Of a DNA stretch of 64,000 nt, positions 1 to 64,000 are shown piece after piece (positions within the stretch are counted from its first letter, which is position 1; each line of letters opens with the position of its first letter). The DNA comes from Candidatus Avispirillum faecium (lineage in GTDB: Bacteria > Bacillota > Clostridia > Oscillospirales > CAG-272): positions 1 through 64,000 of the forward strand of contig CAJFOI010000050.1 of the NCBI GenBank assembly GCA_904396155.1, given 5' to 3'. The position numbers were made by a program, and so were the translations under genes. The notes beneath the pieces are model-generated. The model was not told where the DNA came from. It was given only the letters and a program-made list of their open reading frames with translations, and searched no databases.

Positions 1-143
1 CTTTAGTTTGCAGTGTTTTCCCTGTGACTTTGGTTTGCGTTGCTTCCCTTGTAAGGGGAGGCTTTAGTTTGCAGTGTTTTCCTTGTGGTTTTGGCTTGCG
101 TTGCTTCCCTTGTAAGGGGAGGCTTTAATTAGTGCTGTTTCTC
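1..143. repeat. 61-bp tandem direct repeat, about 2.3 copies
   Basis: Two full copies start at 1 and 62 and a diverging partial copy starts at 123, each opening with CTTTAGTTTGCAGTG or a variant. Each unit ends in the short inverted repeat CTTCCCTTGTAAGGGGAG. The array may extend left of the window. The unit lacks spacers, so it is not CRISPR. The following bases to about 280 contain looser copies of the same words (for example GCATAACGCCAC at two places) and no convincing gene. Confidence 0.75.
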
Positions 144-285
144 TCCGCAATGTTTGGCAAGCATAACGCCACAAGGAAAGGCATCGTTTCCTTTGCACAA
201 AGAGAGACTCTGGCTCATGTCGTTTCCTTCTGCAGTGTTTCGCAGGCATAACGCCACGGGGGAAGGCTCTCCTTGTGACCGCTTT

Positions 286-333
286 GCCTCCCTCTGATGA
301 GGGAGGTGTCAGCGTTAGCTGACGGAGGGAGAG
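286..333. repeat. double-hairpin interspersed repeat
   Basis: A hairpin CCTCCCTC/GAGGGAGG is followed by the stem GTCAGC-GTTA-GCTGAC (308-323) and a GGAGGGAG tail. It belongs to the same family as the elements at 18631, 22622, 28366 and 55530, where the stem arms differ in sequence but still pair. Confidence 0.7.
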
Positions 334-493
334 ATACGAAAACGATCATTCGTTTACAGTAACAGAGTTTTTTGTATTGTACCACACTCCCTGACGCTTT
401 TCCATAGATTTCTCCGATTTTCCCAGGGAGAAAAAGAAAAATTTTGGCAATTCTGCGCTTGCATTCCTATAAACATAGTTGTATAATAGGTTT

Positions 494-516
494 ATGAAAA
501 TAACAAATATTTTCAT
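494..516. promoter_or_regulatory. palindrome upstream of nifS promoter (candidate operator)
   Basis: The arms ATGAAAATA and TATTTTCAT are separated by five bases and sit 9 bp upstream of the nifS -35 box. Position and symmetry suggest a dimeric regulator site. The regulator is unknown; an Rrf2-type protein (37340-37765) or a niacin repressor are possibilities only by analogy. Confidence 0.4.
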
Positions 517-525
517 GATATGCGA

Positions 526-555
526 TTGACAGTATATAATAAGAGGTGGTATACT
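526..555 (+). promoter_or_regulatory. sigma-A type promoter of the nifS operon
   Basis: -35 TTGACA at 526-531, an 18-bp spacer, -10 TATACT at 550-555. It lies about 75 bp upstream of the nifS start codon. Confidence 0.65.
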
Positions 556-629
556 GTTTTATCGTATGGAAAATAGGATGCGGAACATTCCGCTTGCATA
601 AACAGCAGGATGCAAAAAGGAGGTATGAC

Positions 630-1802
630 ATGAAGGTTTATGCCGACAACGCTGCGACGACGCCCATTTCTAAACATGCACTGGAAGAAATGGTCCGATA
701 TTACGCCCCGGAATATGAAAATGCTTCCAGTCTCCACACCCAGGGACAAGCTGCTGCGGACGCGCTGGAGGATGCAAGAACGCGCATTGCCGCGTGTCTG
801 CACTGCGACGCGGGGGGCATTTATTTTACTTCCGGAGGAAGCGAGGCGGACAATCAGGCGCTGATCTCTGCGGCCCACCTGGGGGCGAAGAAGGGAAAAC
901 GACACCTGATTTCCACAAAGATCGAGCATCATGCGGTGCTGCACACTCTGGACCGGCTGAAAAAGGAAGGCTTTGAGGTGACGCTGCTGGATGTCTCGCG
1001 AGAGGGACTGGTCACGCCGGAGCAGGTCGCCGGGGCCATTCGGGAGGATACGGCGCTGGTGAGCATCATGTTTGCCAACAACGAAATCGGCACGGTGGAG
1101 CCCATTCGGGAGATCGGCAGGATCTGCCGGAAACACAAAGTGATTTTTCACACAGATGCGGTGCAGGCGATGGGGCATGTGCATATCGATATCGAAGACA
1201 TGTGCATCGATATGCTCTCCGCTGCTGCGCATAAGTTCCACGGGCCCAAGGGCACAGGATTTTTGTACTGCAGAAGAGGCATTTACCTGGAGCCGCTGAT
1301 CTGCGGCGGTGCGCAGGAGCGGGGCAAGCGGGCCGGGACGGAAAATCTGCCGGCTATCATGGGCATGGCCGCGGCCCTGGAAGATGCATGTGCAAATCTG
1401 GATGCCTATACAAAACGGGTATCCGTCCTGCGGGACAAGATTATCCGAGAGCTTTCCAAGATCCCCCGCACCATTCTGAACGGGGATCCTGTGCGGCGTC
1501 TGCCCAACAATGTAAATATGTGTTTTGAAGGAATCGAAGGAGAAAGTCTGCTCATGATGCTGGATATGTACGGCATCTCCGCATCCTCCGGATCCGCCTG
1601 CACTTCCGGGTCTCTGGATCCCAGCCATGTGCTGCTGGCCATCGGTCTGCCCCATGAAATTGCACACGGATCCCTGCGGATTACCCTGTCGGAAAGTACC
1701 ACAGAAGAAGAAGCGGATTATATCATCGAAAAGGTTCCCGGCGTAGTGGAACGCCTGCGGGAAATGTCTCCCGTATGGGAACGGATGATGCAGACACAAT
1801 AA
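630..1802 (+). CDS. nifS: cysteine desulfurase, NifS/IscS family
   Basis: A 390-residue PLP enzyme that takes sulfur from cysteine, giving alanine and an enzyme persulfide for Fe-S clusters and tRNA thiolation. The PLP lysine lies in AHKFHGPKG (about K202), the conserved EHHAVL histidine is present, and the mobile-loop cysteine is in SGSACTSG (about C324). Length is normal for the family. The start at 630 is chosen because AAGGAGG (616-622) precedes it; an upstream in-frame ATG at 546 overlaps the promoter. It is first in an operon with nifU, nadA, an SGNH hydrolase and mnmA. NadA needs a [4Fe-4S] cluster and MnmA needs persulfide sulfur, so this enzyme probably feeds both. Confidence 0.93.
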   Translation: MKVYADNAATTPISKHALEEMVRYYAPEYENASSLHTQGQAAADALEDARTRIAACLHCDAGGIYFTSGGSEADNQALISAAHLGAKKGKRHLISTKIEHHAVLHTLDRLKKEGFEVTLLDVSREGLVTPEQVAGAIREDTALVSIMFANNEIGTVEPIREIGRICRKHKVIFHTDAVQAMGHVHIDIEDMCIDMLSAAAHKFHGPKGTGFLYCRRGIYLEPLICGGAQERGKRAGTENLPAIMGMAAALEDACANLDAYTKRVSVLRDKIIRELSKIPRTILNGDPVRRLPNNVNMCFEGIEGESLLMMLDMYGISASSGSACTSGSLDPSHVLLAIGLPHEIAHGSLRITLSESTTEEEADYIIEKVPGVVERLREMSPVWERMMQTQ

Positions 1803-1829
1803 CTACCAAAAGTCAGGAGGAAAATATAT

Positions 1830-2264
1830 ATGGCAATGGGATACAGTGAAAAGGTGATGGATCACTTCCAGCATCCCCGCAATGTGGGGAAAATGGACGA
1901 TGCAGATGGCATCGGAGAAGTGGGCAACGCCAAATGCGGCGATATCATGAAAGTGTACTTGAAAATAAAGGACGATGTGATCGAAGATGTAAAATTCAAC
2001 ACCTTCGGCTGTGCTTCCGCTATTGCGACCAGTTCCATGGCGACGGAGCTGATCAAGGGCAAGCCCCTGAGCGAAGCGCTTGCTCTGACCAATCAGGCGG
2101 TCGTAGAGGCACTGGACGGACTGCCTCCGGTGAAGATCCACTGCTCTGTGCTGGCGGAGGAGGCCATCAAGGCTGCCATCAAGGATTATTACGACAAAAA
2201 CGGCATCTCCTATGATCCCGACACGTTCAAAGAGAGCGGCTGTACGCACTGCTGCCACAACTAA
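1830..2264 (+). CDS. nifU: Fe-S cluster scaffold, NifU/IscU N-terminal type
   Basis: A 144-residue cytosolic scaffold on which NifS builds Fe-S clusters. The three scaffold cysteines are visible: C36 (in AKCGD, with the conserved D38), C61 (FGCASAIA) and C105 (HCSVLAEEA). Only the IscU-like domain is present; there is no C-terminal Nfu domain. The tail carries an extra CTHCCHN cysteine cluster. A strong GTCAGGAGG site precedes the start, 27 bp after the nifS stop, so the two genes are surely co-transcribed. The IscU-type rather than SufU-type assignment rests on the NifS pairing and overall sequence, and the name is the less certain part. Confidence 0.92.
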   Translation: MAMGYSEKVMDHFQHPRNVGKMDDADGIGEVGNAKCGDIMKVYLKIKDDVIEDVKFNTFGCASAIATSSMATELIKGKPLSEALALTNQAVVEALDGLPPVKIHCSVLAEEAIKAAIKDYYDKNGISYDPDTFKESGCTHCCHN

Positions 2265-2281
2265 AACAGCGGAGACAATGT

Positions 2282-3193
2282 ATGCTTAGACAGATTCAGG
2301 ACGAAATCCTGCGGCTGAAAAAAGAGCGGGATGTCACCATCCTTGCCCACAGCTATCAGTCGGCGGATGTCACCGAAGTGGCGGACTTTGTGGGGGATTC
2401 CTATGCTCTGGCGCAGGCAGCCGCAAAGGTAAAAAGCGAGACAGTTATTCTATGCGGCGTGCGGTTCATGGCGGAAGGGGTCAAGCTGTTGTGCCCGGAC
2501 AAGCGGGTGTTTTTATCCCACGGGGGCGCGGGATGTCCCATGGCGGAACAGCTCTCGCCTGAGGAAATCCGCGCATATAAACGGGCCCACCCGGATTGTA
2601 CCGTGGTGGCTTACATAAACACTACCGCCGCGCTGAAAGCGGAGTGCGATGTGTGTGTTACCTCCTCCTCGGCGGTAAAAATTGTATCTGCCCTTCCGGG
2701 GAAGGAAATCCTGTTTATCCCGGACCGCAACTTGGGCGCCTATGTGGCGGCCCGCGTGCCGGATAAGACCTTTACCTTTATGGACGGGGGCTGCCCCATT
2801 CACGGCGCCGTCGGAAGGGAGGAAGCTCTTGCCGCAAAGGCTGCCCATCCGGACGCCCTGCTGCTGGTTCATCCGGAGTGTCCCCCGGATGTCTGCAGCC
2901 TTTCGGACTTTGTGGGCTCCACCACAGACATTATGCGCTATGCAAAGGATTCCTCTGCGGGTGAATTTATCATCGGAACGGAAAATGCCATCGTAGCGCA
3001 TTTGCAGATGCAGTGTCCCCAAAAGACCTTTTATCCGATGTCCAAGCATCTGATCTGCGCCGATATGCGGCTGACCACCCTTTCTGACGTATTGAACTGC
3101 GCAAAGGGCGCCGGAGAAGAAATCACGCTGGATCCGGATACTGCCATAAAAGCCCGCCGGTGTATCGAGGAGATGATCCGGCTGGGCGGCTGA
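2282..3193 (+). CDS. nadA: quinolinate synthase A
   Basis: Condenses iminoaspartate with dihydroxyacetone phosphate to quinolinate, the first dedicated ring-forming step of de novo NAD synthesis, using an oxygen-sensitive [4Fe-4S] cluster. The 303 residues match the short NadA form. Family motifs are present: HSYQ near residue 23, CGVRFMAE, CTVVAYINTTA, SSSAVKI, PDRNLGAYV, HPECPPDV and GTENAI, with cluster-ligand cysteines in the CGV, CPPDVC and QCPQKTF regions. It begins 17 bp after nifU. NadB and NadC are not in the window, so the pathway must be completed elsewhere or by another aspartate-oxidising enzyme. The coupling to nifS/nifU fits maturation of its cluster. Confidence 0.95.
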   Translation: MLRQIQDEILRLKKERDVTILAHSYQSADVTEVADFVGDSYALAQAAAKVKSETVILCGVRFMAEGVKLLCPDKRVFLSHGGAGCPMAEQLSPEEIRAYKRAHPDCTVVAYINTTAALKAECDVCVTSSSAVKIVSALPGKEILFIPDRNLGAYVAARVPDKTFTFMDGGCPIHGAVGREEALAAKAAHPDALLLVHPECPPDVCSLSDFVGSTTDIMRYAKDSSAGEFIIGTENAIVAHLQMQCPQKTFYPMSKHLICADMRLTTLSDVLNCAKGAGEEITLDPDTAIKARRCIEEMIRLGG

Positions 3194-3246
3194 TCATACG
3201 ATGCCCGGCTTGCAGCCGGGCAAAACTTGTATATATGGAGACAATC

Positions 3247-3951
3247 ATGAAAACGATCGATCAGGTCATTCGCCCGGGTCTTTTCGGAGACTTCGGTCCC
3301 TCTGCCGACAGGCGGCGCGTGGAATTTGACATCAAGAACTCCGCCGCTGTCTGCTCTGAGACGCCGGTGGATTTGGTGCTGGCGGGAGATTCCATCGTCC
3401 ATTTCTGGGACGAAAATATCTATTTCAGAGACAGAGGGGTCGTGCTGAACCGGGGGATCGAAGGCGATCAGGCCCATGTGCTGGTCCGCCGATTCCAGGC
3501 AGATGTGATCCAGCTGCGTCCTCGTGTCTGCGTGCTCCTCATCGGCATCAACAACACCTGGGCTATTTTGGACGGGCCCAACTGTACCGATGGATTTTAC
3601 GATGAACAGCTGATCTGCGGATGGGTGCTTCATCTGAAAATGTGCTATCAGCGCATGCTGCACATGCTGCAGGCAGCGGGAATCCAGGCTGTGCTGTGCT
3701 CCCTTTTGCCCATGGGCGAGCCTGTGCCTACGTATCTTGCCCGCAGCCGGGCCGCCGCCAGAGCCAACGGGATGCTGCGGGCGCTTGCAAAGGAAGAAGG
3801 CTGTGCCTTTGCAAATTTCTTTGATGCCATGACGGGGGACGACGGGGAAACCCTGCGGGAGGGTCTTTCCTGGGATGGGATCCATCCCCACTGGGCCGGT
3901 TATTCCATTATGACGGAGATTTTGAATCCCATTTTGGATGTATTACTATGA
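3247..3951 (+). CDS. SGNH/GDSL hydrolase
   Basis: A 234-residue probable esterase/lipase-fold hydrolase of unknown substrate. Block I is VLAGDSIVHF (nucleophile about S49), block III is LLIGINNTW (Asn), and block V is WDGIHPHWAGY with the catalytic Asp-His pair near the C-terminus. There is no signal peptide, so it is cytosolic. The start at 3247 is chosen for the GGAG at 3237-3240; an ATG at 3235 is also possible. Its stop overlaps the mnmA start by 4 bases, so it is translationally coupled to mnmA, although no known link between an SGNH hydrolase and sulfur or NAD metabolism explains this. Confidence 0.85.
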   Translation: MKTIDQVIRPGLFGDFGPSADRRRVEFDIKNSAAVCSETPVDLVLAGDSIVHFWDENIYFRDRGVVLNRGIEGDQAHVLVRRFQADVIQLRPRVCVLLIGINNTWAILDGPNCTDGFYDEQLICGWVLHLKMCYQRMLHMLQAAGIQAVLCSLLPMGEPVPTYLARSRAAARANGMLRALAKEEGCAFANFFDAMTGDDGETLREGLSWDGIHPHWAGYSIMTEILNPILDVLL

Positions 3952-5045
3952 AGAAGGTTCTGATCGCCATGAGCGGCGGCGTAGATTCCTCCGCCGCGGC
4001 GCTGCTGCTGCAAAAGGAAGGATACGACTGCGCCGGCGCCATGATGCGGCTGTATGTACCGGGAATGGATCTGCAAAAGGAATCGGGAAGGGTTTTGTCC
4101 GGCGCAGATGCCGTCACCGACGCAGAACGGGATGCGGCGGCCGCGGCCGCCGCGTTGGGAATCCCTTTTTCCATATACGATATGCGGGGGGATTTTTTTC
4201 GTTGGGTCATTCAGGATTTCATCGACGTGTACAAAGCCGGCGACACGCCCAATCCCTGTATTACCTGCAATCGAACGATGAAATTCGGTGCATTTTTGGA
4301 TATGGCCCGGCGGATGGGATATGACAAAATTGCCACCGGCCATTATGCCAGAGTTTCCTGTGAAAACGGCCGGTATACGTTATATAAGGCAGATGACCCT
4401 GCTAAAGACCAAAGCTATGTGCTCTGGTCTCTTGGGCAAGAGCAGTTATCTTCCCTATTGCTCCCTCTGGGAAGCCGAAACAAGGAAGAAGCCCGGGCAG
4501 CTGCCAGGGCCGGTGCTTTGGGCACGGCGGACAAAAAGGAAAGTCAGGACATCTGTTTCGTCCCGGACGGAGACTATGCGGGTTTTATCGAACGCACACT
4601 GGGGATCTCCTTCCCGGAGGGGGACTTTGTAGACGAGCAGGGCAGGGTCCTGGGACGGCACCGGGGGATCATCCGCTATACGGTGGGCCAGCGCCGGGGA
4701 CTGGGGATTTCCGCTGGAGAACCCCTGTATGTGCTTTCCAAGGATGCAAAGAAAAACCAGATCGTGCTGGGACCGGAGAAGGGACTGTTTTCCGGCGGAC
4801 TTTCGGCGGTGCGCGCCAATTGGACCTGCGGACAGGCGCCCGCCTCTCCCCTTCGGGTGCAGGCGCGGATCCGGTACAATCAAAAGGCATTTCCCGCCAC
4901 AGTGGTCCGGGCAGGGGAGGATGCCTTCTGCCTGGCATTTGACGCGCCGCAGCGGGCGGTTTCGCCTGGACAGTCTGTAGTGCTGTATGCGGGTGCCCGC
5001 GTTCTGGGCGGAGGGATCATCGCCGCCGCACAGCCTACAGGGTGA
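3948..5045 (+). CDS. mnmA: tRNA 2-thiouridylase MnmA
   Basis: Installs the 2-thio group on the wobble uridine of Lys/Glu/Gln tRNAs, activating U34 with ATP and taking sulfur from a cysteine desulfurase. The 365 residues show the PP-loop SGGVDSS at the N-terminus, the catalytic pair C104 (PNPCITCN) and C203 (SQDICFVP), the tRNA-contact GHYAR, DQSYVLW, and a C-terminal beta-barrel starting at YTVGQRRGLG. All catalytic residues are intact. In many Firmicutes a dedicated desulfurase gene accompanies mnmA, and here nifS leads the same operon. It is the last gene before the terminator at 5053. Confidence 0.95.
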   Translation: MKKVLIAMSGGVDSSAAALLLQKEGYDCAGAMMRLYVPGMDLQKESGRVLSGADAVTDAERDAAAAAAALGIPFSIYDMRGDFFRWVIQDFIDVYKAGDTPNPCITCNRTMKFGAFLDMARRMGYDKIATGHYARVSCENGRYTLYKADDPAKDQSYVLWSLGQEQLSSLLLPLGSRNKEEARAAARAGALGTADKKESQDICFVPDGDYAGFIERTLGISFPEGDFVDEQGRVLGRHRGIIRYTVGQRRGLGISAGEPLYVLSKDAKKNQIVLGPEKGLFSGGLSAVRANWTCGQAPASPLRVQARIRYNQKAFPATVVRAGEDAFCLAFDAPQRAVSPGQSVVLYAGARVLGGGIIAAAQPTG

Positions 5046-5052
5046 CGCAGGC

Positions 5053-5096
5053 AAACACAGCGCCCCTTTCGCATATGCGAAAGGGGCGCTGTGTTT
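5053..5096. terminator. bidirectional terminator between mnmA and glnN
   Basis: A perfect 44-bp palindrome beginning AAACACAGCGCCCC and ending GGGGCGCTGTGTTT, with terminal A and T runs. It serves mnmA (+) and glnN (-), whose stop is 10 bp away. Confidence 0.85.
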
Positions 5097-5105
5097 ATGG
5101 AAGAA

Positions 5106-7190
5106 TCACTTGATGGAAAACAGCATGTCCCCATAGCTGGGATAAGGCCAGAAGTCCGCCGCAGTCAGCTGCTCCAATGCGTCTCCGTCACTGCGCAGCG
5201 CATCCATTGCAGACAGTACGGTGTCCTTGTAATAGAAGGCGGCATCTTTGGAGTTTGTATACTTGTCCGCTTCTGCAAGGGCCGCTTCCAGGGTTTCCAA
5301 TTTTCCGTAAAAAGAGTCTGTCAGGGCAGAGATACGCTCCAGGAGCTTTTTTTCTGCGCTGCAGGAGACAAAGGCCTCTTTGGACGCTGCGTTTGCCGCC
5401 AGCTGTGACGCGTATGCGCTTGCGGCGGGGAAAATATCGTGCCTTGCCATGTCGATCATGGTGAGGGCTTCAATGTTCAGCGTTTTGCAGTAATTTTCCA
5501 GGTTGATCTCGTAGCGGGACTTCATTTCCGGGAGAGAAAATACGTTGTGTGTTGTAAACAGCGCAATATTTTTATCATCCAGCAGGTGGGAGAGAGCCTC
5601 CGGCGTGCTCTTCAAATTGGACAGTCCCCGCCGCTCTGCTTCTGCAATCCAGCTTTCATCGTAGCCGTTGCCGTTGAACAGGATTCGCTTGTGCTGTGCG
5701 ATCGTCCGTTTGATCAGTTCGTGGAGCGAAGAGGTGAAATCCTGCGCCCCTTCCAGTTCGTCGGCAAAGATGCGCAGTTCTTCCGCGACGGCGGTATTCA
5801 AAACAGTATTGGGCGTGGCGATAGACTGAGAGGAGCCTGCCATGCGGAATTCAAACCGGTTTCCCGTAAAGGCGAAGGGGGAGGTCCGGTTGCGGTCCGT
5901 ATTGTCCTTTGGAAACCTGGGCAGCACGTGCACGCCGATTTTCATCAGCAGTGTTTCCTTGGAGTCGTAAGGGCGGTCGGCCTCGATTGCCTCTAAGATT
6001 TCCATTAACTCGTCGCCTATGAATATGGACATCACTGCCGGGGGAGCTTCGTTTGCCCCCAGACGATGGTCGTTGCCGGCACTTGCCACGGAAATGCGGA
6101 GCATGTCCTGGTATTCGTCCACCGCCTTGATCACGGCGCACAAAAACAGCAAGAACTGGGCGTTTTCATAAGGGGTTTGTCCGGCTTCCAGCAGGTTGGT
6201 GCCGGTATTGGTGATCATGGACCAGTTGTTGTGTTTGCCGCTTCCGTTGACACCTTCAAAGGGCTTTTCGTGGAGCAGACAGACCATGCCGTGCCGACGG
6301 GCAACCTTTTTCATCATTTCCATGGTCAGCTGATTGTGGTCTACGGCAATGTTGCTGGTAGTAAAGATAGGCGCCAGCTCATGCTGCGCCGGAGCTACCT
6401 CGTTGTGCTTGGTTTTTGCCAGCACCCCCAGTTTCCACAGGGTTTCATCCAGGTCCTTCATGTAATCTGCCACTGCAGGCTTCAGCGTGCCGAAATAGTG
6501 ATCGTCCATTTCCTGCCCCTTGGGAGGCTTGCAGCCGAACAGGGTACGGCCCGTATAAATCAAATCCTTGCGCGCTTCATACATTTCCCGGGAAATCAGG
6601 AAATACTCCTGTTCCGGCCCCACGGTGGTTTTTACACCGGTCACATCCTCGTTGCCGAAGAGCTTCAAAACCCGCAGTGCCTGCTTGTTGAGGGCTTCCA
6701 TAGAGCGGAGCAGGGGCGTTTTTTGGTCCAGCGCCTCTCCTCCGTAGGAGCAGAAGGCAGTGGGGATGCACAGCGTCCCTTCCTTAATAAAGGCGTAGGA
6801 GGTGGGGTCCCAGGCGGTATAACCTCTGGCCTCAAAGGTGGCACGCAGTCCGCCGGAGGGGAAGGAAGAGGCGTCGGGCTCTCCCCGAACCAGCTCCTTG
6901 CCGGAAAATTCCATGATCACATTTCCGTTGTCTGTGGGGGAAATGAAACTGTCGTGCTTTTCTGCGGTGATTCCGGTCATGGGCTGGAACCAGTGCGTAT
7001 AGTGGGTCGCCCCGTTTTCAATGGCCCAGTCCTTCATGGCATTTGCCACGACGGTGGCCACTTCCAGGCTCATACGCTTGCCGTCCAGGAAGGATTTTTT
7101 CATCAGCTTGTACGTTTCTCTGGGCAGTCGCTCCTGCATCACCTTGTCGTTGAAAACAAGGCAGCCAAACATTTCCGGTACTGTTGCCAT
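5106..7190 (-). CDS. glnN: glutamine synthetase type III
   Basis: ATP-dependent synthesis of glutamine from glutamate and ammonia. The 694-residue length is that of GSIII, far longer than GSI or GSII. Diagnostic segments are the N-terminal [29 protein letters not shown] (metal ligands), [23 protein letters not shown], the [14 protein letters not shown] nucleotide and glutamate loop, and [13 protein letters not shown]. The ribosome site is weak (GGGGGT, 10 bp upstream of the ATG). It is a single gene with its own promoter at 7283-7311 and shares a terminator with mnmA. No ammonium transporter or PII gene is adjacent. Confidence 0.96.
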
Positions 7191-7282
7191 AAAAAATATA
7201 CCCCCGTAAATCCTGTGTGAAACAAAAACAATAGAGAAAGCGCCGCAGAAATTTTACAGCGCCGAACCATTTATCTACATTC

Positions 7283-7311
7283 ATTATACTTGCCGGAAAA
7301 AACTCTATCAA
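7283..7311 (-). promoter_or_regulatory. glnN promoter
   Basis: On the minus strand, -35 TTGATA (7306-7311), 17-bp spacer, -10 TATAAT (7283-7288). This gives a leader of roughly 85 nt that contains a short G/C hairpin (GGCGC...GCGCT) of unknown role. The stretch 7312-7425 shows nothing else. Confidence 0.7.
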
Positions 7312-7425
7312 GGCTTTTTGGGAAAAAAAGTGTGAAATTCATAGGTTTTTGCATCTTATACAAGGAAAGCTTTTCGGAAAAGAGAGCCTTTGTAGAATTT
7401 TGTGATGCAAAATCCAAAAAGAATA

Positions 7426-7482
7426 TTGACACCGTGTCAGAAACGTGCTATAGTATATATGCTGTATTTTGACATCGTGTCA
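7426..7482 (+). promoter_or_regulatory. promoter with two 13-bp TetR-type operators
   Basis: -35 TTGACA (7426-7431), 17-bp spacer, -10 TATAGT (7449-7454). A perfect palindrome TGACACCGTGTCA (7427-7439) overlaps the -35 box. A near-copy TGACATCGTGTCA (7470-7482) lies just downstream of the expected transcription start, 43 bp away, about four helical turns. The obvious candidate ligand is the TetR-family protein encoded third in the operon, which would then repress its own operon. Confidence 0.75.
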
Positions 7483-7532
7483 GAAAATGGACTGCTGCCC
7501 AAACGCTCTGGAAGAACGAAGGAGGAGAAACC

Positions 7533-8705
7533 ATGCTTGGAAATTTTTCGTATTGTAATCCCACGAAGCTCTATTTCGGAGAGGACGCACTGGACGGCTT
7601 GCAGGCAGAGCTGCCCAAATACGGCAAGAATGTGGTACTGATTTACGGAGGCGGATCCATCAAAAAAAACGGCATCTATGAGGCAGTCGTCAAAATTCTG
7701 AAGGCCAACGGCAAGGATGTGGCGGAGATTTCCGGCGTCATGCCCAACCCCACGGTGGATAAACTTTATGAGGGAGTAAAGATCGCCCGCGGGCATAAAG
7801 CCGACCTGCTGCTGGCGGTGGGCGGCGGATCTGTCTGTGACTATGCAAAGGCGGTCTCTGTTTCGGTGCACTGTACAGAGGATCCTTGGGAGAAATATTA
7901 CGTTCGGTTTGAGGAACCCTCCTGCGAGACGCTGCCGGTGGGCTGCGTGCTCACCATGGTGGGCACCGGCTCCGAGATGAACGCCGGCGCGGTAATCACC
8001 AATCCCCACACCCACAGGAAAATCGGTCATGTGTTTGCTGATGAAAAGATCATGCCGAGATTTGCCATTCTGAATCCCAGGTATACCCTGACCCTGCCCC
8101 ATTACCAGATGGTGGCCGGTATTTATGACATCTTTAACCACATCTGTGAGCAGTATTTTTCCGGAGAGGACGACAATGTGAGCGATTATATCAGTGAAGG
8201 TCTTATGCGTTCGGTGATCTACGCCAGCCGTATTGCAAACAAGGATCCGCAAAACTACGAGGCCCGCAGCAATTTGATGTGGGCGGCCACCTGGGCACTG
8301 AACACGCTGGTTTCCCGGGGCAAATCCACCGACTGGATGGTGCATATGCTGGGCCAGTCGGTAGGGGCCTATACCAACGCCACTCACGGAATGACCCTGG
8401 CGGCCGTTTCCCTGCCTTATTACCGGTACATTCTGCCCTGGGGGCTGAAGAAATTCCAGCGGTTTGCCGTAAATGTGTGGGATGTGGATCCCGCAGGCAA
8501 AACGGATGAACAGGTTGCAAAAGAAGGACTGGCTGCCATGGAGGCCTGGATGCGGGAGCTGGGTCTTGCAATGCATATTTCGGAGCTTGGTGCCACAGAG
8601 GACATGCTGGAGGGCATCGCCGACGGTACCCTCCTTATGAACGGCGGGTACAAGGTTTTGACCCATGAGGAGATCGTCTCCATTTTGCGGGAGAGTCTTG
8701 CATAA
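7533..8705 (+). CDS. iron-containing alcohol dehydrogenase (butanol dehydrogenase-like)
   Basis: A 390-residue NAD(P)H-dependent group III alcohol/aldehyde dehydrogenase of the BdhA/YqhD type. Visible signatures are YGGGSIKKNGIY near residue 39, PNPTVDKLYEG, the nucleotide loop VGGGSVCDYAKA, GTGSEMNAGAVI, and metal-binding histidines in YDIFNHICEQYF and NATHGMTLA. AGGAGG precedes the start. It opens an operon with DUF362, TetR, nitroreductase-like and flavodoxin genes. In this company it may detoxify reactive aldehydes or dispose of reducing power rather than act in primary fermentation; substrate is not deducible. Confidence 0.9.
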   Translation: MLGNFSYCNPTKLYFGEDALDGLQAELPKYGKNVVLIYGGGSIKKNGIYEAVVKILKANGKDVAEISGVMPNPTVDKLYEGVKIARGHKADLLLAVGGGSVCDYAKAVSVSVHCTEDPWEKYYVRFEEPSCETLPVGCVLTMVGTGSEMNAGAVITNPHTHRKIGHVFADEKIMPRFAILNPRYTLTLPHYQMVAGIYDIFNHICEQYFSGEDDNVSDYISEGLMRSVIYASRIANKDPQNYEARSNLMWAATWALNTLVSRGKSTDWMVHMLGQSVGAYTNATHGMTLAAVSLPYYRYILPWGLKKFQRFAVNVWDVDPAGKTDEQVAKEGLAAMEAWMRELGLAMHISELGATEDMLEGIADGTLLMNGGYKVLTHEEIVSILRESLA

Positions 8706-8727
8706 AAACTTTTTTGGAGGGCTTTTT

Positions 8728-9618
8728 ATGAAATCACGTGTCTATTTTACACGGGAAATTTCTCCCGAGGCAGTGGTGCGGCTGTACCGGGCGCTGGGTG
8801 TGTCGCTTCCCGGAAAGGTGGCCGTAAAGGTACACTCCGGAGAAAAAGGAAACCAGAATTTTTTGCGTCCGGCGTTCTGGCGGCCTATGGTGGAGGAAGT
8901 TGGCGGCACTGTAGTAGAGTGTAATACCGCCTACGGGGATGCAACCGGCGGTGTGCGCGACCACACCGATACCCACAGAAAGCTGTTGGAAGACCACGGC
9001 TGGACAAAGTATTTTGACGTGGATCTGATGGATGCCGAGGACCCGGATGTGGTCTGGCCGATTCCCGGCGGCAAAGTTCTGCGGGAAAACCATCTGGGAA
9101 AAAATATTGAAAACTATGATTCCATGCTGGTGCTGGCGCACTTCAAGGGTCATCCCGCCGGCGGATACGGCGGTGCGCTCAAGCAGCTTGCCATTGGCTG
9201 TGCCAGTGCGCGGGGCAAGGCGCTGATCCACTCCGCAGGGAAGACGGACGACCGCTTTGAAACCTGGCGGCAGCACGCCGACAATGTGGCGTTTCCGGAG
9301 GCCATGGCAGATGCGGCCTTCAGTGTGGCGGAGCACTTCAAGGGGAAAATCGCGTATATCAATGTAATGAAAAATCTCTCCGTGGACTGTGACTGCTGTG
9401 TCGTGGCGGAGGATCCCTGTATGCAGGATATCGGTATCCTGGCTTCGCTGGATCCGGTGGCCATCGACCAGGCCTGCATTGACCTCGTTGTGGGCTCTGA
9501 TGACCCGGGGAGGGAACATTTTATGGAGCGGGTCAACAGCCGCAACGGGATCCACACCATCGAAGCGGCCGCAGAACTGGGCATGGGCAGCCGGGCGTAC
9601 GAACGGATCGAACTGTAA
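8728..9618 (+). CDS. DUF362 domain protein
   Basis: A 296-residue protein of the DUF362 family, whose function is unsettled; many members are linked to Fe-S or flavin redox systems. It shows KVHSGEKGN near the N-terminus, GDATGGVRDHTDTH, LAHFKGHPAGGYGGALK, the cysteine-rich DCDCC and a later C in EDPC, and the family hallmark LASLDPVAIDQACIDL. There is no separate ferredoxin domain. The start at 8728 has GGAGG 7 bp upstream; a longer in-frame start at 8665 would lie inside the preceding gene. It sits 22 bp after the dehydrogenase stop. Confidence 0.85.
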   Translation: MKSRVYFTREISPEAVVRLYRALGVSLPGKVAVKVHSGEKGNQNFLRPAFWRPMVEEVGGTVVECNTAYGDATGGVRDHTDTHRKLLEDHGWTKYFDVDLMDAEDPDVVWPIPGGKVLRENHLGKNIENYDSMLVLAHFKGHPAGGYGGALKQLAIGCASARGKALIHSAGKTDDRFETWRQHADNVAFPEAMADAAFSVAEHFKGKIAYINVMKNLSVDCDCCVVAEDPCMQDIGILASLDPVAIDQACIDLVVGSDDPGREHFMERVNSRNGIHTIEAAAELGMGSRAYERIEL

Positions 9619-9659
9619 AGAACGGGGGTGCGTGCGGCGGGGAAAGGAGAGGAGGCAAT

Positions 9660-10295
9660 ATGCCTAAGGGATCAAAGGCGCGGACGGATGCGAGAAAAGA
9701 GGAGATCGTCAATGCCTGCAGAGCTTTGTATAAGTCCATGGGCTTTAGGGATATTACCCTTCGGGATATTGGAGAAAAGACTTCCTTTACCCGCACCTCG
9801 ATCTACAATTATTTTCAGACCAAGGAAGAGATTTTTCTGGCATTGCTCCAGCAGGAGCACGAGGCGTGGACTGCGGATTTGGAGAGCATCCTGGAAACCT
9901 GCGCGTGTCCCTCTGCCGCCGAGTTTTCTCTGGCGCTTGCCCGTACACTGGAACCGCGCAGCTGTATGCTGAAGCTGATGTCCATGAATCTCTACGACAT
10001 GGAGGCAAACAGCCGCCTGGAAAATCTGGTGGCCTTCAAACTGGCGTACGCCGGTGCGAAGGATGCCGTCACCCGCTGCCTGCAAAAATTCTTTCCCCTT
10101 ATGACAGAGGCGGACATCCGAGGGTTTCTCTATGCTTTTTTTCCGTTTTTGTTCGGCGTTTATCCGTATACGACGGCCACGGAAAAGCAGCGGAAAGCAA
10201 TGGAGCGCGCCGGAGTGGAGATTGTCCCCTACTCTGTCTGTGAGATCACAAGCGCCCTGGCAGCAAAGCTTCTAAAGGGTTTTGAGAGGCGGTAA
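9660..10295 (+). CDS. TetR-family transcriptional regulator
   Basis: A 211-residue repressor-type protein. The N-terminal helix-turn-helix is clear: IVNACRALYKSMGF, then ITLRDIGEKTSFTRTSIYNYF and the conserved continuation TKEEIFLALL (about residues 15-65). The remainder is the helical ligand and dimer domain. GGAGG lies 5 bp before the start. It sits inside the redox operon, whose promoter holds two TGACAYCGTGTCA palindromes, so autogenous control is likely. The inducer is unknown; an electrophile or aldehyde would fit the neighbours. Confidence 0.92.
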   Translation: MPKGSKARTDARKEEIVNACRALYKSMGFRDITLRDIGEKTSFTRTSIYNYFQTKEEIFLALLQQEHEAWTADLESILETCACPSAAEFSLALARTLEPRSCMLKLMSMNLYDMEANSRLENLVAFKLAYAGAKDAVTRCLQKFFPLMTEADIRGFLYAFFPFLFGVYPYTTATEKQRKAMERAGVEIVPYSVCEITSALAAKLLKGFERR

Positions 10296-10350
10296 AACGA
10301 AGAAAAGCAAAGGAAATGCATATCGTCAGAGAAAAAGGAGGGGCACGTCT

Positions 10351-10863
10351 ATGGATTTTACAAAGGTGATAAGGGAGCGGTATTCCTGCAAAAAATTTGA
10401 CGGGCGGCAGATCCAAAAAGAACAGCTGGACGCCATTTTGGAAGCGGGTCGACTGGCTCCGACAGCCAGGAATCTGCAGGAACAGAAGATCTATGTGGTA
10501 CAGTCGGACGCGGGGCTGGCAAAGATCGACCGGATCACGCCCTGCCGGTATGGCGCCCCAACGGTGCTGATCGTGGCATTTGATAAAGAAAATGTCTTTG
10601 TTTATCCCGGGGGGAAACGCGATTCCGGCATTGAGGACGCGACGATTGTAGCCACACACATGCTGCTGGCAGCGAAGGCGGCCGGGGTGGAGAGCTGCTG
10701 GATCAACTTTTTTGACCCCAAAGCGGCGGCAGAGGAATTTGCGCTGCCGGAAAATGAAGAAGTGTTGATGCTGCTGGATCTGGGGTATGCGGCAGAAGGC
10801 ACGGGTCCCCTTGCCCCGCACAGTCAGCGCAAAGAACTTTCCCAAACCGTTCGGTATCTTTGA
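10351..10863 (+). CDS. nitroreductase-family flavoprotein
   Basis: A 170-residue FMN-dependent NAD(P)H oxidoreductase of the nitroreductase fold. The N-terminus IRERYSCKKFDGRQI is the family FMN-phosphate motif (R-x-S/R-x-R/K-x-F), followed by AGRLAPTARNLQEQ, GIEDATIVATHMLLAA and LLDLGYAAEG. It is slightly shorter than typical members. The start at 10351 is supported by AAAAAGGAGGGG; the longer in-frame opening overlaps the tetR end. The next gene encodes a flavodoxin that could be its partner. Confidence 0.88.
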   Translation: MDFTKVIRERYSCKKFDGRQIQKEQLDAILEAGRLAPTARNLQEQKIYVVQSDAGLAKIDRITPCRYGAPTVLIVAFDKENVFVYPGGKRDSGIEDATIVATHMLLAAKAAGVESCWINFFDPKAAAEEFALPENEEVLMLLDLGYAAEGTGPLAPHSQRKELSQTVRYL

Positions 10864-10882
10864 TTTAGAGGAGGAATTTGCC

Positions 10883-11356
10883 ATGCGTAATGTGTTGGTC
10901 GCTTATTTTTCGGCCAGCGGTACCACTGCCCGGATGGCCAGAAGTCTGGCCCGGGCCGCTGGTGCCGATTTGTATGAAATCAGGCCCGCCGTCCCCTATA
11001 CTTCGGCAGATCTGGACTGGAACGATAAACAATCCCGCAGCTCGGTGGAAATGAACGACAAAAGCTTTCGCCCGGCCCTTGCGGATCACGATGCCCCCAT
11101 TGACCGGTATGATACGATCCTTCTGGGATTCCCCATCTGGTGGTACACAGCCCCAACGATCATCAATACCTTTCTGGAGGCCTATGATTTTACCGGCAAG
11201 GATATCGTGCTTTTCGCCACTTCCGGCGGCAGCGGGCTGGGTCATACGGCGGCCGATTTGACCGTTAGCTGCCCGGGTGCGCACATTGTAAACGGCAGGC
11301 TTCTCAACGGAACGCTTTCCAGGGAAGCTCTGCGGCAGTGGGTGGAATCCCTATGA
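10883..11356 (+). CDS. flavodoxin-like protein
   Basis: A 157-residue FMN-binding electron carrier or NAD(P)H oxidoreductase of the flavodoxin_4 type. The phosphate loop is YFSASGTTARMA at residues 8-19. A later FMN loop is GFPIWWYTAPTIINTFLE, and LFATSGGSGLGHTAADL forms the third loop. GAGGAGG precedes the ATG at 10883. It is the last gene of the redox operon, ending 75 bp before a strong terminator. Confidence 0.9.
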   Translation: MRNVLVAYFSASGTTARMARSLARAAGADLYEIRPAVPYTSADLDWNDKQSRSSVEMNDKSFRPALADHDAPIDRYDTILLGFPIWWYTAPTIINTFLEAYDFTGKDIVLFATSGGSGLGHTAADLTVSCPGAHIVNGRLLNGTLSREALRQWVESL

Positions 11357-11431
11357 TGTAAGGGAGGAAAACAGAGCTGTTCATACGCCGGTGAAATTGC
11401 TTTTTATGAGGGCACAAGCAGAATATATATC

Positions 11432-11473
11432 GCTGCCGCCCCCGGAAGACTCTTCCGGGGGCGGCAGCTTTTT
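11432..11473 (+). terminator. terminator of the redox operon
   Basis: An 18-bp G/C stem (GCTGCCGCCCCCGGAAGA and its complement) with a single-base loop, followed by TTTTT. Confidence 0.9.
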
Positions 11474-11595
11474 GTATGGTCATCTGTTTTATTTTGTGAT
11501 ACAATAGACGCAAACAAACCTTAAAACATTTTTAAGATTTTAGCCGATTGCTTCTTAAAAAGGATGCTGGCATAATAAATGCAGGAGGTGCGGAT

Positions 11596-12291
11596 ATGTA
11601 CAACATTTTGATTTGTGACGACGAGAAGGACATTGTCTCGGCTTTGAAAATATACCTCACGCCCGAGGGCTATACCCTGTATGAGGCCTATGACGGCCTG
11701 CAGGCGCTGCAGATCCTGCGGGAAAACGAGATTCATCTGGTGCTCATGGATATCATGATGCCGGGGCTGGACGGAATTGCCGCTACGGCAAAAATCCGGG
11801 AGGAGAGCAATGTGCCGGTTATCCTGCTCACAGCCAAAAGCGAAGATACCGACAAGGTGCTGGGGCTGAACATCGGGGCGGACGATTACATCACCAAACC
11901 CTTTAATCCGGTGGAGGTACTGGCCAGGGTGCGTTCGCACCTGCGCCGGTACATGCAGCTGGGCGGCGGAGGAGCCATGCAGGACGTGTGCACTGTGGGT
12001 ACCGTGACGCTGGACAACCGGCAAAAGCGGGTCACTGTGGACGGGGAAGAGGTCAGTCTCACCCCCACGGAATTTGAAATCCTGCGGCTTTTTATGGAGT
12101 CTCCCGGCAAGGTGTTCTCTCCCAAGGATATCTACCAAAAGGTGTGGAAGGACACGCCTCTGGGATCGGAGGGCACCGTGGCCGTACACATCCGCCATTT
12201 GCGGGAGAAGATTGAAATCAATCCTGCGGAGCCCCGGTACTTGAAAGTGGTGTGGGGGCAGGGATACAAAATGGAAGGCGGCGGCAAATGA
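11596..12291 (+). CDS. OmpR/PhoB-family response regulator
   Basis: A 231-residue two-domain regulator. The receiver domain has acidic pocket D8/D9, phospho-acceptor D52 (LMDIMMPG), T79 region LLTAKSE and K101 (YITKPF). The C-terminal winged helix (about 125-229) has LTPTEFEILRLF and VHIRHLREKIE and ends VVWGQGYKME. The start at 11596 follows GCAGGAGG. It overlaps no neighbour and is 27 bp ahead of its kinase. Two CTTAAAA direct repeats (11520 and 11554) upstream could be binding sites, but that is a guess. Confidence 0.94.
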   Translation: MYNILICDDEKDIVSALKIYLTPEGYTLYEAYDGLQALQILRENEIHLVLMDIMMPGLDGIAATAKIREESNVPVILLTAKSEDTDKVLGLNIGADDYITKPFNPVEVLARVRSHLRRYMQLGGGGAMQDVCTVGTVTLDNRQKRVTVDGEEVSLTPTEFEILRLFMESPGKVFSPKDIYQKVWKDTPLGSEGTVAVHIRHLREKIEINPAEPRYLKVVWGQGYKMEGGGK

Positions 12292-12318
12292 TGCGCTCCT
12301 TTCGGAAAGGATTTTTGT

Positions 12319-14412
12319 ATGTATAAAATTCGTTACAGCGTCGGACTTAAAATCCTGGCGGTGTTTCTCTTTGCCGTCAGCTTTACTTTTGCGGTGCTGT
12401 CTGCGGCGGGAATCTTTGTGATGGCTGCCGAAAACGTGTATTTGGATGGCGGCAGGTCCTTTATGGATGCGCTCTGGGAGGATACGCTCCGGTCCCAGGC
12501 TGCCGCGGCGGCGGACGATGTGTATACCCACTACAGGTACGCTATGGAGTACGATACATCGGGGGAAGAGGCCGCGTATTTGCTGGAGGATTACCAAAAG
12601 ACCTACGGCCCGGACGAGACAAACATGCGCTTTTCCATAGAAGCTGATGGGGAGGAAGTTTTTTCCACCGGGCAGGGTGAGGGAACATACGCGGATGTCT
12701 CCTTTGACTACTGGTTTTATTGGACCCACACAGAGGAGTATACAGAAGAATTTGAAACATTTCAGGAGATGGATGCCTATATAGGCAGTCACGCAGATGC
12801 GTGGGACGATTATAACTATGAGATTATCTATCCCGCAGAGGGAGGCGAAGCGACCTACTACCTGTACTATCAGGTTACGGAGGAGGTCGAGGAGCCGGTC
12901 CATGTGAACGCCTGGGTGGACGACATCCAGGTGATGGATGTCTTCTACTGGGTGTATTCTTTGTCCGGCTCCCTGTCCGGTATGCGTTGGAGCCTCATTG
13001 TCATCGCCTTTGTCAGCCTGGCTCTTTGTGTGACCTCACTGGTGTACTTGTTCTGTGGCGCAGGACACAAATCCGGCTCGGAGGAAATCGTATTGCATGG
13101 ACTGCATCGAATCCCCTTTGATCTGTACACTGTAGGGATCGTCCTGTGCTGTACGTTTCTCGGGTATTTGATCAGCGAAGCTGCCGTGTCGTTTTTCGCG
13201 ATAGAGGCCGTGCTTCTTGTGGGTTTGCTTCTTTTGGGAATCGTGCTGCTGGCGCTGACGCTGCTCCTTTCCATGGCGGCGCGGCTGAAGGCCGGGGTTT
13301 TGTGGAAAAATACCGTTTTGTATCGTATCCTGTCTTTTTTGTGGCGGATCCTTCGCCGCATAGGAAAACGAGTCTCCTATATTTGCAGGGGCCTGCCTCT
13401 GGTGTGGAAGGCGGGGCTGATCTACGGAGTGGTGAGTATTGTGGAATTGATTTTTGTCGCCAGTGTTGGGCGGGGGTATCTGCTGCTGGCATGGTGTGTG
13501 GAGAAAATGCTGCTCACACCTTTGCTGGCCTTGGCGCTGATCAATATGAAGCAGTTGAAAAAGGGAGCGGAGGAGATCGCCGACGGCAATCTGCAGTATC
13601 AGATAAAGCTGCCGGATTTGGTCGGCGACTTTCGCAGGCACGGAGAGACACTGAACCGGATCGGGGACGGCATGCAGGTGGCGCTGGAGCGGCAGATGCA
13701 AAGCGAACGGCTGAAGACGGAACTGATTACCAACGTGTCTCACGACATCAAGACGCCGCTGACCTCTATTATCAATTATGTGGATCTCTTGAAAAAGGAA
13801 GGGGTGGACTCTCCCAATGCACCCCGGTATTTGGAGGTGCTGGAGCGGCAGTCTGCCCGGCTGAAGAAGCTGACGGAGGATCTGGTGGAGGCATCGAAAG
13901 CGTCTTCCGGGTCTATCCATGTGGTAAAAGTGCCCACCAATATCCAGGTGCTGCTGGAGCAGGCGGCGGGAGAATACGAAGAGCGGCTGGCGAAAAGCGG
14001 CATTTCGGTGGTGTTTTCTCCCTGGGAAGAGCAAATTTGCATTCTGGCAGACGGAAGACTGCTCTGGAGGGTATTCGACAATTTGATGAACAACATCTGC
14101 AAATATGCCCTTGCCGGTACCCGGGTGTATGTAGACATGAAGCGCACCGGCGCAGAGATTTGCATTACCTTCAAGAATATATCTGCGTATCCCTTGAATA
14201 TTTCCGGTGAGGAGCTCATGGAGCGGTTTGTCCGGGGCGACCGGTCCCGAAACACAGAGGGCAGCGGACTGGGGCTTTCCATCGCCCGCAGCCTCATGGA
14301 GCTGCAGGGAGGTGCATTGGATATCCAGATCGACGGAGATCTGTTTAAGGCAGTGATCACGATCCCGGCTGTGCCGTGCTCCGGTGCAGAACCGGAAGAG
14401 GTCTCCTCCTGA
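12319..14412 (+). CDS. membrane sensor histidine kinase
   Basis: A 697-residue kinase partnered with the adjacent regulator. A first membrane segment is at about 9-36, then an acidic, tyrosine-rich extracellular domain to about 215, then several more hydrophobic spans (about 220-245, 265-315, 360-410), an unusually elaborate membrane region. A HAMP-like linker (AEEIADGNLQYQI) leads to the H box NVSHDIKTPLT (H475), the N box NLMNNICKYA and the G boxes GSGLGLSIARSL. The signal is unknown. The gene ends 9 bp from the convergent spmB stop, with no clear terminator between. Confidence 0.93.
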   Translation: MYKIRYSVGLKILAVFLFAVSFTFAVLSAAGIFVMAAENVYLDGGRSFMDALWEDTLRSQAAAAADDVYTHYRYAMEYDTSGEEAAYLLEDYQKTYGPDETNMRFSIEADGEEVFSTGQGEGTYADVSFDYWFYWTHTEEYTEEFETFQEMDAYIGSHADAWDDYNYEIIYPAEGGEATYYLYYQVTEEVEEPVHVNAWVDDIQVMDVFYWVYSLSGSLSGMRWSLIVIAFVSLALCVTSLVYLFCGAGHKSGSEEIVLHGLHRIPFDLYTVGIVLCCTFLGYLISEAAVSFFAIEAVLLVGLLLLGIVLLALTLLLSMAARLKAGVLWKNTVLYRILSFLWRILRRIGKRVSYICRGLPLVWKAGLIYGVVSIVELIFVASVGRGYLLLAWCVEKMLLTPLLALALINMKQLKKGAEEIADGNLQYQIKLPDLVGDFRRHGETLNRIGDGMQVALERQMQSERLKTELITNVSHDIKTPLTSIINYVDLLKKEGVDSPNAPRYLEVLERQSARLKKLTEDLVEASKASSGSIHVVKVPTNIQVLLEQAAGEYEERLAKSGISVVFSPWEEQICILADGRLLWRVFDNLMNNICKYALAGTRVYVDMKRTGAEICITFKNISAYPLNISGEELMERFVRGDRSRNTEGSGLGLSIARSLMELQGGALDIQIDGDLFKAVITIPAVPCSGAEPEEVSS

Positions 14413-14421
14413 GGGAGTTTC

Positions 14422-14946
14422 TCAAAGCAGAATTCTGCACAAATAGCAGGACAAAAGCACACAGATCACCATGACAATAGCTGCAACGGGAAACGCATGA
14501 CGGGTGCCGCGCACGCCTTTGGCCCCGGAGAAGTACACGCTGATCACATAGATCAGCGTGTCGGAGGAGCCCATCATCACCGAGGCTGCCAGTCCCGCCG
14601 GACTGTCCGCTCCGTGCGCGGCGATGAGATCTGCAAAAGTGGCGGTAGATGCCGATCCCGACACCGGCCGGGTGACGATCAAAGGAAGCAGCTCCGAAGG
14701 GATCCCGAGGGCGCCGCACACGGAAGAAAGGGTTCGAGCCAGCCAGTCTACCGCTCCGGAGGCGGTGAACATCGTGAGCCCCACCGTCAGCATCAGCATG
14801 GCCGGAATCAGAGAAATTGTGGTGGAAAGCCCGTTGCGCGCCCCTCGGACAAACGCTTCTCCTCCCCGCTTACCCAGCCGGAGCATAAGGACAGCTGCCA
14901 GAAGGATCACGCCGGGCAAAACAATAACAGCAATTTTTTCAATCAT
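14422..14946 (-). CDS. spmB: spore maturation protein B
   Basis: A 174-residue integral membrane protein with the Gate/nucleoside-recognition fold, needed with SpmA for normal spore core dehydration. Features are the hydrophobic N-terminus, FVRGARNGL near residue 34, PAMLMLTVGLTMFTASGA, LIVTRPVSGSAS (family signature) and GSSDTLIYVISVYFG-like ISVYFSGAKG near residue 135. It overlaps the end of spmA by 8 bp, the usual spmAB arrangement. No dacB follows, unlike in Bacillus. Confidence 0.93.
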   Translation of the reverse strand: MIEKIAVIVLPGVILLAAVLMLRLGKRGGEAFVRGARNGLSTTISLIPAMLMLTVGLTMFTASGAVDWLARTLSSVCGALGIPSELLPLIVTRPVSGSASTATFADLIAAHGADSPAGLAASVMMGSSDTLIYVISVYFSGAKGVRGTRHAFPVAAIVMVICVLLSCYLCRILL

Positions 14947-15580
14947 GCTGTGCCACCTTTCGGGGCTGTAAAGCGGCTTTTTTCAGCCGCTTTTTTTGCC
15001 GTTTATATGTGACAAGGGCGCAAAGTTTTGACAAGAGCACACCTGTCACCGCACATACGGCGGAACAGATCCAGACCGGCATGAGGATTTTATAGGGCGC
15101 GCTGCTCCCTGCTGCCCGGCGCAGAGCGATGAGGGTGGTGGGCAAAAGATCCAGCGAGGAGGCCCCCAGGATGGCAAAAGTCACCATGTCGTCGGTAGCT
15201 CGTTCCTTATCCGGATTGGCACTTTGCATTTTTTCCATAGCGGCCAGAGCCAGCGGCGTGGCTGCATTGCCGATACCCAGGATGTTTGCAGACAGGGCTG
15301 CGCAGATTTCCTCTTTTCCCTGTCCGGATTTCCAGGTCTTGGGGAATACCCGGCGAAGTATGGGGGACAGAATTTTGGAAAGTTTTTGTACCGCGCCTGC
15401 CTCCCGCAGGACCTCCATGATGCCACTCCACAGGCACATGGCGCCCGCAAGGGAAAAAATCAGAGAAATCGCCTTTGTTGCCCCATCTACGACAGCATTC
15501 GACACCTCAGAGAGGTTTCCTGTCGAAACAGCGAAAAAAACAGATATCGAAACCAGAACAAAAAAGCACTTTTCCATCAT
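14939..15580 (-). CDS. spmA: spore maturation protein A
   Basis: A 213-residue membrane protein that acts with SpmB in spore cortex or core maturation. It has four or five hydrophobic spans, GATKAISLIFSLAGAMCLWSG, the conserved ANILGIGNAATPLAL and a basic C-terminal tail. The start at 15580 (Met-Met-Glu-Lys) is preceded by AGAGGT; a TTG eight codons further upstream overlaps that site and is less likely. It is divergent from the AbrB-like gene, with about 80 bp between them. Confidence 0.92.
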   Translation of the reverse strand: MMEKCFFVLVSISVFFAVSTGNLSEVSNAVVDGATKAISLIFSLAGAMCLWSGIMEVLREAGAVQKLSKILSPILRRVFPKTWKSGQGKEEICAALSANILGIGNAATPLALAAMEKMQSANPDKERATDDMVTFAILGASSLDLLPTTLIALRRAAGSSAPYKILMPVWICSAVCAVTGVLLSKLCALVTYKRQKKRLKKAALQPRKVAQHD

Positions 15581-15597
15581 AAAATTACACCAACCTC

Positions 15598-15625
15598 TTG
15601 ACAATCTATGTAAAAATGATATAAT
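15598..15625 (+). promoter_or_regulatory. promoter of the AbrB-like gene
   Basis: TTGACA (15598-15603), 16-bp spacer, TATAAT (15620-15625), 35 bp before the start codon. It lies between the divergent spmA and abrB-like genes. Confidence 0.75.
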
Positions 15626-15660
15626 TTTTTCCAGAAAGATAAATAATTGGGAGGAATTAT

Positions 15661-15906
15661 ATGAGATCTTTAGGAATGGTGCGGAAGGTAGACGAGTTGG
15701 GTCGAATCGTGCTGCCCATTGAAATTCGCAGAATGATGGAACTAAATCCCGGCGACGGGGCAGAGATCTTTGTGGAGAAAAATCGGGTGATTTTGCAAAA
15801 GTATTCTCCCTCCTGTATTTTTTGCGGCGAAGCAGATGACATTATAACATACAAGGATAGAAAGATCTGTAAAGGATGCCTTGCGGAGTTGAAAAAGCAA
15901 GGATAA
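15661..15906 (+). CDS. AbrB/SpoVT-family transition-state regulator with zinc-ribbon tail
   Basis: An 81-residue DNA-binding protein. Residues 1-48 form the AbrB swapped-hairpin domain (GMVRKVDELGRIVLPIEIRR, then GDGAEIFVE). The C-terminal part carries two Cys pairs, CIFC and CKGC, 18 residues apart, a likely zinc ribbon. The closest known relatives by layout are AbrB and Abh, which control the transition to stationary phase and sporulation, and it sits between spmAB and spoIIE. GGGAGGA precedes the start. Confidence 0.9.
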   Translation: MRSLGMVRKVDELGRIVLPIEIRRMMELNPGDGAEIFVEKNRVILQKYSPSCIFCGEADDIITYKDRKICKGCLAELKKQG

Positions 15907-16027
15907 GAAATCATTCAGCCGATGGATATGGAACGCCTCCCTGCAAAGATATCCGGTTTACCGGCTGCGAGAGGGGCCAGGATGGGACACATTTGGGCCA
16001 CCGCTGAAAGAAGCATCGCAAAAAAGG

Positions 16028-16082
16028 GATTCCCCGGCCATTGCCCGTCACGTTGTGACGGAAATGGTGCGGGGAATTTTTC
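16028..16082 (+). terminator. terminator after the AbrB-like gene
   Basis: A long imperfect stem, GATTCCCCG paired with CGGGGAATT, whose inner part includes GTCACGTTGTGAC, followed by TTTTTCTTTT. It lies about 120 bp beyond the abrB-like stop; 15907-16027 shows nothing else. Confidence 0.75.
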
Positions 16083-16121
16083 TTTTGTCCCTTTCCCGTC
16101 ACGGAATCCGAAAACAAGTGG

Positions 16122-16171
16122 TTTGACGATACGACGATTTGACCAGGTTTGCGCACCAACCAGAGTACAAT
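16122..16171 (+). promoter_or_regulatory. spoIIE promoter with 21-bp spacing and three 8-bp repeats
   Basis: Three direct repeats start at 16122, 16130 and 16138 (TTTGACGA, TACGACGA, TTTGACCA). The last contains a -35 TTGACC (16139-16144), and a -10 TACAAT is at 16166-16171, a 21-bp spacer. The B. subtilis spoIIE promoter is a known sigma-A promoter with 21-bp spacing activated by Spo0A, whose box is TTCGACA-like. The repeats resemble degenerate Spo0A boxes; this is inference. Confidence 0.6.
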
Positions 16172-16262
16172 CGGTTCATATCATATATACCGCGGCACAG
16201 ACATGAATATGTCTGGGGTGGGGATTTTTCCGCGGAAGAAGGGAAAGACGAGGTCAGGGAAG

Positions 16263-18614
16263 ATGGACAAAAAAAGAATGCCGGCGTCTGCCGGCCAGGC
16301 GATCCGGGATACGATCCGGCGCGTGGGGGAGAAAATCAAGGGGAGTGATGTGTCCTCCCTGCGCCGGGCATTTTTTCCGGCGGGGGTTTTTCTTGCGGGG
16401 ATTCTTTCCGGCTCTACCGATATCATCGCGGGTGTGTATCCGTTTGGTGCGGCGCTCCTGTGCGCAGTTTCCGGGTGGACCGGCGCCGCCTGTGCCTATG
16501 CAGGCGCAGTGCTGGGGACACTGGGCATGTCCGCAGGCGGATTGTGGTACGTGCTGATTTACACGGGGATCCTGGCGGCGCGCATCGGGGCGGGGCTTTT
16601 TGCAAATCGTGCCCACTGGAAGGACAAGCGCTCCATGATACACCGACTGTTTTTTGAAGGCGGCGGTGTGCGGAGTCTGATCGCCATGTCTGCCGGGGTC
16701 GCAGCGGGCTGTGTTTCCATATTCGGTGGAGTAAGCCTGTATTACGATATATTTCAAGCGATCCTTGGGGTTGTGTTGTATCCGCTCTTTTGTGCGGCCT
16801 TTCAGATGGCGGGAAGCCGACAGGTTTCCCGAGAGCTGCGACTGGCAGGGATGTGCGGTGTGCTTTTTGCACTGACGATGGCGCTGGATTCCATCCCTGT
16901 TCCCTTTAGTATCGGGATCCTGTTTTCCTACTTTGTAACGCTGTACGTCACCTATGCGGGCGGAATTCCATATGGCATCGCCTGGGGACTATTCTGCGGT
17001 ATCGCCTTGGAGGCCATCTATGCACCTATGTATCCCATCGCTGCGCTGTGTGCGGGACTGTTGTATCAAATGTCTGCCGGAGGTGCGGTGCTGATTGCCG
17101 GTGCAATCAGTATGAGCTGGGCCCTGGGAGCCGGAGGCTTTGCAGCTATTACGGATGTGGCGCCGGAGCTGGCGCTGGTCTGCGCGGTGATGGCACCACT
17201 GCTTTCTTTTCACCTGCTCCCACAAAAATTGCCTGCCTTCCTTGTTCCGTCACAGGAGGATACGGCTGCACAGGTGATTGTCCGAACAAACAAGCCGCAG
17301 CTCCGGTATGCCCGGATCTGCCGTTCCCTGGAATCCCTGTCGAAGCTTCTGTTTCGTGTATCGGACAAGCTGCGGTGTCCTGCACCCAAGGAGGCCTGTC
17401 AGATGTGCACCGCGGTGCGTGCCCGGTATTGCTGTGGCTGTCCCCACGAAGGGATCTGTACGGGCCGTGAGGAGGAAGAGGTACAGTCCTTTTTCGACAA
17501 TATGGCGCACCGCCTGTCCACCCATGGCAGGGTGAGCGCCCAAATCGTGCCGGAGGCACTGGCACGGCGCTGCCATCATATGGATGCCATTTTGGATGCG
17601 GTAAACATGTCGGCCAGACGAGCGGCGGGCGCCAGTGATGCGTCGGAGAGAACGGAGCTGTTTGCCTCGGATTATGCGGTGATCGCAGAGATGCTCCGGG
17701 AGACCGGAGAGACAGATGTCCAGTGGGAGCGGGATGAAAAAACAGAAGGGGCGCTGCGCCGGGCGTTGCAGCGGCAGGGATTTTCCTATACCGACGCATC
17801 GGTGTACGGCGTGCGTCAGCGGCACATATATATGCACGGAGTGCATTTGTCCGGCGGCTCCGGTGCGGAGGATATCCGCCAGTGTGCGGAGGAGGTCCTG
17901 GGAGGACGGCTGTCCACGCCGGAGTTTTCCCTGGACGGTGCATACGTCTCCGCCGCCATGCACTCTGTTCCCATGTTTGGAATCAAAAGCGGACGCTACT
18001 GCTCTGCCGGTATTCGGGATGAGACCAGCGGAGACAGTGTGTGTTCCTTTCAAAACAGCGAGGGATATTTTTATACGCTTGTCTCCGACGGGATGGGCAG
18101 CGGCCGGGAGGCCGCACTGACCAGTGGGATCTCTGCGGTATTTTTGGAAAAGCTGCTGATGGCCGGATGCCCGATGAAGGGGGCACTGGAGATGCTCAAC
18201 TGCTTTATCCGGGGCAGCGAAGGAGAATGCTTTACTACAGTGGATCTGATGGAAGCGGATCTGCTCACGGGAAGGGCACGCTTTATCAAGAGCGGCGCGG
18301 CGCCCTCTTTTGTGATCCGCGGCGGACAGCTGTTCAGACTCCATTCCAAAACGGTGCCGGTGGGGATCATTCGGGCACTGGACGCGGAAGCGATCTCTTT
18401 TGACCTGCAGGACGGAGATACGGTGATCATGATGAGTGACGGCGTCACGGGAAATTATGAGGATTGTCCCTGGCTGTACGAGCTGCTTTCCAGCGGGCTT
18501 ATGCATATGGATTCCCCGGCGGCAGCTGCCCGTCTGATTGGGGAGCGGGCTGCCCAGGCGATGGGGAGAGAAGACGACATCACTGTCTGTGTCATGCAGG
18601 TGGAGCGCGCATAG
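16263..18614 (+). CDS. spoIIE: stage II sporulation protein E (PP2C phosphatase)
   Basis: Membrane phosphatase that dephosphorylates SpoIIAA to switch on sigma-F in the forespore and binds FtsZ at the polar septum. From the start at 16263 it has 783 residues: a hydrophobic N-terminal region with about ten spans (40-310), a central FtsZ/regulatory part with a Cys-rich stretch (CQMCTAVRARYCCGCPHEGIC), and a PP2C domain from about 560. Metal-binding D609 lies in VSDGMGSG, matching D610 of the Bacillus protein, and the second Asp is in MMSDGVTG. GAGG at 16250-16253 decides this start; in-frame starts at 16203 or upstream lie too near or before the promoter. It is the best evidence that the organism sporulates. 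Confidence 0.95.
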   Translation: MDKKRMPASAGQAIRDTIRRVGEKIKGSDVSSLRRAFFPAGVFLAGILSGSTDIIAGVYPFGAALLCAVSGWTGAACAYAGAVLGTLGMSAGGLWYVLIYTGILAARIGAGLFANRAHWKDKRSMIHRLFFEGGGVRSLIAMSAGVAAGCVSIFGGVSLYYDIFQAILGVVLYPLFCAAFQMAGSRQVSRELRLAGMCGVLFALTMALDSIPVPFSIGILFSYFVTLYVTYAGGIPYGIAWGLFCGIALEAIYAPMYPIAALCAGLLYQMSAGGAVLIAGAISMSWALGAGGFAAITDVAPELALVCAVMAPLLSFHLLPQKLPAFLVPSQEDTAAQVIVRTNKPQLRYARICRSLESLSKLLFRVSDKLRCPAPKEACQMCTAVRARYCCGCPHEGICTGREEEEVQSFFDNMAHRLSTHGRVSAQIVPEALARRCHHMDAILDAVNMSARRAAGASDASERTELFASDYAVIAEMLRETGETDVQWERDEKTEGALRRALQRQGFSYTDASVYGVRQRHIYMHGVHLSGGSGAEDIRQCAEEVLGGRLSTPEFSLDGAYVSAAMHSVPMFGIKSGRYCSAGIRDETSGDSVCSFQNSEGYFYTLVSDGMGSGREAALTSGISAVFLEKLLMAGCPMKGALEMLNCFIRGSEGECFTTVDLMEADLLTGRARFIKSGAAPSFVIRGGQLFRLHSKTVPVGIIRALDAEAISFDLQDGDTVIMMSDGVTGNYEDCPWLYELLSSGLMHMDSPAAAARLIGERAAQAMGREDDITVCVMQVERA

Positions 18615-18630
18615 CTGTACAAATGCTAAA

Positions 18631-19056
18631 AGAACAATCCCCCAGTCAGCTTCGCTGACATCCCCCTTTACACAAGGGGGACTTTATTACTTAGCCTCCC
18701 CTGTGGTGCAGCTCCGCAGGAGATGCTGGGGTGGCGGCTTGCCGTAGGCAAGTCGAAGGGGTTGTAAAGAGGGACAATCCCTCAGACTCCACTTACGCAA
18801 AGCCAGATCCCTTGGCGGCTCTGCAAGAGACGCCCACATGGGAGCCTTTCTTTACTAAGCCTCCCCTTTATAAAGAAGGGAAGCTGACGGAAGGGTTGTG
18901 TATAACAATCCCTCACCCGTTTCGCGGGATTGGCCCCCAAAGTTGCCTTGCATCTCCCCACAAGGGAGCCTAAATATGAAAAGCCTCCCCTTCTTTTTCT
19001 TCGTGAAGGGGAGGTGTCGGTGAAACCGACGGAGGGGTTGCCGCAGGCCCACTTTC
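18631..19056. repeat. hairpin-rich interspersed repeat cluster
   Basis: The space between the convergent spoIIE and ABC ATPase genes is filled by repeat words: CAATCCCCCAGTCAGC-TTC-GCTGAC (18635-18659), CCCCCTT/AAGGGGG, CTTGCC-GTA-GGCAAG (18738-18752), ACAATCCCTC (18775), GGCGGCTCTGCAAGAGACGC, and a GGGGAGG block ending in GAGGGGTTG. The same words recur at 22622, 28366 and 55530. No protein is coded here that I can support. The stems may act as terminators for both flanking operons. Confidence 0.8.
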
Positions 19057-19074
19057 AGATATGATTCTTCCTCA

Positions 19075-19890
19075 TTACTCACTCAGAAGAATCCGGTCCG
19101 TTGCAAACTCCTCTTTTTTCTTTTCCGTATAGAGTTTCATCAGCCCGTCCATTGTCATTTCTTTTCGCGCCTTGCCTTCCAGGGAAAGAATAATCGAACC
19201 GCTGTCCATCATGATGGTTCTGCTTCCGGTGGCCAGTGCCTGCTTCATGTTGTGGGTGATCATCAGTGTGGTCAGATGGTTTTCCCGCACAATATCATTG
19301 GTGATTTCCATAATTTTTTCGGCAGTGGCCGGGTCCAGCGCGGCGGTGTGTTCGTCCAGCAGCAGCAGATCCGGCATGACGATGGTGCACATGAGCAGTG
19401 TCACCACCTGCCGCTGGCCGCCGGAGAGCAGCCCCACTTTTGTCTTCATTCTGTCTTCCAGTCCCATGTTGAACCTTGCAAGAGCCTGGCGGAACAGGGC
19501 GGCTTTCTTTTTGGTGAGCGCGGGTGCAAACGGGCCGCTGTGGGCACGGGTGTAGGCCAGGGCAAGATTTTCTTCGATGGTCATGCCCGGGGCCGTTCCC
19601 TTCATGGGATCCTGGAAAACCCGGCCGATCCTGCGGGCGCGCTTGTACTCCGGCAAAAATGTGATGTCTTCTCCTCCCAGTCGAATGGAGCCCCTGTCCG
19701 GCAGATAGGTTCCGCAGATTGCATTGAACAGCGTGCTTTTTCCGGCGCCGTTGGAACCGATGATGGTGACAAAGTCTCCCTTTTCCAGAGAAAGCGTTAC
19801 GTCTTTCAGGGCCACGTGCTCATTTACTGTTCCCTTGCCAAAGGTTTTGGACAAATGGGAAATTTTCAGCATCGGTACTTGTGTATTCAT
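19075..19890 (-). CDS. ABC transporter ATP-binding protein (TrpXYZ type)
   Basis: A 271-residue ATPase of a putative tryptophan importer. Walker A is GSNGAGKST (about residue 45), the signature is LLSGGQRQ, Walker B is DLLLLDEHTAALDP, and the switch histidine is in MITHNM. It overlaps the permease gene by 4 bases. Members of this group pair with an ABC_sub_bind lipoprotein and a 9-10 span permease, as here. The assignment to tryptophan rests on the Trp T-box leader further upstream rather than on the ATPase itself. It is the last gene of the operon; only repeats follow. Confidence 0.88.
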   Translation of the reverse strand: MNTQVPMLKISHLSKTFGKGTVNEHVALKDVTLSLEKGDFVTIIGSNGAGKSTLFNAICGTYLPDRGSIRLGGEDITFLPEYKRARRIGRVFQDPMKGTAPGMTIEENLALAYTRAHSGPFAPALTKKKAALFRQALARFNMGLEDRMKTKVGLLSGGQRQVVTLLMCTIVMPDLLLLDEHTAALDPATAEKIMEITNDIVRENHLTTLMITHNMKQALATGSRTIMMDSGSIILSLEGKARKEMTMDGLMKLYTEKKKEEFATDRILLSE

Positions 19891-20816
19891 GCCCGTCGTG
19901 CCTCCCGTTTGTTTTTCCATGTGGCAACTGTATCTTTCATGGCGGGGATGATCAATGTAATGGCCACGATCACCGCACACAAAAGTTTCATCAGATTGGC
20001 ACTGTTGTCTCCGAACAGTTCCGCATCCACTACAAAGGTGACGATCATTTTGTAAATGATGGAGCCGCACACGGCAGAGACAAGGCCCAGAGTGACGCCG
20101 CGTCTGCCCCGGGGAAACAGAGAGAACAATGCTTCCCCGATGATTACCGCCGCAAGGCCGTAGATCAGGGTGCCGCTGCTGGAACTTGCATCGGAGTACC
20201 CCACGTAGTGGGCGATGAGCGCACCGGAGAGGGCGATCAGGCCGTTGGAGATGCAAAGGCCGATGATTTTTGTCCGGTCCACATTGATGGAGGAAGCCCG
20301 CACCATGTCCGGATTGTCTCCGGTGGCCCGAATGCACATACCCAGGTGGGTTTTGAAGAACAGGATCATGAGGACAATCACGCCTATGCACAGAATGGCG
20401 GCGAGAACGGCGCCGGCGATCTTCTTGTCATCCCGGGAGGCGTCTTCTCCAAGGACGGCGTAGGCGATTTTGAACAGTGCCTGGTCCCCGATGGCCAGGT
20501 TGGGGCCGTGCCGCACCATGAGGTTGATCGAATACAGGCCGCTCATGGTGATGATTCCGGCCAGCACCGGATGGACCTTCAGCTTTGTCTGCAAAATCCC
20601 GGTGGTAAATCCGGCGGCCACACCTGCCAGCAGTGCAAACAGCAGGGAAAGCCGCGGGTATCCCAGGACGGCGGTGGCTGCAGCTACCGCGTTTCCAAAC
20701 CCGAAGGAACCTTCCGTCGTCAGGTCCGGGATGTTCAGTACGCGCAGGGAGATGAAGACGCCGATCGCCAGAAGTCCGTACAGGAAGCCTTCCTGCAGGG
20801 CTGTTACGTATAACAT
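19887..20816 (-). CDS. ABC transporter permease (TrpXYZ type)
   Basis: A 309-residue membrane protein of the branched-chain amino acid permease family (BPD_transp_2). About eight to ten hydrophobic spans are visible, with EGSFGFGNAVAAA near residue 36, FFKTHLGMCIRATGDNPDMVRASSI in the cytoplasmic coupling loop and GLCISNGLIALSGALIAHYVG after it. It lies between its lipoprotein (33 bp upstream) and ATPase (4-base overlap). Confidence 0.88.
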   Translation of the reverse strand: MLYVTALQEGFLYGLLAIGVFISLRVLNIPDLTTEGSFGFGNAVAAATAVLGYPRLSLLFALLAGVAAGFTTGILQTKLKVHPVLAGIITMSGLYSINLMVRHGPNLAIGDQALFKIAYAVLGEDASRDDKKIAGAVLAAILCIGVIVLMILFFKTHLGMCIRATGDNPDMVRASSINVDRTKIIGLCISNGLIALSGALIAHYVGYSDASSSSGTLIYGLAAVIIGEALFSLFPRGRRGVTLGLVSAVCGSIIYKMIVTFVVDAELFGDNSANLMKLLCAVIVAITLIIPAMKDTVATWKNKREARRA

Positions 20817-20849
20817 GATTCTTTATCCTTCTACTTTTCCATAAAATGT

Positions 20850-21869
20850 TCAGTTTTCGTACAGGTTGACGGTGTACCCAAGGGTGTCCTCGTCAGGGAT
20901 GGCAACTTCCAAAGTCTCTGCCAGTGCTTTGTTGATGGTGCAATAGTCGATCTCTACAACGATCGAGGGGATCTGTGTCAGCGCCGTTCCTTCCAGATAT
21001 TTCACCGCCATGGCAGCAGTTTTTTCTCCGATCCCCTTGTCGTCAATAGCCAGGGTGGCCAGGCATCCGGACGCCACTGTCGTCGCGGAGGAACAGTAAG
21101 TGGGGATTTTTTCGTCCTCGCAGATTTCCACAAGGGCGGAAATACCGGATTGGACGACGGCGTCATTGGGGATGAAGATCACATCTGCGCCGTCTGCGAT
21201 CAGGGCTTCCGTTACGCTGCCCACGTCGTCGGAGGTCTCCACGGTCTTTACAGTGTAGTCGATATTTTGGGAATCCAGGTACGCGCAGGCGGACGTCACC
21301 GTGTCTGTGGCATTTGCCTGGGCGGTGCAGTAGATGAAGCCGAATTTTGAAATATCCGGTGTGAGGGTGTACGCCAGATCTATGATATCAGAGGTGGGAA
21401 TGGCATTGGAAGTGCCGGTGGCATTTTTGTCCGGATGTTCCATGTCTGTGATCACCTCAGCGGCTTCGGGAGCGGACACGGCACAGAAGAAATTGGGCGT
21501 CTCCGATTCCATGCTGACGTAGGCCTGGGTGGCGGGGGTGGCGATGGTAAATACAGCGTCATAGGTGTCGTCGTCCATGGTTGCACAGATCGTGGACAAA
21601 GTGGTGGCGTCGCCCTGGGCGCACTTGTAGTCGATGGTGGTGTTTCCCTTGGTGTAGCCGGCTGCCTCCAGACCGGCGATGATGCCGTCCCGCATATCCA
21701 GGAAAGCGCCGTTCTCGATTTGGGAGATAATGCCGAATTTGTAGGTCTCTCCCGCACTGTCTTGATTGTCCCCTGCATGGTCCGGAGCGTCTTCCTTTGC
21801 GCATCCGCCTGCGAGCAGGGGTACTGCCAGCAAAGTGAGCAGCAAGAGAACAGAAATCAGTTTTTTCAT
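20850..21869 (-). CDS. ABC transporter substrate-binding lipoprotein (TrpX type)
   Basis: A 339-residue secreted lipoprotein. The signal peptide ends in the lipobox LLAGGC (Cys about 23). The mature part is the ABC_sub_bind periplasmic fold with two lobes: FGIISQIENGAFLDMRDG, YKCAQGDATTLSTICATM, DAVFTIATPATQAY, GADVIFIPNDAVVQSG and AIDDKGIGEKTAAMAVKYLEG. The family includes TrpX, predicted elsewhere to bind tryptophan. GGAGG precedes the start. The 110 bp upstream contain no good minus-strand promoter, consistent with transcription arriving from the T-box promoter at 22567-22595. Confidence 0.88.
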   Translation of the reverse strand: MKKLISVLLLLTLLAVPLLAGGCAKEDAPDHAGDNQDSAGETYKFGIISQIENGAFLDMRDGIIAGLEAAGYTKGNTTIDYKCAQGDATTLSTICATMDDDTYDAVFTIATPATQAYVSMESETPNFFCAVSAPEAAEVITDMEHPDKNATGTSNAIPTSDIIDLAYTLTPDISKFGFIYCTAQANATDTVTSACAYLDSQNIDYTVKTVETSDDVGSVTEALIADGADVIFIPNDAVVQSGISALVEICEDEKIPTYCSSATTVASGCLATLAIDDKGIGEKTAAMAVKYLEGTALTQIPSIVVEIDYCTINKALAETLEVAIPDEDTLGYTVNLYEN

Positions 21870-21923
21870 AGTAATCCTCCAAAATTAAGTTTTTATATTC
21901 AGCCGCAAAAGCGGAGTCTGACT

Positions 21924-21951
21924 TGTTTTTTATCCCTTGCTCCGGTATACT
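21924..21951 (+). promoter_or_regulatory. possible promoter of the Dabb gene
   Basis: TTGTTT (21924-21929), 16-bp spacer, TATACT (21946-21951), 28 bp before the start codon. The -35 box is a weak match. Confidence 0.45.
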
Positions 21952-21979
21952 TTACATATACGAAAGAGGAGGGACGCCT

Positions 21980-22276
21980 ATGATCCACATGGTGTTTATG
22001 AAATTTGAAGCGGGCTTTTTCACACCGGCGGTATTTCAAAGGATCGCCGGCGCATTCAAAAGCTTGCAGGAGGCGCTGCCGGAGCAGATTTTGTCTGTGC
22101 AGGTCCTGGAAAACTGTGTTTGTCGAAAGGAAAACATGGATCTGCTGATCCGCATGGAACTGAGCGGTCCGGATGCGCTGGAGGCATATCTCCGCCATCC
22201 GGTGCATCGGGGGATCGGAGAAGAGATGAATCCTCACATCGTGCAGCGCTGCTCCTTTGATTGCAGGGAGCAGTAA
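21980..22276 (+). CDS. Dabb (stress-responsive alpha/beta barrel) protein
   Basis: A 98-residue ferredoxin-like alpha/beta domain. The start MIHMVFMKF, then LENCVCRKENMDLLIRMELSGPDALEAYLRHPVHRGI, matches the Dabb pattern, with the usual histidines at the start and in the HPVH motif. Function of the family is poorly defined; members are small dimeric stress or binding proteins. GAGGAGGG supports the start. The gene lies antisense between the Trp T-box leader and the transporter genes it probably controls, so transcription of the two strands must collide here. Confidence 0.85.
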   Translation: MIHMVFMKFEAGFFTPAVFQRIAGAFKSLQEALPEQILSVQVLENCVCRKENMDLLIRMELSGPDALEAYLRHPVHRGIGEEMNPHIVQRCSFDCREQ

Positions 22277-22560
22277 AAACAAAAAGATCCTGCCCACAAA
22301 GGACAGGATCTTACCTGCGGTACCACCTTTTTTGCATGCAAAAACACATGCCGCTCGTCAGAGTGCCAACACACCCCTTGCCTTTAACGCAGGCATACGG
22401 TCCGGGTACTAAACACAAAAAATTACAGATGTGCTGTTCTCCATTCCCTCAGCGATCCATTTGCCGGGCGACCTGCCGCGGGGCTTTCACCCTCCCCCGC
22501 TCTCTGTAGACGTCCACGTCGGTTTGATCTTCGCTTCACAGGTTTCATCACACTATTGAT
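22276..22560 (-). ncRNA. T-box leader, tryptophan specifier (UGG)
   Basis: Read on the minus strand: Stem I region from about 22560, the distal-loop motif GGTGAAAGCC, then GCAAATGGATCG with the specifier triplet TGG at 22459-22457 (Trp), later the T-box AAGGTGGTACCGC (22317-22327 core) and a terminator stem AAGATCCTG...CAGGATCTT with a T run (22312-22276). Uncharged tRNA-Trp would stabilise the antiterminator. The next minus-strand genes are the TrpXYZ-type transporter, starting about 400 nt downstream past the antisense Dabb gene. The specifier reading is made by alignment to known leaders by eye. Confidence 0.87.
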
Positions 22561-22566
22561 GGGGGC

Positions 22567-22595
22567 ATTATACTACACCACGGAGACGTTGTCAA
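22567..22595 (-). promoter_or_regulatory. promoter of the Trp T-box transcript
   Basis: A consensus promoter on the minus strand: TTGACA (22590-22595), 17-bp spacer, TATAAT (22567-22572). It immediately precedes the T-box leader. Confidence 0.85.
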
Positions 22596-22621
22596 GAGGA
22601 AAATGAAAAAAATTTATTTTG

Positions 22622-22826
22622 CAGTCAATACAACCTCTCCGTCATGGCTGCGCTGACACCACCCCCGGGTCTGCTGCGCAGCCCCACACAGGGGAGGCAA
22701 GGAACGAAATGGCTCCCTTGTAGGCAGCTGCGTAGCAAAACAAAAGGCCCCCATGTGGGCGTCTCTTATAGAGCCGCTAAGGGGGCTGTCTGCGTTAGCA
22801 GACTGAGGGATTGTTTTGTTAAACTT
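22622..22826. repeat. hairpin-rich interspersed repeat
   Basis: Bounded by CAATACAACCTCTCCG on one side and GAGGGATTGTTTT on the other. It contains CCCCACACAGGGGAGG, GGCCCCCATGTGGGCGTCTC and the stem GTCTGC-GTTA-GCAGAC (22788-22803). It is the inverted form of the element at 28366 and lies at the 3' end of the Ytr-like operon. Confidence 0.75.
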
Positions 22827-22832
22827 TGATTT

Positions 22833-23696
22833 TCATGCCAGATTGAGCCTGCGCTTGATCAGCCGGTTGCACAATGCAAATCCTCCCGCAGACAGCGCAA
22901 GGTAAAGCACAATGAAGAACAGAAGGCTGAAATGTATGACGCCTTCCGGATGTGAGAACAGACTGCCTGCAAGCATCAGGTTCCCCGAAGATGCGAAAAT
23001 GACGATGAAAAAGAGCAAAACCGTTACAACGGAGACCACCATATTGATCAAATAGTAAAACCCGATGGCCGCCAGGATCTTGTGTTTTTTTGCCACTACA
23101 GCGCCGATGGTGATGGCGGTGAAGATCATAAAGGTGGCAAACACGATGGAGGTAAGTATCATCAGGACGGTTTCTATTCCGATCAGCAGACGGGACGGCG
23201 TCATGGTAGCGCCCAGCGTCTGGAAAAAGCTTCCGATGTCCCGGAGCACTTCCGTATCAAACAGAGATCCGTGGGGCGCCGCGCCGATGAGCATATAGAT
23301 AAAGACAAAGAAGACGACGGCCAGAAGGGTGATGATCACCCACAAAAGCGTGGACCATGTTTTGGAAAACATGTGAGTAGAGCTTTTTACCGGCAGGGTG
23401 TGGGTGAGGTACCCTTCGTCGGAAAAAAAGTTTTTATAAAAGCGGACAAACACGATAAACGAGGAGATCACCGCGAAAGCCACAAGGATGAAAATGGAAC
23501 CTGCGACGATGAGCCCCAGCGCGATGGTCAAAAGGATCCGGCCCATCGTTTCGTCCCCGCCTCCGGTATATCCCATGTTTGTGAGCAGTTTCATGGCGAT
23601 GCTGCCCAGCAGCGTCGTGCCCAGAGTGAGCAGCATCAGGGGCAGCACCAGCCTGGCGGTATACTTCATATCATAGCGAAATAGTTTCTTCAGCAT
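22833..23696 (-). CDS. ABC-2 type transporter permease
   Basis: A 287-residue membrane protein with six predicted spans (about 17-37, 55-90, 110-140, 165-195, 205-230, 240-270). The N-terminus LKKLFRYDMKYTARLVLP and FYKNFFSDEGYLTHTLPVK are characteristic of permeases found with GntR-controlled Ytr-like exporters. It overlaps the ATPase gene by 7 bp. Substrate unknown; related systems respond to cell-envelope-active compounds. Confidence 0.85.
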   Translation of the reverse strand: MLKKLFRYDMKYTARLVLPLMLLTLGTTLLGSIAMKLLTNMGYTGGGDETMGRILLTIALGLIVAGSIFILVAFAVISSFIVFVRFYKNFFSDEGYLTHTLPVKSSTHMFSKTWSTLLWVIITLLAVVFFVFIYMLIGAAPHGSLFDTEVLRDIGSFFQTLGATMTPSRLLIGIETVLMILTSIVFATFMIFTAITIGAVVAKKHKILAAIGFYYLINMVVSVVTVLLFFIVIFASSGNLMLAGSLFSHPEGVIHFSLLFFIVLYLALSAGGFALCNRLIKRRLNLA

Positions 23697-24394
23697 CTGA
23701 AAACCTCCCGAAACAGTTCGTCGATCCCCTTGCCCAGCTCTTCCCGGACGTTGTCGGCGGAATTGTACATCACCAGCGCGCCGTTGTGGATGAACATGAA
23801 TTCATCCAGCACTTTTTCCACGTCGGAGATCAGGTGTGTGGAGATAATTACGGTAGAAGTCTGATTGTAGTTGGAGACAATGGTGTTCAAAATATAATCT
23901 CTGGTGGCGGGGTCAACGCCGCCGATGGGCTCATCCAGCAGGTACAGCTGCGCGTCCCGGGACATCACCAGTACCAGCTGCACTTTTTCCTTGGTGCCCT
24001 TGGACAGCGCCTTCATCTTTTTGCTCATGGGAACGCCCAAATCCTCCAGCATGGCCCGCGCCTTGTCTGCATCGAAATCCTCATAAAAATCTTCAAAATA
24101 TCGGATCGTTTCCTCTACCCGCATCCCGGGGTCGAAGTAGGTACGCTCCGGCAGATAGGAGACGATGCGCTTGGTCTCCACACCCACGGGCATCCCTGCG
24201 ATAAACAGCTCTCCGGACGTGGGTGTGAGCAGCCCGGCTGCCAGCTTGATCAATGTGGTTTTCCCGCTTCCGTTGGGACCCAGCAGCCCGATCACTTTCC
24301 CCTTGGGAAGTGCGATGCTGAAGTTGTTCAGCGCCAGGTCGCCCTGCCCGTAGCTTTTGCTTAAATTGCGGCATTCAAGAATCGGAAGATCCAT
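23690..24394 (-). CDS. ABC transporter ATP-binding protein (YtrB-like)
   Basis: A 234-residue ATPase. Walker A GPNGSGKTT (about residue 38), Q-loop region YLPERTYFD, a degenerate signature ALSKGTKEKVQL in place of LSGGQ, Walker B LYLLDEPIGGVDP and switch STHL. The altered signature with Lys/Thr is common in this exporter class. It overlaps the GntR gene by 20 bp and the permease by 7 bp, so the three are one tightly coupled operon. Confidence 0.9.
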   Translation of the reverse strand: MDLPILECRNLSKSYGQGDLALNNFSIALPKGKVIGLLGPNGSGKTTLIKLAAGLLTPTSGELFIAGMPVGVETKRIVSYLPERTYFDPGMRVEETIRYFEDFYEDFDADKARAMLEDLGVPMSKKMKALSKGTKEKVQLVLVMSRDAQLYLLDEPIGGVDPATRDYILNTIVSNYNQTSTVIISTHLISDVEKVLDEFMFIHNGALVMYNSADNVREELGKGIDELFREVFRC

Positions 24395-24794
24395 CCGGTT
24401 GTGCCTCCTTTTTCAAATGATTTGTTCCCGCTGCCTTGCTGCAGCAGACCTTGGTGAGCTGTGCGGCCTCCTCCGGAGTGTATCCCAGCTCTGTCATTTT
24501 TTCTGCGAACCCCTGCACAAGCTCCCTTGCGATTTTGTCCCTGGCCCGGGTGATGACCGTGTCGTCTGCTGTGACAAATCGTCCCGCGGTGCCCTGGGTG
24601 ACGACCAGCCCCTCTTCCTCCAAAAGGCCGAAGGCCCGCTGGATGGTGTTGGGATTGATGGATGCGGTCAGCGCAAATTCCCGCACGGAAGGCAGCTTTT
24701 CATTTTTGCTGTACCGCCCGCACACGATGTCGGAACGAATTCGATGCGCAGCCTGCAGGTATATGGGAATCGTCGACTCGAAGGTCCATGCCAT
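24375..24794 (-). CDS. GntR-family regulator, YtrA subfamily
   Basis: A 139-residue repressor. The winged helix (IYLQAAHRIRSDIVCGRY, KLPSVREFALTASINPNTIQRAF, GLVVTQGTAGRFV) is at about 10-75. It is followed only by a short helical dimerisation tail, the YtrA layout. The start at 24794 has AAAGGAG 6-7 bp upstream; an in-frame codon at 24839 falls inside the operator. It probably represses its own operon through the palindrome at 24818-24839. Confidence 0.92.
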   Translation of the reverse strand: MAWTFESTIPIYLQAAHRIRSDIVCGRYSKNEKLPSVREFALTASINPNTIQRAFGLLEEEGLVVTQGTAGRFVTADDTVITRARDKIARELVQGFAEKMTELGYTPEEAAQLTKVCCSKAAGTNHLKKEAQPDGSSDS

Positions 24795-24817
24795 GGCGCT
24801 GCTCCTTTCATGTATCA

Positions 24818-24859
24818 TTGTACTAACACAATAGTACAACAGGCACCGGCATTTGTCAA
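24818..24859 (-). promoter_or_regulatory. promoter and palindromic operator of the GntR/ABC operon
   Basis: On the minus strand, -35 TTGACA (24854-24859), 17-bp spacer, -10 TACTAT (24831-24836). The perfect palindrome TTGTACTA-N6-TAGTACAA (24818-24839) covers the -10 box, an ideal place for repression by the YtrA-like protein. Confidence 0.82.
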
Positions 24860-24916
24860 CCCCTTTTGAAAAAATTTTTTCGTAAATGGTTGCGGCGGGA
24901 AAAAGAAGGGATTTTG

Positions 24917-24945
24917 TTGCAATGGGACGCTCATATGTGTATAAT
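24917..24945 (+). promoter_or_regulatory. promoter of the cysteine synthase-like gene
   Basis: TTGCAA (24917-24922), 17-bp spacer, TATAAT (24940-24945). Confidence 0.72.
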
Positions 24946-24987
24946 GTAATGAGATGCTTATGCCGCCTGGCAAAATGGGAGATACAT

Positions 24988-25920
24988 ATGATCTATAGCA
25001 ATATATTGGAAGCAATCGGACATACGCCGGTCATCCGGCTTTCCAGAATGACCGGACCGGATATGGCCCAGGTACTCGTAAAATTTGAAGGACTGAACGT
25101 AGGGGGATCCATCAAAACCAGAACGGCGTACAATATGATTTTGGACGCGGAAAAGAAGGGGCAGATCGGTCCGGATACCATTATTGTAGAACCCACCAGC
25201 GGAAACCAGGGGATCGGTCTGGCCCTGGTGGGTGCCGTGCGGGGATACCGTACCATTATCATTATGCCGGATTCCGTCAGCGAGGAACGTCGGAAACTGG
25301 TGCGCCACTACGGAGCGGAAGTGATTTTGGTGCACGATGCGGGCAACATCGGGGATTGTATCGAGGAATGCCTGCAGCGCGCACTGACCATGGCAAGGGA
25401 AGATCCCCATGTTTTTGTCCCCCAGCAGTTTGAAAATGTTGCCAACCCGATGGCCCACAGACACCATACAGGCGTGGAACTGCTGGAACAGGTGGCGGGG
25501 CCCATCGACGGCTTTTGTTCCGGAATCGGCACCGGGGGTACCATCACCGGGATCGGAGAGGTGCTTCGCGCCCAAAACCCGGATATTGAAATTTGGGCGG
25601 TGGAACCGGAGAACGCGGCGATCCTTGCCGGAGGGAACATCGGTACCCATATCCAGATGGGCATCGGGGACGGATTGATTCCGCCGATCTTGAACTGTGA
25701 CATTTACAGCCATGTCTGCATCGTCACCGACGACGAGGCCATCGGAACGGCCCGGGCGCTGGCCCGTCAGGAGGGGATCATGTGCGGGATCTCCGCCGGG
25801 ACGAACGTGTGTGCTGCTCTGAAGCTTGCAAAAAAGCTGGGTCCCGGAAAGACGGTGGTGACGATTTTGCCGGATACGGCGGAGCGATATTTTTCCACAC
25901 CGCTGTTTGCGGGGGAGTAA
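24988..25920 (+). CDS. cysteine synthase-like PLP enzyme
   Basis: A 310-residue fold-type II PLP enzyme of the CysK/CBS family, expected to make cysteine from O-acetylserine and sulfide. The PLP lysine is K43 in GGSIKTRTA, the substrate loop reads PTSGNQGIGLA, the phosphate loop is GIGTGGTITG and the ring-N contact is in GISAGTNV. Compared with standard CysK the lysine is followed by T rather than D, and the loop has Q where T is usual, so a different acceptor or donor substrate is possible. GGGAG before 24988 sets the start. Single gene with its own promoter, divergent from the GntR operon. Confidence 0.85.
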   Translation: MIYSNILEAIGHTPVIRLSRMTGPDMAQVLVKFEGLNVGGSIKTRTAYNMILDAEKKGQIGPDTIIVEPTSGNQGIGLALVGAVRGYRTIIIMPDSVSEERRKLVRHYGAEVILVHDAGNIGDCIEECLQRALTMAREDPHVFVPQQFENVANPMAHRHHTGVELLEQVAGPIDGFCSGIGTGGTITGIGEVLRAQNPDIEIWAVEPENAAILAGGNIGTHIQMGIGDGLIPPILNCDIYSHVCIVTDDEAIGTARALARQEGIMCGISAGTNVCAALKLAKKLGPGKTVVTILPDTAERYFSTPLFAGE

Positions 25921-25978
25921 CAAATGATGGACCGACGTCCTGCCGCTTGAGAAATTTTCTAAAAAATGAGAAAACCCA

Positions 25979-26007
25979 TTGCAATTTTTCCTGCCTTTTG
26001 CTATGCT
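25979..26007 (+). promoter_or_regulatory. promoter of the sialidase-fold gene pair
   Basis: TTGCAA (25979-25984), 17-bp spacer, TATGCT (26002-26007), 42 bp before the first start codon. Confidence 0.65.
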
Positions 26008-26048
26008 AAAGAGCAGGATTTTTTGCTTTCCGAAAGAGAGGAAAAAGT

Positions 26049-27209
26049 ATGAAGATTTATGCACCTGAAGTGCAGCATTATCGTGTGACAAGCGATAAGC
26101 GAAACAAGTTTTTCAAGTACAACGGCTGGCCGTCTGTGTGCAGGGATGACCGGGGCGTGCTGTACGCCGTGGCGTCTTCCATGCGCCTGTCCCACGTGGA
26201 TCCCTGTGGAAAAAACTGTATGTACATAAGCTACGACGAAGGAAGAACCTGGACGAAACCCATTGTTCTCAACGATTCCTATGTGGACGACCGGGACATG
26301 GGGATCTGCTATCTGGGAGAGGGGCGGTTGCTTGTGAGCTGGTTTTCCGAGGCTCCCCAAAATTATCACGACCAGATCCAGGAATACGACTGGTTTGGCG
26401 ACGCCGACAAGGCCATTGTGGCAGGATTTTCCAAGGCCTGGAAGCTGTTTCCGAGAGAAGAGTACCTGGCCTGTGCCGGCTCCTTTGTGATGTTGAGCGA
26501 GGATTACGGTGTCACCTGGGGCGACCCCATCCGCGTTCCTCTTTTTGGTCCCCACGGACCCTGTGTCTGCAAGGACGGCACGCTCGTTTATCTCGGCAAT
26601 ATGCTGTATAACGACAGCTATTCGTACAAGGATGAAAACGGAAGTGAGGTGCGCCCGCCCATCACCTGCTATACCAGCACCGACGGCGGGCATACCTGGA
26701 ATTTTGCAGGGGAAGTGCCCGACGGGAAAGGTCCAAAAGGAGAAGCGGTGACGGCATACCATATGTACGAGCCCCATGTGGTGGAGCTGCCCGACGGCAG
26801 GCTGATGGGTGCGATCCGCACCCACAATGAGGAGATGGATCCCGCATTTACGGTGTTCATCACCTATTCCAGCGACAAGGGGAAGACCTGGACGGCACCC
26901 AGGGGGATCGGTGTGGACGGAAGCCCGCCCCATCTGATGGTACACTCCTCGGGAGCGGTCATCTGCTCCTACAGCTGCCGCACGGATGGGATCCGCTGCG
27001 AGCGAGCTGTCGTCAGCTACGATCTGGGAGAGACATGGACCCAGGATTATGCCCTGGATCACCGGCTTGGCAACCAGAAGGACATGGGATACCCCGCTTC
27101 GGTAGAGCTTTCCGACGGTTCCATCCTCACGGTTTATTACCATCCGTATTCGGACGAATATTGGACCAGCGTACAGTGTACCCGCTGGAGACTGATGAAA
27201 CAAGCGTAA
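26049..27209 (+). CDS. sialidase-superfamily (BNR/Asp-box) protein, copy 1
   Basis: A 386-residue six-bladed propeller protein with Asp boxes at SYDEGRTWT, STDGGHTWNF, SSDKGKTWTAP and SYDLGETWTQ. There is no signal peptide, so it would act in the cytoplasm. The canonical sialidase FRIP start motif is absent; an Arg in SSMRLSHVDP may take the role of an active-site residue. The call is to the fold, not to proven sialidase activity; other exo-glycosidases share it. A paralogue follows 19 bp downstream, nearly identical over long DNA blocks. Confidence 0.82.
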   Translation: MKIYAPEVQHYRVTSDKRNKFFKYNGWPSVCRDDRGVLYAVASSMRLSHVDPCGKNCMYISYDEGRTWTKPIVLNDSYVDDRDMGICYLGEGRLLVSWFSEAPQNYHDQIQEYDWFGDADKAIVAGFSKAWKLFPREEYLACAGSFVMLSEDYGVTWGDPIRVPLFGPHGPCVCKDGTLVYLGNMLYNDSYSYKDENGSEVRPPITCYTSTDGGHTWNFAGEVPDGKGPKGEAVTAYHMYEPHVVELPDGRLMGAIRTHNEEMDPAFTVFITYSSDKGKTWTAPRGIGVDGSPPHLMVHSSGAVICSYSCRTDGIRCERAVVSYDLGETWTQDYALDHRLGNQKDMGYPASVELSDGSILTVYYHPYSDEYWTSVQCTRWRLMKQA

Positions 27210-27228
27210 GCCCGCGGGGAGGAAAAGG

Positions 27229-28356
27229 ATGGATTTTTATACACCGAAGGTGGAGCATTATCGGATCACTGCCGATCACGGAAACAAGTTTTTCAAGTAC
27301 AACGGCTGGCCGTCTGTGTGCAGGGATGACCGGGGCGTGCTGTACGCCGTGGCGTCTTCCATGCGCTTGTCCCACGTGGATCCCTGCGGCAAGGGCTGCA
27401 TGTACATGAGCTATGACGAGGGAAAAACCTGGACCAAGCCTATGGTTCTCAACGATTCCTATGTGGACGACCGGGACATGGGAATCTGCTATCTGGGAGA
27501 GGGGCGGCTGCTTGTCAGCTGGTTTTCCCAGGCCCCTAAAAATTACCACGACCAGATTCAGGAGTACGACTGGTTTGACGAAAAGGATCAGGCCATCTCC
27601 TGGGGCTTTTCCCAGGCTTGGAGGAAACTCTCAAAAGAAGAATACACCGGCAGTGCCGGCTCCTTTGTGATGCTGAGCGAGGATTACGGCGTCACCTGGG
27701 GCGACCCCATTCGGGTGCCGGTGACGGCGCCCCACGGCATGAGCATGTGCAAAGACGGCACACTGGTATACCTTGGAAATGTTTTTCACAGCGGAAAAGA
27801 TACCCGCCCGCCAGTTACCTGCTATACCAGCGCCGACGGCGGGCACACCTGGAGCTTTGCGGGAGAAGTGCCCGATACGCAGGGGCCGCGGGGGGAGGCG
27901 GTGACGGCGTACAACATGTTTGAGCCCCACGTGGTGGAGCTGCCTGACGGCAGACTGATGGGTGCGATCCGCACCCACAATGAGGAGATGGATCCCGCGT
28001 TTACGGTGTTCATCACCTATTCCAGCGACAAAGGGAAGACCTGGACGGCACCCAGGGGGATCGGTGTGGACGGAAGCCCGCCCCATCTGATGGTGCACTC
28101 CTCGGGAGCGGTCATCTGCTCCTACAGCTGCCGCACGGACGGCAAGCGCTGCGAACGTGCCGTGGTCAGCTACGATCTGGGAGAGACATGGACCCAGGAT
28201 TATGCCATCGACGACCGGCTGGATTTCTTCTGCGATATGGGGTATCCTGCTTCGGTGGAGCTTTCCGACGGATCGATTCTCACGGTTTACTATCAAAAGT
28301 TCCCCGGCGAATGGTGGACCAGTGTCCTTTGCTCCAGATGGAGACTGCATGAGTAA
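27229..28356 (+). CDS. sialidase-superfamily (BNR/Asp-box) protein, copy 2
   Basis: A 375-residue paralogue of the preceding gene, in the same orientation and reached through a 19-bp gap with GGGGAGG. It keeps all four Asp boxes (SYDEGKTWT, SADGGHTWSF, SSDKGKTWTAP, SYDLGETWTQ). Differences cluster in loops: FGDADKAIVA against FDEKDQAISW, a shorter loop where copy 1 has YNDSYSYKDENGSEV, and the segment after YALDHRL/YAIDDRL. That points to a recent duplication with diverged substrate loops. It ends just before the repeat cluster. Confidence 0.82.
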   Translation: MDFYTPKVEHYRITADHGNKFFKYNGWPSVCRDDRGVLYAVASSMRLSHVDPCGKGCMYMSYDEGKTWTKPMVLNDSYVDDRDMGICYLGEGRLLVSWFSQAPKNYHDQIQEYDWFDEKDQAISWGFSQAWRKLSKEEYTGSAGSFVMLSEDYGVTWGDPIRVPVTAPHGMSMCKDGTLVYLGNVFHSGKDTRPPVTCYTSADGGHTWSFAGEVPDTQGPRGEAVTAYNMFEPHVVELPDGRLMGAIRTHNEEMDPAFTVFITYSSDKGKTWTAPRGIGVDGSPPHLMVHSSGAVICSYSCRTDGKRCERAVVSYDLGETWTQDYAIDDRLDFFCDMGYPASVELSDGSILTVYYQKFPGEWWTSVLCSRWRLHE

Positions 28357-28365
28357 AGAGGAGGG

Positions 28366-28785
28366 ACAATCCCCCAGGCGGCTTTGCCGCCATGCCCCCT
28401 TAGCGGCTCTGCAAGAGACGCCCACAAGGGGCCTATTAAACCCAAACTTCCCCTGTGATGCAGCTTCACAGGAGATGCTGGGATGGTGGCTTGCCATAAC
28501 TACCAATAAATGAGGCCTCCCCTTCGTGGGGGCTGCGCAGCAGACCCAGGGGAGGTGGCACGGCAGCCATGACAGAGGGGCAGTAAAGAACAATCCCTCA
28601 GTCGACTACGTCGACAGCTCCCTTTACACAAGGGAGCCTTTTGCTTATGTTTTCCTGCGTCCCCACCAGGGAGCCTCTTTGCTTATGTTTTCCCGCATCT
28701 CCACAAGGGGGACTTTTTCATTCTAAGCCTCCCCTGTGTAAGGGGAGGTGGGTTTTGCGTAGCAAAACTCGGAGGGGTTGTATTC
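28366..28785. repeat. hairpin-rich interspersed repeat cluster
   Basis: Lies between the convergent sialidase-fold and purB genes. It contains ACAATCCCCC then GGCGGC-TTT-GCCGCC (28377-28391), GGCGGCTCTGCAAGAGACGC, ACAATCCCTC then GTCGAC-TAC-GTCGAC (28601-28615), CCTCCCCTGTGTAAGGGGAGG and GTTTTGC-GTA-GCAAAAC (28752-28768) ending GGAGGGGTTGT. Two near-repeats read TTTTGCTTATGTTTTCCTGC and TTTGCTTATGTTTTCCCGC. No gene is supported here. Confidence 0.8.
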
Positions 28786-28828
28786 AAATGAAAAGAAGAC
28801 ACATATGTGTCTTCTTTTTGCATTTTTA

Positions 28829-30262
28829 TTAAACAGTCAGTTCTGCCCCATCCCCCATGGCAGACCGGTTTTTCTCCAAAACCTCGTCGACGGTTTTCAC
28901 AAAGGCGCAAACCTGATCGGCGCTGCGCCCCGTGTAGTTCTCCGGCTGCAGCTGGGCCTCGATCTCCTCCTTTGTCAGCGGGAAGAGGGGGTCTGCTTCG
29001 ATGCGCTGGATCAAATCGTGGCGCTTGCCGTATTTTTTCACCTGTTCTGCGCTGGCGATGGAATGGACACGGATGCGCTCATGCAGCTCCTGCCGGTCGC
29101 CCCCCCGTTTTACCGCCTCCATCATGATGTTTTCGCTGGCCATATAAGGGAGGTTGTCCATCACACGGGAGCGGATCACCATGGGATTGACTACGATCCC
29201 CTGGGAGATATTGATGTAGATATTGAGAATCGCATCCACTGCCAGAAACGCTTCCGCCATGGAGATGCGTTTGTTGGCGCTGTCGTCCAGGGTGCGTTCA
29301 AACCACTGGGTGCCGGCGGTGACAGCCGGATTCAGGGAGTCTGCAATCACGTAGCGGGCCAGCGCCGCAATGCGCTCGCTGCGCATGGGATTGCGCTTGT
29401 AGGGCATGGCGGAGGAACCGATCTGGTGGGTTTCAAATGGTTCTTCCATTTCCATAAAGGATTGAGCGATGCGCATATCGCCGGAAAATTTATATGCCGA
29501 CTGAGCGATGCCGGACAGAACGGACATCACCCGGCTGTCGTGCTTTCTGGTGTAAGTCTGGCCGCTGACGGGCACGCATCCGGCAAAGCCGAACTTTTCG
29601 GCAATGTAGTTTTCTGCGCGGGTGACTTTTTCGGCGTCCCCGTCAAAGAGCTCCAAAAAGCTTGCCTGGGTGCCGGTGGTTCCCTTGGATCCAAGGAGAA
29701 GCAAGCCGTCCGCCACATAGTCCAGATCCTCCAGGTCCAGCAGCAGATCATAGAGCCAGAGAGTGGCGCGCTTGCCCACGGTGGTCAACTGGGCCGGCTG
29801 GAGGTGCGTATAGGCAAGGGCAGGCATGTCCCGGTATTCCATGGCGAAGTCCCGCAGGTTCTGCATGACCCGCAGCAGCTTGCTGCGTACCAGTGCCAGC
29901 GCCTTTTTCATAATGATCATATCGGTGTTGTCTCCCACATAGCAGGAGGTGGCACCCAAATGGATGATCGGCCGCGCCGTGGGGATCTGGTCGCCCCAGG
30001 CGTGGATGTGGGCCATGACGTCGTGGCGCAGTTCCTTTTCATAGGCGGCAGCGGCGGCGTAGTCTATATCCGTGGCATGGGCCCGCATCTCGTCCAGCTG
30101 GGCATCGGTGATGTCCAGCCCTTCCCGCTGCTCCGCCTCTGCAAGGGCGATCCACAGCGCCCGCCAGGTGGTGAACTTCATATCGGCGGAAAAGAGATAC
30201 TGCATTTCCGAACTGGCGTATCTGGTGGAAAAAGGACTTTCATAATTTTTATGATTTTGCAT
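28829..30262 (-). CDS. purB: adenylosuccinate lyase
   Basis: A 477-residue lyase that splits SAICAR to AICAR and adenylosuccinate to AMP, releasing fumarate, in purine synthesis. It shows the three family regions: HLGATSCYVGDN, THLQPAQLTTVGKR (general acid His) and the flexible signature loop GSSAMPYKRNPMRSE with the catalytic Ser. Length is normal for the long, clostridial form. The start at 30262 (MQNHKNYESPF) follows AGGAGG at a rather long spacing and overlaps the end of the small RHH gene by 14 bp, so translation is probably coupled. No other purine genes adjoin. Confidence 0.95.
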   Translation of the reverse strand: MQNHKNYESPFSTRYASSEMQYLFSADMKFTTWRALWIALAEAEQREGLDITDAQLDEMRAHATDIDYAAAAAYEKELRHDVMAHIHAWGDQIPTARPIIHLGATSCYVGDNTDMIIMKKALALVRSKLLRVMQNLRDFAMEYRDMPALAYTHLQPAQLTTVGKRATLWLYDLLLDLEDLDYVADGLLLLGSKGTTGTQASFLELFDGDAEKVTRAENYIAEKFGFAGCVPVSGQTYTRKHDSRVMSVLSGIAQSAYKFSGDMRIAQSFMEMEEPFETHQIGSSAMPYKRNPMRSERIAALARYVIADSLNPAVTAGTQWFERTLDDSANKRISMAEAFLAVDAILNIYINISQGIVVNPMVIRSRVMDNLPYMASENIMMEAVKRGGDRQELHERIRVHSIASAEQVKKYGKRHDLIQRIEADPLFPLTKEEIEAQLQPENYTGRSADQVCAFVKTVDEVLEKNRSAMGDGAELTV

Positions 30263-30470
30263 TTTCTGGGGTTTCCTCCTGTGTCTCTTCCGGCAGCTGG
30301 ATGGCTTCCGTATTGATTTTTCCGTGCGTTTTTTCATAGTACGCCACATTGCTGCGGATGATATGTAAAAGATGGTTGTTGAGGGAGTTGTTTTCCTTTT
30401 CTGCAACATACAGAAGCTTTTTGTACAGCTGGGTGTCCAGTCGGACGGTAAATTCCCGTTTTTCCTTCAT
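30249..30470 (-). CDS. small ribbon-helix-helix-like protein
   Basis: A 73-residue protein. Residues 4-45 fit an Arc/MetJ-type ribbon-helix-helix (REFTVRLDTQLYKKLLYVA, then NSLNNHLLHIIRSNV), followed by an acidic, Glu/Thr-rich tail. AAGGAAGG precedes the start. It lies directly upstream of purB with a 14-bp overlap. It could be a DNA-binding autoregulator of purB, or an antitoxin-like remnant, but no toxin gene is next to it. Confidence 0.72.
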   Translation of the reverse strand: MKEKREFTVRLDTQLYKKLLYVAEKENNSLNNHLLHIIRSNVAYYEKTHGKINTEAIQLPEETQEETPENAKS

Positions 30471-30648
30471 GGAAAGAACCTTCCTTTCTGTCGTTTTGCA
30501 GCATACGGTCCTGTAACAGTATAGCAGAGGCGGGAAGGAAAATCAAGGGATGGATCTTCGGGAGCGCAATATTTACAAAAAAATGTGGAATGTGCTGTGG
30601 GAATATGATACAATAACAAAATCAAGTAAACGAAAAGGAAGAATACGT

Positions 30649-31176
30649 GTGAGGGATACGGATCAAAGAGAAGAACACCGTACGCTGGCGGATCGTCTGC
30701 GGGAAGCGAGAGAGCGGGCAGGTTTGTCCCCGGAAGCGCTGGCGCAGCAGCTGGAGGTGTCCCCGGAGGAATATGCCCAGTGGGAAGCGGGGACAGTGCA
30801 GCCGGATACGGCGGCAGTGGGCCGCGCTGCGAAAATTTTGCACGTTACCGGAAACTATCTTTTGTTCGGCCTGACCCGGGAGGGTATGGTGGGAGCCATG
30901 TTCCCCAACAAGGCTGTCCCGGAGGCAGTTCCCGGCTGGTACAAAGGAATGCTGGTGGGCGCCGCGCTGCTGTTTTGCGGGGGTGCGGGAGCGCTTTTGC
31001 TTTTGTTTGTGCGCAAAGCGGGAGAGGAAACGGGGGAACTTTTGTCTTTCCTTCCTTTCTGGGTATTTCTCGGGATCTTTGCTGTGGGAGCACTGGCCTG
31101 CATCGTCTCGGGCGTGTTGCGCAGCAGGGTGAAAAAACACAGTCGGCACAAGGAGAAGGGAAATGATGAAGATTGA
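30649..31176 (+). CDS. XRE-type helix-turn-helix protein with C-terminal membrane segments
   Basis: A 175-residue protein with a GTG start preceded by AAAAGGAAG. Residues 11-70 form a Cro/C1-type HTH (LADRLREARERAGLSPEALAQQ, then EYAQWEAGTVQP). Two hydrophobic spans follow at about 100-122 and 132-155, with a basic, charged tail. Such HTH-plus-membrane proteins are thought to be membrane-tethered regulators or sensors. It overlaps the next gene by 14 bp, so the two products probably act together. A -10-like TACAAT (30609-30614) lies upstream, without a clear -35. Confidence 0.82.
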   Translation: MRDTDQREEHRTLADRLREARERAGLSPEALAQQLEVSPEEYAQWEAGTVQPDTAAVGRAAKILHVTGNYLLFGLTREGMVGAMFPNKAVPEAVPGWYKGMLVGAALLFCGGAGALLLLFVRKAGEETGELLSFLPFWVFLGIFAVGALACIVSGVLRSRVKKHSRHKEKGNDED

Positions 31177-32572
31177 TCGAACCGATAAAAATACCGGGAG
31201 AAGGAGACTGTCCAAAAAAGCCGTTCTTTGGATTGTGTGCATATCTGCCGCAGTCCTGCTGGCAGTGGCAGCCGCAGTTCTGGCGTTCTTTTTTTGCGAA
31301 GACGGCGAAAGGGAGCACTCTGCCGCAGAGGAGAATCCCGAGGGTGCCGCGCTGGTGCTGGAAAATCAAAAGGAAGGGGACTTTACGTATTCTGTCTATG
31401 ACGACAACACCGTCACGCTCACCGGGTACACCGGAGACGATACGGTTGTAGAGATCCCGGAGAGCCTGGGAGGATACCCGGTCACCACCATCGGTCTGGG
31501 ATGCTTCAACCAGGAGGATCTCCCCATGGAGGAGATCCGGCTGCCGGATACGGTGACGCATTTTGAGGCGCATTCCTTCGGCAATGCGAAAAATTTGAAA
31601 AGCATCACGATTCCCGCGGGCACTACGGTGATCGAAACGGGGACCTTTGTGTACTGCTCCGCACTGGAACAGGTGCATATACCGGACAGTGTGACCCAGA
31701 TCGGCGAGGGGGCCTTTTACTACTGCAAGTCCCTTGCAAAGATCCAGCTTCCCCCCTCTCTTGAAAAGATCGGAGACTACGCTTTTTCCATGTGTACGGC
31801 GCTGTCTTCCATCACCGTTCCCCAGGGAGCGACATCGATAGGGGCGTATGCGTTTGAGGGGTGCTCCGCGCTGGCGGAGGTTTCCCTGCCGGACAGCGTG
31901 GAGACAATTGGGGAATATGCCTTTAATTTATGCGAAGCCCTGACGGAATTTGCAGTTCCCTCCGGTGTCACCGCCATTTCGGAGGCTGTTTTCAACAACT
32001 GTCTTGCGCTGGAGCAGGTCACGTTTCCCGACGGTCTGGAGACCATCGGAGATATGGCCTTTTACTACTGCGAGGCATTGCGTTCGGTGGACTTTCCCGA
32101 TACGCTCGAAAGCATTGGCGAATACGCGTTTCTCCACTGTATTTCTCTCTCACAGGTGGTGCTGCCGGATTCCGTAGATACACTGGGTGCATATGCCTTT
32201 GCGGATTGTACGGGGCTGGAACGGGTGACGCTGTCAAAGAATCTCACGGAGATCCCGGATTACGGCTTTTCCCAGTGCGAGAAGCTGGAGTCCATCGAAT
32301 TGCATGACGGGATTACCCAGATCGGCGTGTTTGCCTTTGTCAGCTGTGACGAAATTTCCGAGATTGTCGTCCCGGCGGGGGTGACTTTGCTGGATGCGTA
32401 CGCTTTCTCCGATATGCAGGGACTGCTGTCTGTTACCATACCGGACTCTGTGGAAGAGATCGGGGAAGGACTGCTGGCGTATACCGATCAGGTGACTGTA
32501 TCCTGCAAGGAAGGCAGTGTGATCGATGAATACTGTACGGCAAATGAGATCGCCGTATCCCATGTAGAGTAA
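31163..32572 (+). CDS. BspA-type leucine-rich repeat protein, membrane-anchored
   Basis: A 469-residue protein. A single N-terminal span (about 18-42) follows a basic stretch, with no lipobox, suggesting an uncleaved anchor facing outward. After an acidic linker and a small beta segment (TYSVYDDNTVTLTGYTGD) come about 13 LRR_5 repeats of 23 residues (pattern LPxSVxxIGxxAFxxCxxL), to about residue 455. Such domains mediate binding to host or other surface ligands. It is translationally coupled to the XRE-membrane protein upstream and followed by a terminator. Confidence 0.85.
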   Translation: MMKIDRTDKNTGRRRLSKKAVLWIVCISAAVLLAVAAAVLAFFFCEDGEREHSAAEENPEGAALVLENQKEGDFTYSVYDDNTVTLTGYTGDDTVVEIPESLGGYPVTTIGLGCFNQEDLPMEEIRLPDTVTHFEAHSFGNAKNLKSITIPAGTTVIETGTFVYCSALEQVHIPDSVTQIGEGAFYYCKSLAKIQLPPSLEKIGDYAFSMCTALSSITVPQGATSIGAYAFEGCSALAEVSLPDSVETIGEYAFNLCEALTEFAVPSGVTAISEAVFNNCLALEQVTFPDGLETIGDMAFYYCEALRSVDFPDTLESIGEYAFLHCISLSQVVLPDSVDTLGAYAFADCTGLERVTLSKNLTEIPDYGFSQCEKLESIELHDGITQIGVFAFVSCDEISEIVVPAGVTLLDAYAFSDMQGLLSVTIPDSVEEIGEGLLAYTDQVTVSCKEGSVIDEYCTANEIAVSHVE

Positions 32573-32584
32573 AAATATGGAATA

Positions 32585-32613
32585 AAAAAGACGGCCTGCG
32601 GGCCGTCTTTTTG
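32585..32613. terminator. terminator after the LRR gene
   Basis: Stem AAAAAGACGGCC/GGCCGTCTTTTT with a TGCG loop. It is symmetric and may also serve the GH31 gene, which ends 28 bp beyond on the other strand. Confidence 0.9.
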
Positions 32614-32640
32614 TACAAAGAGATGCAAGATGCGCAAGAT

Positions 32641-34905
32641 TTATGATATGTGCTCCAGGGTTATGGAAACCTCTGTGTCCGGGGAGCGGGCGGGAATTTC
32701 CACTGTGCCCCGGCGTGTCTTTTCGTCATATGTGCAGACGGTCCCCGCGGGGGCCTCCCTGCACCGGAAGGCGTCTATATCGTAAAGCTCCCATGTGATT
32801 GTTCGCTGTGTACATTCGCCGGCATACCCGCTGCCCGCAGGCACATAGGAAATGGTGTACAGATCACCGTCACAGGAATAGGAGAGTTTTGCCACTCTGT
32901 ATGCCCCGGACAGGTATCCCTCTGTGATCCCGTCGTCCTCAAAGAGGAGAAAGCTGTCAGACAGTGGTTCTTCCCCGGTGAAGATTTTTATTATTAAGTG
33001 GGAAAGGGGCGCCGTGGTCATTCTGTTGGTGTAGGGCTGGGTGGGCAGCGGTTTGCCTGCTTTGACAAAGAGGGGAAAGGAAAACAAATCGTTTTGCACG
33101 GTGACGGTTTGTCCGCCGCAGTACCGGATCCCGGTAAAATAGTCATACCATGTGCCTGCGGGAAGGTACACCTTTGAGGCGGTGACAAATGTCTCTCCCC
33201 CTCCCGGTCGGCAGATGGGAGAAGCCAGCAGCGCATCTCCCAGGTAATAGGTGCCCGGATGTGCATATGCCGCTTCATTTTCCCCATCGAAAAAATACAG
33301 GGACCGCAGCAGGGGGACGCTGTCCCGATAGCTTTCATAGGCGGTGGAATACAGATAGGGGATCAGCATAGCGCGCAGGTGGAACATTTCCCGCATGGCG
33401 GAGCAGTAGGGTTCTCCCCACGTCCAGGGACGCCGGTCGATTTTCTCGTTGCCGCATACATGCAGGCGCAGCGCGGCGGAGGTGATGCCGAACTGCACCC
33501 ACCGCACATACAGCTCCGCGTGCTTTTCCGGGTCCGGGTCCTCGAACCCGCCGATGTCGTGGCTCCACCAGAAGCATCCTGCATTTCCGGCACTGACAGT
33601 CATCCGGACCTCGAAGGCGAGGGCCTCCCAGGTGGATACGGTGTCTCCCGAAAAGTATATCGGGTGCTTGTGATCTCCAAATCCGCCCCAGCGGGAAAAG
33701 GACATGCCCCGCAGGCCGGCTTTTCTGGAATGTGCATAATACAGGTGGTTGAGCCAGGGCAGGTGGGCAAGGTTTTTCAGTCCGTTGACGGCGGGATACA
33801 GATAATCCTGCTGCCAGTCCAGCCACCAGAAATCCACCCCCATTTTTTCGTATCGGGCGTGGGTGCTTTCAAAAAAAGCCTCCATATAGTCTTTGCTTCC
33901 GGCGTTGAAGCGGTAGTTGGTCACGCCCCGCCCGAGATTTTCCTGCTCCCGCTGGGATTGCCGCTCCGGGATGAGCGGCACCGTTTCCCTGTAATGCTTT
34001 TTCTGGAGGAGATCCATAAATGCGGGATATGTTTCTTCGTGGTCCCGGATTCCATCTGCCGGGTGATCGTTGAGCGTGACGGTGATTCCCCGCCGGTGGA
34101 GTGTGTCCAGCAGTTTCCCCGGATCGGGGATTTTCCGCCGGTTCCAGGTGTATCCGGTCCAGCCCAGATTTCCGCCGGCGTGACCGTAGCCGAACAACGC
34201 CTTGGGATCTCCCTCTTCATACCCCCAGTCCTGATAGTGCCAGTCCATGTCCATTACCAAAATGTCCAGAGGAAAATCGTTTGCATCGTATTCGTCTACG
34301 ATCTGCAAAAATTCCCGGGCGCTGTACGGCCACCAGCGGGAATACCAGGAGCCCAGGGCGCATTTGCGGGGCAGCGCCATGTCTCCGGATACCCGGGCGA
34401 GATCCCGCAGGGCGGCGGGGTAATCGTGGCCGTAGGCGAAAAGGTACAGATCCCACAGATGGTTCTCGCTCCGGTTTTGCAGCCAGCCGTCTGCAAAAGT
34501 CGGAGCGCCGGAGTCGTCGATCACATACCATCCGTCCCGGGCAAGAAGCCCGTCGGGAAGGGGACGCGGACCGTCCACTCCATCCAGAGTGGCCAGTGTT
34601 CCTCCCAGATTTTCCCGGTTTCTGTCCCCGAATTTCCATACGGTATCCACGTTTCCCGTATGGATCCTTGCAAACAGACTGTCCTGGGAAAAGGCGGCGC
34701 CTGCCCGGTAGGTAAGGGTGCATTTTTTTGTGGAAAGGGTGACGGTGCCGTCCTTTTGCACAAACGCGGTGTCGGCAGGATACTGCCGCCGGTTTGCAAA
34801 CAGGGTCGCGCCGTCGGCAAAGACGCCGTCCTTTGCGTATTCCATGCGGATCACGCCGTCGGTGATCACGGTAAAGCGGGCGTTTCCAATGATCCATTGA
34901 TTCAT
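32641..34905 (-). CDS. glycoside hydrolase family 31 enzyme
   Basis: A 754-residue retaining alpha-glycosidase. An N-terminal beta-sandwich precedes the barrel. Visible are LGSWYSRWWPYS, DILVMDMDWHYQDWG, the likely nucleophile Asp in FWWLDWQQD, HLYYAHSRKAGLRG, the likely acid/base Asp in IYFSGDTVSTW, and WWSHDIGGFEDPDPE. The nucleophile motif differs from the W-x-D-M-N-E of classic alpha-glucosidases, so the substrate may not be an alpha-glucoside. No signal peptide. AAAGGAG precedes the start at 34905. Its own promoter is at 34943-34971, although it follows comEC on the same strand. Confidence 0.9.
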   Translation of the reverse strand: MNQWIIGNARFTVITDGVIRMEYAKDGVFADGATLFANRRQYPADTAFVQKDGTVTLSTKKCTLTYRAGAAFSQDSLFARIHTGNVDTVWKFGDRNRENLGGTLATLDGVDGPRPLPDGLLARDGWYVIDDSGAPTFADGWLQNRSENHLWDLYLFAYGHDYPAALRDLARVSGDMALPRKCALGSWYSRWWPYSAREFLQIVDEYDANDFPLDILVMDMDWHYQDWGYEEGDPKALFGYGHAGGNLGWTGYTWNRRKIPDPGKLLDTLHRRGITVTLNDHPADGIRDHEETYPAFMDLLQKKHYRETVPLIPERQSQREQENLGRGVTNYRFNAGSKDYMEAFFESTHARYEKMGVDFWWLDWQQDYLYPAVNGLKNLAHLPWLNHLYYAHSRKAGLRGMSFSRWGGFGDHKHPIYFSGDTVSTWEALAFEVRMTVSAGNAGCFWWSHDIGGFEDPDPEKHAELYVRWVQFGITSAALRLHVCGNEKIDRRPWTWGEPYCSAMREMFHLRAMLIPYLYSTAYESYRDSVPLLRSLYFFDGENEAAYAHPGTYYLGDALLASPICRPGGGETFVTASKVYLPAGTWYDYFTGIRYCGGQTVTVQNDLFSFPLFVKAGKPLPTQPYTNRMTTAPLSHLIIKIFTGEEPLSDSFLLFEDDGITEGYLSGAYRVAKLSYSCDGDLYTISYVPAGSGYAGECTQRTITWELYDIDAFRCREAPAGTVCTYDEKTRRGTVEIPARSPDTEVSITLEHIS

Positions 34906-34942
34906 AAAAGGCTCCTTTATTGCAACCTGTGTCGCTTGTTTC

Positions 34943-34971
34943 ATCATACAGGAGCGGGGTGGGAATGTCAA
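34943..34971 (-). promoter_or_regulatory. promoter of the GH31 gene
   Basis: On the minus strand, TTGACA (34966-34971), 17-bp spacer, TATGAT (34943-34948), about 35 bp before the start codon. Confidence 0.8.
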
Positions 34972-35002
34972 TGGGATCTGCGCTTTTTGCACGGGATTTG
35001 GA

Positions 35003-37327
35003 TTATTCTCTGGGAAAGACGTAAATATATGCGGATACGGGTATGCTGCCGATATGTACATATTGAAATGCATCTCCGGTGAGAAAGACGCTCTGGACGT
35101 TGGGCAGCGCAGATGCGTCTACCTCTTTTTTGTACAGCGGTCCATGGGCGCCAAACCAAAGTACGCCGGCGGATATTTTTTCTATTTCCTCCATGCCATA
35201 GGCCTCTGCATAGGAGGAACCCAGATAGACAAGCCGTTTTTCTTTTGCCTCCACATCCAATCGAATGATGGGTTGTACCGATCGGTCCAGAAAACCGCTT
35301 TCATAGGTGATGATTTTTGTCTTCCCAAAGGACAGGGTCTCTCCCGGCGTGTAGGTGACGATCTTCACGCCCGCCGCATCTGCTCTTTCATATAGCTGGT
35401 AAGCGGTTTTTGAGTCCTCCTCTGGGATCCAGACCTGCCGCACCATGTTGCGGTTCCACAGCTTTTCCAACGTCTCGATGTGCTTGCTGTGCAGGTGGGT
35501 CAGCATAACGGCTTCGATCTCTGTGGCATAAAAGGCCTCCGAGGTGGTCGCGCCCCGCCGCAGAACGGAATAGCCTCCGGAGGATATGTCCACCAGCAGC
35601 ACTTTTTCTCCTTCGGCTATGACAAGTCCGTCATTTTTCTCCGTCCATACGCCTTCGTCCATGCCGCTGTTGACCATAGCCGTTTGGGTCTGGTCTGCGT
35701 AAAAGGCGCGCCAGCCGAAGACCGCAATTCCAAATAACAGAACCATCGCCGCCGTGCCCAGGATGGGAGGGCGCCGTTTCCCCCGTGCCGCAACCAGTGC
35801 CCAAAAAACGAAGCAGAATATGGCCAGTGTCAGCACCGGCGCAAAAGGATATTGCATGGAAATGCAAATATTCCGCAGCTTTGACAGCTGTGCCGCGATG
35901 GCAAAAGTCACCTGGCAAAGGGCGCGGACAGCGGGCAGCACAAGTCCGACAAACAGAGGAGAGGGGGACACCAGCAGCAACAGGGGAATCAGCCAGAGGA
36001 GGATGGTGGTGAGCAGGGTAAAGACGACGCAGGCAGGGGATGCCAGTATGGAGACATAGCCGAAGAAAAGGCAGGAGAGGGGCAAAATGAACAGCGAAGC
36101 ACACAGAGCCAGCAAAAACAGACTGCCGGTCTCTTTTGCCAGGTTTTTCAGACGGACGAGGACTCCTCTTCGTTTTTCTGTATCTCCAAACATCGGTTTT
36201 TGGGTGGCCCGATTGTATAGCAGAACTGCCATGACGCCCCAGAAGGATAGGAGCAGCCCCACGTCCCTTGCGGCGCCGGGATTGCACAAAATGATTGTGC
36301 ACACGGAGATTCCGGCATTGGTGAAGCTGTCGCTGCCTTTTCCCAGAATGCGCAAAAACAGGCAGATCAGCAGCATGATTCCCGCACGAACTACTGATGG
36401 AGTAAATCCGGAGATCGTCATATATAAAACGGAGATCCCAATGGAAAGCCCGTTTCCCAGGCGGCGGCTGAACCGCCGTCCCAGTGCGCTGGAAAGGCCG
36501 GTGACAATGGTCAGATGCGTGCCGCTGAGAGCCAGTACGTGGGTGATGCCCAGCCGCATGAAGTCGCGGTCCACCCGATCTGGCAGCACATCCACATTTC
36601 CAAGAAACAGTGCGGCCGAGAATCCGCCGGCTTCTTCTCCCAATTTTTCCATCAGGATTCCGGAAAGATACTTTTGCACACGCTTTCCCCAGAGCTGGAT
36701 CTGTTGGACCGGCGGCACGCTTCTTTCCGACGTGTGTATCTCCATAGCGACCGCTTCGGCCCGCACTCCTTTGGAGCGGGAATACTCCCGTTGATGGGGG
36801 TCGTAGATCTCCCCCAGACCCAGGGTCTCGAAAGTGACAGTCCCACTGACGCCGATACCGGATTCCAACAGTTCTTCCGCCTGCAGGCTGATGAGAAAGC
36901 CTGCTTTTTCTCCGTCCATGGAATCGACATATACGGTGTAGTAACCGTAGTAGGAGGTGGCCCAATTTGTGTCCATCACGATGCCGGTGATCTGTGCCTC
37001 TCGTCCGTTCAAATTGTCGTAGTATTCCTGCCGGATCTCCTCTTTCCAGGTGAACCAGCAGGCGGCGCTGCAGCCTGCCAGAAAAGCAATGAGGACGGGA
37101 ATACAGGAGGTTATAAGCCTTTTGCCGCTTTTGCGTCTTGCATTTCTTCTCCACGGCGAAAGCTCCAGAACAAGCACCACTACGGCGGCAATGAGGAGAA
37201 AAATTCCCGGATACAGGAGCTTTTTCCCCCAGGCAATATACGACAAAAGACCGTTCAGGATCCAAACGCCCAGGTACATGCTCACACAGCCCACAAACAG
37301 GGGGCGCAGCCGTATTTCCTTACTCAT
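35003..37327 (-). CDS. comEC: ComEC/Rec2 DNA-uptake channel
   Basis: A 774-residue polytopic protein that passes single-stranded DNA across the membrane in natural transformation. Two N-terminal spans and an OB-like DUF4131 part (about 50-215) precede the competence core (about 215-500) with GITHVLALSGTHLTIVTGL and PSVVRAGIM. A C-terminal metallo-beta-lactamase-like domain follows (from about 545: LVIAEGEKVLLVDISSGGY, MLTHLHSKHIETLEKL, GSSYAEAYGM). The motif has HLHSKH where H-x-H-x-D-H is standard, with Lys in place of Asp, so the nuclease activity may be reduced. GAGGAAG precedes the start. It is 12 bp after the Rrf2 gene. Confidence 0.93.
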   Translation of the reverse strand: MSKEIRLRPLFVGCVSMYLGVWILNGLLSYIAWGKKLLYPGIFLLIAAVVVLVLELSPWRRNARRKSGKRLITSCIPVLIAFLAGCSAACWFTWKEEIRQEYYDNLNGREAQITGIVMDTNWATSYYGYYTVYVDSMDGEKAGFLISLQAEELLESGIGVSGTVTFETLGLGEIYDPHQREYSRSKGVRAEAVAMEIHTSERSVPPVQQIQLWGKRVQKYLSGILMEKLGEEAGGFSAALFLGNVDVLPDRVDRDFMRLGITHVLALSGTHLTIVTGLSSALGRRFSRRLGNGLSIGISVLYMTISGFTPSVVRAGIMLLICLFLRILGKGSDSFTNAGISVCTIILCNPGAARDVGLLLSFWGVMAVLLYNRATQKPMFGDTEKRRGVLVRLKNLAKETGSLFLLALCASLFILPLSCLFFGYVSILASPACVVFTLLTTILLWLIPLLLLVSPSPLFVGLVLPAVRALCQVTFAIAAQLSKLRNICISMQYPFAPVLTLAIFCFVFWALVAARGKRRPPILGTAAMVLLFGIAVFGWRAFYADQTQTAMVNSGMDEGVWTEKNDGLVIAEGEKVLLVDISSGGYSVLRRGATTSEAFYATEIEAVMLTHLHSKHIETLEKLWNRNMVRQVWIPEEDSKTAYQLYERADAAGVKIVTYTPGETLSFGKTKIITYESGFLDRSVQPIIRLDVEAKEKRLVYLGSSYAEAYGMEEIEKISAGVLWFGAHGPLYKKEVDASALPNVQSVFLTGDAFQYVHIGSIPVSAYIYVFPRE

Positions 37328-37339
37328 GTTTTCGCTTCC

Positions 37340-37765
37340 TCAGTGTGTTTCGGGGAAGAAATGGGGATCTGCCAGATCCTTCAGAGTGATGCCGTCCAGG
37401 TATGTCGATACAATCCGGTCCAGACCTCTCCACAGAGGAAAGGTTTTGCAGTCTCCGGCCCGATCGCAGTCTCCGTCGCCGCATGCGGGGCAGGAAACGG
37501 AGGTCATCGATCCCTCGGTCAGCTGCAGAATGCTGCCCACGGTATAGGCCTCGGGCGCTTTGGAAAGCCGATACCCGCCGCCCCGCCCACGCAGAGCGTC
37601 CACAAAGCCGGCACGGCTCAAAACTACCAGTATACTTTCCAGATACTTCAGAGAGATTTCCTCCTTTGCGGCGATTTCCTTCAGGGGGACATAGCCGCCC
37701 GACTTTTCTTCCGCCAGGGCCAGCATAACCCGCAGCGCATAGCGGCCTTTGGTAGAAACGATCAT
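37340..37765 (-). CDS. Rrf2-family regulator, IscR-like
   Basis: A 141-residue winged-helix regulator. The N-terminus STKGRYALRVMLALAEEKSG, KEIAAKEEISLKYLESIL and RGRGGGYRLSKAPEAYTVGSIL are typical Rrf2. Three or four cysteines (CPACGDGDCDRAGDC, about 91-105) sit where IscR holds its cluster, followed by FPLWRGLDRIV. It may sense Fe-S status or redox and could act on genes such as the nifS operon 37 kb away. The start at 37765 is preceded by GGGAGGG; the frame is open further upstream but without a better site. It is co-directional with comEC, 12 bp away. Confidence 0.93.
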   Translation of the reverse strand: MIVSTKGRYALRVMLALAEEKSGGYVPLKEIAAKEEISLKYLESILVVLSRAGFVDALRGRGGGYRLSKAPEAYTVGSILQLTEGSMTSVSCPACGDGDCDRAGDCKTFPLWRGLDRIVSTYLDGITLKDLADPHFFPETH

Positions 37766-37803
37766 TTCGTATAACGCCCTCCCGTTTGCATTTTGTTTCT
37801 TCC

Positions 37804-37832
37804 ATAATACAACAGAATTCGTCAAAAAACAA
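37804..37832 (-). promoter_or_regulatory. promoter of the rrf2-comEC operon
   Basis: On the minus strand, TTGTTT (37827-37832), 17-bp spacer, TATTAT (37804-37809), 38 bp before the Rrf2 start. Confidence 0.6.
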
Positions 37833-37886
37833 GATTTGGAAAAAATTTGAAAGGATCCTGTGTAAATTTTGGAAGTGGAAAAAAGA

Positions 37887-37915
37887 TTGACACTTTTTGT
37901 ATGTTTGTGTACAAT
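37887..37915 (+). promoter_or_regulatory. promoter of the polysaccharide deacetylase gene
   Basis: TTGACA (37887-37892), 17-bp spacer, TACAAT (37910-37915). It is divergent from the rrf2 promoter, about 55 bp away. Confidence 0.78.
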
Positions 37916-37951
37916 AATATTGAAAAACACACGAGAAGGGGAGGGAAAGAT

Positions 37952-38902
37952 GTGCATGTTGGAGGTAAGTTGCTGCAAAGACTGCTGATTTTGTGCTTCG
38001 CGTTGCTTCTTGCTGGCTGCGCGCAGCCCATCGTGCGCCCGGCTGTCCCTGCTTCTCCGGAGCAATCCGTGCAGTTGGAGACCGTGCCTTCCACAGCACC
38101 TCAGTCCGAAACTGCCGGGACGCCGCAGACAGAACCGCCGCAGACTACCGATGTGCCGCAGACTACTGTGCCGCCTCCTTCCCAGGAGTCAGAGATCACC
38201 GGAGGGGGAGAACTGGACCTCTCCCGCCCTCCTGCATATCCTGCGGAGGAAACGGAGGAATGTACTCCGTCTGTTTTGATGTATCACTTGATTTTGGAGG
38301 AGCCGTATACGGAGCTTGTCAATTTGTTTGTGCGTCCGTCGGAATTTGAGGATCATCTGCAAAAGCTGTGTGCCGCCGGCTGCCAGTTTCTGTTTGCCGA
38401 TGCATTTGGACCGCAGGAGCAGCGCAGTGTGATCCTTACGTTTGACGACGGCTATGTGGACAACTATACGGAAATGTTCCCCATTTTGAAAAAGTACGGC
38501 GCCAGGGCGACGGTATTCATGATTGCAGGCAATATCGGCGCGCCGGGATATCTCACGGAGGATATGATCCGGGAGATGGCGGCCAGCGGCCTGGTTCAGT
38601 TTGCATCTCATACCCTTACCCATTCCTCGCTGACCACTCTGTCCCCAGAGGGGCTGGAAAAGGAATTTTCTCAGTCTGCACAGATTCTCTGCAGTCTCAC
38701 CGGAGAATATCCCAAAGCGGTCTGCTATCCTGGCGGCACGGTCAATGCCTTTGTGCAGGAGATGGCGGCAAAGTATTACCAGTTTGGATATACGACGAAG
38801 AACAGTGCAGATACTTCCGGATGTGATCCCATGGCCATCCCCCGTGTGCGGGTCTCCCGGGGGATGAGCGGGGATGCCGTGCTGGCTCGCCTGGGTTGGT
38901 AA
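37952..38902 (+). CDS. polysaccharide deacetylase lipoprotein (NodB domain)
   Basis: A 316-residue surface lipoprotein. A GTG start at 37952 follows GGGGAGGG and is immediately followed by a signal peptide ending in the lipobox LLAGC (Cys about 21). A Pro/Thr/Gln-rich linker (to about 95) leads to the NodB domain (about 105-315) with VLMYHL, LTFDDGYVDNY (catalytic base and metal Asp), FASHTLTHSSL (metal His pair) and CYPGGTVN. It likely N-deacetylates peptidoglycan or another wall glycan, as PgdA-like enzymes do. Length and motifs are intact. Confidence 0.92.
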   Translation: MHVGGKLLQRLLILCFALLLAGCAQPIVRPAVPASPEQSVQLETVPSTAPQSETAGTPQTEPPQTTDVPQTTVPPPSQESEITGGGELDLSRPPAYPAEETEECTPSVLMYHLILEEPYTELVNLFVRPSEFEDHLQKLCAAGCQFLFADAFGPQEQRSVILTFDDGYVDNYTEMFPILKKYGARATVFMIAGNIGAPGYLTEDMIREMAASGLVQFASHTLTHSSLTTLSPEGLEKEFSQSAQILCSLTGEYPKAVCYPGGTVNAFVQEMAAKYYQFGYTTKNSADTSGCDPMAIPRVRVSRGMSGDAVLARLGW

Positions 38903-39495
38903 AGGCGGCTGATATGGAATGCCTGCCGTGATCTGCTCCACTGGGCATCCTGTAAAATTGTGCAATTTGTACAGGCATAAAAATTTTTTCAAAATTTATG
39001 TGAAAATATCACAAAAAACAGGGTCGCAAATGTACGTTTACGACAATTTTACAATTTCATCACATTCTCTAAAAAAGTTAGTATAAAAAACATTTTGATA
39101 AAATAAACCCTGTATCCTGTGATCAAACTGTGATTAAATCCTGTATTTATAAAGAAATAGTTATTAAAATTAACATTATGGATGCATATTTTTTTGACGC
39201 GAAAAGAAAAGCTTTTGTGAATGGGTCAAAATGTGTTTTGTTGAAAAAAGGGAAGGGGGCTTCCCCCTGCTTCTCCAGCGTCAGACAGGCGCATATTATT
39301 ATGTAGCAACTTGACATCGGACCGGGCTTGTGTTATCATATCTTGTATACAAATGGGGCAAAAGGTGATATTTTGTCCCGGTGGCTTTGTCGCGGCCGAA
39401 AATATGCACAGGTTGCGGCGGCCGATATGCTGCGTTTGCGGTTTGCTCCGTCCCGGACGGATCCGTGCGCAGGGCAACATTCAGGAGGAATGCAT
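38903..39495 (+). promoter_or_regulatory. AT-rich intergenic region with promoter of the large ABC operon
   Basis: A 593-bp space without a supportable gene. A promoter TTGACA (39311-39316), 17-bp spacer, TATCAT (39334-39339) lies about 155 bp before the start codon at 39496. The central part (39000-39240) is much richer in A and T than anything around it and has several short inverted words (for example TGTACGTTTACGACA). This may be a regulatory region, but no known riboswitch or operator is recognised. Confidence 0.6.
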
Positions 39496-42400
39496 ATGAA
39501 AACAGGAAAGGCCAAAAAGCTTCTGGCGCTCTCGCTGGGCGTGCTGATGCTGATTGGATCCGTGACGCCGGTGCTCGCTGCGGATACCGACGCCACGGAG
39601 GAAGACACAGAAACGTCTTCCACCGGCGTGACACTGCAGCAGCTGCAGGATCAGTACACGCTGATGACCTATGAGACTTATAAGACACGGTATAACTACG
39701 AGGAGACCCCGCGCACGGGAGAAAGCTTTGTGGTAGATGCCCGCGATTATTCTGAGGCGACGGAGGATGCCGAGGTGGAAGCGACGACCTGGGAGGGCAG
39801 AGAGTGCCTGGTGATCGGGTCTTCCGGAAGCGTCTCCTGGACGTTTGACGTGCCGGAAACCGGGTTTTATGCCATCCGTCTCAGCTACAATGCTACCAGC
39901 GACAGCACCAACGATATTGAGCGGCTTTTCATGCTGAACGGAAAATCTCCGTATGAGGAGGCGCAGTACCTTCGCATCACCAAGACCTGGGCGTACGAGT
40001 ATGAAGGAGAAACGAGAGAAGACGCTTTTGTAAAGGACTCTCTGGGCAACGAGCTGAGCCCTGAGCCCGAGGTGGATTATGTGTGGGAAACCTACGATGT
40101 AGAGGATGCGGACGGCTACTACACGGTGCCCCTGGAATTCTATATGGAGGCAGGGGAGAACACCATCACTCTGGAGGGAATCCGGGAGCCTATTGCCATC
40201 GAAAACTTTACATTTTATACATATGAGGATCCCGTATCCTATGAAGAAGTGCTGCAGGAATATGAGGAAAAGGGATATGAAGCAGCCGACGCGGAACCCA
40301 TCAAGATCGAGGCGGAAATGCCGGATTCCGTATCCAATTATACCATATATCCCATTTATGACCGTACATCTGCGGGTACCAGCCCGCAGGATCCTTCTCT
40401 GATCTACCGGAATACGATCGGGGGAGACAAATGGCTTACTTCCGGGCAGTGGATTCGGTACACGTTTGAGTGTCCTGCTTCCGGACTGTATGAAATCGTG
40501 CTTCGATATGAACAGTCTACTGTGCGGGGAATGTATACTTCCAGAAGTCTGAAGATCAATGGAGAGTATCCCTTTGCAGAGGCGAAAAACTGCCAGTTCC
40601 CCTATGATAAGAAATGGCAGGCTGCGGCGCTCAACGATGGAGATACCACCTTCCAGTTTTATTTTGAGGAAGGGGAGACCTATGTCCTGGAGTTTGAGGC
40701 TACCAAAGGTGCGTTTACAGATATTCTCCGCCAGGTAGCCGAGACGGTGGACAGCCTGAACGACGATTATATGGAGCTGGTCAAACTGACCGGTACGGAC
40801 CCGGATCCAAACCGCGACTATGGATTCAGCCGGATTATGCCGGACGTGATCCGGGATCTTGGACGTCAGCAGTTGGTACTGGAGCAGCTGGTGGACTATA
40901 TTTTGGAAGTCAACGGTGGTCGTTCGGAGAACACCTCCACGCTGGAGCAGGCTGCACTGGTGATCGAGAAAATGGTGACGGACGAGCGGGAGATTGCAGC
41001 CAACATGAGCGAGTTGAGTACCTGGATTTCCTCTCTGGGTACCTGGCTGAACGAATCTACCCAGCAGTATTTGCAGGTGGATTACATTCAGATCCAGCCT
41101 GCCGGCAGTGAGCTTCCGGCGGGAAAAGACTCCGCATGGTCTTCCTTTGTATTTGAATTCAAAAAATTCCTGGCAAGTTTTTATACAGATTATAACTCCA
41201 TCGGTGTAGCAGGCGACGACGAGGCGGAGTCGGAGACAGAGCTGGAAGCCTGGACGTCTGTGGGGCGTGACACGGCGCAAGTGATCAAAAACCTGATTAA
41301 CAGCGGCTTTACCCAGGAAACCGGCGTCGGGGTCAATATAAAACTTACAGGCGCCAATGTGGTACTGCCGTCCATCCTTGCGGGCGTGGGGCCGGACGTG
41401 GTCCTGGATGCGGGAGATCCTACGGAAATGGCCATCCGCGGAGCGGTGCTTCCTTTGAATGACTTTGATACCTTTGATGAGGTGGTCGGGCGTTTTACGG
41501 ATGCGGCGATCAACCGGTTGAGCCTGTATGGAAAGACCTATGCGATCCCCTTTACTCAGGGACTGTCGGTCATGTTTGCCCGGGATGATGTAATGCAGCA
41601 GCTGGGGTTGGAGATTCCCGAGACGTGGGATGATGTGATTGCGCTGATTCCTACGCTGCAGTTCAATAATATGACCATCGGATTTACAGCGAACTATCGG
41701 ACTTTCGTATACCAACACGGGGGGGACCTCTGGGAAGATGAGGGAATCCGCACTGCCTTTGATTCCGATGAGGTGATTGAGGCCTTTACCTTCATCAATA
41801 ACTTGTTTCAGCAGTATTCCCTTCCCAAACAGTTTGATGCATCCAACCGTTTCAAGTCCGGCGAGATGCCCCTGATCATGTCCGGCTATGAGCTGTACAA
41901 CACGCTGGTTGTATTTGCACCGGAAATCAGTAATCTTTGGAGTATTTATCAGCTTCCCGGCGTGTTAAATGAGGAGACCGGCGAGATCAACCGCGTGTCG
42001 GAAGTCGCTGCCAATGGCATGTATATGACCAGAGACTGCAGGGATCCGGAAGCGGCTTGGGATCTTCTCGATTATATCGGCTCCAAGGACTATCAGGTGG
42101 ATTACTCTGAAGAAATGGTGGCGCTGCTGGGCCCGTCCGCAAAACAGCAGCTGGCCAATTTGGAAGCCCTGGAGGAGCAGCCCTGGACAGATGACGAGTA
42201 CCGGACGCTGGTGGCAGTTTTGGGAGATGCATACGCGATCCCCACGTATCCGGGAAGTTATTTTATCGACCGGTATGCCAACTTCGTTGTAAACCGAGGT
42301 TTTTCAGAGGGTGCAGACGCAGCGGATATGCTTCAGGAATACGCACCGGTTATGAACAAAGAGATCACCCGCAAGCGGCAGGAATTTAAGCTGATGGTGG

Positions 42401-42657
42401 ATGATGAGTGGCAGGCTGTCCGTGCATATATGGAAATGGACGATTTCAGCGAGTGGCGGGAGTACTGGAATGAGACCTACGGTATTACAGATCCCACCGA
42501 TAACTCCTGTATGCAGTATTCTGACGAATACGACTATTCCTACAGAGACTGGATGGAGGAAAACGGCGTATCTGTGAGCAATTACGAGACCTGGCAGGAG
42601 AATGTTGCGCAAGGTGATACAAACCTCTCCTATAGAGAGTGGCTCGAGCAAGAGTGA
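39496..42657 (+). CDS. oversized extracellular solute-binding protein with N-terminal carbohydrate-binding-like modules
   Basis: A 1053-residue secreted protein, about twice the usual size. A signal peptide ends at VLA-A (about residue 28) with no lipobox Cys, unusual for a Gram-positive binding protein. Two beta-sandwich modules at about 75-260 and 275-430 (GFYAIRLSYNA, then IEAEMPDSVSNYTIYP and GLYEIVLRYEQ) resemble CBM35/CBM6-like domains. A helical linker leads to an SBP_bac_1 domain (about 570-900: GVNIKLTGANVVLPSILAGVGPDVVL, YGKTYAIPFTQGL, FKSGEMPLIMSGYELYNT). A Trp/Tyr-rich tail follows. AGGAGGA sets the start. First gene of a seven-gene operon; probably binds a complex carbohydrate. 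Confidence 0.85.
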   Translation: MKTGKAKKLLALSLGVLMLIGSVTPVLAADTDATEEDTETSSTGVTLQQLQDQYTLMTYETYKTRYNYEETPRTGESFVVDARDYSEATEDAEVEATTWEGRECLVIGSSGSVSWTFDVPETGFYAIRLSYNATSDSTNDIERLFMLNGKSPYEEAQYLRITKTWAYEYEGETREDAFVKDSLGNELSPEPEVDYVWETYDVEDADGYYTVPLEFYMEAGENTITLEGIREPIAIENFTFYTYEDPVSYEEVLQEYEEKGYEAADAEPIKIEAEMPDSVSNYTIYPIYDRTSAGTSPQDPSLIYRNTIGGDKWLTSGQWIRYTFECPASGLYEIVLRYEQSTVRGMYTSRSLKINGEYPFAEAKNCQFPYDKKWQAAALNDGDTTFQFYFEEGETYVLEFEATKGAFTDILRQVAETVDSLNDDYMELVKLTGTDPDPNRDYGFSRIMPDVIRDLGRQQLVLEQLVDYILEVNGGRSENTSTLEQAALVIEKMVTDEREIAANMSELSTWISSLGTWLNESTQQYLQVDYIQIQPAGSELPAGKDSAWSSFVFEFKKFLASFYTDYNSIGVAGDDEAESETELEAWTSVGRDTAQVIKNLINSGFTQETGVGVNIKLTGANVVLPSILAGVGPDVVLDAGDPTEMAIRGAVLPLNDFDTFDEVVGRFTDAAINRLSLYGKTYAIPFTQGLSVMFARDDVMQQLGLEIPETWDDVIALIPTLQFNNMTIGFTANYRTFVYQHGGDLWEDEGIRTAFDSDEVIEAFTFINNLFQQYSLPKQFDASNRFKSGEMPLIMSGYELYNTLVVFAPEISNLWSIYQLPGVLNEETGEINRVSEVAANGMYMTRDCRDPEAAWDLLDYIGSKDYQVDYSEEMVALLGPSAKQQLANLEALEEQPWTDDEYRTLVAVLGDAYAIPTYPGSYFIDRYANFVVNRGFSEGADAADMLQEYAPVMNKEITRKRQEFKLMVDDEWQAVRAYMEMDDFSEWREYWNETYGITDPTDNSCMQYSDEYDYSYRDWMEENGVSVSNYETWQENVAQGDTNLSYREWLEQE

Positions 42658-42736
42658 CTGCGTGATATAAATCTGTTCTGTGCTCCGCCTTTTATGGGGC
42701 GGAGCACGACACAAATCTAAATTGGGAGAAGCAGAC

Positions 42737-43681
42737 ATGGCTAAAAAAGAAAAAGATGTCGCCGTCCATGGAGATAAAACGCGGTTCCAGTGGACGTGGC
42801 ATCTGATGAAGCAATATAAGATCGGCTATCTTATGATTGCGCCGTTTATGATTTTGTTCATCTTGATGACCGTTATCCCTGTCGTTTTTGGTATGTTCGT
42901 CAGCTTTACGGACTACAACCTGCTGCAGCCGCCCCAGTGGGTTGGTTTGGATAACTATGTCAACCTGTTTTTGAACGACGATTTGTTTGTCACCGCGTTG
43001 AAAAACACCATGATTTTTGCGGTGACGGTCGGGCCTGGGTCCTACATTCTTTCCTTTGTGGTGGCCTGGTTCATCAATGAACTCACGCCGAAGGTGCGTG
43101 CGTTTGTGACGCTGATCTTCTATGCGCCTTCCCTTTGTACCGGCGCCTATGTAGTATTTGGCTATATTTTTTCCGGAGATTCCTACGGCCTGCTCAACGG
43201 CTGGCTGCTGAACTGGGGAATTATCGACACACCGATTCTGTTTACTTCAGATGCGAATTGGATTATGCCTGTTTGTATTTTCGTCGCTCTGTGGATGTCT
43301 CTGGGTACAGCATTCCTTTCCTTCATTGCAGGCTTCCAGGGACTGGACCGCAGCCAGCTGGAGGCGGGAGCGGTGGACGGTATTACCAACCGCTGGCAGG
43401 AACTTTGGTATATCACTCTTCCCAGTATGAAGCCGCAGCTTTTGTTCGGTGCCATCATGTCCATCACCGGCTCCTTTGGGTTTGGTGCGATCGTTACCAC
43501 GCTGTGCGGCGGCATCCCCACGGACTATGTGGGATACACCCTTTCCCATCACTTGAGTGAATACGGAGGTACCCGCTGGGAGTTCGGATATGCCAGTGCG
43601 ATCTCCATGGTGCTCTTCTTCCTGATGGTGGGAACGAATATGCTGGTGCAGAAGTTGCTTTCAAAGGTGGGTAAGAGCTGA
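42737..43681 (+). CDS. sugar ABC transporter permease, MalF/LplB type (pair A)
   Basis: A 314-residue membrane protein with six spans (first at about 28-50). The cytoplasmic EAA loop is EAGAVDGITNRWQELWYITLP, which contacts the ATPase. GGGAGAA precedes the ATG at 42737. It lies 79 bp after the binding-protein gene and overlaps its partner permease by one base (TGATG). No ATPase gene is in the operon, so it likely uses a shared MsmK/UgpC-type ATPase coded elsewhere. Confidence 0.9.
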   Translation: MAKKEKDVAVHGDKTRFQWTWHLMKQYKIGYLMIAPFMILFILMTVIPVVFGMFVSFTDYNLLQPPQWVGLDNYVNLFLNDDLFVTALKNTMIFAVTVGPGSYILSFVVAWFINELTPKVRAFVTLIFYAPSLCTGAYVVFGYIFSGDSYGLLNGWLLNWGIIDTPILFTSDANWIMPVCIFVALWMSLGTAFLSFIAGFQGLDRSQLEAGAVDGITNRWQELWYITLPSMKPQLLFGAIMSITGSFGFGAIVTTLCGGIPTDYVGYTLSHHLSEYGGTRWEFGYASAISMVLFFLMVGTNMLVQKLLSKVGKS

Positions 43682-44553
43682 TGAAAAAATTAAGAACAAG
43701 AAAGCATCGAGTGGTGCTGAGCCGCTCCGCCGGCGGGGACTTTGGCGTTGCGATCTTCATGATTTTGTTGGGAATTCTGATGTTTTTCCCCATGTACTAC
43801 CTTATTATTCAGTCGCTGAAGCCGCTGGACGAATTGTTTTATTTCCCGCCTCGGATGTGGGTTTCCAATCCGTCTTTTGAGAATTTCTCCGATCTGTTCA
43901 ACTTGTTGAACACTTCCTGGGTGCCTTTTTCCAGGTATTTGTTTAACACGGTATTCATTACTGTGTGCGGAACCTTCGGCAATCTGATTTTTTCCTCTCT
44001 TTGTGCATATGCCCTGTCCAAGCTTCCTTTCCCCGGACACAGATTCGTTTTCCAGCTGATCCAGAAATCTCTGATGATCGGCTCGGAGGTAGCGTCCCTG
44101 ATGGTGTTTGTGGTCATCTCCAAAATGGGGCTTTTGGATTCCTACTGGGCGATTATCGTTCCGGCACTTGCAACGCCGCTGGGTCTGTATCTGATGAAGC
44201 AGTTCATAGACTCCAACGTGTCTACGGAGATTTTGGAGAGTGCCCGTTTGGACGGTGCCAGTGAATTTCGGACCTTCTGGTCCATTGCCATGCCCATGGT
44301 AAAGCCGGCCTGGCTGACGCTGATTATTTACTCCTTCCAGGGTCTTTGGAATACGGGACAAAATCTTTATGTTTACAGCGAGGAGCTGAAGACGCTGAAT
44401 TTCACCATCAACCAGGTGCTGCTGGAAGGCGTCGTCCGTTCCGGCGCTTCAGCGGCCGCGACCGTTGTTATGATGATTGTGCCCATTGTGGTATTTGTCA
44501 TTTCCCAGAGCAAGATCATCGAAACAATGGGTTCCAGCGGTATGAAGGACTGA
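43681..44553 (+). CDS. sugar ABC transporter permease, MalG/YtcP type (pair A)
   Basis: A 290-residue membrane protein with six spans. The N-terminal span is near 23-45, MFFPMYYLIIQSLKP, and the EAA loop is ESARLDGASEFRTFWSIAMP. It is translationally coupled to the preceding permease, with which it forms the usual heterodimer. It ends 10 bp before the NHL-Yip1 gene. Confidence 0.9.
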   Translation: MKKLRTRKHRVVLSRSAGGDFGVAIFMILLGILMFFPMYYLIIQSLKPLDELFYFPPRMWVSNPSFENFSDLFNLLNTSWVPFSRYLFNTVFITVCGTFGNLIFSSLCAYALSKLPFPGHRFVFQLIQKSLMIGSEVASLMVFVVISKMGLLDSYWAIIVPALATPLGLYLMKQFIDSNVSTEILESARLDGASEFRTFWSIAMPMVKPAWLTLIIYSFQGLWNTGQNLYVYSEELKTLNFTINQVLLEGVVRSGASAAATVVMMIVPIVVFVISQSKIIETMGSSGMKD

Positions 44554-44563
44554 GGAGGTATTT

Positions 44564-46699
44564 ATGAAAAAAACTGTCAAAATACTCCTGGTCACGATGG
44601 CGCTGCTCTTTGTACTGCCTGTAGCGGTGTCCGCAGCGGCGCCGTATACCACTTATACATATTCCTCTACCGGCTTTGTACTGTATTCTCCGGATGCGTA
44701 TGTGCCGGATCAGGTAGTGGATGCGGCCTATATCGGGCAGGACAGAAACGGAAATTCTGTCACGATAGAGGATCCGCGGGATCTGCAGGTAGACGAGGAC
44801 GGAAACGTCTATATCGTGGACGGAAAGCAGAACGCTATTTATGTACTGGATAGGTATTATAAAAATAAATTTACCATCAATTCCTTTGTAAACGAGCAAG
44901 GTGTGCCCGACACGTTTTCCGGCGTGTCCGGCGTGTATGTCACCACTGATTTTATTTATGCCTGTGACTCGGAAAACAGCCGCATCGTCATTTTCGACCG
45001 GGACGGCAACTTTGTAAAAACAGTAGGCCAGCCGGAGAGCTCTCTGATTGAAGAGGACGCCATTTACCGGCCGGTAGCCGTTGCCGTGGATGAGTACGGC
45101 AGAATGTTTGTCGTTTCCTCCACTACCTATGAAGGGATTATCGTCATGGGAGACAACGAGGAATTTTACGGATACATTGGTGCACAAAAAGTCTCCCTGT
45201 CTCCGTGGCAGGCCTTTTGGAGAAAGCTTGGTATCAATGACGACGAGACCATTGTTTCTACAGAGTACAACAACATCACCATTGATGAAGACAACTTCCT
45301 ATATGTGACGACTTCCTCTATCGATGCAAGTGAGCAGCAAAATGCGATCACCGGCAAAAGCACTGCCAGTGCCTACGCGCCGGTGAAAAAACTGAATGTA
45401 TCCGGAACGGATATCATGCGAAGAAACGGATTTTATCCGCCTTCCGGAGAGGTAAAGGTCTCGACCGACGAGACCAGCGCGATTCAGGGTGCTTCCGTTA
45501 TCATCGATGCTGCCGTGGGGCCGGAAGGAACCTGGTCCATCATTGATGAAAAGCGTTCCAAAGTATTCACCTATGACGATGACGGCAATTTGTTGTTTGC
45601 CTTCGGCGACAGCGGCAACCAGACCGGGTCCATCGCCAGCATAGAAGCGGTGGTATATCAGGGCGACAAGATGCTGCTTCTGGATAAAGGGAACAACAGC
45701 TTTACGGTATACCGGCGGACAGAATACGGCGACATATTGATCAACGCGCTGAAGAATCAGAACGAGCGCAACAATGCGGCGGAAATCAGCGACTGGCAGG
45801 AAATTCTGAAGCGGAACAACAACTTTGACGTAGCGTATGTGGGAATTGCCAAGGCGCTGTATCAGCAGGGCAATTATGAGGACGCCATGGAATATTACCA
45901 GGCTGCCTATGACAACGCCGGATATTCCGATGCTTACGGCGAGATCCGCAAGGAATGGATATCGAATTTCTTTTTGATCATCCCGGTGGTGGTCATTGTG
46001 CTTGCCGTACTTGTGGTGAAATTTTTCGGATATGCCGCGAAGCGCAACCGAATGGTAGCTTTGAAGGTGGGGCAGAAAAATATTCGAGAGGAACTGCTGT
46101 ATGCCTTCCATGTGATTTTCCACCCCTTTGACGGGTTCTGGGATCTGAAGCATGAGAAACGGGGCAGCGTGCGCAGTGCTTTCGTCATCCTGGTTGTCAC
46201 GGTGCTGGCTTTCTTCTATCAGACGGTTGGCACGGGTTACATTTTCGGCGGGCAGGATGCGAATACGACGAACATTATCATGACGCTGCTTTCGGTAGCT
46301 GTTCCCCTGCTTTTGTGGGTCATCGCAAACTGGTGTCTGACCACTTTGTTTGACGGCGAGGGAAGCTTTGCCGATGTATTTGTGGCAAGCTGCTACGCGC
46401 TGGTTCCCCTGCCTCTGCTGATCATTCCCAGTACGCTGCTTTCCAATGTACTGGTGGCGGAGGAAGGCACCTTCATTTCCATGATCAATACAGTGGCATT
46501 CCTCTGGATGGGAATTCTGCTCTTCTTCGGCATGATGATCACACACGATTATTCTTTCGGCAAGAGCCTCATCATTGGTGCCGTGACAATTGTAGGAATG
46601 CTCTTTATCATGTTTATCGCGGTGCTGTTCTCTACATTGATCACAAGAATCGTCAGCTTTGTTCTCAGCATTGTCAATGAAATACAATACAGAGTGTAG
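44564..46699 (+). CDS. NHL beta-propeller / TPR / Yip1-domain membrane protein
   Basis: A 711-residue fusion. A signal peptide or anchor (about 1-25) is followed by an outside propeller (about 30-390) with NHL-type blades: PRDLQVDEDGNVYIVDGKQN, VYVTTDFIYACDSENSRIVIFDRDG, PVAVAVDEYGRMFVV and GNLLFAFGDSGNQ. A TPR-like pair (VGIAKALYQQGNYEDAMEYY) precedes a membrane span (about 466-490). A Yip1-type domain with about five spans ends the protein (about 530-705). GAGGAGG precedes the start. It sits between two permease pairs, an arrangement suggesting a structural or sensory part of the transporter rather than an enzyme. Confidence 0.8.
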   Translation: MKKTVKILLVTMALLFVLPVAVSAAAPYTTYTYSSTGFVLYSPDAYVPDQVVDAAYIGQDRNGNSVTIEDPRDLQVDEDGNVYIVDGKQNAIYVLDRYYKNKFTINSFVNEQGVPDTFSGVSGVYVTTDFIYACDSENSRIVIFDRDGNFVKTVGQPESSLIEEDAIYRPVAVAVDEYGRMFVVSSTTYEGIIVMGDNEEFYGYIGAQKVSLSPWQAFWRKLGINDDETIVSTEYNNITIDEDNFLYVTTSSIDASEQQNAITGKSTASAYAPVKKLNVSGTDIMRRNGFYPPSGEVKVSTDETSAIQGASVIIDAAVGPEGTWSIIDEKRSKVFTYDDDGNLLFAFGDSGNQTGSIASIEAVVYQGDKMLLLDKGNNSFTVYRRTEYGDILINALKNQNERNNAAEISDWQEILKRNNNFDVAYVGIAKALYQQGNYEDAMEYYQAAYDNAGYSDAYGEIRKEWISNFFLIIPVVVIVLAVLVVKFFGYAAKRNRMVALKVGQKNIREELLYAFHVIFHPFDGFWDLKHEKRGSVRSAFVILVVTVLAFFYQTVGTGYIFGGQDANTTNIIMTLLSVAVPLLLWVIANWCLTTLFDGEGSFADVFVASCYALVPLPLLIIPSTLLSNVLVAEEGTFISMINTVAFLWMGILLFFGMMITHDYSFGKSLIIGAVTIVGMLFIMFIAVLFSTLITRIVSFVLSIVNEIQYRV

Positions 46700-46713
46700 G
46701 CAAGGAGGTAGGA

Positions 46714-49689
46714 ATGAAAATGAAACGAATAGTATCTGCCTTCCTGTCTCTCGTTACAGTGATAGGCGCCGTTGCCGCCACAGGATACGTTTCTGTGATC
46801 GATACTTCTGCGGCATATGAGGACAAAATAGACGAAGATGGAAATCCCATCATCAACTATATGACCCAGGCTTACGAAACGCCTCAGGCAAAGCTGCGGG
46901 ATATGGTTCTGGCCAGAGAGCAGGGGGACTTCCAGCTGTGGATTGAGGAATTCACGGGTGAAATCGCCTTTGTGGATACCCGAACGGGAGAAACGCTGTT
47001 TTCCAATCCCTATAATGTGGCCGGAAGCGACAACTGGGCATCTGCTTCCACCAAGCAGCAGCTGTTGTCTCAGCTTGCGGTAACGTATGAGGACAACGGT
47101 GTGGAAGCGACGATGTATTCCTATACGGAAGCAGCGCTTCGTGGGCAGATCAGCTATAAGAATATCAAGAACGGTCTGCGGGTGGAATACACCATCGGTG
47201 AGCTGCAGACGACCCGTCTGGTTCCCCGTATGATTTCCAAGACCCGTTTTGAAACCATGATCCTCAACAACATCCCGGATGGTACATATAAGGACAGACT
47301 GTTGTCCTTCTATACCCTTTACGATACCTCCGATGTTTCTCTGACAGAGCAGAATGTAAAGGAAATTCAGGCGGCATTCCCCATTACACGGCAGTTTGCG
47401 GTGTATGTCTGCGATACCAGCATCGTGTCCAAGGAACTGGAGGATTTGGAGACGATTATCAAGGCTTACTGTCCCACATATACCTATGAGGAAATGGAAC
47501 AGGACCATGCGGACTGCGACTACACCAATACGGATGAAGCGCCTGCCAACTTCAAAATGGCAATTGAGTATACCTTTACGGATACGGGTGTTCAGGCGCG
47601 TCTTCCTGCCAACGGCATTCGCTTTGACGAGTCCAATTATGTATTAAAATCTGTGACGATGCTCCCCTACATGGGCTGCGGAAGCTCGGCGAACAATGGA
47701 TATACATTTATTCCGGACGGTTCCGGTACTTTGATCCGTTTTGAGGATGTATATGGTATAACCTATAACGTATCGGGACAGATGTACGGCGCGGATTACG
47801 CGTATCACACCATTTCCGGACAGCATTCCGAGGTGATGCGTATGCCTGTGTTCGGTGTGGTGGAAGAAGTGGAAGAGGCGCCGGTTTTGAGTACGCCCGG
47901 CAGTGCGCCCAGCACCGGAGCGACCACATCTCAGCGGGGATTCCTTGCAATAATTACCGAAGGGGATTCCATGGCGAATCTCATGAGCTCTCACGGAGGA
48001 AGGCTGCATGGCTATAATACGGTCTATGCCAGTTTCAACCCCCGGCCCTCGGACTCCTACAATCTGGCAGATTCCATATCGGTAGGAACCAACGCGTCCT
48101 GGACGGTCACTACCGACCGGAAGTACTCCGGATCTTATACCATCAATTATGTATTGCTTACCGATGCAAATAAGGCTGAAGAAGCGGGGCTGGAAGAATA
48201 CTATGAGCCTTCTTACGTAGGTATGGCGGCTGCGTATCGGGATTATCTGGAGAAAAACGGCTATATTACACGTCTGAGTGAGGACGATGTGGACGATGAT
48301 CTGCCTCTCTATCTGGAGACTTTCGGATCTATCAAGACCACGGAGCGTGTGCTGTCCTTCCCCATGACGGTCAATACGCCGCTGACAACCTTTGAGGATG
48401 TGGAGACGATCTACAATGAGCTGTCCGAGGAAGGAATCTCCAATATCAATTTCCGGCTGACGGGCAGCTACAACGGCGGACTGGACAACACCTATCCTTC
48501 TAAAGTTTCCTGGGTGAAGGAACTGGGAGGAAAGTCCGGCTTTGAGGATCTTTTGGAGAGCGGAGAAGAAAACGGCTTCGGTGTCTATCCGGACTTCGAC
48601 TTTGCATATATGAAGAGTGCCGACTGGTTTGACGGCGTCTCGGAGAGACGGGATCTCATAAAATCCATTGATGACCGGTATATGTCCAAGCGGGAATACG
48701 ATGCGGCCATGCAGAGCTTTGAATCAGATTCCGCTCTGGCAATATCGTCTTCTGTATACGATTACTTCTATGAAAAGTTTGAGAAGGATTACGGAAAGTA
48801 CGAGGCAAAGGAAGTGTCCGTTTCCACTTTGGGAAAGGAACTGAACTCCGACTTTGACGAAGAGGATCCGTATAACCGAGAGGACTCCAAGGAGTTCACC
48901 ATGCAGATGCTGGAGAAGCTGTCCGAGAAATATGATGTTATGGTAGACGGCGGAAACGCGTATGTACTGCCTTATGTGGATCATATTCTGGATCTGCCCA
49001 CGGAATCCAGCAACTTCCTGCGGGCCAGTGAATCGGTTCCCTTTGTTTCCATGGTGCTTCACGGGTATGTGAATTATACAGGCAGTGCGCTCAATATGGA
49101 AGGGGACGTACAATATTCTCTTCTGAAAGCGGTAGAAAACGGTGCAAGTCTGTACTTTGTTCTCTGTTATCAGAATACGAATGCGCTGAAGGAATCGGAT
49201 ACATACAACAAGTATTTCTCTGTTGCCTACGACGTCTGGAAGGACGATATGGTTACATATTATGATACCATCAACGAAGCCCTTCGGGATCTTCAGACCG
49301 CTTGCATCGTAGACCACGAATTTATGACAGCCACGCGCGTTATGGACGAGACGGAGAATGAAGAGGCTGTCACAGAGGATGAGGAAAGTGCAGCGGAACA
49401 GGCTGCGGATGCAGAACGTGCCCAGCTGCGTGCAGAGCTGGAGGCGCAGCGGTACGGCGGCGTGCCGGAGGATTATTTGAGCGGCAGTGGTGTTACCGGC
49501 GGAACGGGCAGCAGTTCTTCCGCGCAAAATGCGCAGAGATATGAAACCGAGAGCGGTACCGTGGTGCGTGTGGAGTACGAAACCGGAGTAAGTTTCATCA
49601 TTAATTACAATTCTTATGATGTCACCGTGCAGTACGGCGGGGAAACCTATACGGTAGAAGCGCTGAACTTTGTCCGGATCGATGGTTAA
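46714..49689 (+). CDS. DUF5696-type secreted protein, glycosidase-like fold
   Basis: A 991-residue protein with an N-terminal signal or anchor (about 1-28). A beta-rich part (35-500) contains LYVDTRTGE-like FVDTRTGETLFSNPYN and PDGSGTLIRFEDV. A likely TIM-barrel (about 510-850) has LPLYLETFGSI, NINFRLTGSYNGGLDNTYP, GVYPDFDFAYM, VMVDGGNAYVLPYVDHIL and VPFVSMVLHGYVNY, which resembles a retaining glycosidase barrel. An acidic, Ala-rich linker (about 875-915) leads to a small beta domain. Catalytic acids cannot be assigned by eye. AAGGAGG precedes the start. The family is uncharacterised but commonly sits with sugar ABC permeases. Confidence 0.75.
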   Translation: MKMKRIVSAFLSLVTVIGAVAATGYVSVIDTSAAYEDKIDEDGNPIINYMTQAYETPQAKLRDMVLAREQGDFQLWIEEFTGEIAFVDTRTGETLFSNPYNVAGSDNWASASTKQQLLSQLAVTYEDNGVEATMYSYTEAALRGQISYKNIKNGLRVEYTIGELQTTRLVPRMISKTRFETMILNNIPDGTYKDRLLSFYTLYDTSDVSLTEQNVKEIQAAFPITRQFAVYVCDTSIVSKELEDLETIIKAYCPTYTYEEMEQDHADCDYTNTDEAPANFKMAIEYTFTDTGVQARLPANGIRFDESNYVLKSVTMLPYMGCGSSANNGYTFIPDGSGTLIRFEDVYGITYNVSGQMYGADYAYHTISGQHSEVMRMPVFGVVEEVEEAPVLSTPGSAPSTGATTSQRGFLAIITEGDSMANLMSSHGGRLHGYNTVYASFNPRPSDSYNLADSISVGTNASWTVTTDRKYSGSYTINYVLLTDANKAEEAGLEEYYEPSYVGMAAAYRDYLEKNGYITRLSEDDVDDDLPLYLETFGSIKTTERVLSFPMTVNTPLTTFEDVETIYNELSEEGISNINFRLTGSYNGGLDNTYPSKVSWVKELGGKSGFEDLLESGEENGFGVYPDFDFAYMKSADWFDGVSERRDLIKSIDDRYMSKREYDAAMQSFESDSALAISSSVYDYFYEKFEKDYGKYEAKEVSVSTLGKELNSDFDEEDPYNREDSKEFTMQMLEKLSEKYDVMVDGGNAYVLPYVDHILDLPTESSNFLRASESVPFVSMVLHGYVNYTGSALNMEGDVQYSLLKAVENGASLYFVLCYQNTNALKESDTYNKYFSVAYDVWKDDMVTYYDTINEALRDLQTACIVDHEFMTATRVMDETENEEAVTEDEESAAEQAADAERAQLRAELEAQRYGGVPEDYLSGSGVTGGTGSSSSAQNAQRYETESGTVVRVEYETGVSFIINYNSYDVTVQYGGETYTVEALNFVRIDG

Positions 49690-49704
49690 GGAAAGGAGGA
49701 AAAT

Positions 49705-50697
49705 ATGGCTTTATTGAAAAAGACCAAAGCGAAGGCCACTTCGGAGCTTGGCGTTGTGAAGGAAAGAAAGCGCGGTGCAAGTCTCCAGGTAAAGAGATCC
49801 AGAGCCGGGTGGTTGTTCATCCTGCCGTTTCTGCTGGGCTTCCTCCTGATTTATATTCCCATAATTTTTGATTCGATCAAATACAGTTTCCACGAAATTG
49901 ACATTATCACTGGCGGCGGATATGAATTGGTCTGGGTAGGTCTTGGAAACTATCAGGCGGCGCTGAGTGATGAGACCTTTGTGCAGACACTGCTGTCGGG
50001 TCTTACCGGACTGATTGTGGAGATTCCGGCGATTTTGCTCTTTTCATTGTTTATTGCCATTCTGCTCAATCAAAAGATGGCCGGGCGTGCGGCTTTCCGT
50101 GCAATCTTCTTCATCCCCGTGCTGCTCACCACCGGGCTGATTGCGGATATTGACGCAGGCAACATGCTGGGCGACTATATGGGTTCCACCACAGAGGGGA
50201 TCGACACGGGAAATACCACTGGGACCAGTGTGGCAGAAATCATATCGGCAGCGGATATTCAGAATCTGTTCAGCAATATGATTGTAGGAAGCGAACTGGC
50301 CACACGGGTGACGGAACTGGTAAACAACATCTTTGATATTGTCAACCGTTCCGGTGTGCAGATGTTGATTTTCCTGGCGGGGCTGCAGGGAATTTCCCCT
50401 GCGATCTACGAGTCCTGTCAGATAGAGGGTGCTTCCTCCTGGGAGACTTTCTGGAAGATCACGCTTCCCATCATTTCACCGATGATTTTGGTAAACGCCA
50501 TCTATACGGTCATTGATTCATTTACTTCCGGAAACAATGCAGTGATGGCTTATGTGAACCAGTTGTACAGCTCTGCGGGAGACGGGAATGTAATCAGTTC
50601 TGCAATGGCATGGATGTACTTCCTGCTGGTCATGGTGATCGTAGCAGCGGTAGCGGGAATCATCAGTCTGTTCGTGTTCTACCAGAGGAAAGACTGA
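49705..50697 (+). CDS. sugar ABC transporter permease, MalF/LplB type (pair B)
   Basis: A 330-residue membrane protein; EAA loop ESCQIEGASSWETFWKITLP. A basic N-terminus (KKTKAKATSELGVVKERKR) precedes the first span at about 37-57. Between spans three and four there is an inserted, Thr/Ser/Asp-rich segment of about 70 residues (about 150-215: DAGNMLGDYMGSTTEGIDTG and on) not found in pair A, which would form an extracellular loop. AAAGGAGG precedes the start. Gap of 15 bp from the DUF5696 gene. Confidence 0.88.
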   Translation: MALLKKTKAKATSELGVVKERKRGASLQVKRSRAGWLFILPFLLGFLLIYIPIIFDSIKYSFHEIDIITGGGYELVWVGLGNYQAALSDETFVQTLLSGLTGLIVEIPAILLFSLFIAILLNQKMAGRAAFRAIFFIPVLLTTGLIADIDAGNMLGDYMGSTTEGIDTGNTTGTSVAEIISAADIQNLFSNMIVGSELATRVTELVNNIFDIVNRSGVQMLIFLAGLQGISPAIYESCQIEGASSWETFWKITLPIISPMILVNAIYTVIDSFTSGNNAVMAYVNQLYSSAGDGNVISSAMAWMYFLLVMVIVAAVAGIISLFVFYQRKD

Positions 50698-50715
50698 GAA
50701 AGGAGGATCGTGCAA

Positions 50716-51771
50716 ATGACAAATCAAGTGCAAAATGCTCACAAAATCAAACGGGAGAGCAAAAAAAGAATCCGTGTGGAATTCGATCGCACGCCTCTTC
50801 TCGAACGGCTCAGATCGAAGTATCTGTCTCTGTACTTCCTCAAGCGGCTGGTCTGGCATGTCTTCCGGTTTTTGTTGCTTCTGGGTGTGTGCTATGTCAT
50901 CCTGTTCCCGTTTTATTCTAAGATTGCATCCTCGTTTATGAGTCCGGAAGACTTTGTGGACGTCACGGTGCGTTTGATTCCGAAATATCCGACGTTGGAT
51001 ATTTACAAAGCTATCATCATGGAAAACGGGTATCTGTCGGCACTGTTGAACACATTTATTTTAGCAGGTTCCTGTGCACTGCTTCAGACTTTTGTCTGCT
51101 GCCTGGTGGGCTATGGATTTGCAAAATTTAAGTTTAAGTTCAACAAGCTGCTGTTCCTTCTGGTAATCTTCACCATGATCGTGCCCCATTCTACACTGCA
51201 GCTTTCCATGTTTATGGAATTCCGATATTTTGATATTTTGGGGATCTTGAACCTCCTTGGAGGCGGTGTGGTAGACTGGCTGCGGCTGTTGGAGAACCCA
51301 TCTTTGAATTTGATCAACACCTACTGGCCGCTGTGGATTTTGTCTGCTACTGCGCTTGCCTTTAAGAACGGGCTGTATATCTTTATGATGCGTCAGTTCT
51401 TCAAGGGCGTGCCGGATGAGCTGGAAGAATCTGCGTATGTGGATGGAGCGGGAGTGTTCCGTACCTTTATTCAGATCATTCTTCCGCTGTCCATTCCCAT
51501 GATGATCACCGTGTTTATGTTTGCCTTCTCGTGGCAGTGGACGGACAATTTCTACACGGATTTGTTCTACACGACTTCCGGTCCTACACTGATGCCTGAT
51601 ATTGTGGCGATTCCCACATCCCTCAATATCACTACGGCTGCTGCGAACATGTACAATACTGCCATTACCAACACCTGCGGGATTCTTATTCTGCTGCCTT
51701 TGATACTTTTGTATGTTTTTGCACAGAAGTACATTATCCAGGGGATCGAGCGTTCCGGTATTACAGGCTGA
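50716..51771 (+). CDS. sugar ABC transporter permease, MalG/YtcP type (pair B)
   Basis: A 351-residue membrane protein with a long basic N-terminus (KIKRESKKRIRVEF) and six spans; EAA loop ESAYVDGAGVFRTFIQIILP. The ATG at 50716 is chosen because AGGAGG (50701-50706) lies 9 bp before it; a GTG at 50710 is too close. Last gene of the operon, followed at once by two terminators. It is the second permease dimer in one operon with a single binding protein. Confidence 0.88.
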   Translation: MTNQVQNAHKIKRESKKRIRVEFDRTPLLERLRSKYLSLYFLKRLVWHVFRFLLLLGVCYVILFPFYSKIASSFMSPEDFVDVTVRLIPKYPTLDIYKAIIMENGYLSALLNTFILAGSCALLQTFVCCLVGYGFAKFKFKFNKLLFLLVIFTMIVPHSTLQLSMFMEFRYFDILGILNLLGGGVVDWLRLLENPSLNLINTYWPLWILSATALAFKNGLYIFMMRQFFKGVPDELEESAYVDGAGVFRTFIQIILPLSIPMMITVFMFAFSWQWTDNFYTDLFYTTSGPTLMPDIVAIPTSLNITTAAANMYNTAITNTCGILILLPLILLYVFAQKYIIQGIERSGITG

Positions 51772-51783
51772 CGGAAAATACGA

Positions 51784-51822
51784 ATAAAACGGCGTGGCCG
51801 CAGAAGCGACCGCGCCGTTTTT
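51784..51822 (+). terminator. terminator of the large ABC operon
   Basis: Imperfect stem AAAACGGCG...CGCCGTTTTT with a G/C-rich interior, followed by T residues. Confidence 0.88.
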
Positions 51823-51845
51823 GTGTCGTCAGGATGTATCATAGA

Positions 51846-51879
51846 AAAATCCCGCAAACACATTTGTTTGCGGGATTTT
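51846..51879. terminator. bidirectional terminator
   Basis: Palindrome AAAATCCCGCAAACA/TGTTTGCGGGATTTT with a short loop. It backs up the operon terminator and serves the convergent dehydrogenase gene, whose stop is 15 bp away. Confidence 0.9.
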
Positions 51880-51893
51880 GCGTTTGGGATGTT

Positions 51894-53171
51894 TTATATG
51901 GTAAAGTCTACATCGCGCAGCAGGCGTTTCTCCGCCTCTGGGCACCAGAGATTGTTGTTCTTTTCGCATATGTCAGCCAGGTCTTGGAAGAGCGCGGCAT
52001 TTTCTCCTCCCTGTGCCGCTGCACTGCGGAAATCTGCAATGGCGGTCAGGGGCAGTGTCACATGGGTGTAAATGAGCTTTTTGCCGCCGGGGATCTTCGG
52101 CAGATCCATGGTCGTCTGTGCATCTGCGTCCAGGCCGCCGATATGGGTAATCATGCAGGAAGGATTTACCTTCTGCTGTTCCATAAGACGAAGGGCTTCG
52201 ATCAAATCTTCGTTGTTGCCGCCAGAGGTGCCGACGATGTGCGTGGAGGCATAATGCACATTGTAAAAGTTAAATTTTGCGGAGAACGCCGGATCCGTGG
52301 GGCCTGCAAAAAAGTTGAGGCAGCCGTCCCTGCCCAGGATCGCATCTGCGGTTTCCACCACCGGCGCCACCGGCGCAAACACAAACACGTCGTCAAAGCC
52401 GTCCTTGCCGGTCAGTCCTTTTAGGTAGACGGCAGGATTCTCTATGTGCGCAGTGTTGATGTACCGCAGGTCTACACCATGTTCCTTTGCCTCTTTGGCG
52501 GTGATCAGCGATGCTGCCCGGGAAAGCCTCTCCTCGTCGATGTCGGTGACAACCAGAAGGGAAGGAGGACGGCCCCCATGAATCGCATAGTCCACGGCGC
52601 CGAGCCCCATGGGACCGGCCCCTGCCAGAATCGCCATGGCGCCGCCTTCTACCGTTCCCATGTGGTGAACATATTTGCCCGGATCCGTATGATAGTTGGC
52701 ATGGAAAGCTCCCACAATACAGCTCATGGGTTCTGCCAGGCTGCCCCAGTAGAATGCTTCTCCCCTGTAAGGCAGAAGACAGTTACATTCCATTACCTCA
52801 TTGGGAATGATCACATATGTGGCGCCGCCGCCGATATCGTGATAGGAGTATCCGGGTGCGGCCAGGGAACCCTTGTAGTTGATGGCAGGTTGAATGGCAA
52901 AGCGATCCCCTGCCTTAAATTTGCCCTGCCACTTTTTTCCTACTTGGATCAACTCTCCGCAAAATTCATGCCCCAGAATAATCGGGGACTCAGCTACATT
53001 GTCCGGCACGCGCTTGTGGGCAGCTCCCTGCAGTGCCGCCTTGTGGGAGGACATACAAATGCTGTCCGAAATCACCCTTGCCAGAATTTGATCCTCCCTC
53101 AGCGGAGGCAGTTCAAATTCTTCTGTGCGGATATCGTTTACTCCATATAATCTGACTGCTTTTGTTTTCAT
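51894..53171 (-). CDS. zinc-type alcohol/polyol dehydrogenase, SorE-like
   Basis: A 425-residue medium-chain dehydrogenase. The N-terminal catalytic domain shows ILARVISDSICMSSHK, GHEFCGELIQVG and GDRFAIQPA; the Rossmann motif is AGAGPMGLGAVDYA. A long insertion and overall size fit the L-sorbose-1-phosphate reductase (SorE) group, but the substrate is not certain. The usual structural-zinc Cys cluster is missing. The start at 53171 (MKTKAVRLYG) has TTGGAGA upstream. Runs after trpS and DUF3006; it also converges with the carbohydrate ABC operon, to which it may be metabolically related. Confidence 0.82.
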   Translation of the reverse strand: MKTKAVRLYGVNDIRTEEFELPPLREDQILARVISDSICMSSHKAALQGAAHKRVPDNVAESPIILGHEFCGELIQVGKKWQGKFKAGDRFAIQPAINYKGSLAAPGYSYHDIGGGATYVIIPNEVMECNCLLPYRGEAFYWGSLAEPMSCIVGAFHANYHTDPGKYVHHMGTVEGGAMAILAGAGPMGLGAVDYAIHGGRPPSLLVVTDIDEERLSRAASLITAKEAKEHGVDLRYINTAHIENPAVYLKGLTGKDGFDDVFVFAPVAPVVETADAILGRDGCLNFFAGPTDPAFSAKFNFYNVHYASTHIVGTSGGNNEDLIEALRLMEQQKVNPSCMITHIGGLDADAQTTMDLPKIPGGKKLIYTHVTLPLTAIADFRSAAAQGGENAALFQDLADICEKNNNLWCPEAEKRLLRDVDFTI

Positions 53172-53190
53172 TTTCGTCTCCAACCGATTT

Positions 53191-53457
53191 TTACTTCTTG
53201 CCTTGATCAAACAGCCGACGCAGCCGCTGCTTGTTTTGCATTTTCTGGTCTGTGTGTTCTGAAGTACGCGCCGGGCGTACCTGTACTACCTGCTGTCGTC
53301 CGTTTTGGACCGTCAGAGTGAGTACTACCGCATCCCCCTCGCGCACCTTTTCAAATGCTGCTGTGGAAAAGGTAATTTTTCTGCCGTCGCCGTCAGAAAA
53401 GCACACGGCGATCCCTTCTTCCACGCGGTCCACGACACAGACAATCGTTTCTTCCAT
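53191..53457 (-). CDS. DUF3006-like small protein
   Basis: An 88-residue protein; VVDRVEEGIAVCFSDGDGRKITF and FEKVREGDAVVLTL match the small beta-barrel DUF3006 pattern, followed by a basic tail (QKMQNKQRLRRLF). Function unknown. It starts 2 bp after the trpS stop and ends 19 bp before the dehydrogenase, so it is the middle gene of a three-gene transcript. No strong ribosome site is seen, and translation may depend on trpS. Confidence 0.75.
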   Translation of the reverse strand: MEETIVCVVDRVEEGIAVCFSDGDGRKITFSTAAFEKVREGDAVVLTLTVQNGRQQVVQVRPARTSEHTDQKMQNKQRLRRLFDQGKK

Positions 53458-53459
53458 GT

Positions 53460-54470
53460 TCAGTACCGGGGCTGATCGGTAAAGCCGATCTTTCTGCGCA
53501 CCTTGGACAGCGTTTTTCTGGCGTCTTTGGCTGCAGCAGCCGCACCGGCGGCCATCACATCTTCCAGGTACTTTTTGTCTGCGATCAGCCGGGTGTATTC
53601 CTCCTGTACCGGCGCCAGCGCGTCGGCGCAGGCCTCACCCACCGCCAGTTTGAAGTCTCCGTATCCCTTGCCGTCAAATTCCCGTTCGATTTCCGGAAAG
53701 CTTTTGTCGGTGAGGGCGCTGTAAATGGACATGAGGTTGATGATCCCGTCTTTTCCTTCCCCGGCGCGTACAAGTGTGTCGGAATCGGTGACGGCCCGCT
53801 TGAATTTGCGGATGATCACGTCTCTGGGGTCCAGGATTCGCACAGTGGCGTTTTCATTTTCATCCGATTTGCTCATTTTCCTTTTGGGGTCCGCAAGACT
53901 CATGATCCTTGCGGAAGGGGTCCTGCTGATGAAAGGTTCGGGAACGACGAACACGTCCCCATATATGCCGTTAAAGCGCACAGCGATGTCCCGCGTGATC
54001 TCCAAATGCTGCTTTTGATCGTCTCCCACGGGAACCAGCTCTGTTTGATACAGGAGGATATCTGCAGCCATCAGCGAGGGATATGTGAACAGACCGGCAT
54101 TGACATTTTCCGCATTTTTCTTGCTTTTGTCTTTGAACTGGGTCATTCTGGAAAGCTCCCCAAACATGGTGTAGCAGTCCAGGATCCACGCCAGCTCCGC
54201 ATGGGCGGGGACGTGACTTTGTACGTATATGACATTTTTCCGGGGATCCAATCCACAGGCGATATACAGCGCAAGGGTTTCATAGGTGCGCCGGCGCAAA
54301 TCGGCCGGGTTTTGCCGAACAGTGATTGCATGTTCGTCTGCGATGCAATAGTAGCAGCGGTATTCTTCGGAAAATTTCGGGAAATTGCGAATAGCGCCCA
54401 GATAGTTTCCAATTGTCAGTACGCCGGAGGGCTGGACGCCGGAAAATACGACTTTTTTGTCCTGATACAT
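53460..54470 (-). CDS. trpS: tryptophanyl-tRNA synthetase
   Basis: A 336-residue class I synthetase charging tRNA-Trp. It has the HIGH-like TIGN in SGVQPSGVLTIGNYLGA, the Trp-binding YPSLMAADILLYQ, VGDDQKQHLEITRDIA, and KMSKS in PKRKMSKSDEN. Length is normal. ACGGAG lies 10 bp before the ATG at 54470; the frame is open far upstream but nothing there resembles the family. The leader is short, about 80 nt, with no T-box, only a small hairpin CCTCA/TGAGG before a T run. The T-box in this window belongs to the transport genes instead. Confidence 0.96.
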   Translation of the reverse strand: MYQDKKVVFSGVQPSGVLTIGNYLGAIRNFPKFSEEYRCYYCIADEHAITVRQNPADLRRRTYETLALYIACGLDPRKNVIYVQSHVPAHAELAWILDCYTMFGELSRMTQFKDKSKKNAENVNAGLFTYPSLMAADILLYQTELVPVGDDQKQHLEITRDIAVRFNGIYGDVFVVPEPFISRTPSARIMSLADPKRKMSKSDENENATVRILDPRDVIIRKFKRAVTDSDTLVRAGEGKDGIINLMSIYSALTDKSFPEIEREFDGKGYGDFKLAVGEACADALAPVQEEYTRLIADKKYLEDVMAAGAAAAAKDARKTLSKVRRKIGFTDQPRY

Positions 54471-54558
54471 ATTGATATACTCCGTTCCTGCTTCCGGGAA
54501 CTCCCTGAAGCGGTCAATCCATAAAAACGCCTCAAAACGTCTGAGGGTCCTGCTTTTT

Positions 54559-54587
54559 ATTATATAACCGATCCAGATCAAAGTCAA
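54559..54587 (-). promoter_or_regulatory. trpS promoter
   Basis: On the minus strand, TTGACT (54582-54587), 17-bp spacer, TATAAT (54559-54564). Confidence 0.8.
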
Positions 54588-54594
54588 TCTCTTG

Positions 54595-54622
54595 TTGCAT
54601 TTTTCTGCTTTTGTGTTATGAT
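54595..54622 (+). promoter_or_regulatory. promoter of the DUF4097 gene
   Basis: TTGCAT (54595-54600), 16-bp spacer, TATGAT (54617-54622). It is divergent from the trpS promoter, 7 bp apart. Confidence 0.55.
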
Positions 54623-54656
54623 ATAAATAGATGTTCATACGACGGGGGGAGATCTC

Positions 54657-55460
54657 ATGAAAAAACAAATTTTCCTGCTGGCTGTGTGCGGAGCTTTGCT
54701 GCTTGGGACAGGCGGATGCAGTGTGGGGTATACCTATGACGATGCATCCCTTTATACGCCGGGGGATGGCAGTGCAGACCCTGCCGCGGTTCGTACCATA
54801 GAGATAGATTGGCCGGCCGGCAGTGTGACGCTTTGTCCCTACGAAGGAGAATTGCTTCAGTTTTCGGATAACAGCCCCTATCCCAGCGACGACAATCTGC
54901 TTCACTCCTATTTGGATGGAGACATTCTCAGAATACGTTTTTGCAAAAGCGGCATATTGCAGCAGTCTGCCACAGAACCAAAAGATCTGGAGGTGCTGGT
55001 GCCGGCATCTCATATGGAATATCTTCAGGAGATCTCCATAGATACGGCGTCTGCCGCGGTGTTTGTGAACGATTTGCAAGTGCAGACGCTGAAAATCGCT
55101 ACCGCGTCCGGCGAGGTTACGGTGGATGGCAGCGCAGAATCTGTGGCGATTGATACGGCGTCGGGAAACATTGCTTTGTCCGGAACTTTTACAGAGATTG
55201 AGACAGATACGGTCAGCGGCGCGCTCACAGCGATCTGCACCGCCTGTCCGCAGCGTTTTACAGGGGACAGCACTTCCGGGGCTTTTCAGGTTACACTTCC
55301 GGCGGACAGCTCCTTTACGCTGGAGTATGACTCTGTTTCGGGAGAGCTGATCAGTGATTTTCCCTTGCAGGAGCGTGAGGGAGGATACACAGCAGGAGAC
55401 GGCGCATTTCCTCTTTCCTTTGATACGGTCAGCGGCGATTTGCACCTCACAAAAAGGTAA
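54657..55460 (+). CDS. DUF4097-type beta-strand-repeat lipoprotein
   Basis: A 267-residue lipoprotein with lipobox GTGGC (Cys about 21). The mature part is built of short repeats with alternating serine, glycine and hydrophobic residues (IDTASAAVFVNDL, IATASGEVTVDG, IDTASGNIALSG, TDTVSGALTAI, YDSVSGELISDF, FDTVSGDLHLTKR), the right-handed beta-helix-like pattern of DUF4097. Such proteins often relate to envelope stress, but the exact role is unknown. A GGGGGGAG site precedes the start. Single gene. Confidence 0.85.
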   Translation: MKKQIFLLAVCGALLLGTGGCSVGYTYDDASLYTPGDGSADPAAVRTIEIDWPAGSVTLCPYEGELLQFSDNSPYPSDDNLLHSYLDGDILRIRFCKSGILQQSATEPKDLEVLVPASHMEYLQEISIDTASAAVFVNDLQVQTLKIATASGEVTVDGSAESVAIDTASGNIALSGTFTEIETDTVSGALTAICTACPQRFTGDSTSGAFQVTLPADSSFTLEYDSVSGELISDFPLQEREGGYTAGDGAFPLSFDTVSGDLHLTKR

Positions 55461-55529
55461 AGGCGATCGAAGATATAAAAAATCAAAGGGGGACCAGTCA
55501 GTGTAAGTGAAACTTTACAAATACGGTTG

Positions 55530-55605
55530 TGACAACCCCTCCGCCGCAACTATGTTGCGCCACCACCCCAGCATTTCCTGCGGAGCTGCACCACAGGGGA
55601 GGCTG
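55530..55605. repeat. hairpin-rich interspersed repeat, short copy
   Basis: Reads GACAACCCCTCCG, the stem CGCAAC-TAT-GTTGCG (55545-55559), then CCCAGCATTTCCTGCGGAGC and CACAGGGGAGGC, words shared with 18690-18735. It lies between the convergent DUF4097 and groL genes. Confidence 0.72.
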
Positions 55606-55632
55606 GATCAAAAAGCCTCTCTTATATAAGTA

Positions 55633-55666
55633 AAAAAAGCCGCGGACATTTGTCCGTGGCTTTTTA
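55633..55666. terminator. terminator of groES-groEL
   Basis: Stem AAAAAGCCGCGGACA/TGTCCGTGGCTTTTT, 4 bp from the groL stop; symmetrical enough to work in both directions. Confidence 0.9.
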
Positions 55667-55669
55667 TGA

Positions 55670-57301
<1,632 letters not shown>

Positions 57302-57319
57302 TCAAATCCTCCTTATCGT

Positions 57320-57643
<324 letters not shown>

Positions 57644-57670
57644 TTAGCACTCGATTCATATAAGTGCTAA
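57644..57670 (-). promoter_or_regulatory. CIRCE element (HrcA operator)
   Basis: TTAGCACTC-N9-AAGTGCTAA, differing from the consensus GAGTGCTAA at one base. It lies between the groES promoter and start codon, the standard site for HrcA repression. Confidence 0.93.
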
Positions 57671-57682
57671 ACTATGTGTATC

Positions 57683-57710
57683 ATTATACCACACCAAAGG
57701 AAAAAATCAA
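57683..57710 (-). promoter_or_regulatory. groES promoter
   Basis: On the minus strand, TTGATT (57705-57710), 16-bp spacer, TATAAT (57683-57688), upstream of CIRCE. Confidence 0.78.
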
Positions 57711-57767
57711 GAGGAAAATGGAATCTTTACATTTATTTAACAAATAAAAATTTCAGCGCAGCAATTC

Positions 57768-57776
57768 GAGTGCTAA
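57768..57776. promoter_or_regulatory. solitary CIRCE half-site
   Basis: GAGTGCTAA, a perfect half of CIRCE, lies about 100 bp upstream of the full element, between groES and the divergent symporter gene. No partner arm is found at the right distance. It may be a relic or chance. Confidence 0.4.
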
Positions 57777-57853
57777 GTGGTAAAAAAGAATGCGGGGAAT
57801 GGAAGGCGGACGGGCCGAATATATATAAATGAAGAAAAGCTGCGGGAGCGATT

Positions 57854-59191
57854 ATGGAAGCAATCAATGAAGTGCTGTCGGGGATCTTTATGCCTGCCCT
57901 TTTAATGGGGGCGGGGATCCTGTTTGCCGTTCGGCTGCGTTTTTTTTATCTTTTGCACCCTGTTCGGTTTTTTCGGACACTGGCCCAGGCACATAAAGGA
58001 GGCGGTGTCTCGCCCTTTCGCGCACTCAGCCAGGCCCTTGCAGGTACGCTGGGTGTGGGGAACATGGCGGGGGTGGCTACGGCGATCGTGGCCGGAGGTC
58101 CCGGCGCCATTTTTTGGATGTGGATCAGTGCCCTGTGTGCCATGAGCGTAAAATATGCGGAGGTACGCATGGCGGTGGAACATCGGCGGACGGGTCCTCA
58201 GGGATATTACGGGGGCGCCATGTACTATATCCGGGATATTTTTGGGAAAAAACTGCCTCGCGTGGGGGCGGTTGCCGGGGGCGGATTTGCCGTGTTGTGT
58301 ATCGCCAATTCCCTGATGACGGGAAATATCGTACAGATGTACGCTGCGGCCTCTGTATTCCCCTGGCTTTCGCCGCTGGTTTTGGGTGGCGTGATTGGCG
58401 CACTGGCTTTTGTCATCGCCTGCGGCGGTGCCGGCCGTGTGTCAGAGGTGACGATGGGGCTGATCCCTTTTTTATCCGGGATATATATCCTGATTTCCGC
58501 AGCGATCATTCTTCGTAACGGGGACAGACTGCCGGCGGTGCTGCAGGAAATCGTTGCCGGGGGTCTGTCCCTGCGTGCGGCAGTGGGGGGCACAGCGGGC
58601 TTTGCAGTAAATCGGGCGATCCGCTTTGGAGTGACCCGGGGTATTTTTTCCAACGAAGCAGGCTGTGGGACGTCGCCTACGGCCCATGCTGCGGCCAATA
58701 CAAAAAGCGCGCATCATCAAGGGTGCTTTGGAATTTTTGAGGTATTTGCGGACACCATCGTTCTCTGTTCCATGACGGCCTTTGTCATCCTTCTCTCAGA
58801 TGGCACAAAGCTGGGAATGGACGGGATCCCGCTGACGATTTATGCGTACACGTCTCTTGCGGGCAGGGGCGCAGGGATTTTCATTGGGGTATCGGTGATT
58901 CTGTTTGCCTTTGCCACTGTGATCTGCCAGACCCAGTATGGAACGGTGGCCATTGGATATTTTACAAAAAAGAAAGGCCCGCAGCGCGTTTATTTGGTAC
59001 TGAGCACCCTGTGTACCGTTTTTGGAACGGTGATCGCCGAGGGAGTTATGTGGCAGGCGGCAGATTTGATTATTTCGCTGATGACAGCACTCAATGTACT
59101 CTGCCTTTTTTGGTGTGTGAAGCGGGAAGGTATTTTGCAGGTCCCCTCTGGGGCAAGGCGGAACAAACGCACGATAAAAAAAGACCCGTAG
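57854..59191 (+). CDS. alanine or glycine:cation symporter (AGCS family)
   Basis: A 445-residue sodium-coupled amino acid importer with about 10-11 spans. It has the AGCS signatures: ALAGTLGVGNMAGVATAI, GGPGAIFWMWISAL, MRYVEV-like MSVKYAEVRMAV, YYGGAMYYI, GVTRGIFSNEAGCGTSP and CQTQYG. GCGGGAG-like bases precede the start. Single gene, divergent from groES, with a terminator that overlaps its last codons. Confidence 0.94.
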   Translation: MEAINEVLSGIFMPALLMGAGILFAVRLRFFYLLHPVRFFRTLAQAHKGGGVSPFRALSQALAGTLGVGNMAGVATAIVAGGPGAIFWMWISALCAMSVKYAEVRMAVEHRRTGPQGYYGGAMYYIRDIFGKKLPRVGAVAGGGFAVLCIANSLMTGNIVQMYAAASVFPWLSPLVLGGVIGALAFVIACGGAGRVSEVTMGLIPFLSGIYILISAAIILRNGDRLPAVLQEIVAGGLSLRAAVGGTAGFAVNRAIRFGVTRGIFSNEAGCGTSPTAHAAANTKSAHHQGCFGIFEVFADTIVLCSMTAFVILLSDGTKLGMDGIPLTIYAYTSLAGRGAGIFIGVSVILFAFATVICQTQYGTVAIGYFTKKKGPQRVYLVLSTLCTVFGTVIAEGVMWQAADLIISLMTALNVLCLFWCVKREGILQVPSGARRNKRTIKKDP

Positions 59192-59206
59192 GGTCTTTTT
59201 TTATCG
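59174..59206 (+). terminator. terminator of the symporter gene
   Basis: Stem AAAAAAAGACCC/GGGTCTTTTTTT with a GTA loop. It begins inside the last codons of the symporter gene and ends 3 bp before the convergent aroF stop, so it may act both ways. Confidence 0.88.
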
Positions 59207-59209
59207 AGT

Positions 59210-60241
59210 TTAGATCAGGTCGGCGATATCCAAAATCAGCCGTTGTGTCTTTTCCCAGCCCAGGCAAGGGTCGGTAATGGACTTTCCGTAAACACCCTCT
59301 CCGATCTTCTGGCATCCATCCTCCAGGTAAGATTCGATCATAAAGCCCTTTACCATTCGTTTGATGTCACCGTTGTGCCGGCAGGAGTGGAGCACTTCTT
59401 TGCAGATCCTGGGCTGCTCTGCGTACTGTTTTGCAGAATTGGCATGATTGGCATCTACCAGCAGTGCAATGTTTGCAAGACCCCGCTGGCAGTAGTTGTT
59501 GTACAGATGTTCCAGGTCTTCGTAGTGATAATTGGGCAGGGATTCGCCGTGGCGATTCACGTATCCCCGCAGAATGGCATGGGCCAGGGGATTGCCTGTG
59601 GTTTCCACTTCCCAGCCCCGGTAGATGAACATGTGGGGATGCTGGGCCGCCATAATGGAGTTAAGCATCACAGAAATGTCTCCGCTGGTGGGATTTTTCA
59701 TCCCCACGGGAACATCGATGCCGCTGGAGGTGAGCCGGTGCTCCTGGTTTTCCACACTGCGGGCGCCGATGGCGATATAGGAAAGCAGATCGGACAGGTA
59801 CCGGTAATTGTCCGGGTACAGCATCTCATCGGCCGTAGGCAGCCCGGTCTGCGCCAGAACAGAGGTGTGGAGCCGGCGGATGGCGATCACGCCCTCCAGC
59901 ATGTCCGGCTTTTCCTCCGGGTTGGGTTGGTGAAGAAGTCCCTTGTAACCGTCGCCGGTGGTTCTGGGCTTATTGGTATATACCCGGGGAATGAGGATCA
60001 GCTTGTCCGCCACCTTTTCCTGAAGCGCTGCCAGCCGGGTGGCATATTCCAGGACGGCGTCTTCCCGGTCCGCGGAACAGGGGCCCACCACCAGGATCAT
60101 TTTGTCCGACTCTCCCGTAAAAACCTGCGCGACACGGAGATCCCGTTCCGCTTTGATCTCTGCCAGCTCCTGGGACAGAGGGTACTGTGCCTTGATTTCT
60201 TTGGGAATGGGAAGCTTGCGTTTGAAATTCATATTATTCAT
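59210..60241 (-). CDS. aroF: 3-deoxy-7-phosphoheptulonate (DAHP) synthase, class I alpha
   Basis: First enzyme of the shikimate pathway, joining PEP and erythrose-4-phosphate. The 343 residues are of the E. coli AroFGH type: VVGPCSADRE, PRTTGDGYKGLLHQP, GARSVENQEHR, GMKNPTSGDI, YRGWEVETTGNP and LVDANHANSAKQ (metal-binding). It lacks a fused chorismate mutase or ACT domain, so any feedback control is within the enzyme. Which of aroF, aroG or aroH it equals is not decided. Single gene with its own promoter; it supplies the aromatic pathway that the Trp transporter and TrpS share. Confidence 0.95.
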   Translation of the reverse strand: MNNMNFKRKLPIPKEIKAQYPLSQELAEIKAERDLRVAQVFTGESDKMILVVGPCSADREDAVLEYATRLAALQEKVADKLILIPRVYTNKPRTTGDGYKGLLHQPNPEEKPDMLEGVIAIRRLHTSVLAQTGLPTADEMLYPDNYRYLSDLLSYIAIGARSVENQEHRLTSSGIDVPVGMKNPTSGDISVMLNSIMAAQHPHMFIYRGWEVETTGNPLAHAILRGYVNRHGESLPNYHYEDLEHLYNNYCQRGLANIALLVDANHANSAKQYAEQPRICKEVLHSCRHNGDIKRMVKGFMIESYLEDGCQKIGEGVYGKSITDPCLGWEKTQRLILDIADLI

Positions 60242-60274
60242 CGGAATTTTACCTTCCTTTATCGGTCTTTTTAT

Positions 60275-60303
60275 ATCTTACCACCAAGCTTTTGGGATTA
60301 CAA
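60275..60303 (-). promoter_or_regulatory. promoter of the DAHP synthase gene
   Basis: On the minus strand, TTGTAA (60298-60303), 17-bp spacer, TAAGAT (60275-60280). No T-box or leader hairpin lies between it and the gene. Confidence 0.55.
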
Positions 60304-60394
60304 CTCATTTTCTCTTATTTTGACCTTTTTACAAATTCCTGCGTCGGGAGGAGAACGGTTTTGTTATTTTTGTCAAAAAGCTTGTGCTGTCTTG

Positions 60395-60424
60395 TTGACT
60401 ATCCCCCCTCTTATATGCTAAAAT
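60395..60424 (+). promoter_or_regulatory. promoter of the secreted SGNH-dockerin gene
   Basis: TTGACT (60395-60400), 18-bp spacer, TAAAAT (60419-60424), 44 bp before the start codon. Confidence 0.55.
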
Positions 60425-60468
60425 AAAGTATCAACGATTCCTACAGAAAAGAAGGTTGAAAAAGTACT

Positions 60469-63400
60469 ATGAAACGATTTTTATCCTTGCTTTTGTGCGC
60501 GGTGATCACCGTCGGCGGACTTTGCTTTCCTGCCGCCGCGGCGGACGATACGGCAGGGGAGACGCTGTCGTTTTATGAGGACGCTTCTCCTGTGCAGGCG
60601 GCGGAAAATGCTGCTGTATCCTATGACGCAAATCAGAGAGCGATCCGAATTGCCGCCGAGGCGGAGGGCAGTGTCCGTGTGCAGGTCGATCTGGGTGCTG
60701 TAAGTGCTGCCGGGGCGGACGGGCAGCTGCATCTGATCCTGTGGGTTCCTGCGACCAATCAGGGGATGGGAGATCTGCACCTTGCCTGCGCAGATTGGTC
60801 CGAGACCGGCACGGCCGTGCCCAGCCACAGATATGAGCTGTACACTTTTGACGGAGCCACCGGCGAAGAACTGACCCTGTCCTTTGACGGAGCCGCCGGC
60901 GACAGCGTGTACCTGTACGCAGCAGGGGGCAGTACAAACGATCTTTCTGTGACGTGGGATGCCGCGCTGGAGGCGGCGAACGGCCATACCTTTACAGAGG
61001 AGGAGCTCTTCCTGGATGCATACGAGGTGGAGCGCTACACGGAGGAATACTGGGACACGGATGCAGGGATTGTATATAATGAATCCTTTTTTGTGCTGGA
61101 GAACGAGGACGGCACCATCGATCCCATTTCCCTCATGTATGACATTGACCGGGTAATCTCCGTGCAGGATTCCTTTTTGGAGCGGGAGTACATCTATGGC
61201 GTGGATTATACCATAGAGGACGGAAAGCTGGTTATTTTGCCGGAGGGAGGGATTTCTCCCTATAAGTATTCCTATGTATACAGGGATGCCACGACCAGCA
61301 GCGGCTGGTGGGAAACGACAGACGGCAGTTATGTGTACGGCGGTCAGTATCCCATGTACATGACCGGATATCTGAACATCACCTATACATACACTCCGCC
61401 GCAGAACACGCCGCTGATCCCGGAGCCCAAGGGACATCTTCTAAACAACACCCTGACCAAACTGGAGAGCGGCGACAGTGTGAAGATCCTTACGGTGGGG
61501 GACTCCATCGCCGGAGGTGCCAACTGTTCCAGCTCCAGCGATGTAAATGCAGAGCCCTATGCGGACATCTGGCATGAAATGGCGGCAAAAAAGTTGCAGC
61601 TGCTGTATCCTGAGGCTACGGTGGAATATGAGTCGATCTATCAGGGCGGCGCTACGGCAGCGCTTTGTATAGAAAGAATGGATGAAATTTTAAAGGCTGC
61701 TCCGGATCTGATCATCATCGAGTTTGGTGTCAACGACTGTATGCAGGAGGATCCGGCCAGTCTGTATGTGGAGACGTTGCAGGAGGCCATTGCCGCTATC
61801 CGGGAAAACCTGCCCGGATGTGACATCATTTTGATGTCTCCTCTGGTGAGCAATCCCCTCATTTTCCCCACTGAGTGGTTTGACGCATATGCCGACGCGC
61901 TGTATCCTCTGGAGGAGGAAGGCGTGGCTGTGGCCGACGTCACCAGCATGATGGGAGATCTCCTTACAAGAAAGCGGTATCTGGATATGACCGGCGACAA
62001 CCTGTGTCATCCAAACGACTTTGTCAGCCGCCTGTTTGCCCAGATTTTGGTTGCCACCATCTCCCGGGGCGAGGGAACCCAGGAATATATTGCCGATACG
62101 GCCAACAGGCTGCTGCATTATCGGTATGAGAGCCGGTACTATCCGGAACAGTGGGAGGAAGTACAGGCGCTGATGGAGGAAGGTGCAGCTGCCATTCTTG
62201 CCTGCGGGACAGAGGCGGACGCGGCTGCTGCTTTGATGGAATATCGGGAGAAAATCAATGAGATTCCCACAAAGAAGCAGGTAGACGCCGACGCGGTGCT
62301 GGACTCCACACAGCTTGTTTTTGATACAAATCGGGCGATGGACGCGGTGCCGACGCCTACCATGGCATATAAGAGATATGATGCAAAGGAACAGGCGCTT
62401 GTCGCCACAGTTTCTTCTCCACGCAATCCCATCGTGTATTTTGATTATACCGCAGAGGGACAGACCATAAATGCGGACGATTACACCCACCTGGTGCTCA
62501 CCATGAAGGCACAGACGAATCGGACGGGGGTGTATTCCACAGTTCGGTACCAGATGCAGGGAATGGAGAGCGGCGCGTATTTGGAGGACATCACTGTGCC
62601 GCTGACCTTGGATGGAAGATACCATTCCTATATAGTGGATCTCACCGGACTTTCCGGATGGACGGGCTCCATTCAGCAGCTGGCGCTGAAGCTGTTCAAC
62701 ACTTCTGCTGTCAACGATGAAATGTATATCAGCTCTGTGATCCTCTGTTCCAGTGCACAGGAGGCCCAGGACACGGCTCTTGAACGGGAGCGGATCGCCA
62801 ATAAAGAATCGGCGCCCGCGATCACTGGCCTGTTTGACAGCGAACAGGCGGCTTCTGCCCTTCAGACGTCAGTTGCCTATATGCAGGGCGATGTAAACGG
62901 GGATGGATCCACCAATGCGCTGGACGCATTGGAACTTGCAAAATATCTTGCCGGCGTCGATGCGGATTATGCTGCCGTGTGGCGCATGGACGTAAACGGG
63001 GATGAGAATGTGAACGCGCAGGATGCGTTGGAGCTGCGAAAGCTTCTTGCCGGACTCTATGATGGGGAAGTCTATACCATTGATACTGCCGGCGTAGCCT
63101 ACAATGCCGATCAGGACGCAGCGGAAATTACGGCTCTGACAGCAGATCCTGTTTTGGAAATCGACGTGTCTGCGCTGGGCTGCTCCGCCGATGTATATAA
63201 ATATGTGACGCTTTGCCTGAAGACCGGGGATGCGCAGCCTCTGGATGCAACGGTCACTGTCACCACAGATACCGGCAGCGCCAGTGGGGATATCTCCTTT
63301 GGGGCAGACACCATGTTCCAGGCGAACAGCTGTGGACTGAGTGATATCAGCGGTACGGTGCAGTCGGTTTCCATCACCTTCCACACTGCTGCGGACAGCG

Positions 63401-63492
63401 TGATTTATTTGGATTCCTATGTGTTTACCGCATCCGCCGATGCGGCAAAGAATGCGGAAATCGTACGGGTGGGAGCGGCAAACCTGATCTGA
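60469..63492 (+). CDS. secreted SGNH-hydrolase protein with internal dockerin-like domain
   Basis: A 1007-residue exported protein. Signal peptide ends near AAA-A (about 25). A beta-sandwich (about 35-165) and a linker precede an SGNH esterase domain (about 335-545): VGDSIAGG (S346), IEFGVNDC (N422), and DNLCHPND with D510 and H514. A second beta module (about 610-765) resembles a carbohydrate-binding domain. A dockerin-like segment (about 807-865) has two calcium-loop repeats, GDVNGDGSTNALDALELAKYL and DVNGDENVNAQDALELRKLL, not at the terminus as usual. A final beta domain follows. It is probably an acetyl-esterase on plant or host glycans, perhaps attached to a scaffold. Confidence 0.85.
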   Translation: MKRFLSLLLCAVITVGGLCFPAAAADDTAGETLSFYEDASPVQAAENAAVSYDANQRAIRIAAEAEGSVRVQVDLGAVSAAGADGQLHLILWVPATNQGMGDLHLACADWSETGTAVPSHRYELYTFDGATGEELTLSFDGAAGDSVYLYAAGGSTNDLSVTWDAALEAANGHTFTEEELFLDAYEVERYTEEYWDTDAGIVYNESFFVLENEDGTIDPISLMYDIDRVISVQDSFLEREYIYGVDYTIEDGKLVILPEGGISPYKYSYVYRDATTSSGWWETTDGSYVYGGQYPMYMTGYLNITYTYTPPQNTPLIPEPKGHLLNNTLTKLESGDSVKILTVGDSIAGGANCSSSSDVNAEPYADIWHEMAAKKLQLLYPEATVEYESIYQGGATAALCIERMDEILKAAPDLIIIEFGVNDCMQEDPASLYVETLQEAIAAIRENLPGCDIILMSPLVSNPLIFPTEWFDAYADALYPLEEEGVAVADVTSMMGDLLTRKRYLDMTGDNLCHPNDFVSRLFAQILVATISRGEGTQEYIADTANRLLHYRYESRYYPEQWEEVQALMEEGAAAILACGTEADAAAALMEYREKINEIPTKKQVDADAVLDSTQLVFDTNRAMDAVPTPTMAYKRYDAKEQALVATVSSPRNPIVYFDYTAEGQTINADDYTHLVLTMKAQTNRTGVYSTVRYQMQGMESGAYLEDITVPLTLDGRYHSYIVDLTGLSGWTGSIQQLALKLFNTSAVNDEMYISSVILCSSAQEAQDTALERERIANKESAPAITGLFDSEQAASALQTSVAYMQGDVNGDGSTNALDALELAKYLAGVDADYAAVWRMDVNGDENVNAQDALELRKLLAGLYDGEVYTIDTAGVAYNADQDAAEITALTADPVLEIDVSALGCSADVYKYVTLCLKTGDAQPLDATVTVTTDTGSASGDISFGADTMFQANSCGLSDISGTVQSVSITFHTAADSVIYLDSYVFTASADAAKNAEIVRVGAANLI

Positions 63493-63509
63493 CGTTACAC
63501 CCTGTGCAT

Positions 63510-63543
63510 AAGGGGACGCTTTTCTGAAAAAGTGTCCCCTTTA
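63510..63543 (+). terminator. terminator after the SGNH-dockerin gene
   Basis: Stem AAGGGGACGCTTTT/AAAAGTGTCCCCTT with a short loop, followed by a few T residues. The 120 bp beyond it to the next gene show nothing else. Confidence 0.75.
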
Positions 63544-63667
63544 TGGGTGCAGGCAGTAGGTTTTGGGAAAATGAAAAATCTGCCGGGGCTGCGACAGAAT
63601 TTTTCTTGTTTCAAGGCAAATGGCGCGTTACAATCATAACAGACAAAAAGCGCAGGGAGGATGGCGT

Positions 63668-64000
63668 ATGCATAGAGGCAGGATAGAAGTGCCGGAGTAT
63701 ATTGCCTGTCTGCTCCGGAGATTGGATGCACAGGGATACACTGGCTATCTGGTGGGCGGATGTGTCCGGGATGCGCTGCTGGGACGTTGTCCCCAGGATT
63801 ATGATATCGCTGTAGGTGCCCCGCCCCGGGAGCTGCTCCGCATTTTTTCGGGATACCATACCGTGGAGACAGGCGCCCGCTACGGGACGGTTACGGTGAT
63901 GGCAGACGGGCACCCTGTGGAGATTACGTCCTTTCGCCGGGATGGTACATACACGGATGGTCGCCATCCGCGCACAGTAGAATATACAGACAGCCTTGCA
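63668..64000 (+). CDS. cca: CCA tRNA nucleotidyltransferase, N-terminal part (cut by window end)
   Basis: The first 111 codons are present and open to the last base. The N-terminal nucleotidyltransferase head is clear: YLVGGCVRDALLGR (about 27-40), the metal-binding DYDIAVGAPP, TGARYGTVTV and EITSFRRDGTYTDGRHP. The product adds or repairs the 3' CCA of tRNAs. The start at 63668 has GGGAGG (63655-63660) 7 bp upstream; an ATG at 63661 runs into a stop. C-terminal domains lie outside the window, so the A-adding or full CCA-adding type cannot be told. Confidence 0.92.
   Translation, partial: MHRGRIEVPEYIACLLRRLDAQGYTGYLVGGCVRDALLGRCPQDYDIAVGAPPRELLRIFSGYHTVETGARYGTVTVMADGHPVEITSFRRDGTYTDGRHPRTVEYTDSLA

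Follow-up and report, generated by a model that had tools for sequence, protein, structure and literature searches.

A tryptophan T-box leader in an uncultured clostridial genome probably controls, by read-through across a gene encoded antisense to it, the trpXYZ importer genes on the far side of that gene, which would make the locus a noncontiguous operon. The normal practice is to pair a riboswitch with the nearest gene downstream on its own strand; where a T-box points into a gene of the other strand, it is usually set aside or read as the antisense regulator of that gene. In the window, the 64,000-nucleotide stretch of Candidatus Avispirillum faecium DNA analysed here, the T-box reads leftward into the 3′ end of a Dabb-domain gene and the importer genes follow beyond it (Table 1). 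Noncontiguous operons and antisense-acting riboswitches are each already known and it is their conserved combination that is new: a search of literature titles and abstracts found no description of a T-box/antisense Dabb/trpXYZ arrangement.

Table 1. Features of the T-box, Dabb and trpXYZ locus, by position in the window
Feature	Position	Strand	Evidence or description
trpZ, ATPase	19075..19890	-	PF00005
trpY, permease	19887..20816	-	PF02653
trpX, substrate-binding lipoprotein, first co-directional gene	20850..21869	-	PF04392
Conserved palindrome/hairpin GTCAG-N3-CCGC-N4-GCGGCTGA	21899..21922	-	exact in 8 genomes
Dabb promoter TTGTTT-17-TATACT	21923..21951	+	top Dabb-sense site, weight-matrix scan
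Dabb-domain gene, antisense to proposed read-through RNA	21980..22276	+	PF07876, 31.4 bits
Intrinsic terminator stem, followed by a T-run	22284..22312	-	mutually exclusive with antiterminator
Tryptophan T-box leader	22296..22548	-	RF00230 full-length covariance match
T-box sequence GGTGGTACC	22319-22327	-	read from sequence
T-box specifier UGG	22457-22459	-	read from sequence
T-box leader promoter TTGACA-17-TATAAT	22567..22595	-	12/12 consensus matches

A complete tryptophan T-box convergent to Dabb

The first-pass annotation had described a consensus promoter and a complete T-box, with UGG specifier, T-box sequence and terminator, reading leftward, and each of these parts was located on the minus strand behind a promoter that matches consensus at every hexamer position. 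A covariance search with the T-box model returned a full-length RF00230 match (79.4 bits, E 2.1e-17), yet this score lies below the Rfam gathering score of 93, and a default Rfam scan therefore leaves the T-box unlisted. Low scores are ordinary in this genome, since five of the nine T-boxes detected there are below the gathering threshold and four above it. Each of the other eight has a co-directional open reading frame (ORF) downstream, the first one found at locus L005 lying 670 nt off. The window T-box instead is convergent to Dabb and sits at the Dabb 3′ end, the placement of an antisense-acting riboswitch. Its terminator stem ends 7 nt beyond the stop codon of Dabb, and from there the trpX start is another 414 nt away. 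Its T-box sequence carries UGGU where three relatives carry UGGC, and the discriminator of tRNA-Trp is G73 in all six genes read, so that UGGU would form a G-U pair with it. This weaker fit is a point against the switch, although both UGGU and UGGC are common among other UGG T-box loci.

The importer genes and a probable need for tryptophan

The earlier placement of a TrpX-type lipoprotein as the first co-directional gene, about 400 nt on from the T-box, agrees with the measured 414 nt. The trpX product scores 178 bits against its Pfam family (cut-off 25.9), and its sole NCBIfam match is NF041285 TrpX at 210 bits, below the equivalog cut-off of 390. A GGAGG site stands ahead of trpX. TrpX contains no tryptophan residue in any of the eight genomes that carry it at this locus (333-341 aa), and in the window TrpZ also has none and TrpY one, counts that are given without comparison against other transporters.

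Tryptophan import should matter to these bacteria because a search for trpC (PF00218, indole-3-glycerol-phosphate synthase) gave no match in 16 of the 17 genus genomes, that of the window included. A second T-box in the window's genome, L007 (G000:C14:16880-17125, minus strand), has by eye a UGG specifier and a UGGC box and stands directly before a trpB-like gene; from the appearance of their sequences, we take the genes downstream of it to be a trpB-trpA-like pair. From its gene content the organism looks dependent on imported tryptophan or indole. The RNA-binding domain of Rho (PF07497) was likewise searched for and found in none of the 17 genomes, whereas the same search was positive in 9 of 14 control genomes; with no Rho found, a long untranslated stretch of transcript need not be stopped.

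Conservation of the locus across a sub-clade

Among the 17 genomes of the genus, seven beyond that of the window carry close trpX orthologues (79-83% identity). A Dabb orthologue is present in eight of the 17, exactly those whose trpX is 79-100% identical, and in all eight it lies antisense and directly upstream of trpX; identical gene order in eight separate genomes rules out an assembly artefact. Beyond Dabb, a T-box follows in every one of the seven contigs long enough to reach it (the window and 6/6 relatives), the L017 contig stopping short. The T-box DNA is single-copy and was found in 7/17 genomes, the same seven as the Dabb-T-box loci. The arrangement of T-box, Dabb and transporter, whose conservation the first-pass annotation had left to be checked, is thus kept wherever the contig reaches the T-box, and Dabb stands between T-box and trpX in all seven such loci, as in the architecture of a noncontiguous operon. 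From the end of the T-box to the start of trpX, with Dabb inside, the distance in the sub-clade is 426-507 nt.

Within this arrangement the parts of the switch are strongly constrained. The T-box promoter scores 16.5 in the weight-matrix scan in 7/7 loci, and its hexamers are invariant across them (-35, 6/6 positions; -10, 6/6), in contrast to 1/17 invariant positions in the promoter spacer and 4/95 upstream of the promoter. The UGG specifier is invariant in all seven loci, antiterminator and terminator form alternative folds in all seven, and 99/109 stem I positions are invariant, compared with 21/91 third codon positions of Dabb. Because the hexamers and most of stem I are invariant while silent sites are largely scrambled, we conclude that the switch is under selection. 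The relatives are few and mostly incomplete, and as some are close to each other the independent lineages number fewer than seven, perhaps about 3-4.

The Dabb gene

Dabb had been named as the only gene in between, on the other strand, and this was confirmed. Its promoter reads TTGATT-17-TATACT in the seven relatives and is the best Dabb-sense site in 8/8 loci (scores 9.0-10.9; 2-23 of 200 shuffles), and the gene is under purifying selection (dN/dS 0.08-0.12 among the listed pairs with unsaturated dS). A structure model (mean pLDDT 87.3) has a dimeric alpha/beta-barrel fold that matches olivetolic acid cyclase (5b09; TM 0.79/0.80), with other dimeric alpha/beta barrels similar too. We considered and set aside a tryptophan role for Dabb: among the best 50 fold matches listed are dimeric barrels of the olivetolic acid cyclase type and others, at 8-23% identity, and these point to no particular substrate. 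Searching 394 genomes of the order gave a Dabb match of any kind in seven and strong matches only in the two genus members among them, and as far as searched, close Dabb relatives are confined to the genus. The loci (~3.2 kb) of distant Dabb relatives L104-L108 hold no trpX, trpY or trpZ match. We also asked whether the read-through RNA might encode an overlooked protein. In the window a 132-codon ORF runs antisense to Dabb, and we take it as a by-product of Dabb coding because ORFs of at least 80 codons are missing there in L012 and L014.

A promoter search in the gap before trpX

The statement that trpX has no good promoter of its own held up in a sigma-70-type scan of the eight loci, which share no such site. 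In the 125 nt before trpX of the window no sigma-70-type site in the trpX sense rises above shuffles (172/200 equal or beat the best), and best scores over the same length are 4.6-5.5 in 5/8 loci, values that 164-177 of 200 shuffles match or exceed. Weak sites occur in L012 and L014 at -119 (8.7) and in L017 at -94 (8.4); they are matched or exceeded by 17-41/200 shuffles and are not common to the set. When the whole gap from terminator to trpX was scanned by weight matrix against shuffles, no strong trpX-sense site was common to all loci; sites of 8.7-10.5 in L011, L012 and L014 fall at about -420, just beyond the terminator, and 30, 8 and 13 of 100 shuffles, respectively, score as high or higher. 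The sigma-70-type consensus, in a scan that is blind to other promoter types, thus gives no support to a trpX promoter in the Dabb-trpX spacer.

The spacer does hold a conserved palindrome, GTCAG-N3-CCGC-N4-GCGGCTGA, which is exact in eight genomes at the trpX locus only, with no other exact copy in the 17 genomes. It adjoins the Dabb -35 hexamer, lies 29-38 nt ahead of the trpX start and is followed by a TATA-like AATATA in 8/8 loci. The palindrome could fold as a hairpin within the mRNA of trpX (predicted at -7.6 to -9.4 kcal/mol) or serve as an operator, a choice on which covariation has no bearing because the stem never varies. We rejected an operator shared by a wider regulon, given the lack of further exact copies in the 17 genomes and the scatter of matches with 1-2 mismatches, of which a control pattern gives a few too. 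The surrounding block, 21899-21929, is conserved at 24/31 positions, beyond neutral drift, and the Dabb -35 accounts for only part of this; the block could hold a trpX promoter of unrecognised type, or an operator. Because it could conceal a second trpX promoter, the hairpin element is our chief reservation about the read-through model.

T-boxes at trpX-type loci outside the sub-clade

We scanned 53 trpX-type loci outside the sub-clade for T-boxes (L018-L024, L025-L039, L051-L054 and 27 of L110-L138, with L111 and L124 omitted because they duplicate L019 and L021, and with the scan of L019 limited to the gathering threshold). Of these loci 31 contained a T-box, with UGG as specifier in 26 (24 recognised by pattern and two, L123 and L133, by eye) and other specifiers in four (L032, L034, L035 and L038). 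At all 26 UGG loci the T-box is followed directly by the transporter gene, 43-447 nt away, and no antisense ORF of more than 50 aa lies between the two. Two of the 26, L018 and L024, belong to the same genus, and their trpX is only ~30% identical.

At L027 (945-1392) a UGG T-box stands 447 nt from the start of the trpX-type gene with no ORF of more than 50 aa between, an unusually long empty leader. At L051 (684-2136; a metagenome-assembled genome, or MAG, of Eubacteriales) a co-directional dehydrogenase-like gene separates trpXYZ from a T-box whose specifier was not placed, which is another way for a gene to stand between T-box and trpX.

Other features of the window

Two tandem genes at 26049-27209 and 27229-28356 are 80% identical over 382 aa; from reading their sequences we presume them to be sialidase/BNR-like, and the pair is probably a recent duplication. 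Intergenic pieces ~81-85% alike recur at 22634-22821 and in copies near 18627-18849, 28366-28624 and 300-330, like a short interspersed repeat family.

A model of read-through and its alternatives

In the model that we propose, a leftward transcript would start near 22560 at the strong T-box promoter. With charged tRNA-Trp, polymerase would stop at the hairpin 22312-22284, just short of the Dabb 3′ end, leaving Dabb to be expressed from the promoter that it carries. If tRNA-Trp is uncharged, the antiterminator would be held through the UGG specifier and the bulge of the T-box, and the antiterminated polymerase would cross ~414 nt antisense to Dabb, with no Rho found to halt it, and continue into trpX-trpY-trpZ, to be translated from the GGAGG site before trpX. 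The importer genes would then form a noncontiguous operon with a riboswitch alone as its first section. The same read-through would lower Dabb via polymerase collision, double-stranded RNA or both, with tryptophan starvation turning the importer on and Dabb down.

Read-through into trpXYZ is supported because the gene order is kept, the switch is constrained and trpX is the only co-directional target, and also because no other conserved promoter was found and the T-boxes of sister and outside loci stand directly on trpX-type genes. The negative searches for Rho in all 17 genus genomes and for trpC in 16 of them count in its favour too. The first-pass annotation had tRNA-Trp charging control both the importer and Dabb; comparison bears out the importer part, whereas the Dabb part follows from geometry if read-through occurs. 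A real effect on Dabb, as the geometry and the mechanisms of noncontiguous operons would suggest, seems to us about evenly balanced. We lean slightly against a fuller version, which may still be correct, in which one tRNA-Trp sensor has opposite outputs (importer up, Dabb down), Dabb transcription into the leader acts as a counter-force, the hairpin processes or stabilises the importer mRNA, and the whole is kept by selection.

Read-through could also be real and the passage over Dabb incidental, Dabb having come between T-box and trpX in an ancestor shared by the sub-clade and having little response to tryptophan starvation or importance for it. We regard this as a serious but doubtful alternative. 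Dabb is a general dimeric alpha/beta barrel with no known tie to tryptophan and with distant relatives elsewhere, and in B. thuringiensis a transposase gene lies antisense between a T-box and the tryptophan transporter gene that the T-box regulates in related genomes, a case read by its authors as an accident (PMC9943018); against an incidental passage, the order and strand of Dabb are kept in 8/8 genomes despite largely scrambled silent sites, and its own promoter is kept inside the gap in 8/8.

Alternatively, the T-box may be only an antisense switch on Dabb, with trpXYZ transcribed from a separate promoter inside the conserved spacer, where the palindrome might act as an operator. Antisense-acting riboswitches on convergent genes have been described (PMC9943018), and both the conserved spacer block and the AATATA that follows the palindrome fit such a promoter, but 5/8 loci have no sigma-70-type site above shuffles and none is common to all. 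This explanation also needs a changed target, since the transporter is the direct target in all 26 outside UGG loci, and a tryptophan sensor makes most sense on a tryptophan-type importer; we judge it unlikely. That the T-box is a relic without a target in this clade is very improbable, for although its score is below the Rfam gathering threshold, strong constraint acts on the hexamers of its promoter and on its specifier, terminator and stem I, and antiterminator and terminator still form in 7/7 loci.

Discussion

T-box control of a trpXYZ tryptophan importer has been shown in Streptococcus suis, and the window resembles that system in its UGG specifier, T-box sequence, transcription terminator and ABC importer target (PMC9382623). 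In S. suis the T-box lies within the trpXYZ mRNA leader and carries UGGC, with no intervening gene mentioned in the excerpted account, whereas in the window the box is UGGU and an opposite-strand gene lies between (PMC9382623). An opposite-direction gene inside one proposed transcript, with mutual antisense expected, is a feature shared with the noncontiguous operon menE-menC-MW1733-ytkD-MW1731 of Staphylococcus aureus, for which co-transcription has been reported; the mechanisms reported for noncontiguous operons are polymerase collision and RNase III (PMC7154746). The S. aureus operon has coding genes on both sides (PMC7154746), whereas in the window a riboswitch alone makes up the upstream part and the transcript is a predicted one.

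Antisense-acting riboswitches include the S-box of ubiG-mccB-mccA in Clostridium acetobutylicum and the pocR cobalamin riboswitch of Listeria, along with 292 predicted cases, and T-boxes are among the families least prone to such placement, with 107 antisense against 15,851 sense (PMC9943018). Like these riboswitches, the window T-box is convergent to a gene and faces its 3′ end; unlike them, its antisense segment appears to lie en route to a co-directional importer operon and not to be the sole target (PMC9943018).

Our comparison of sequences suggests that the true target of this T-box lies past the opposite gene, and that evolution has so kept it across a sub-clade of uncultured Clostridia. 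If true, the locus would join noncontiguous operons with antisense-acting riboswitches, which have so far been described apart, and would serve as a caution that operons may be overlooked when riboswitches are assigned to their targets. The locus would further provide a natural experiment on the distance that an untranslated transcript can cover in bacteria with no Rho found.
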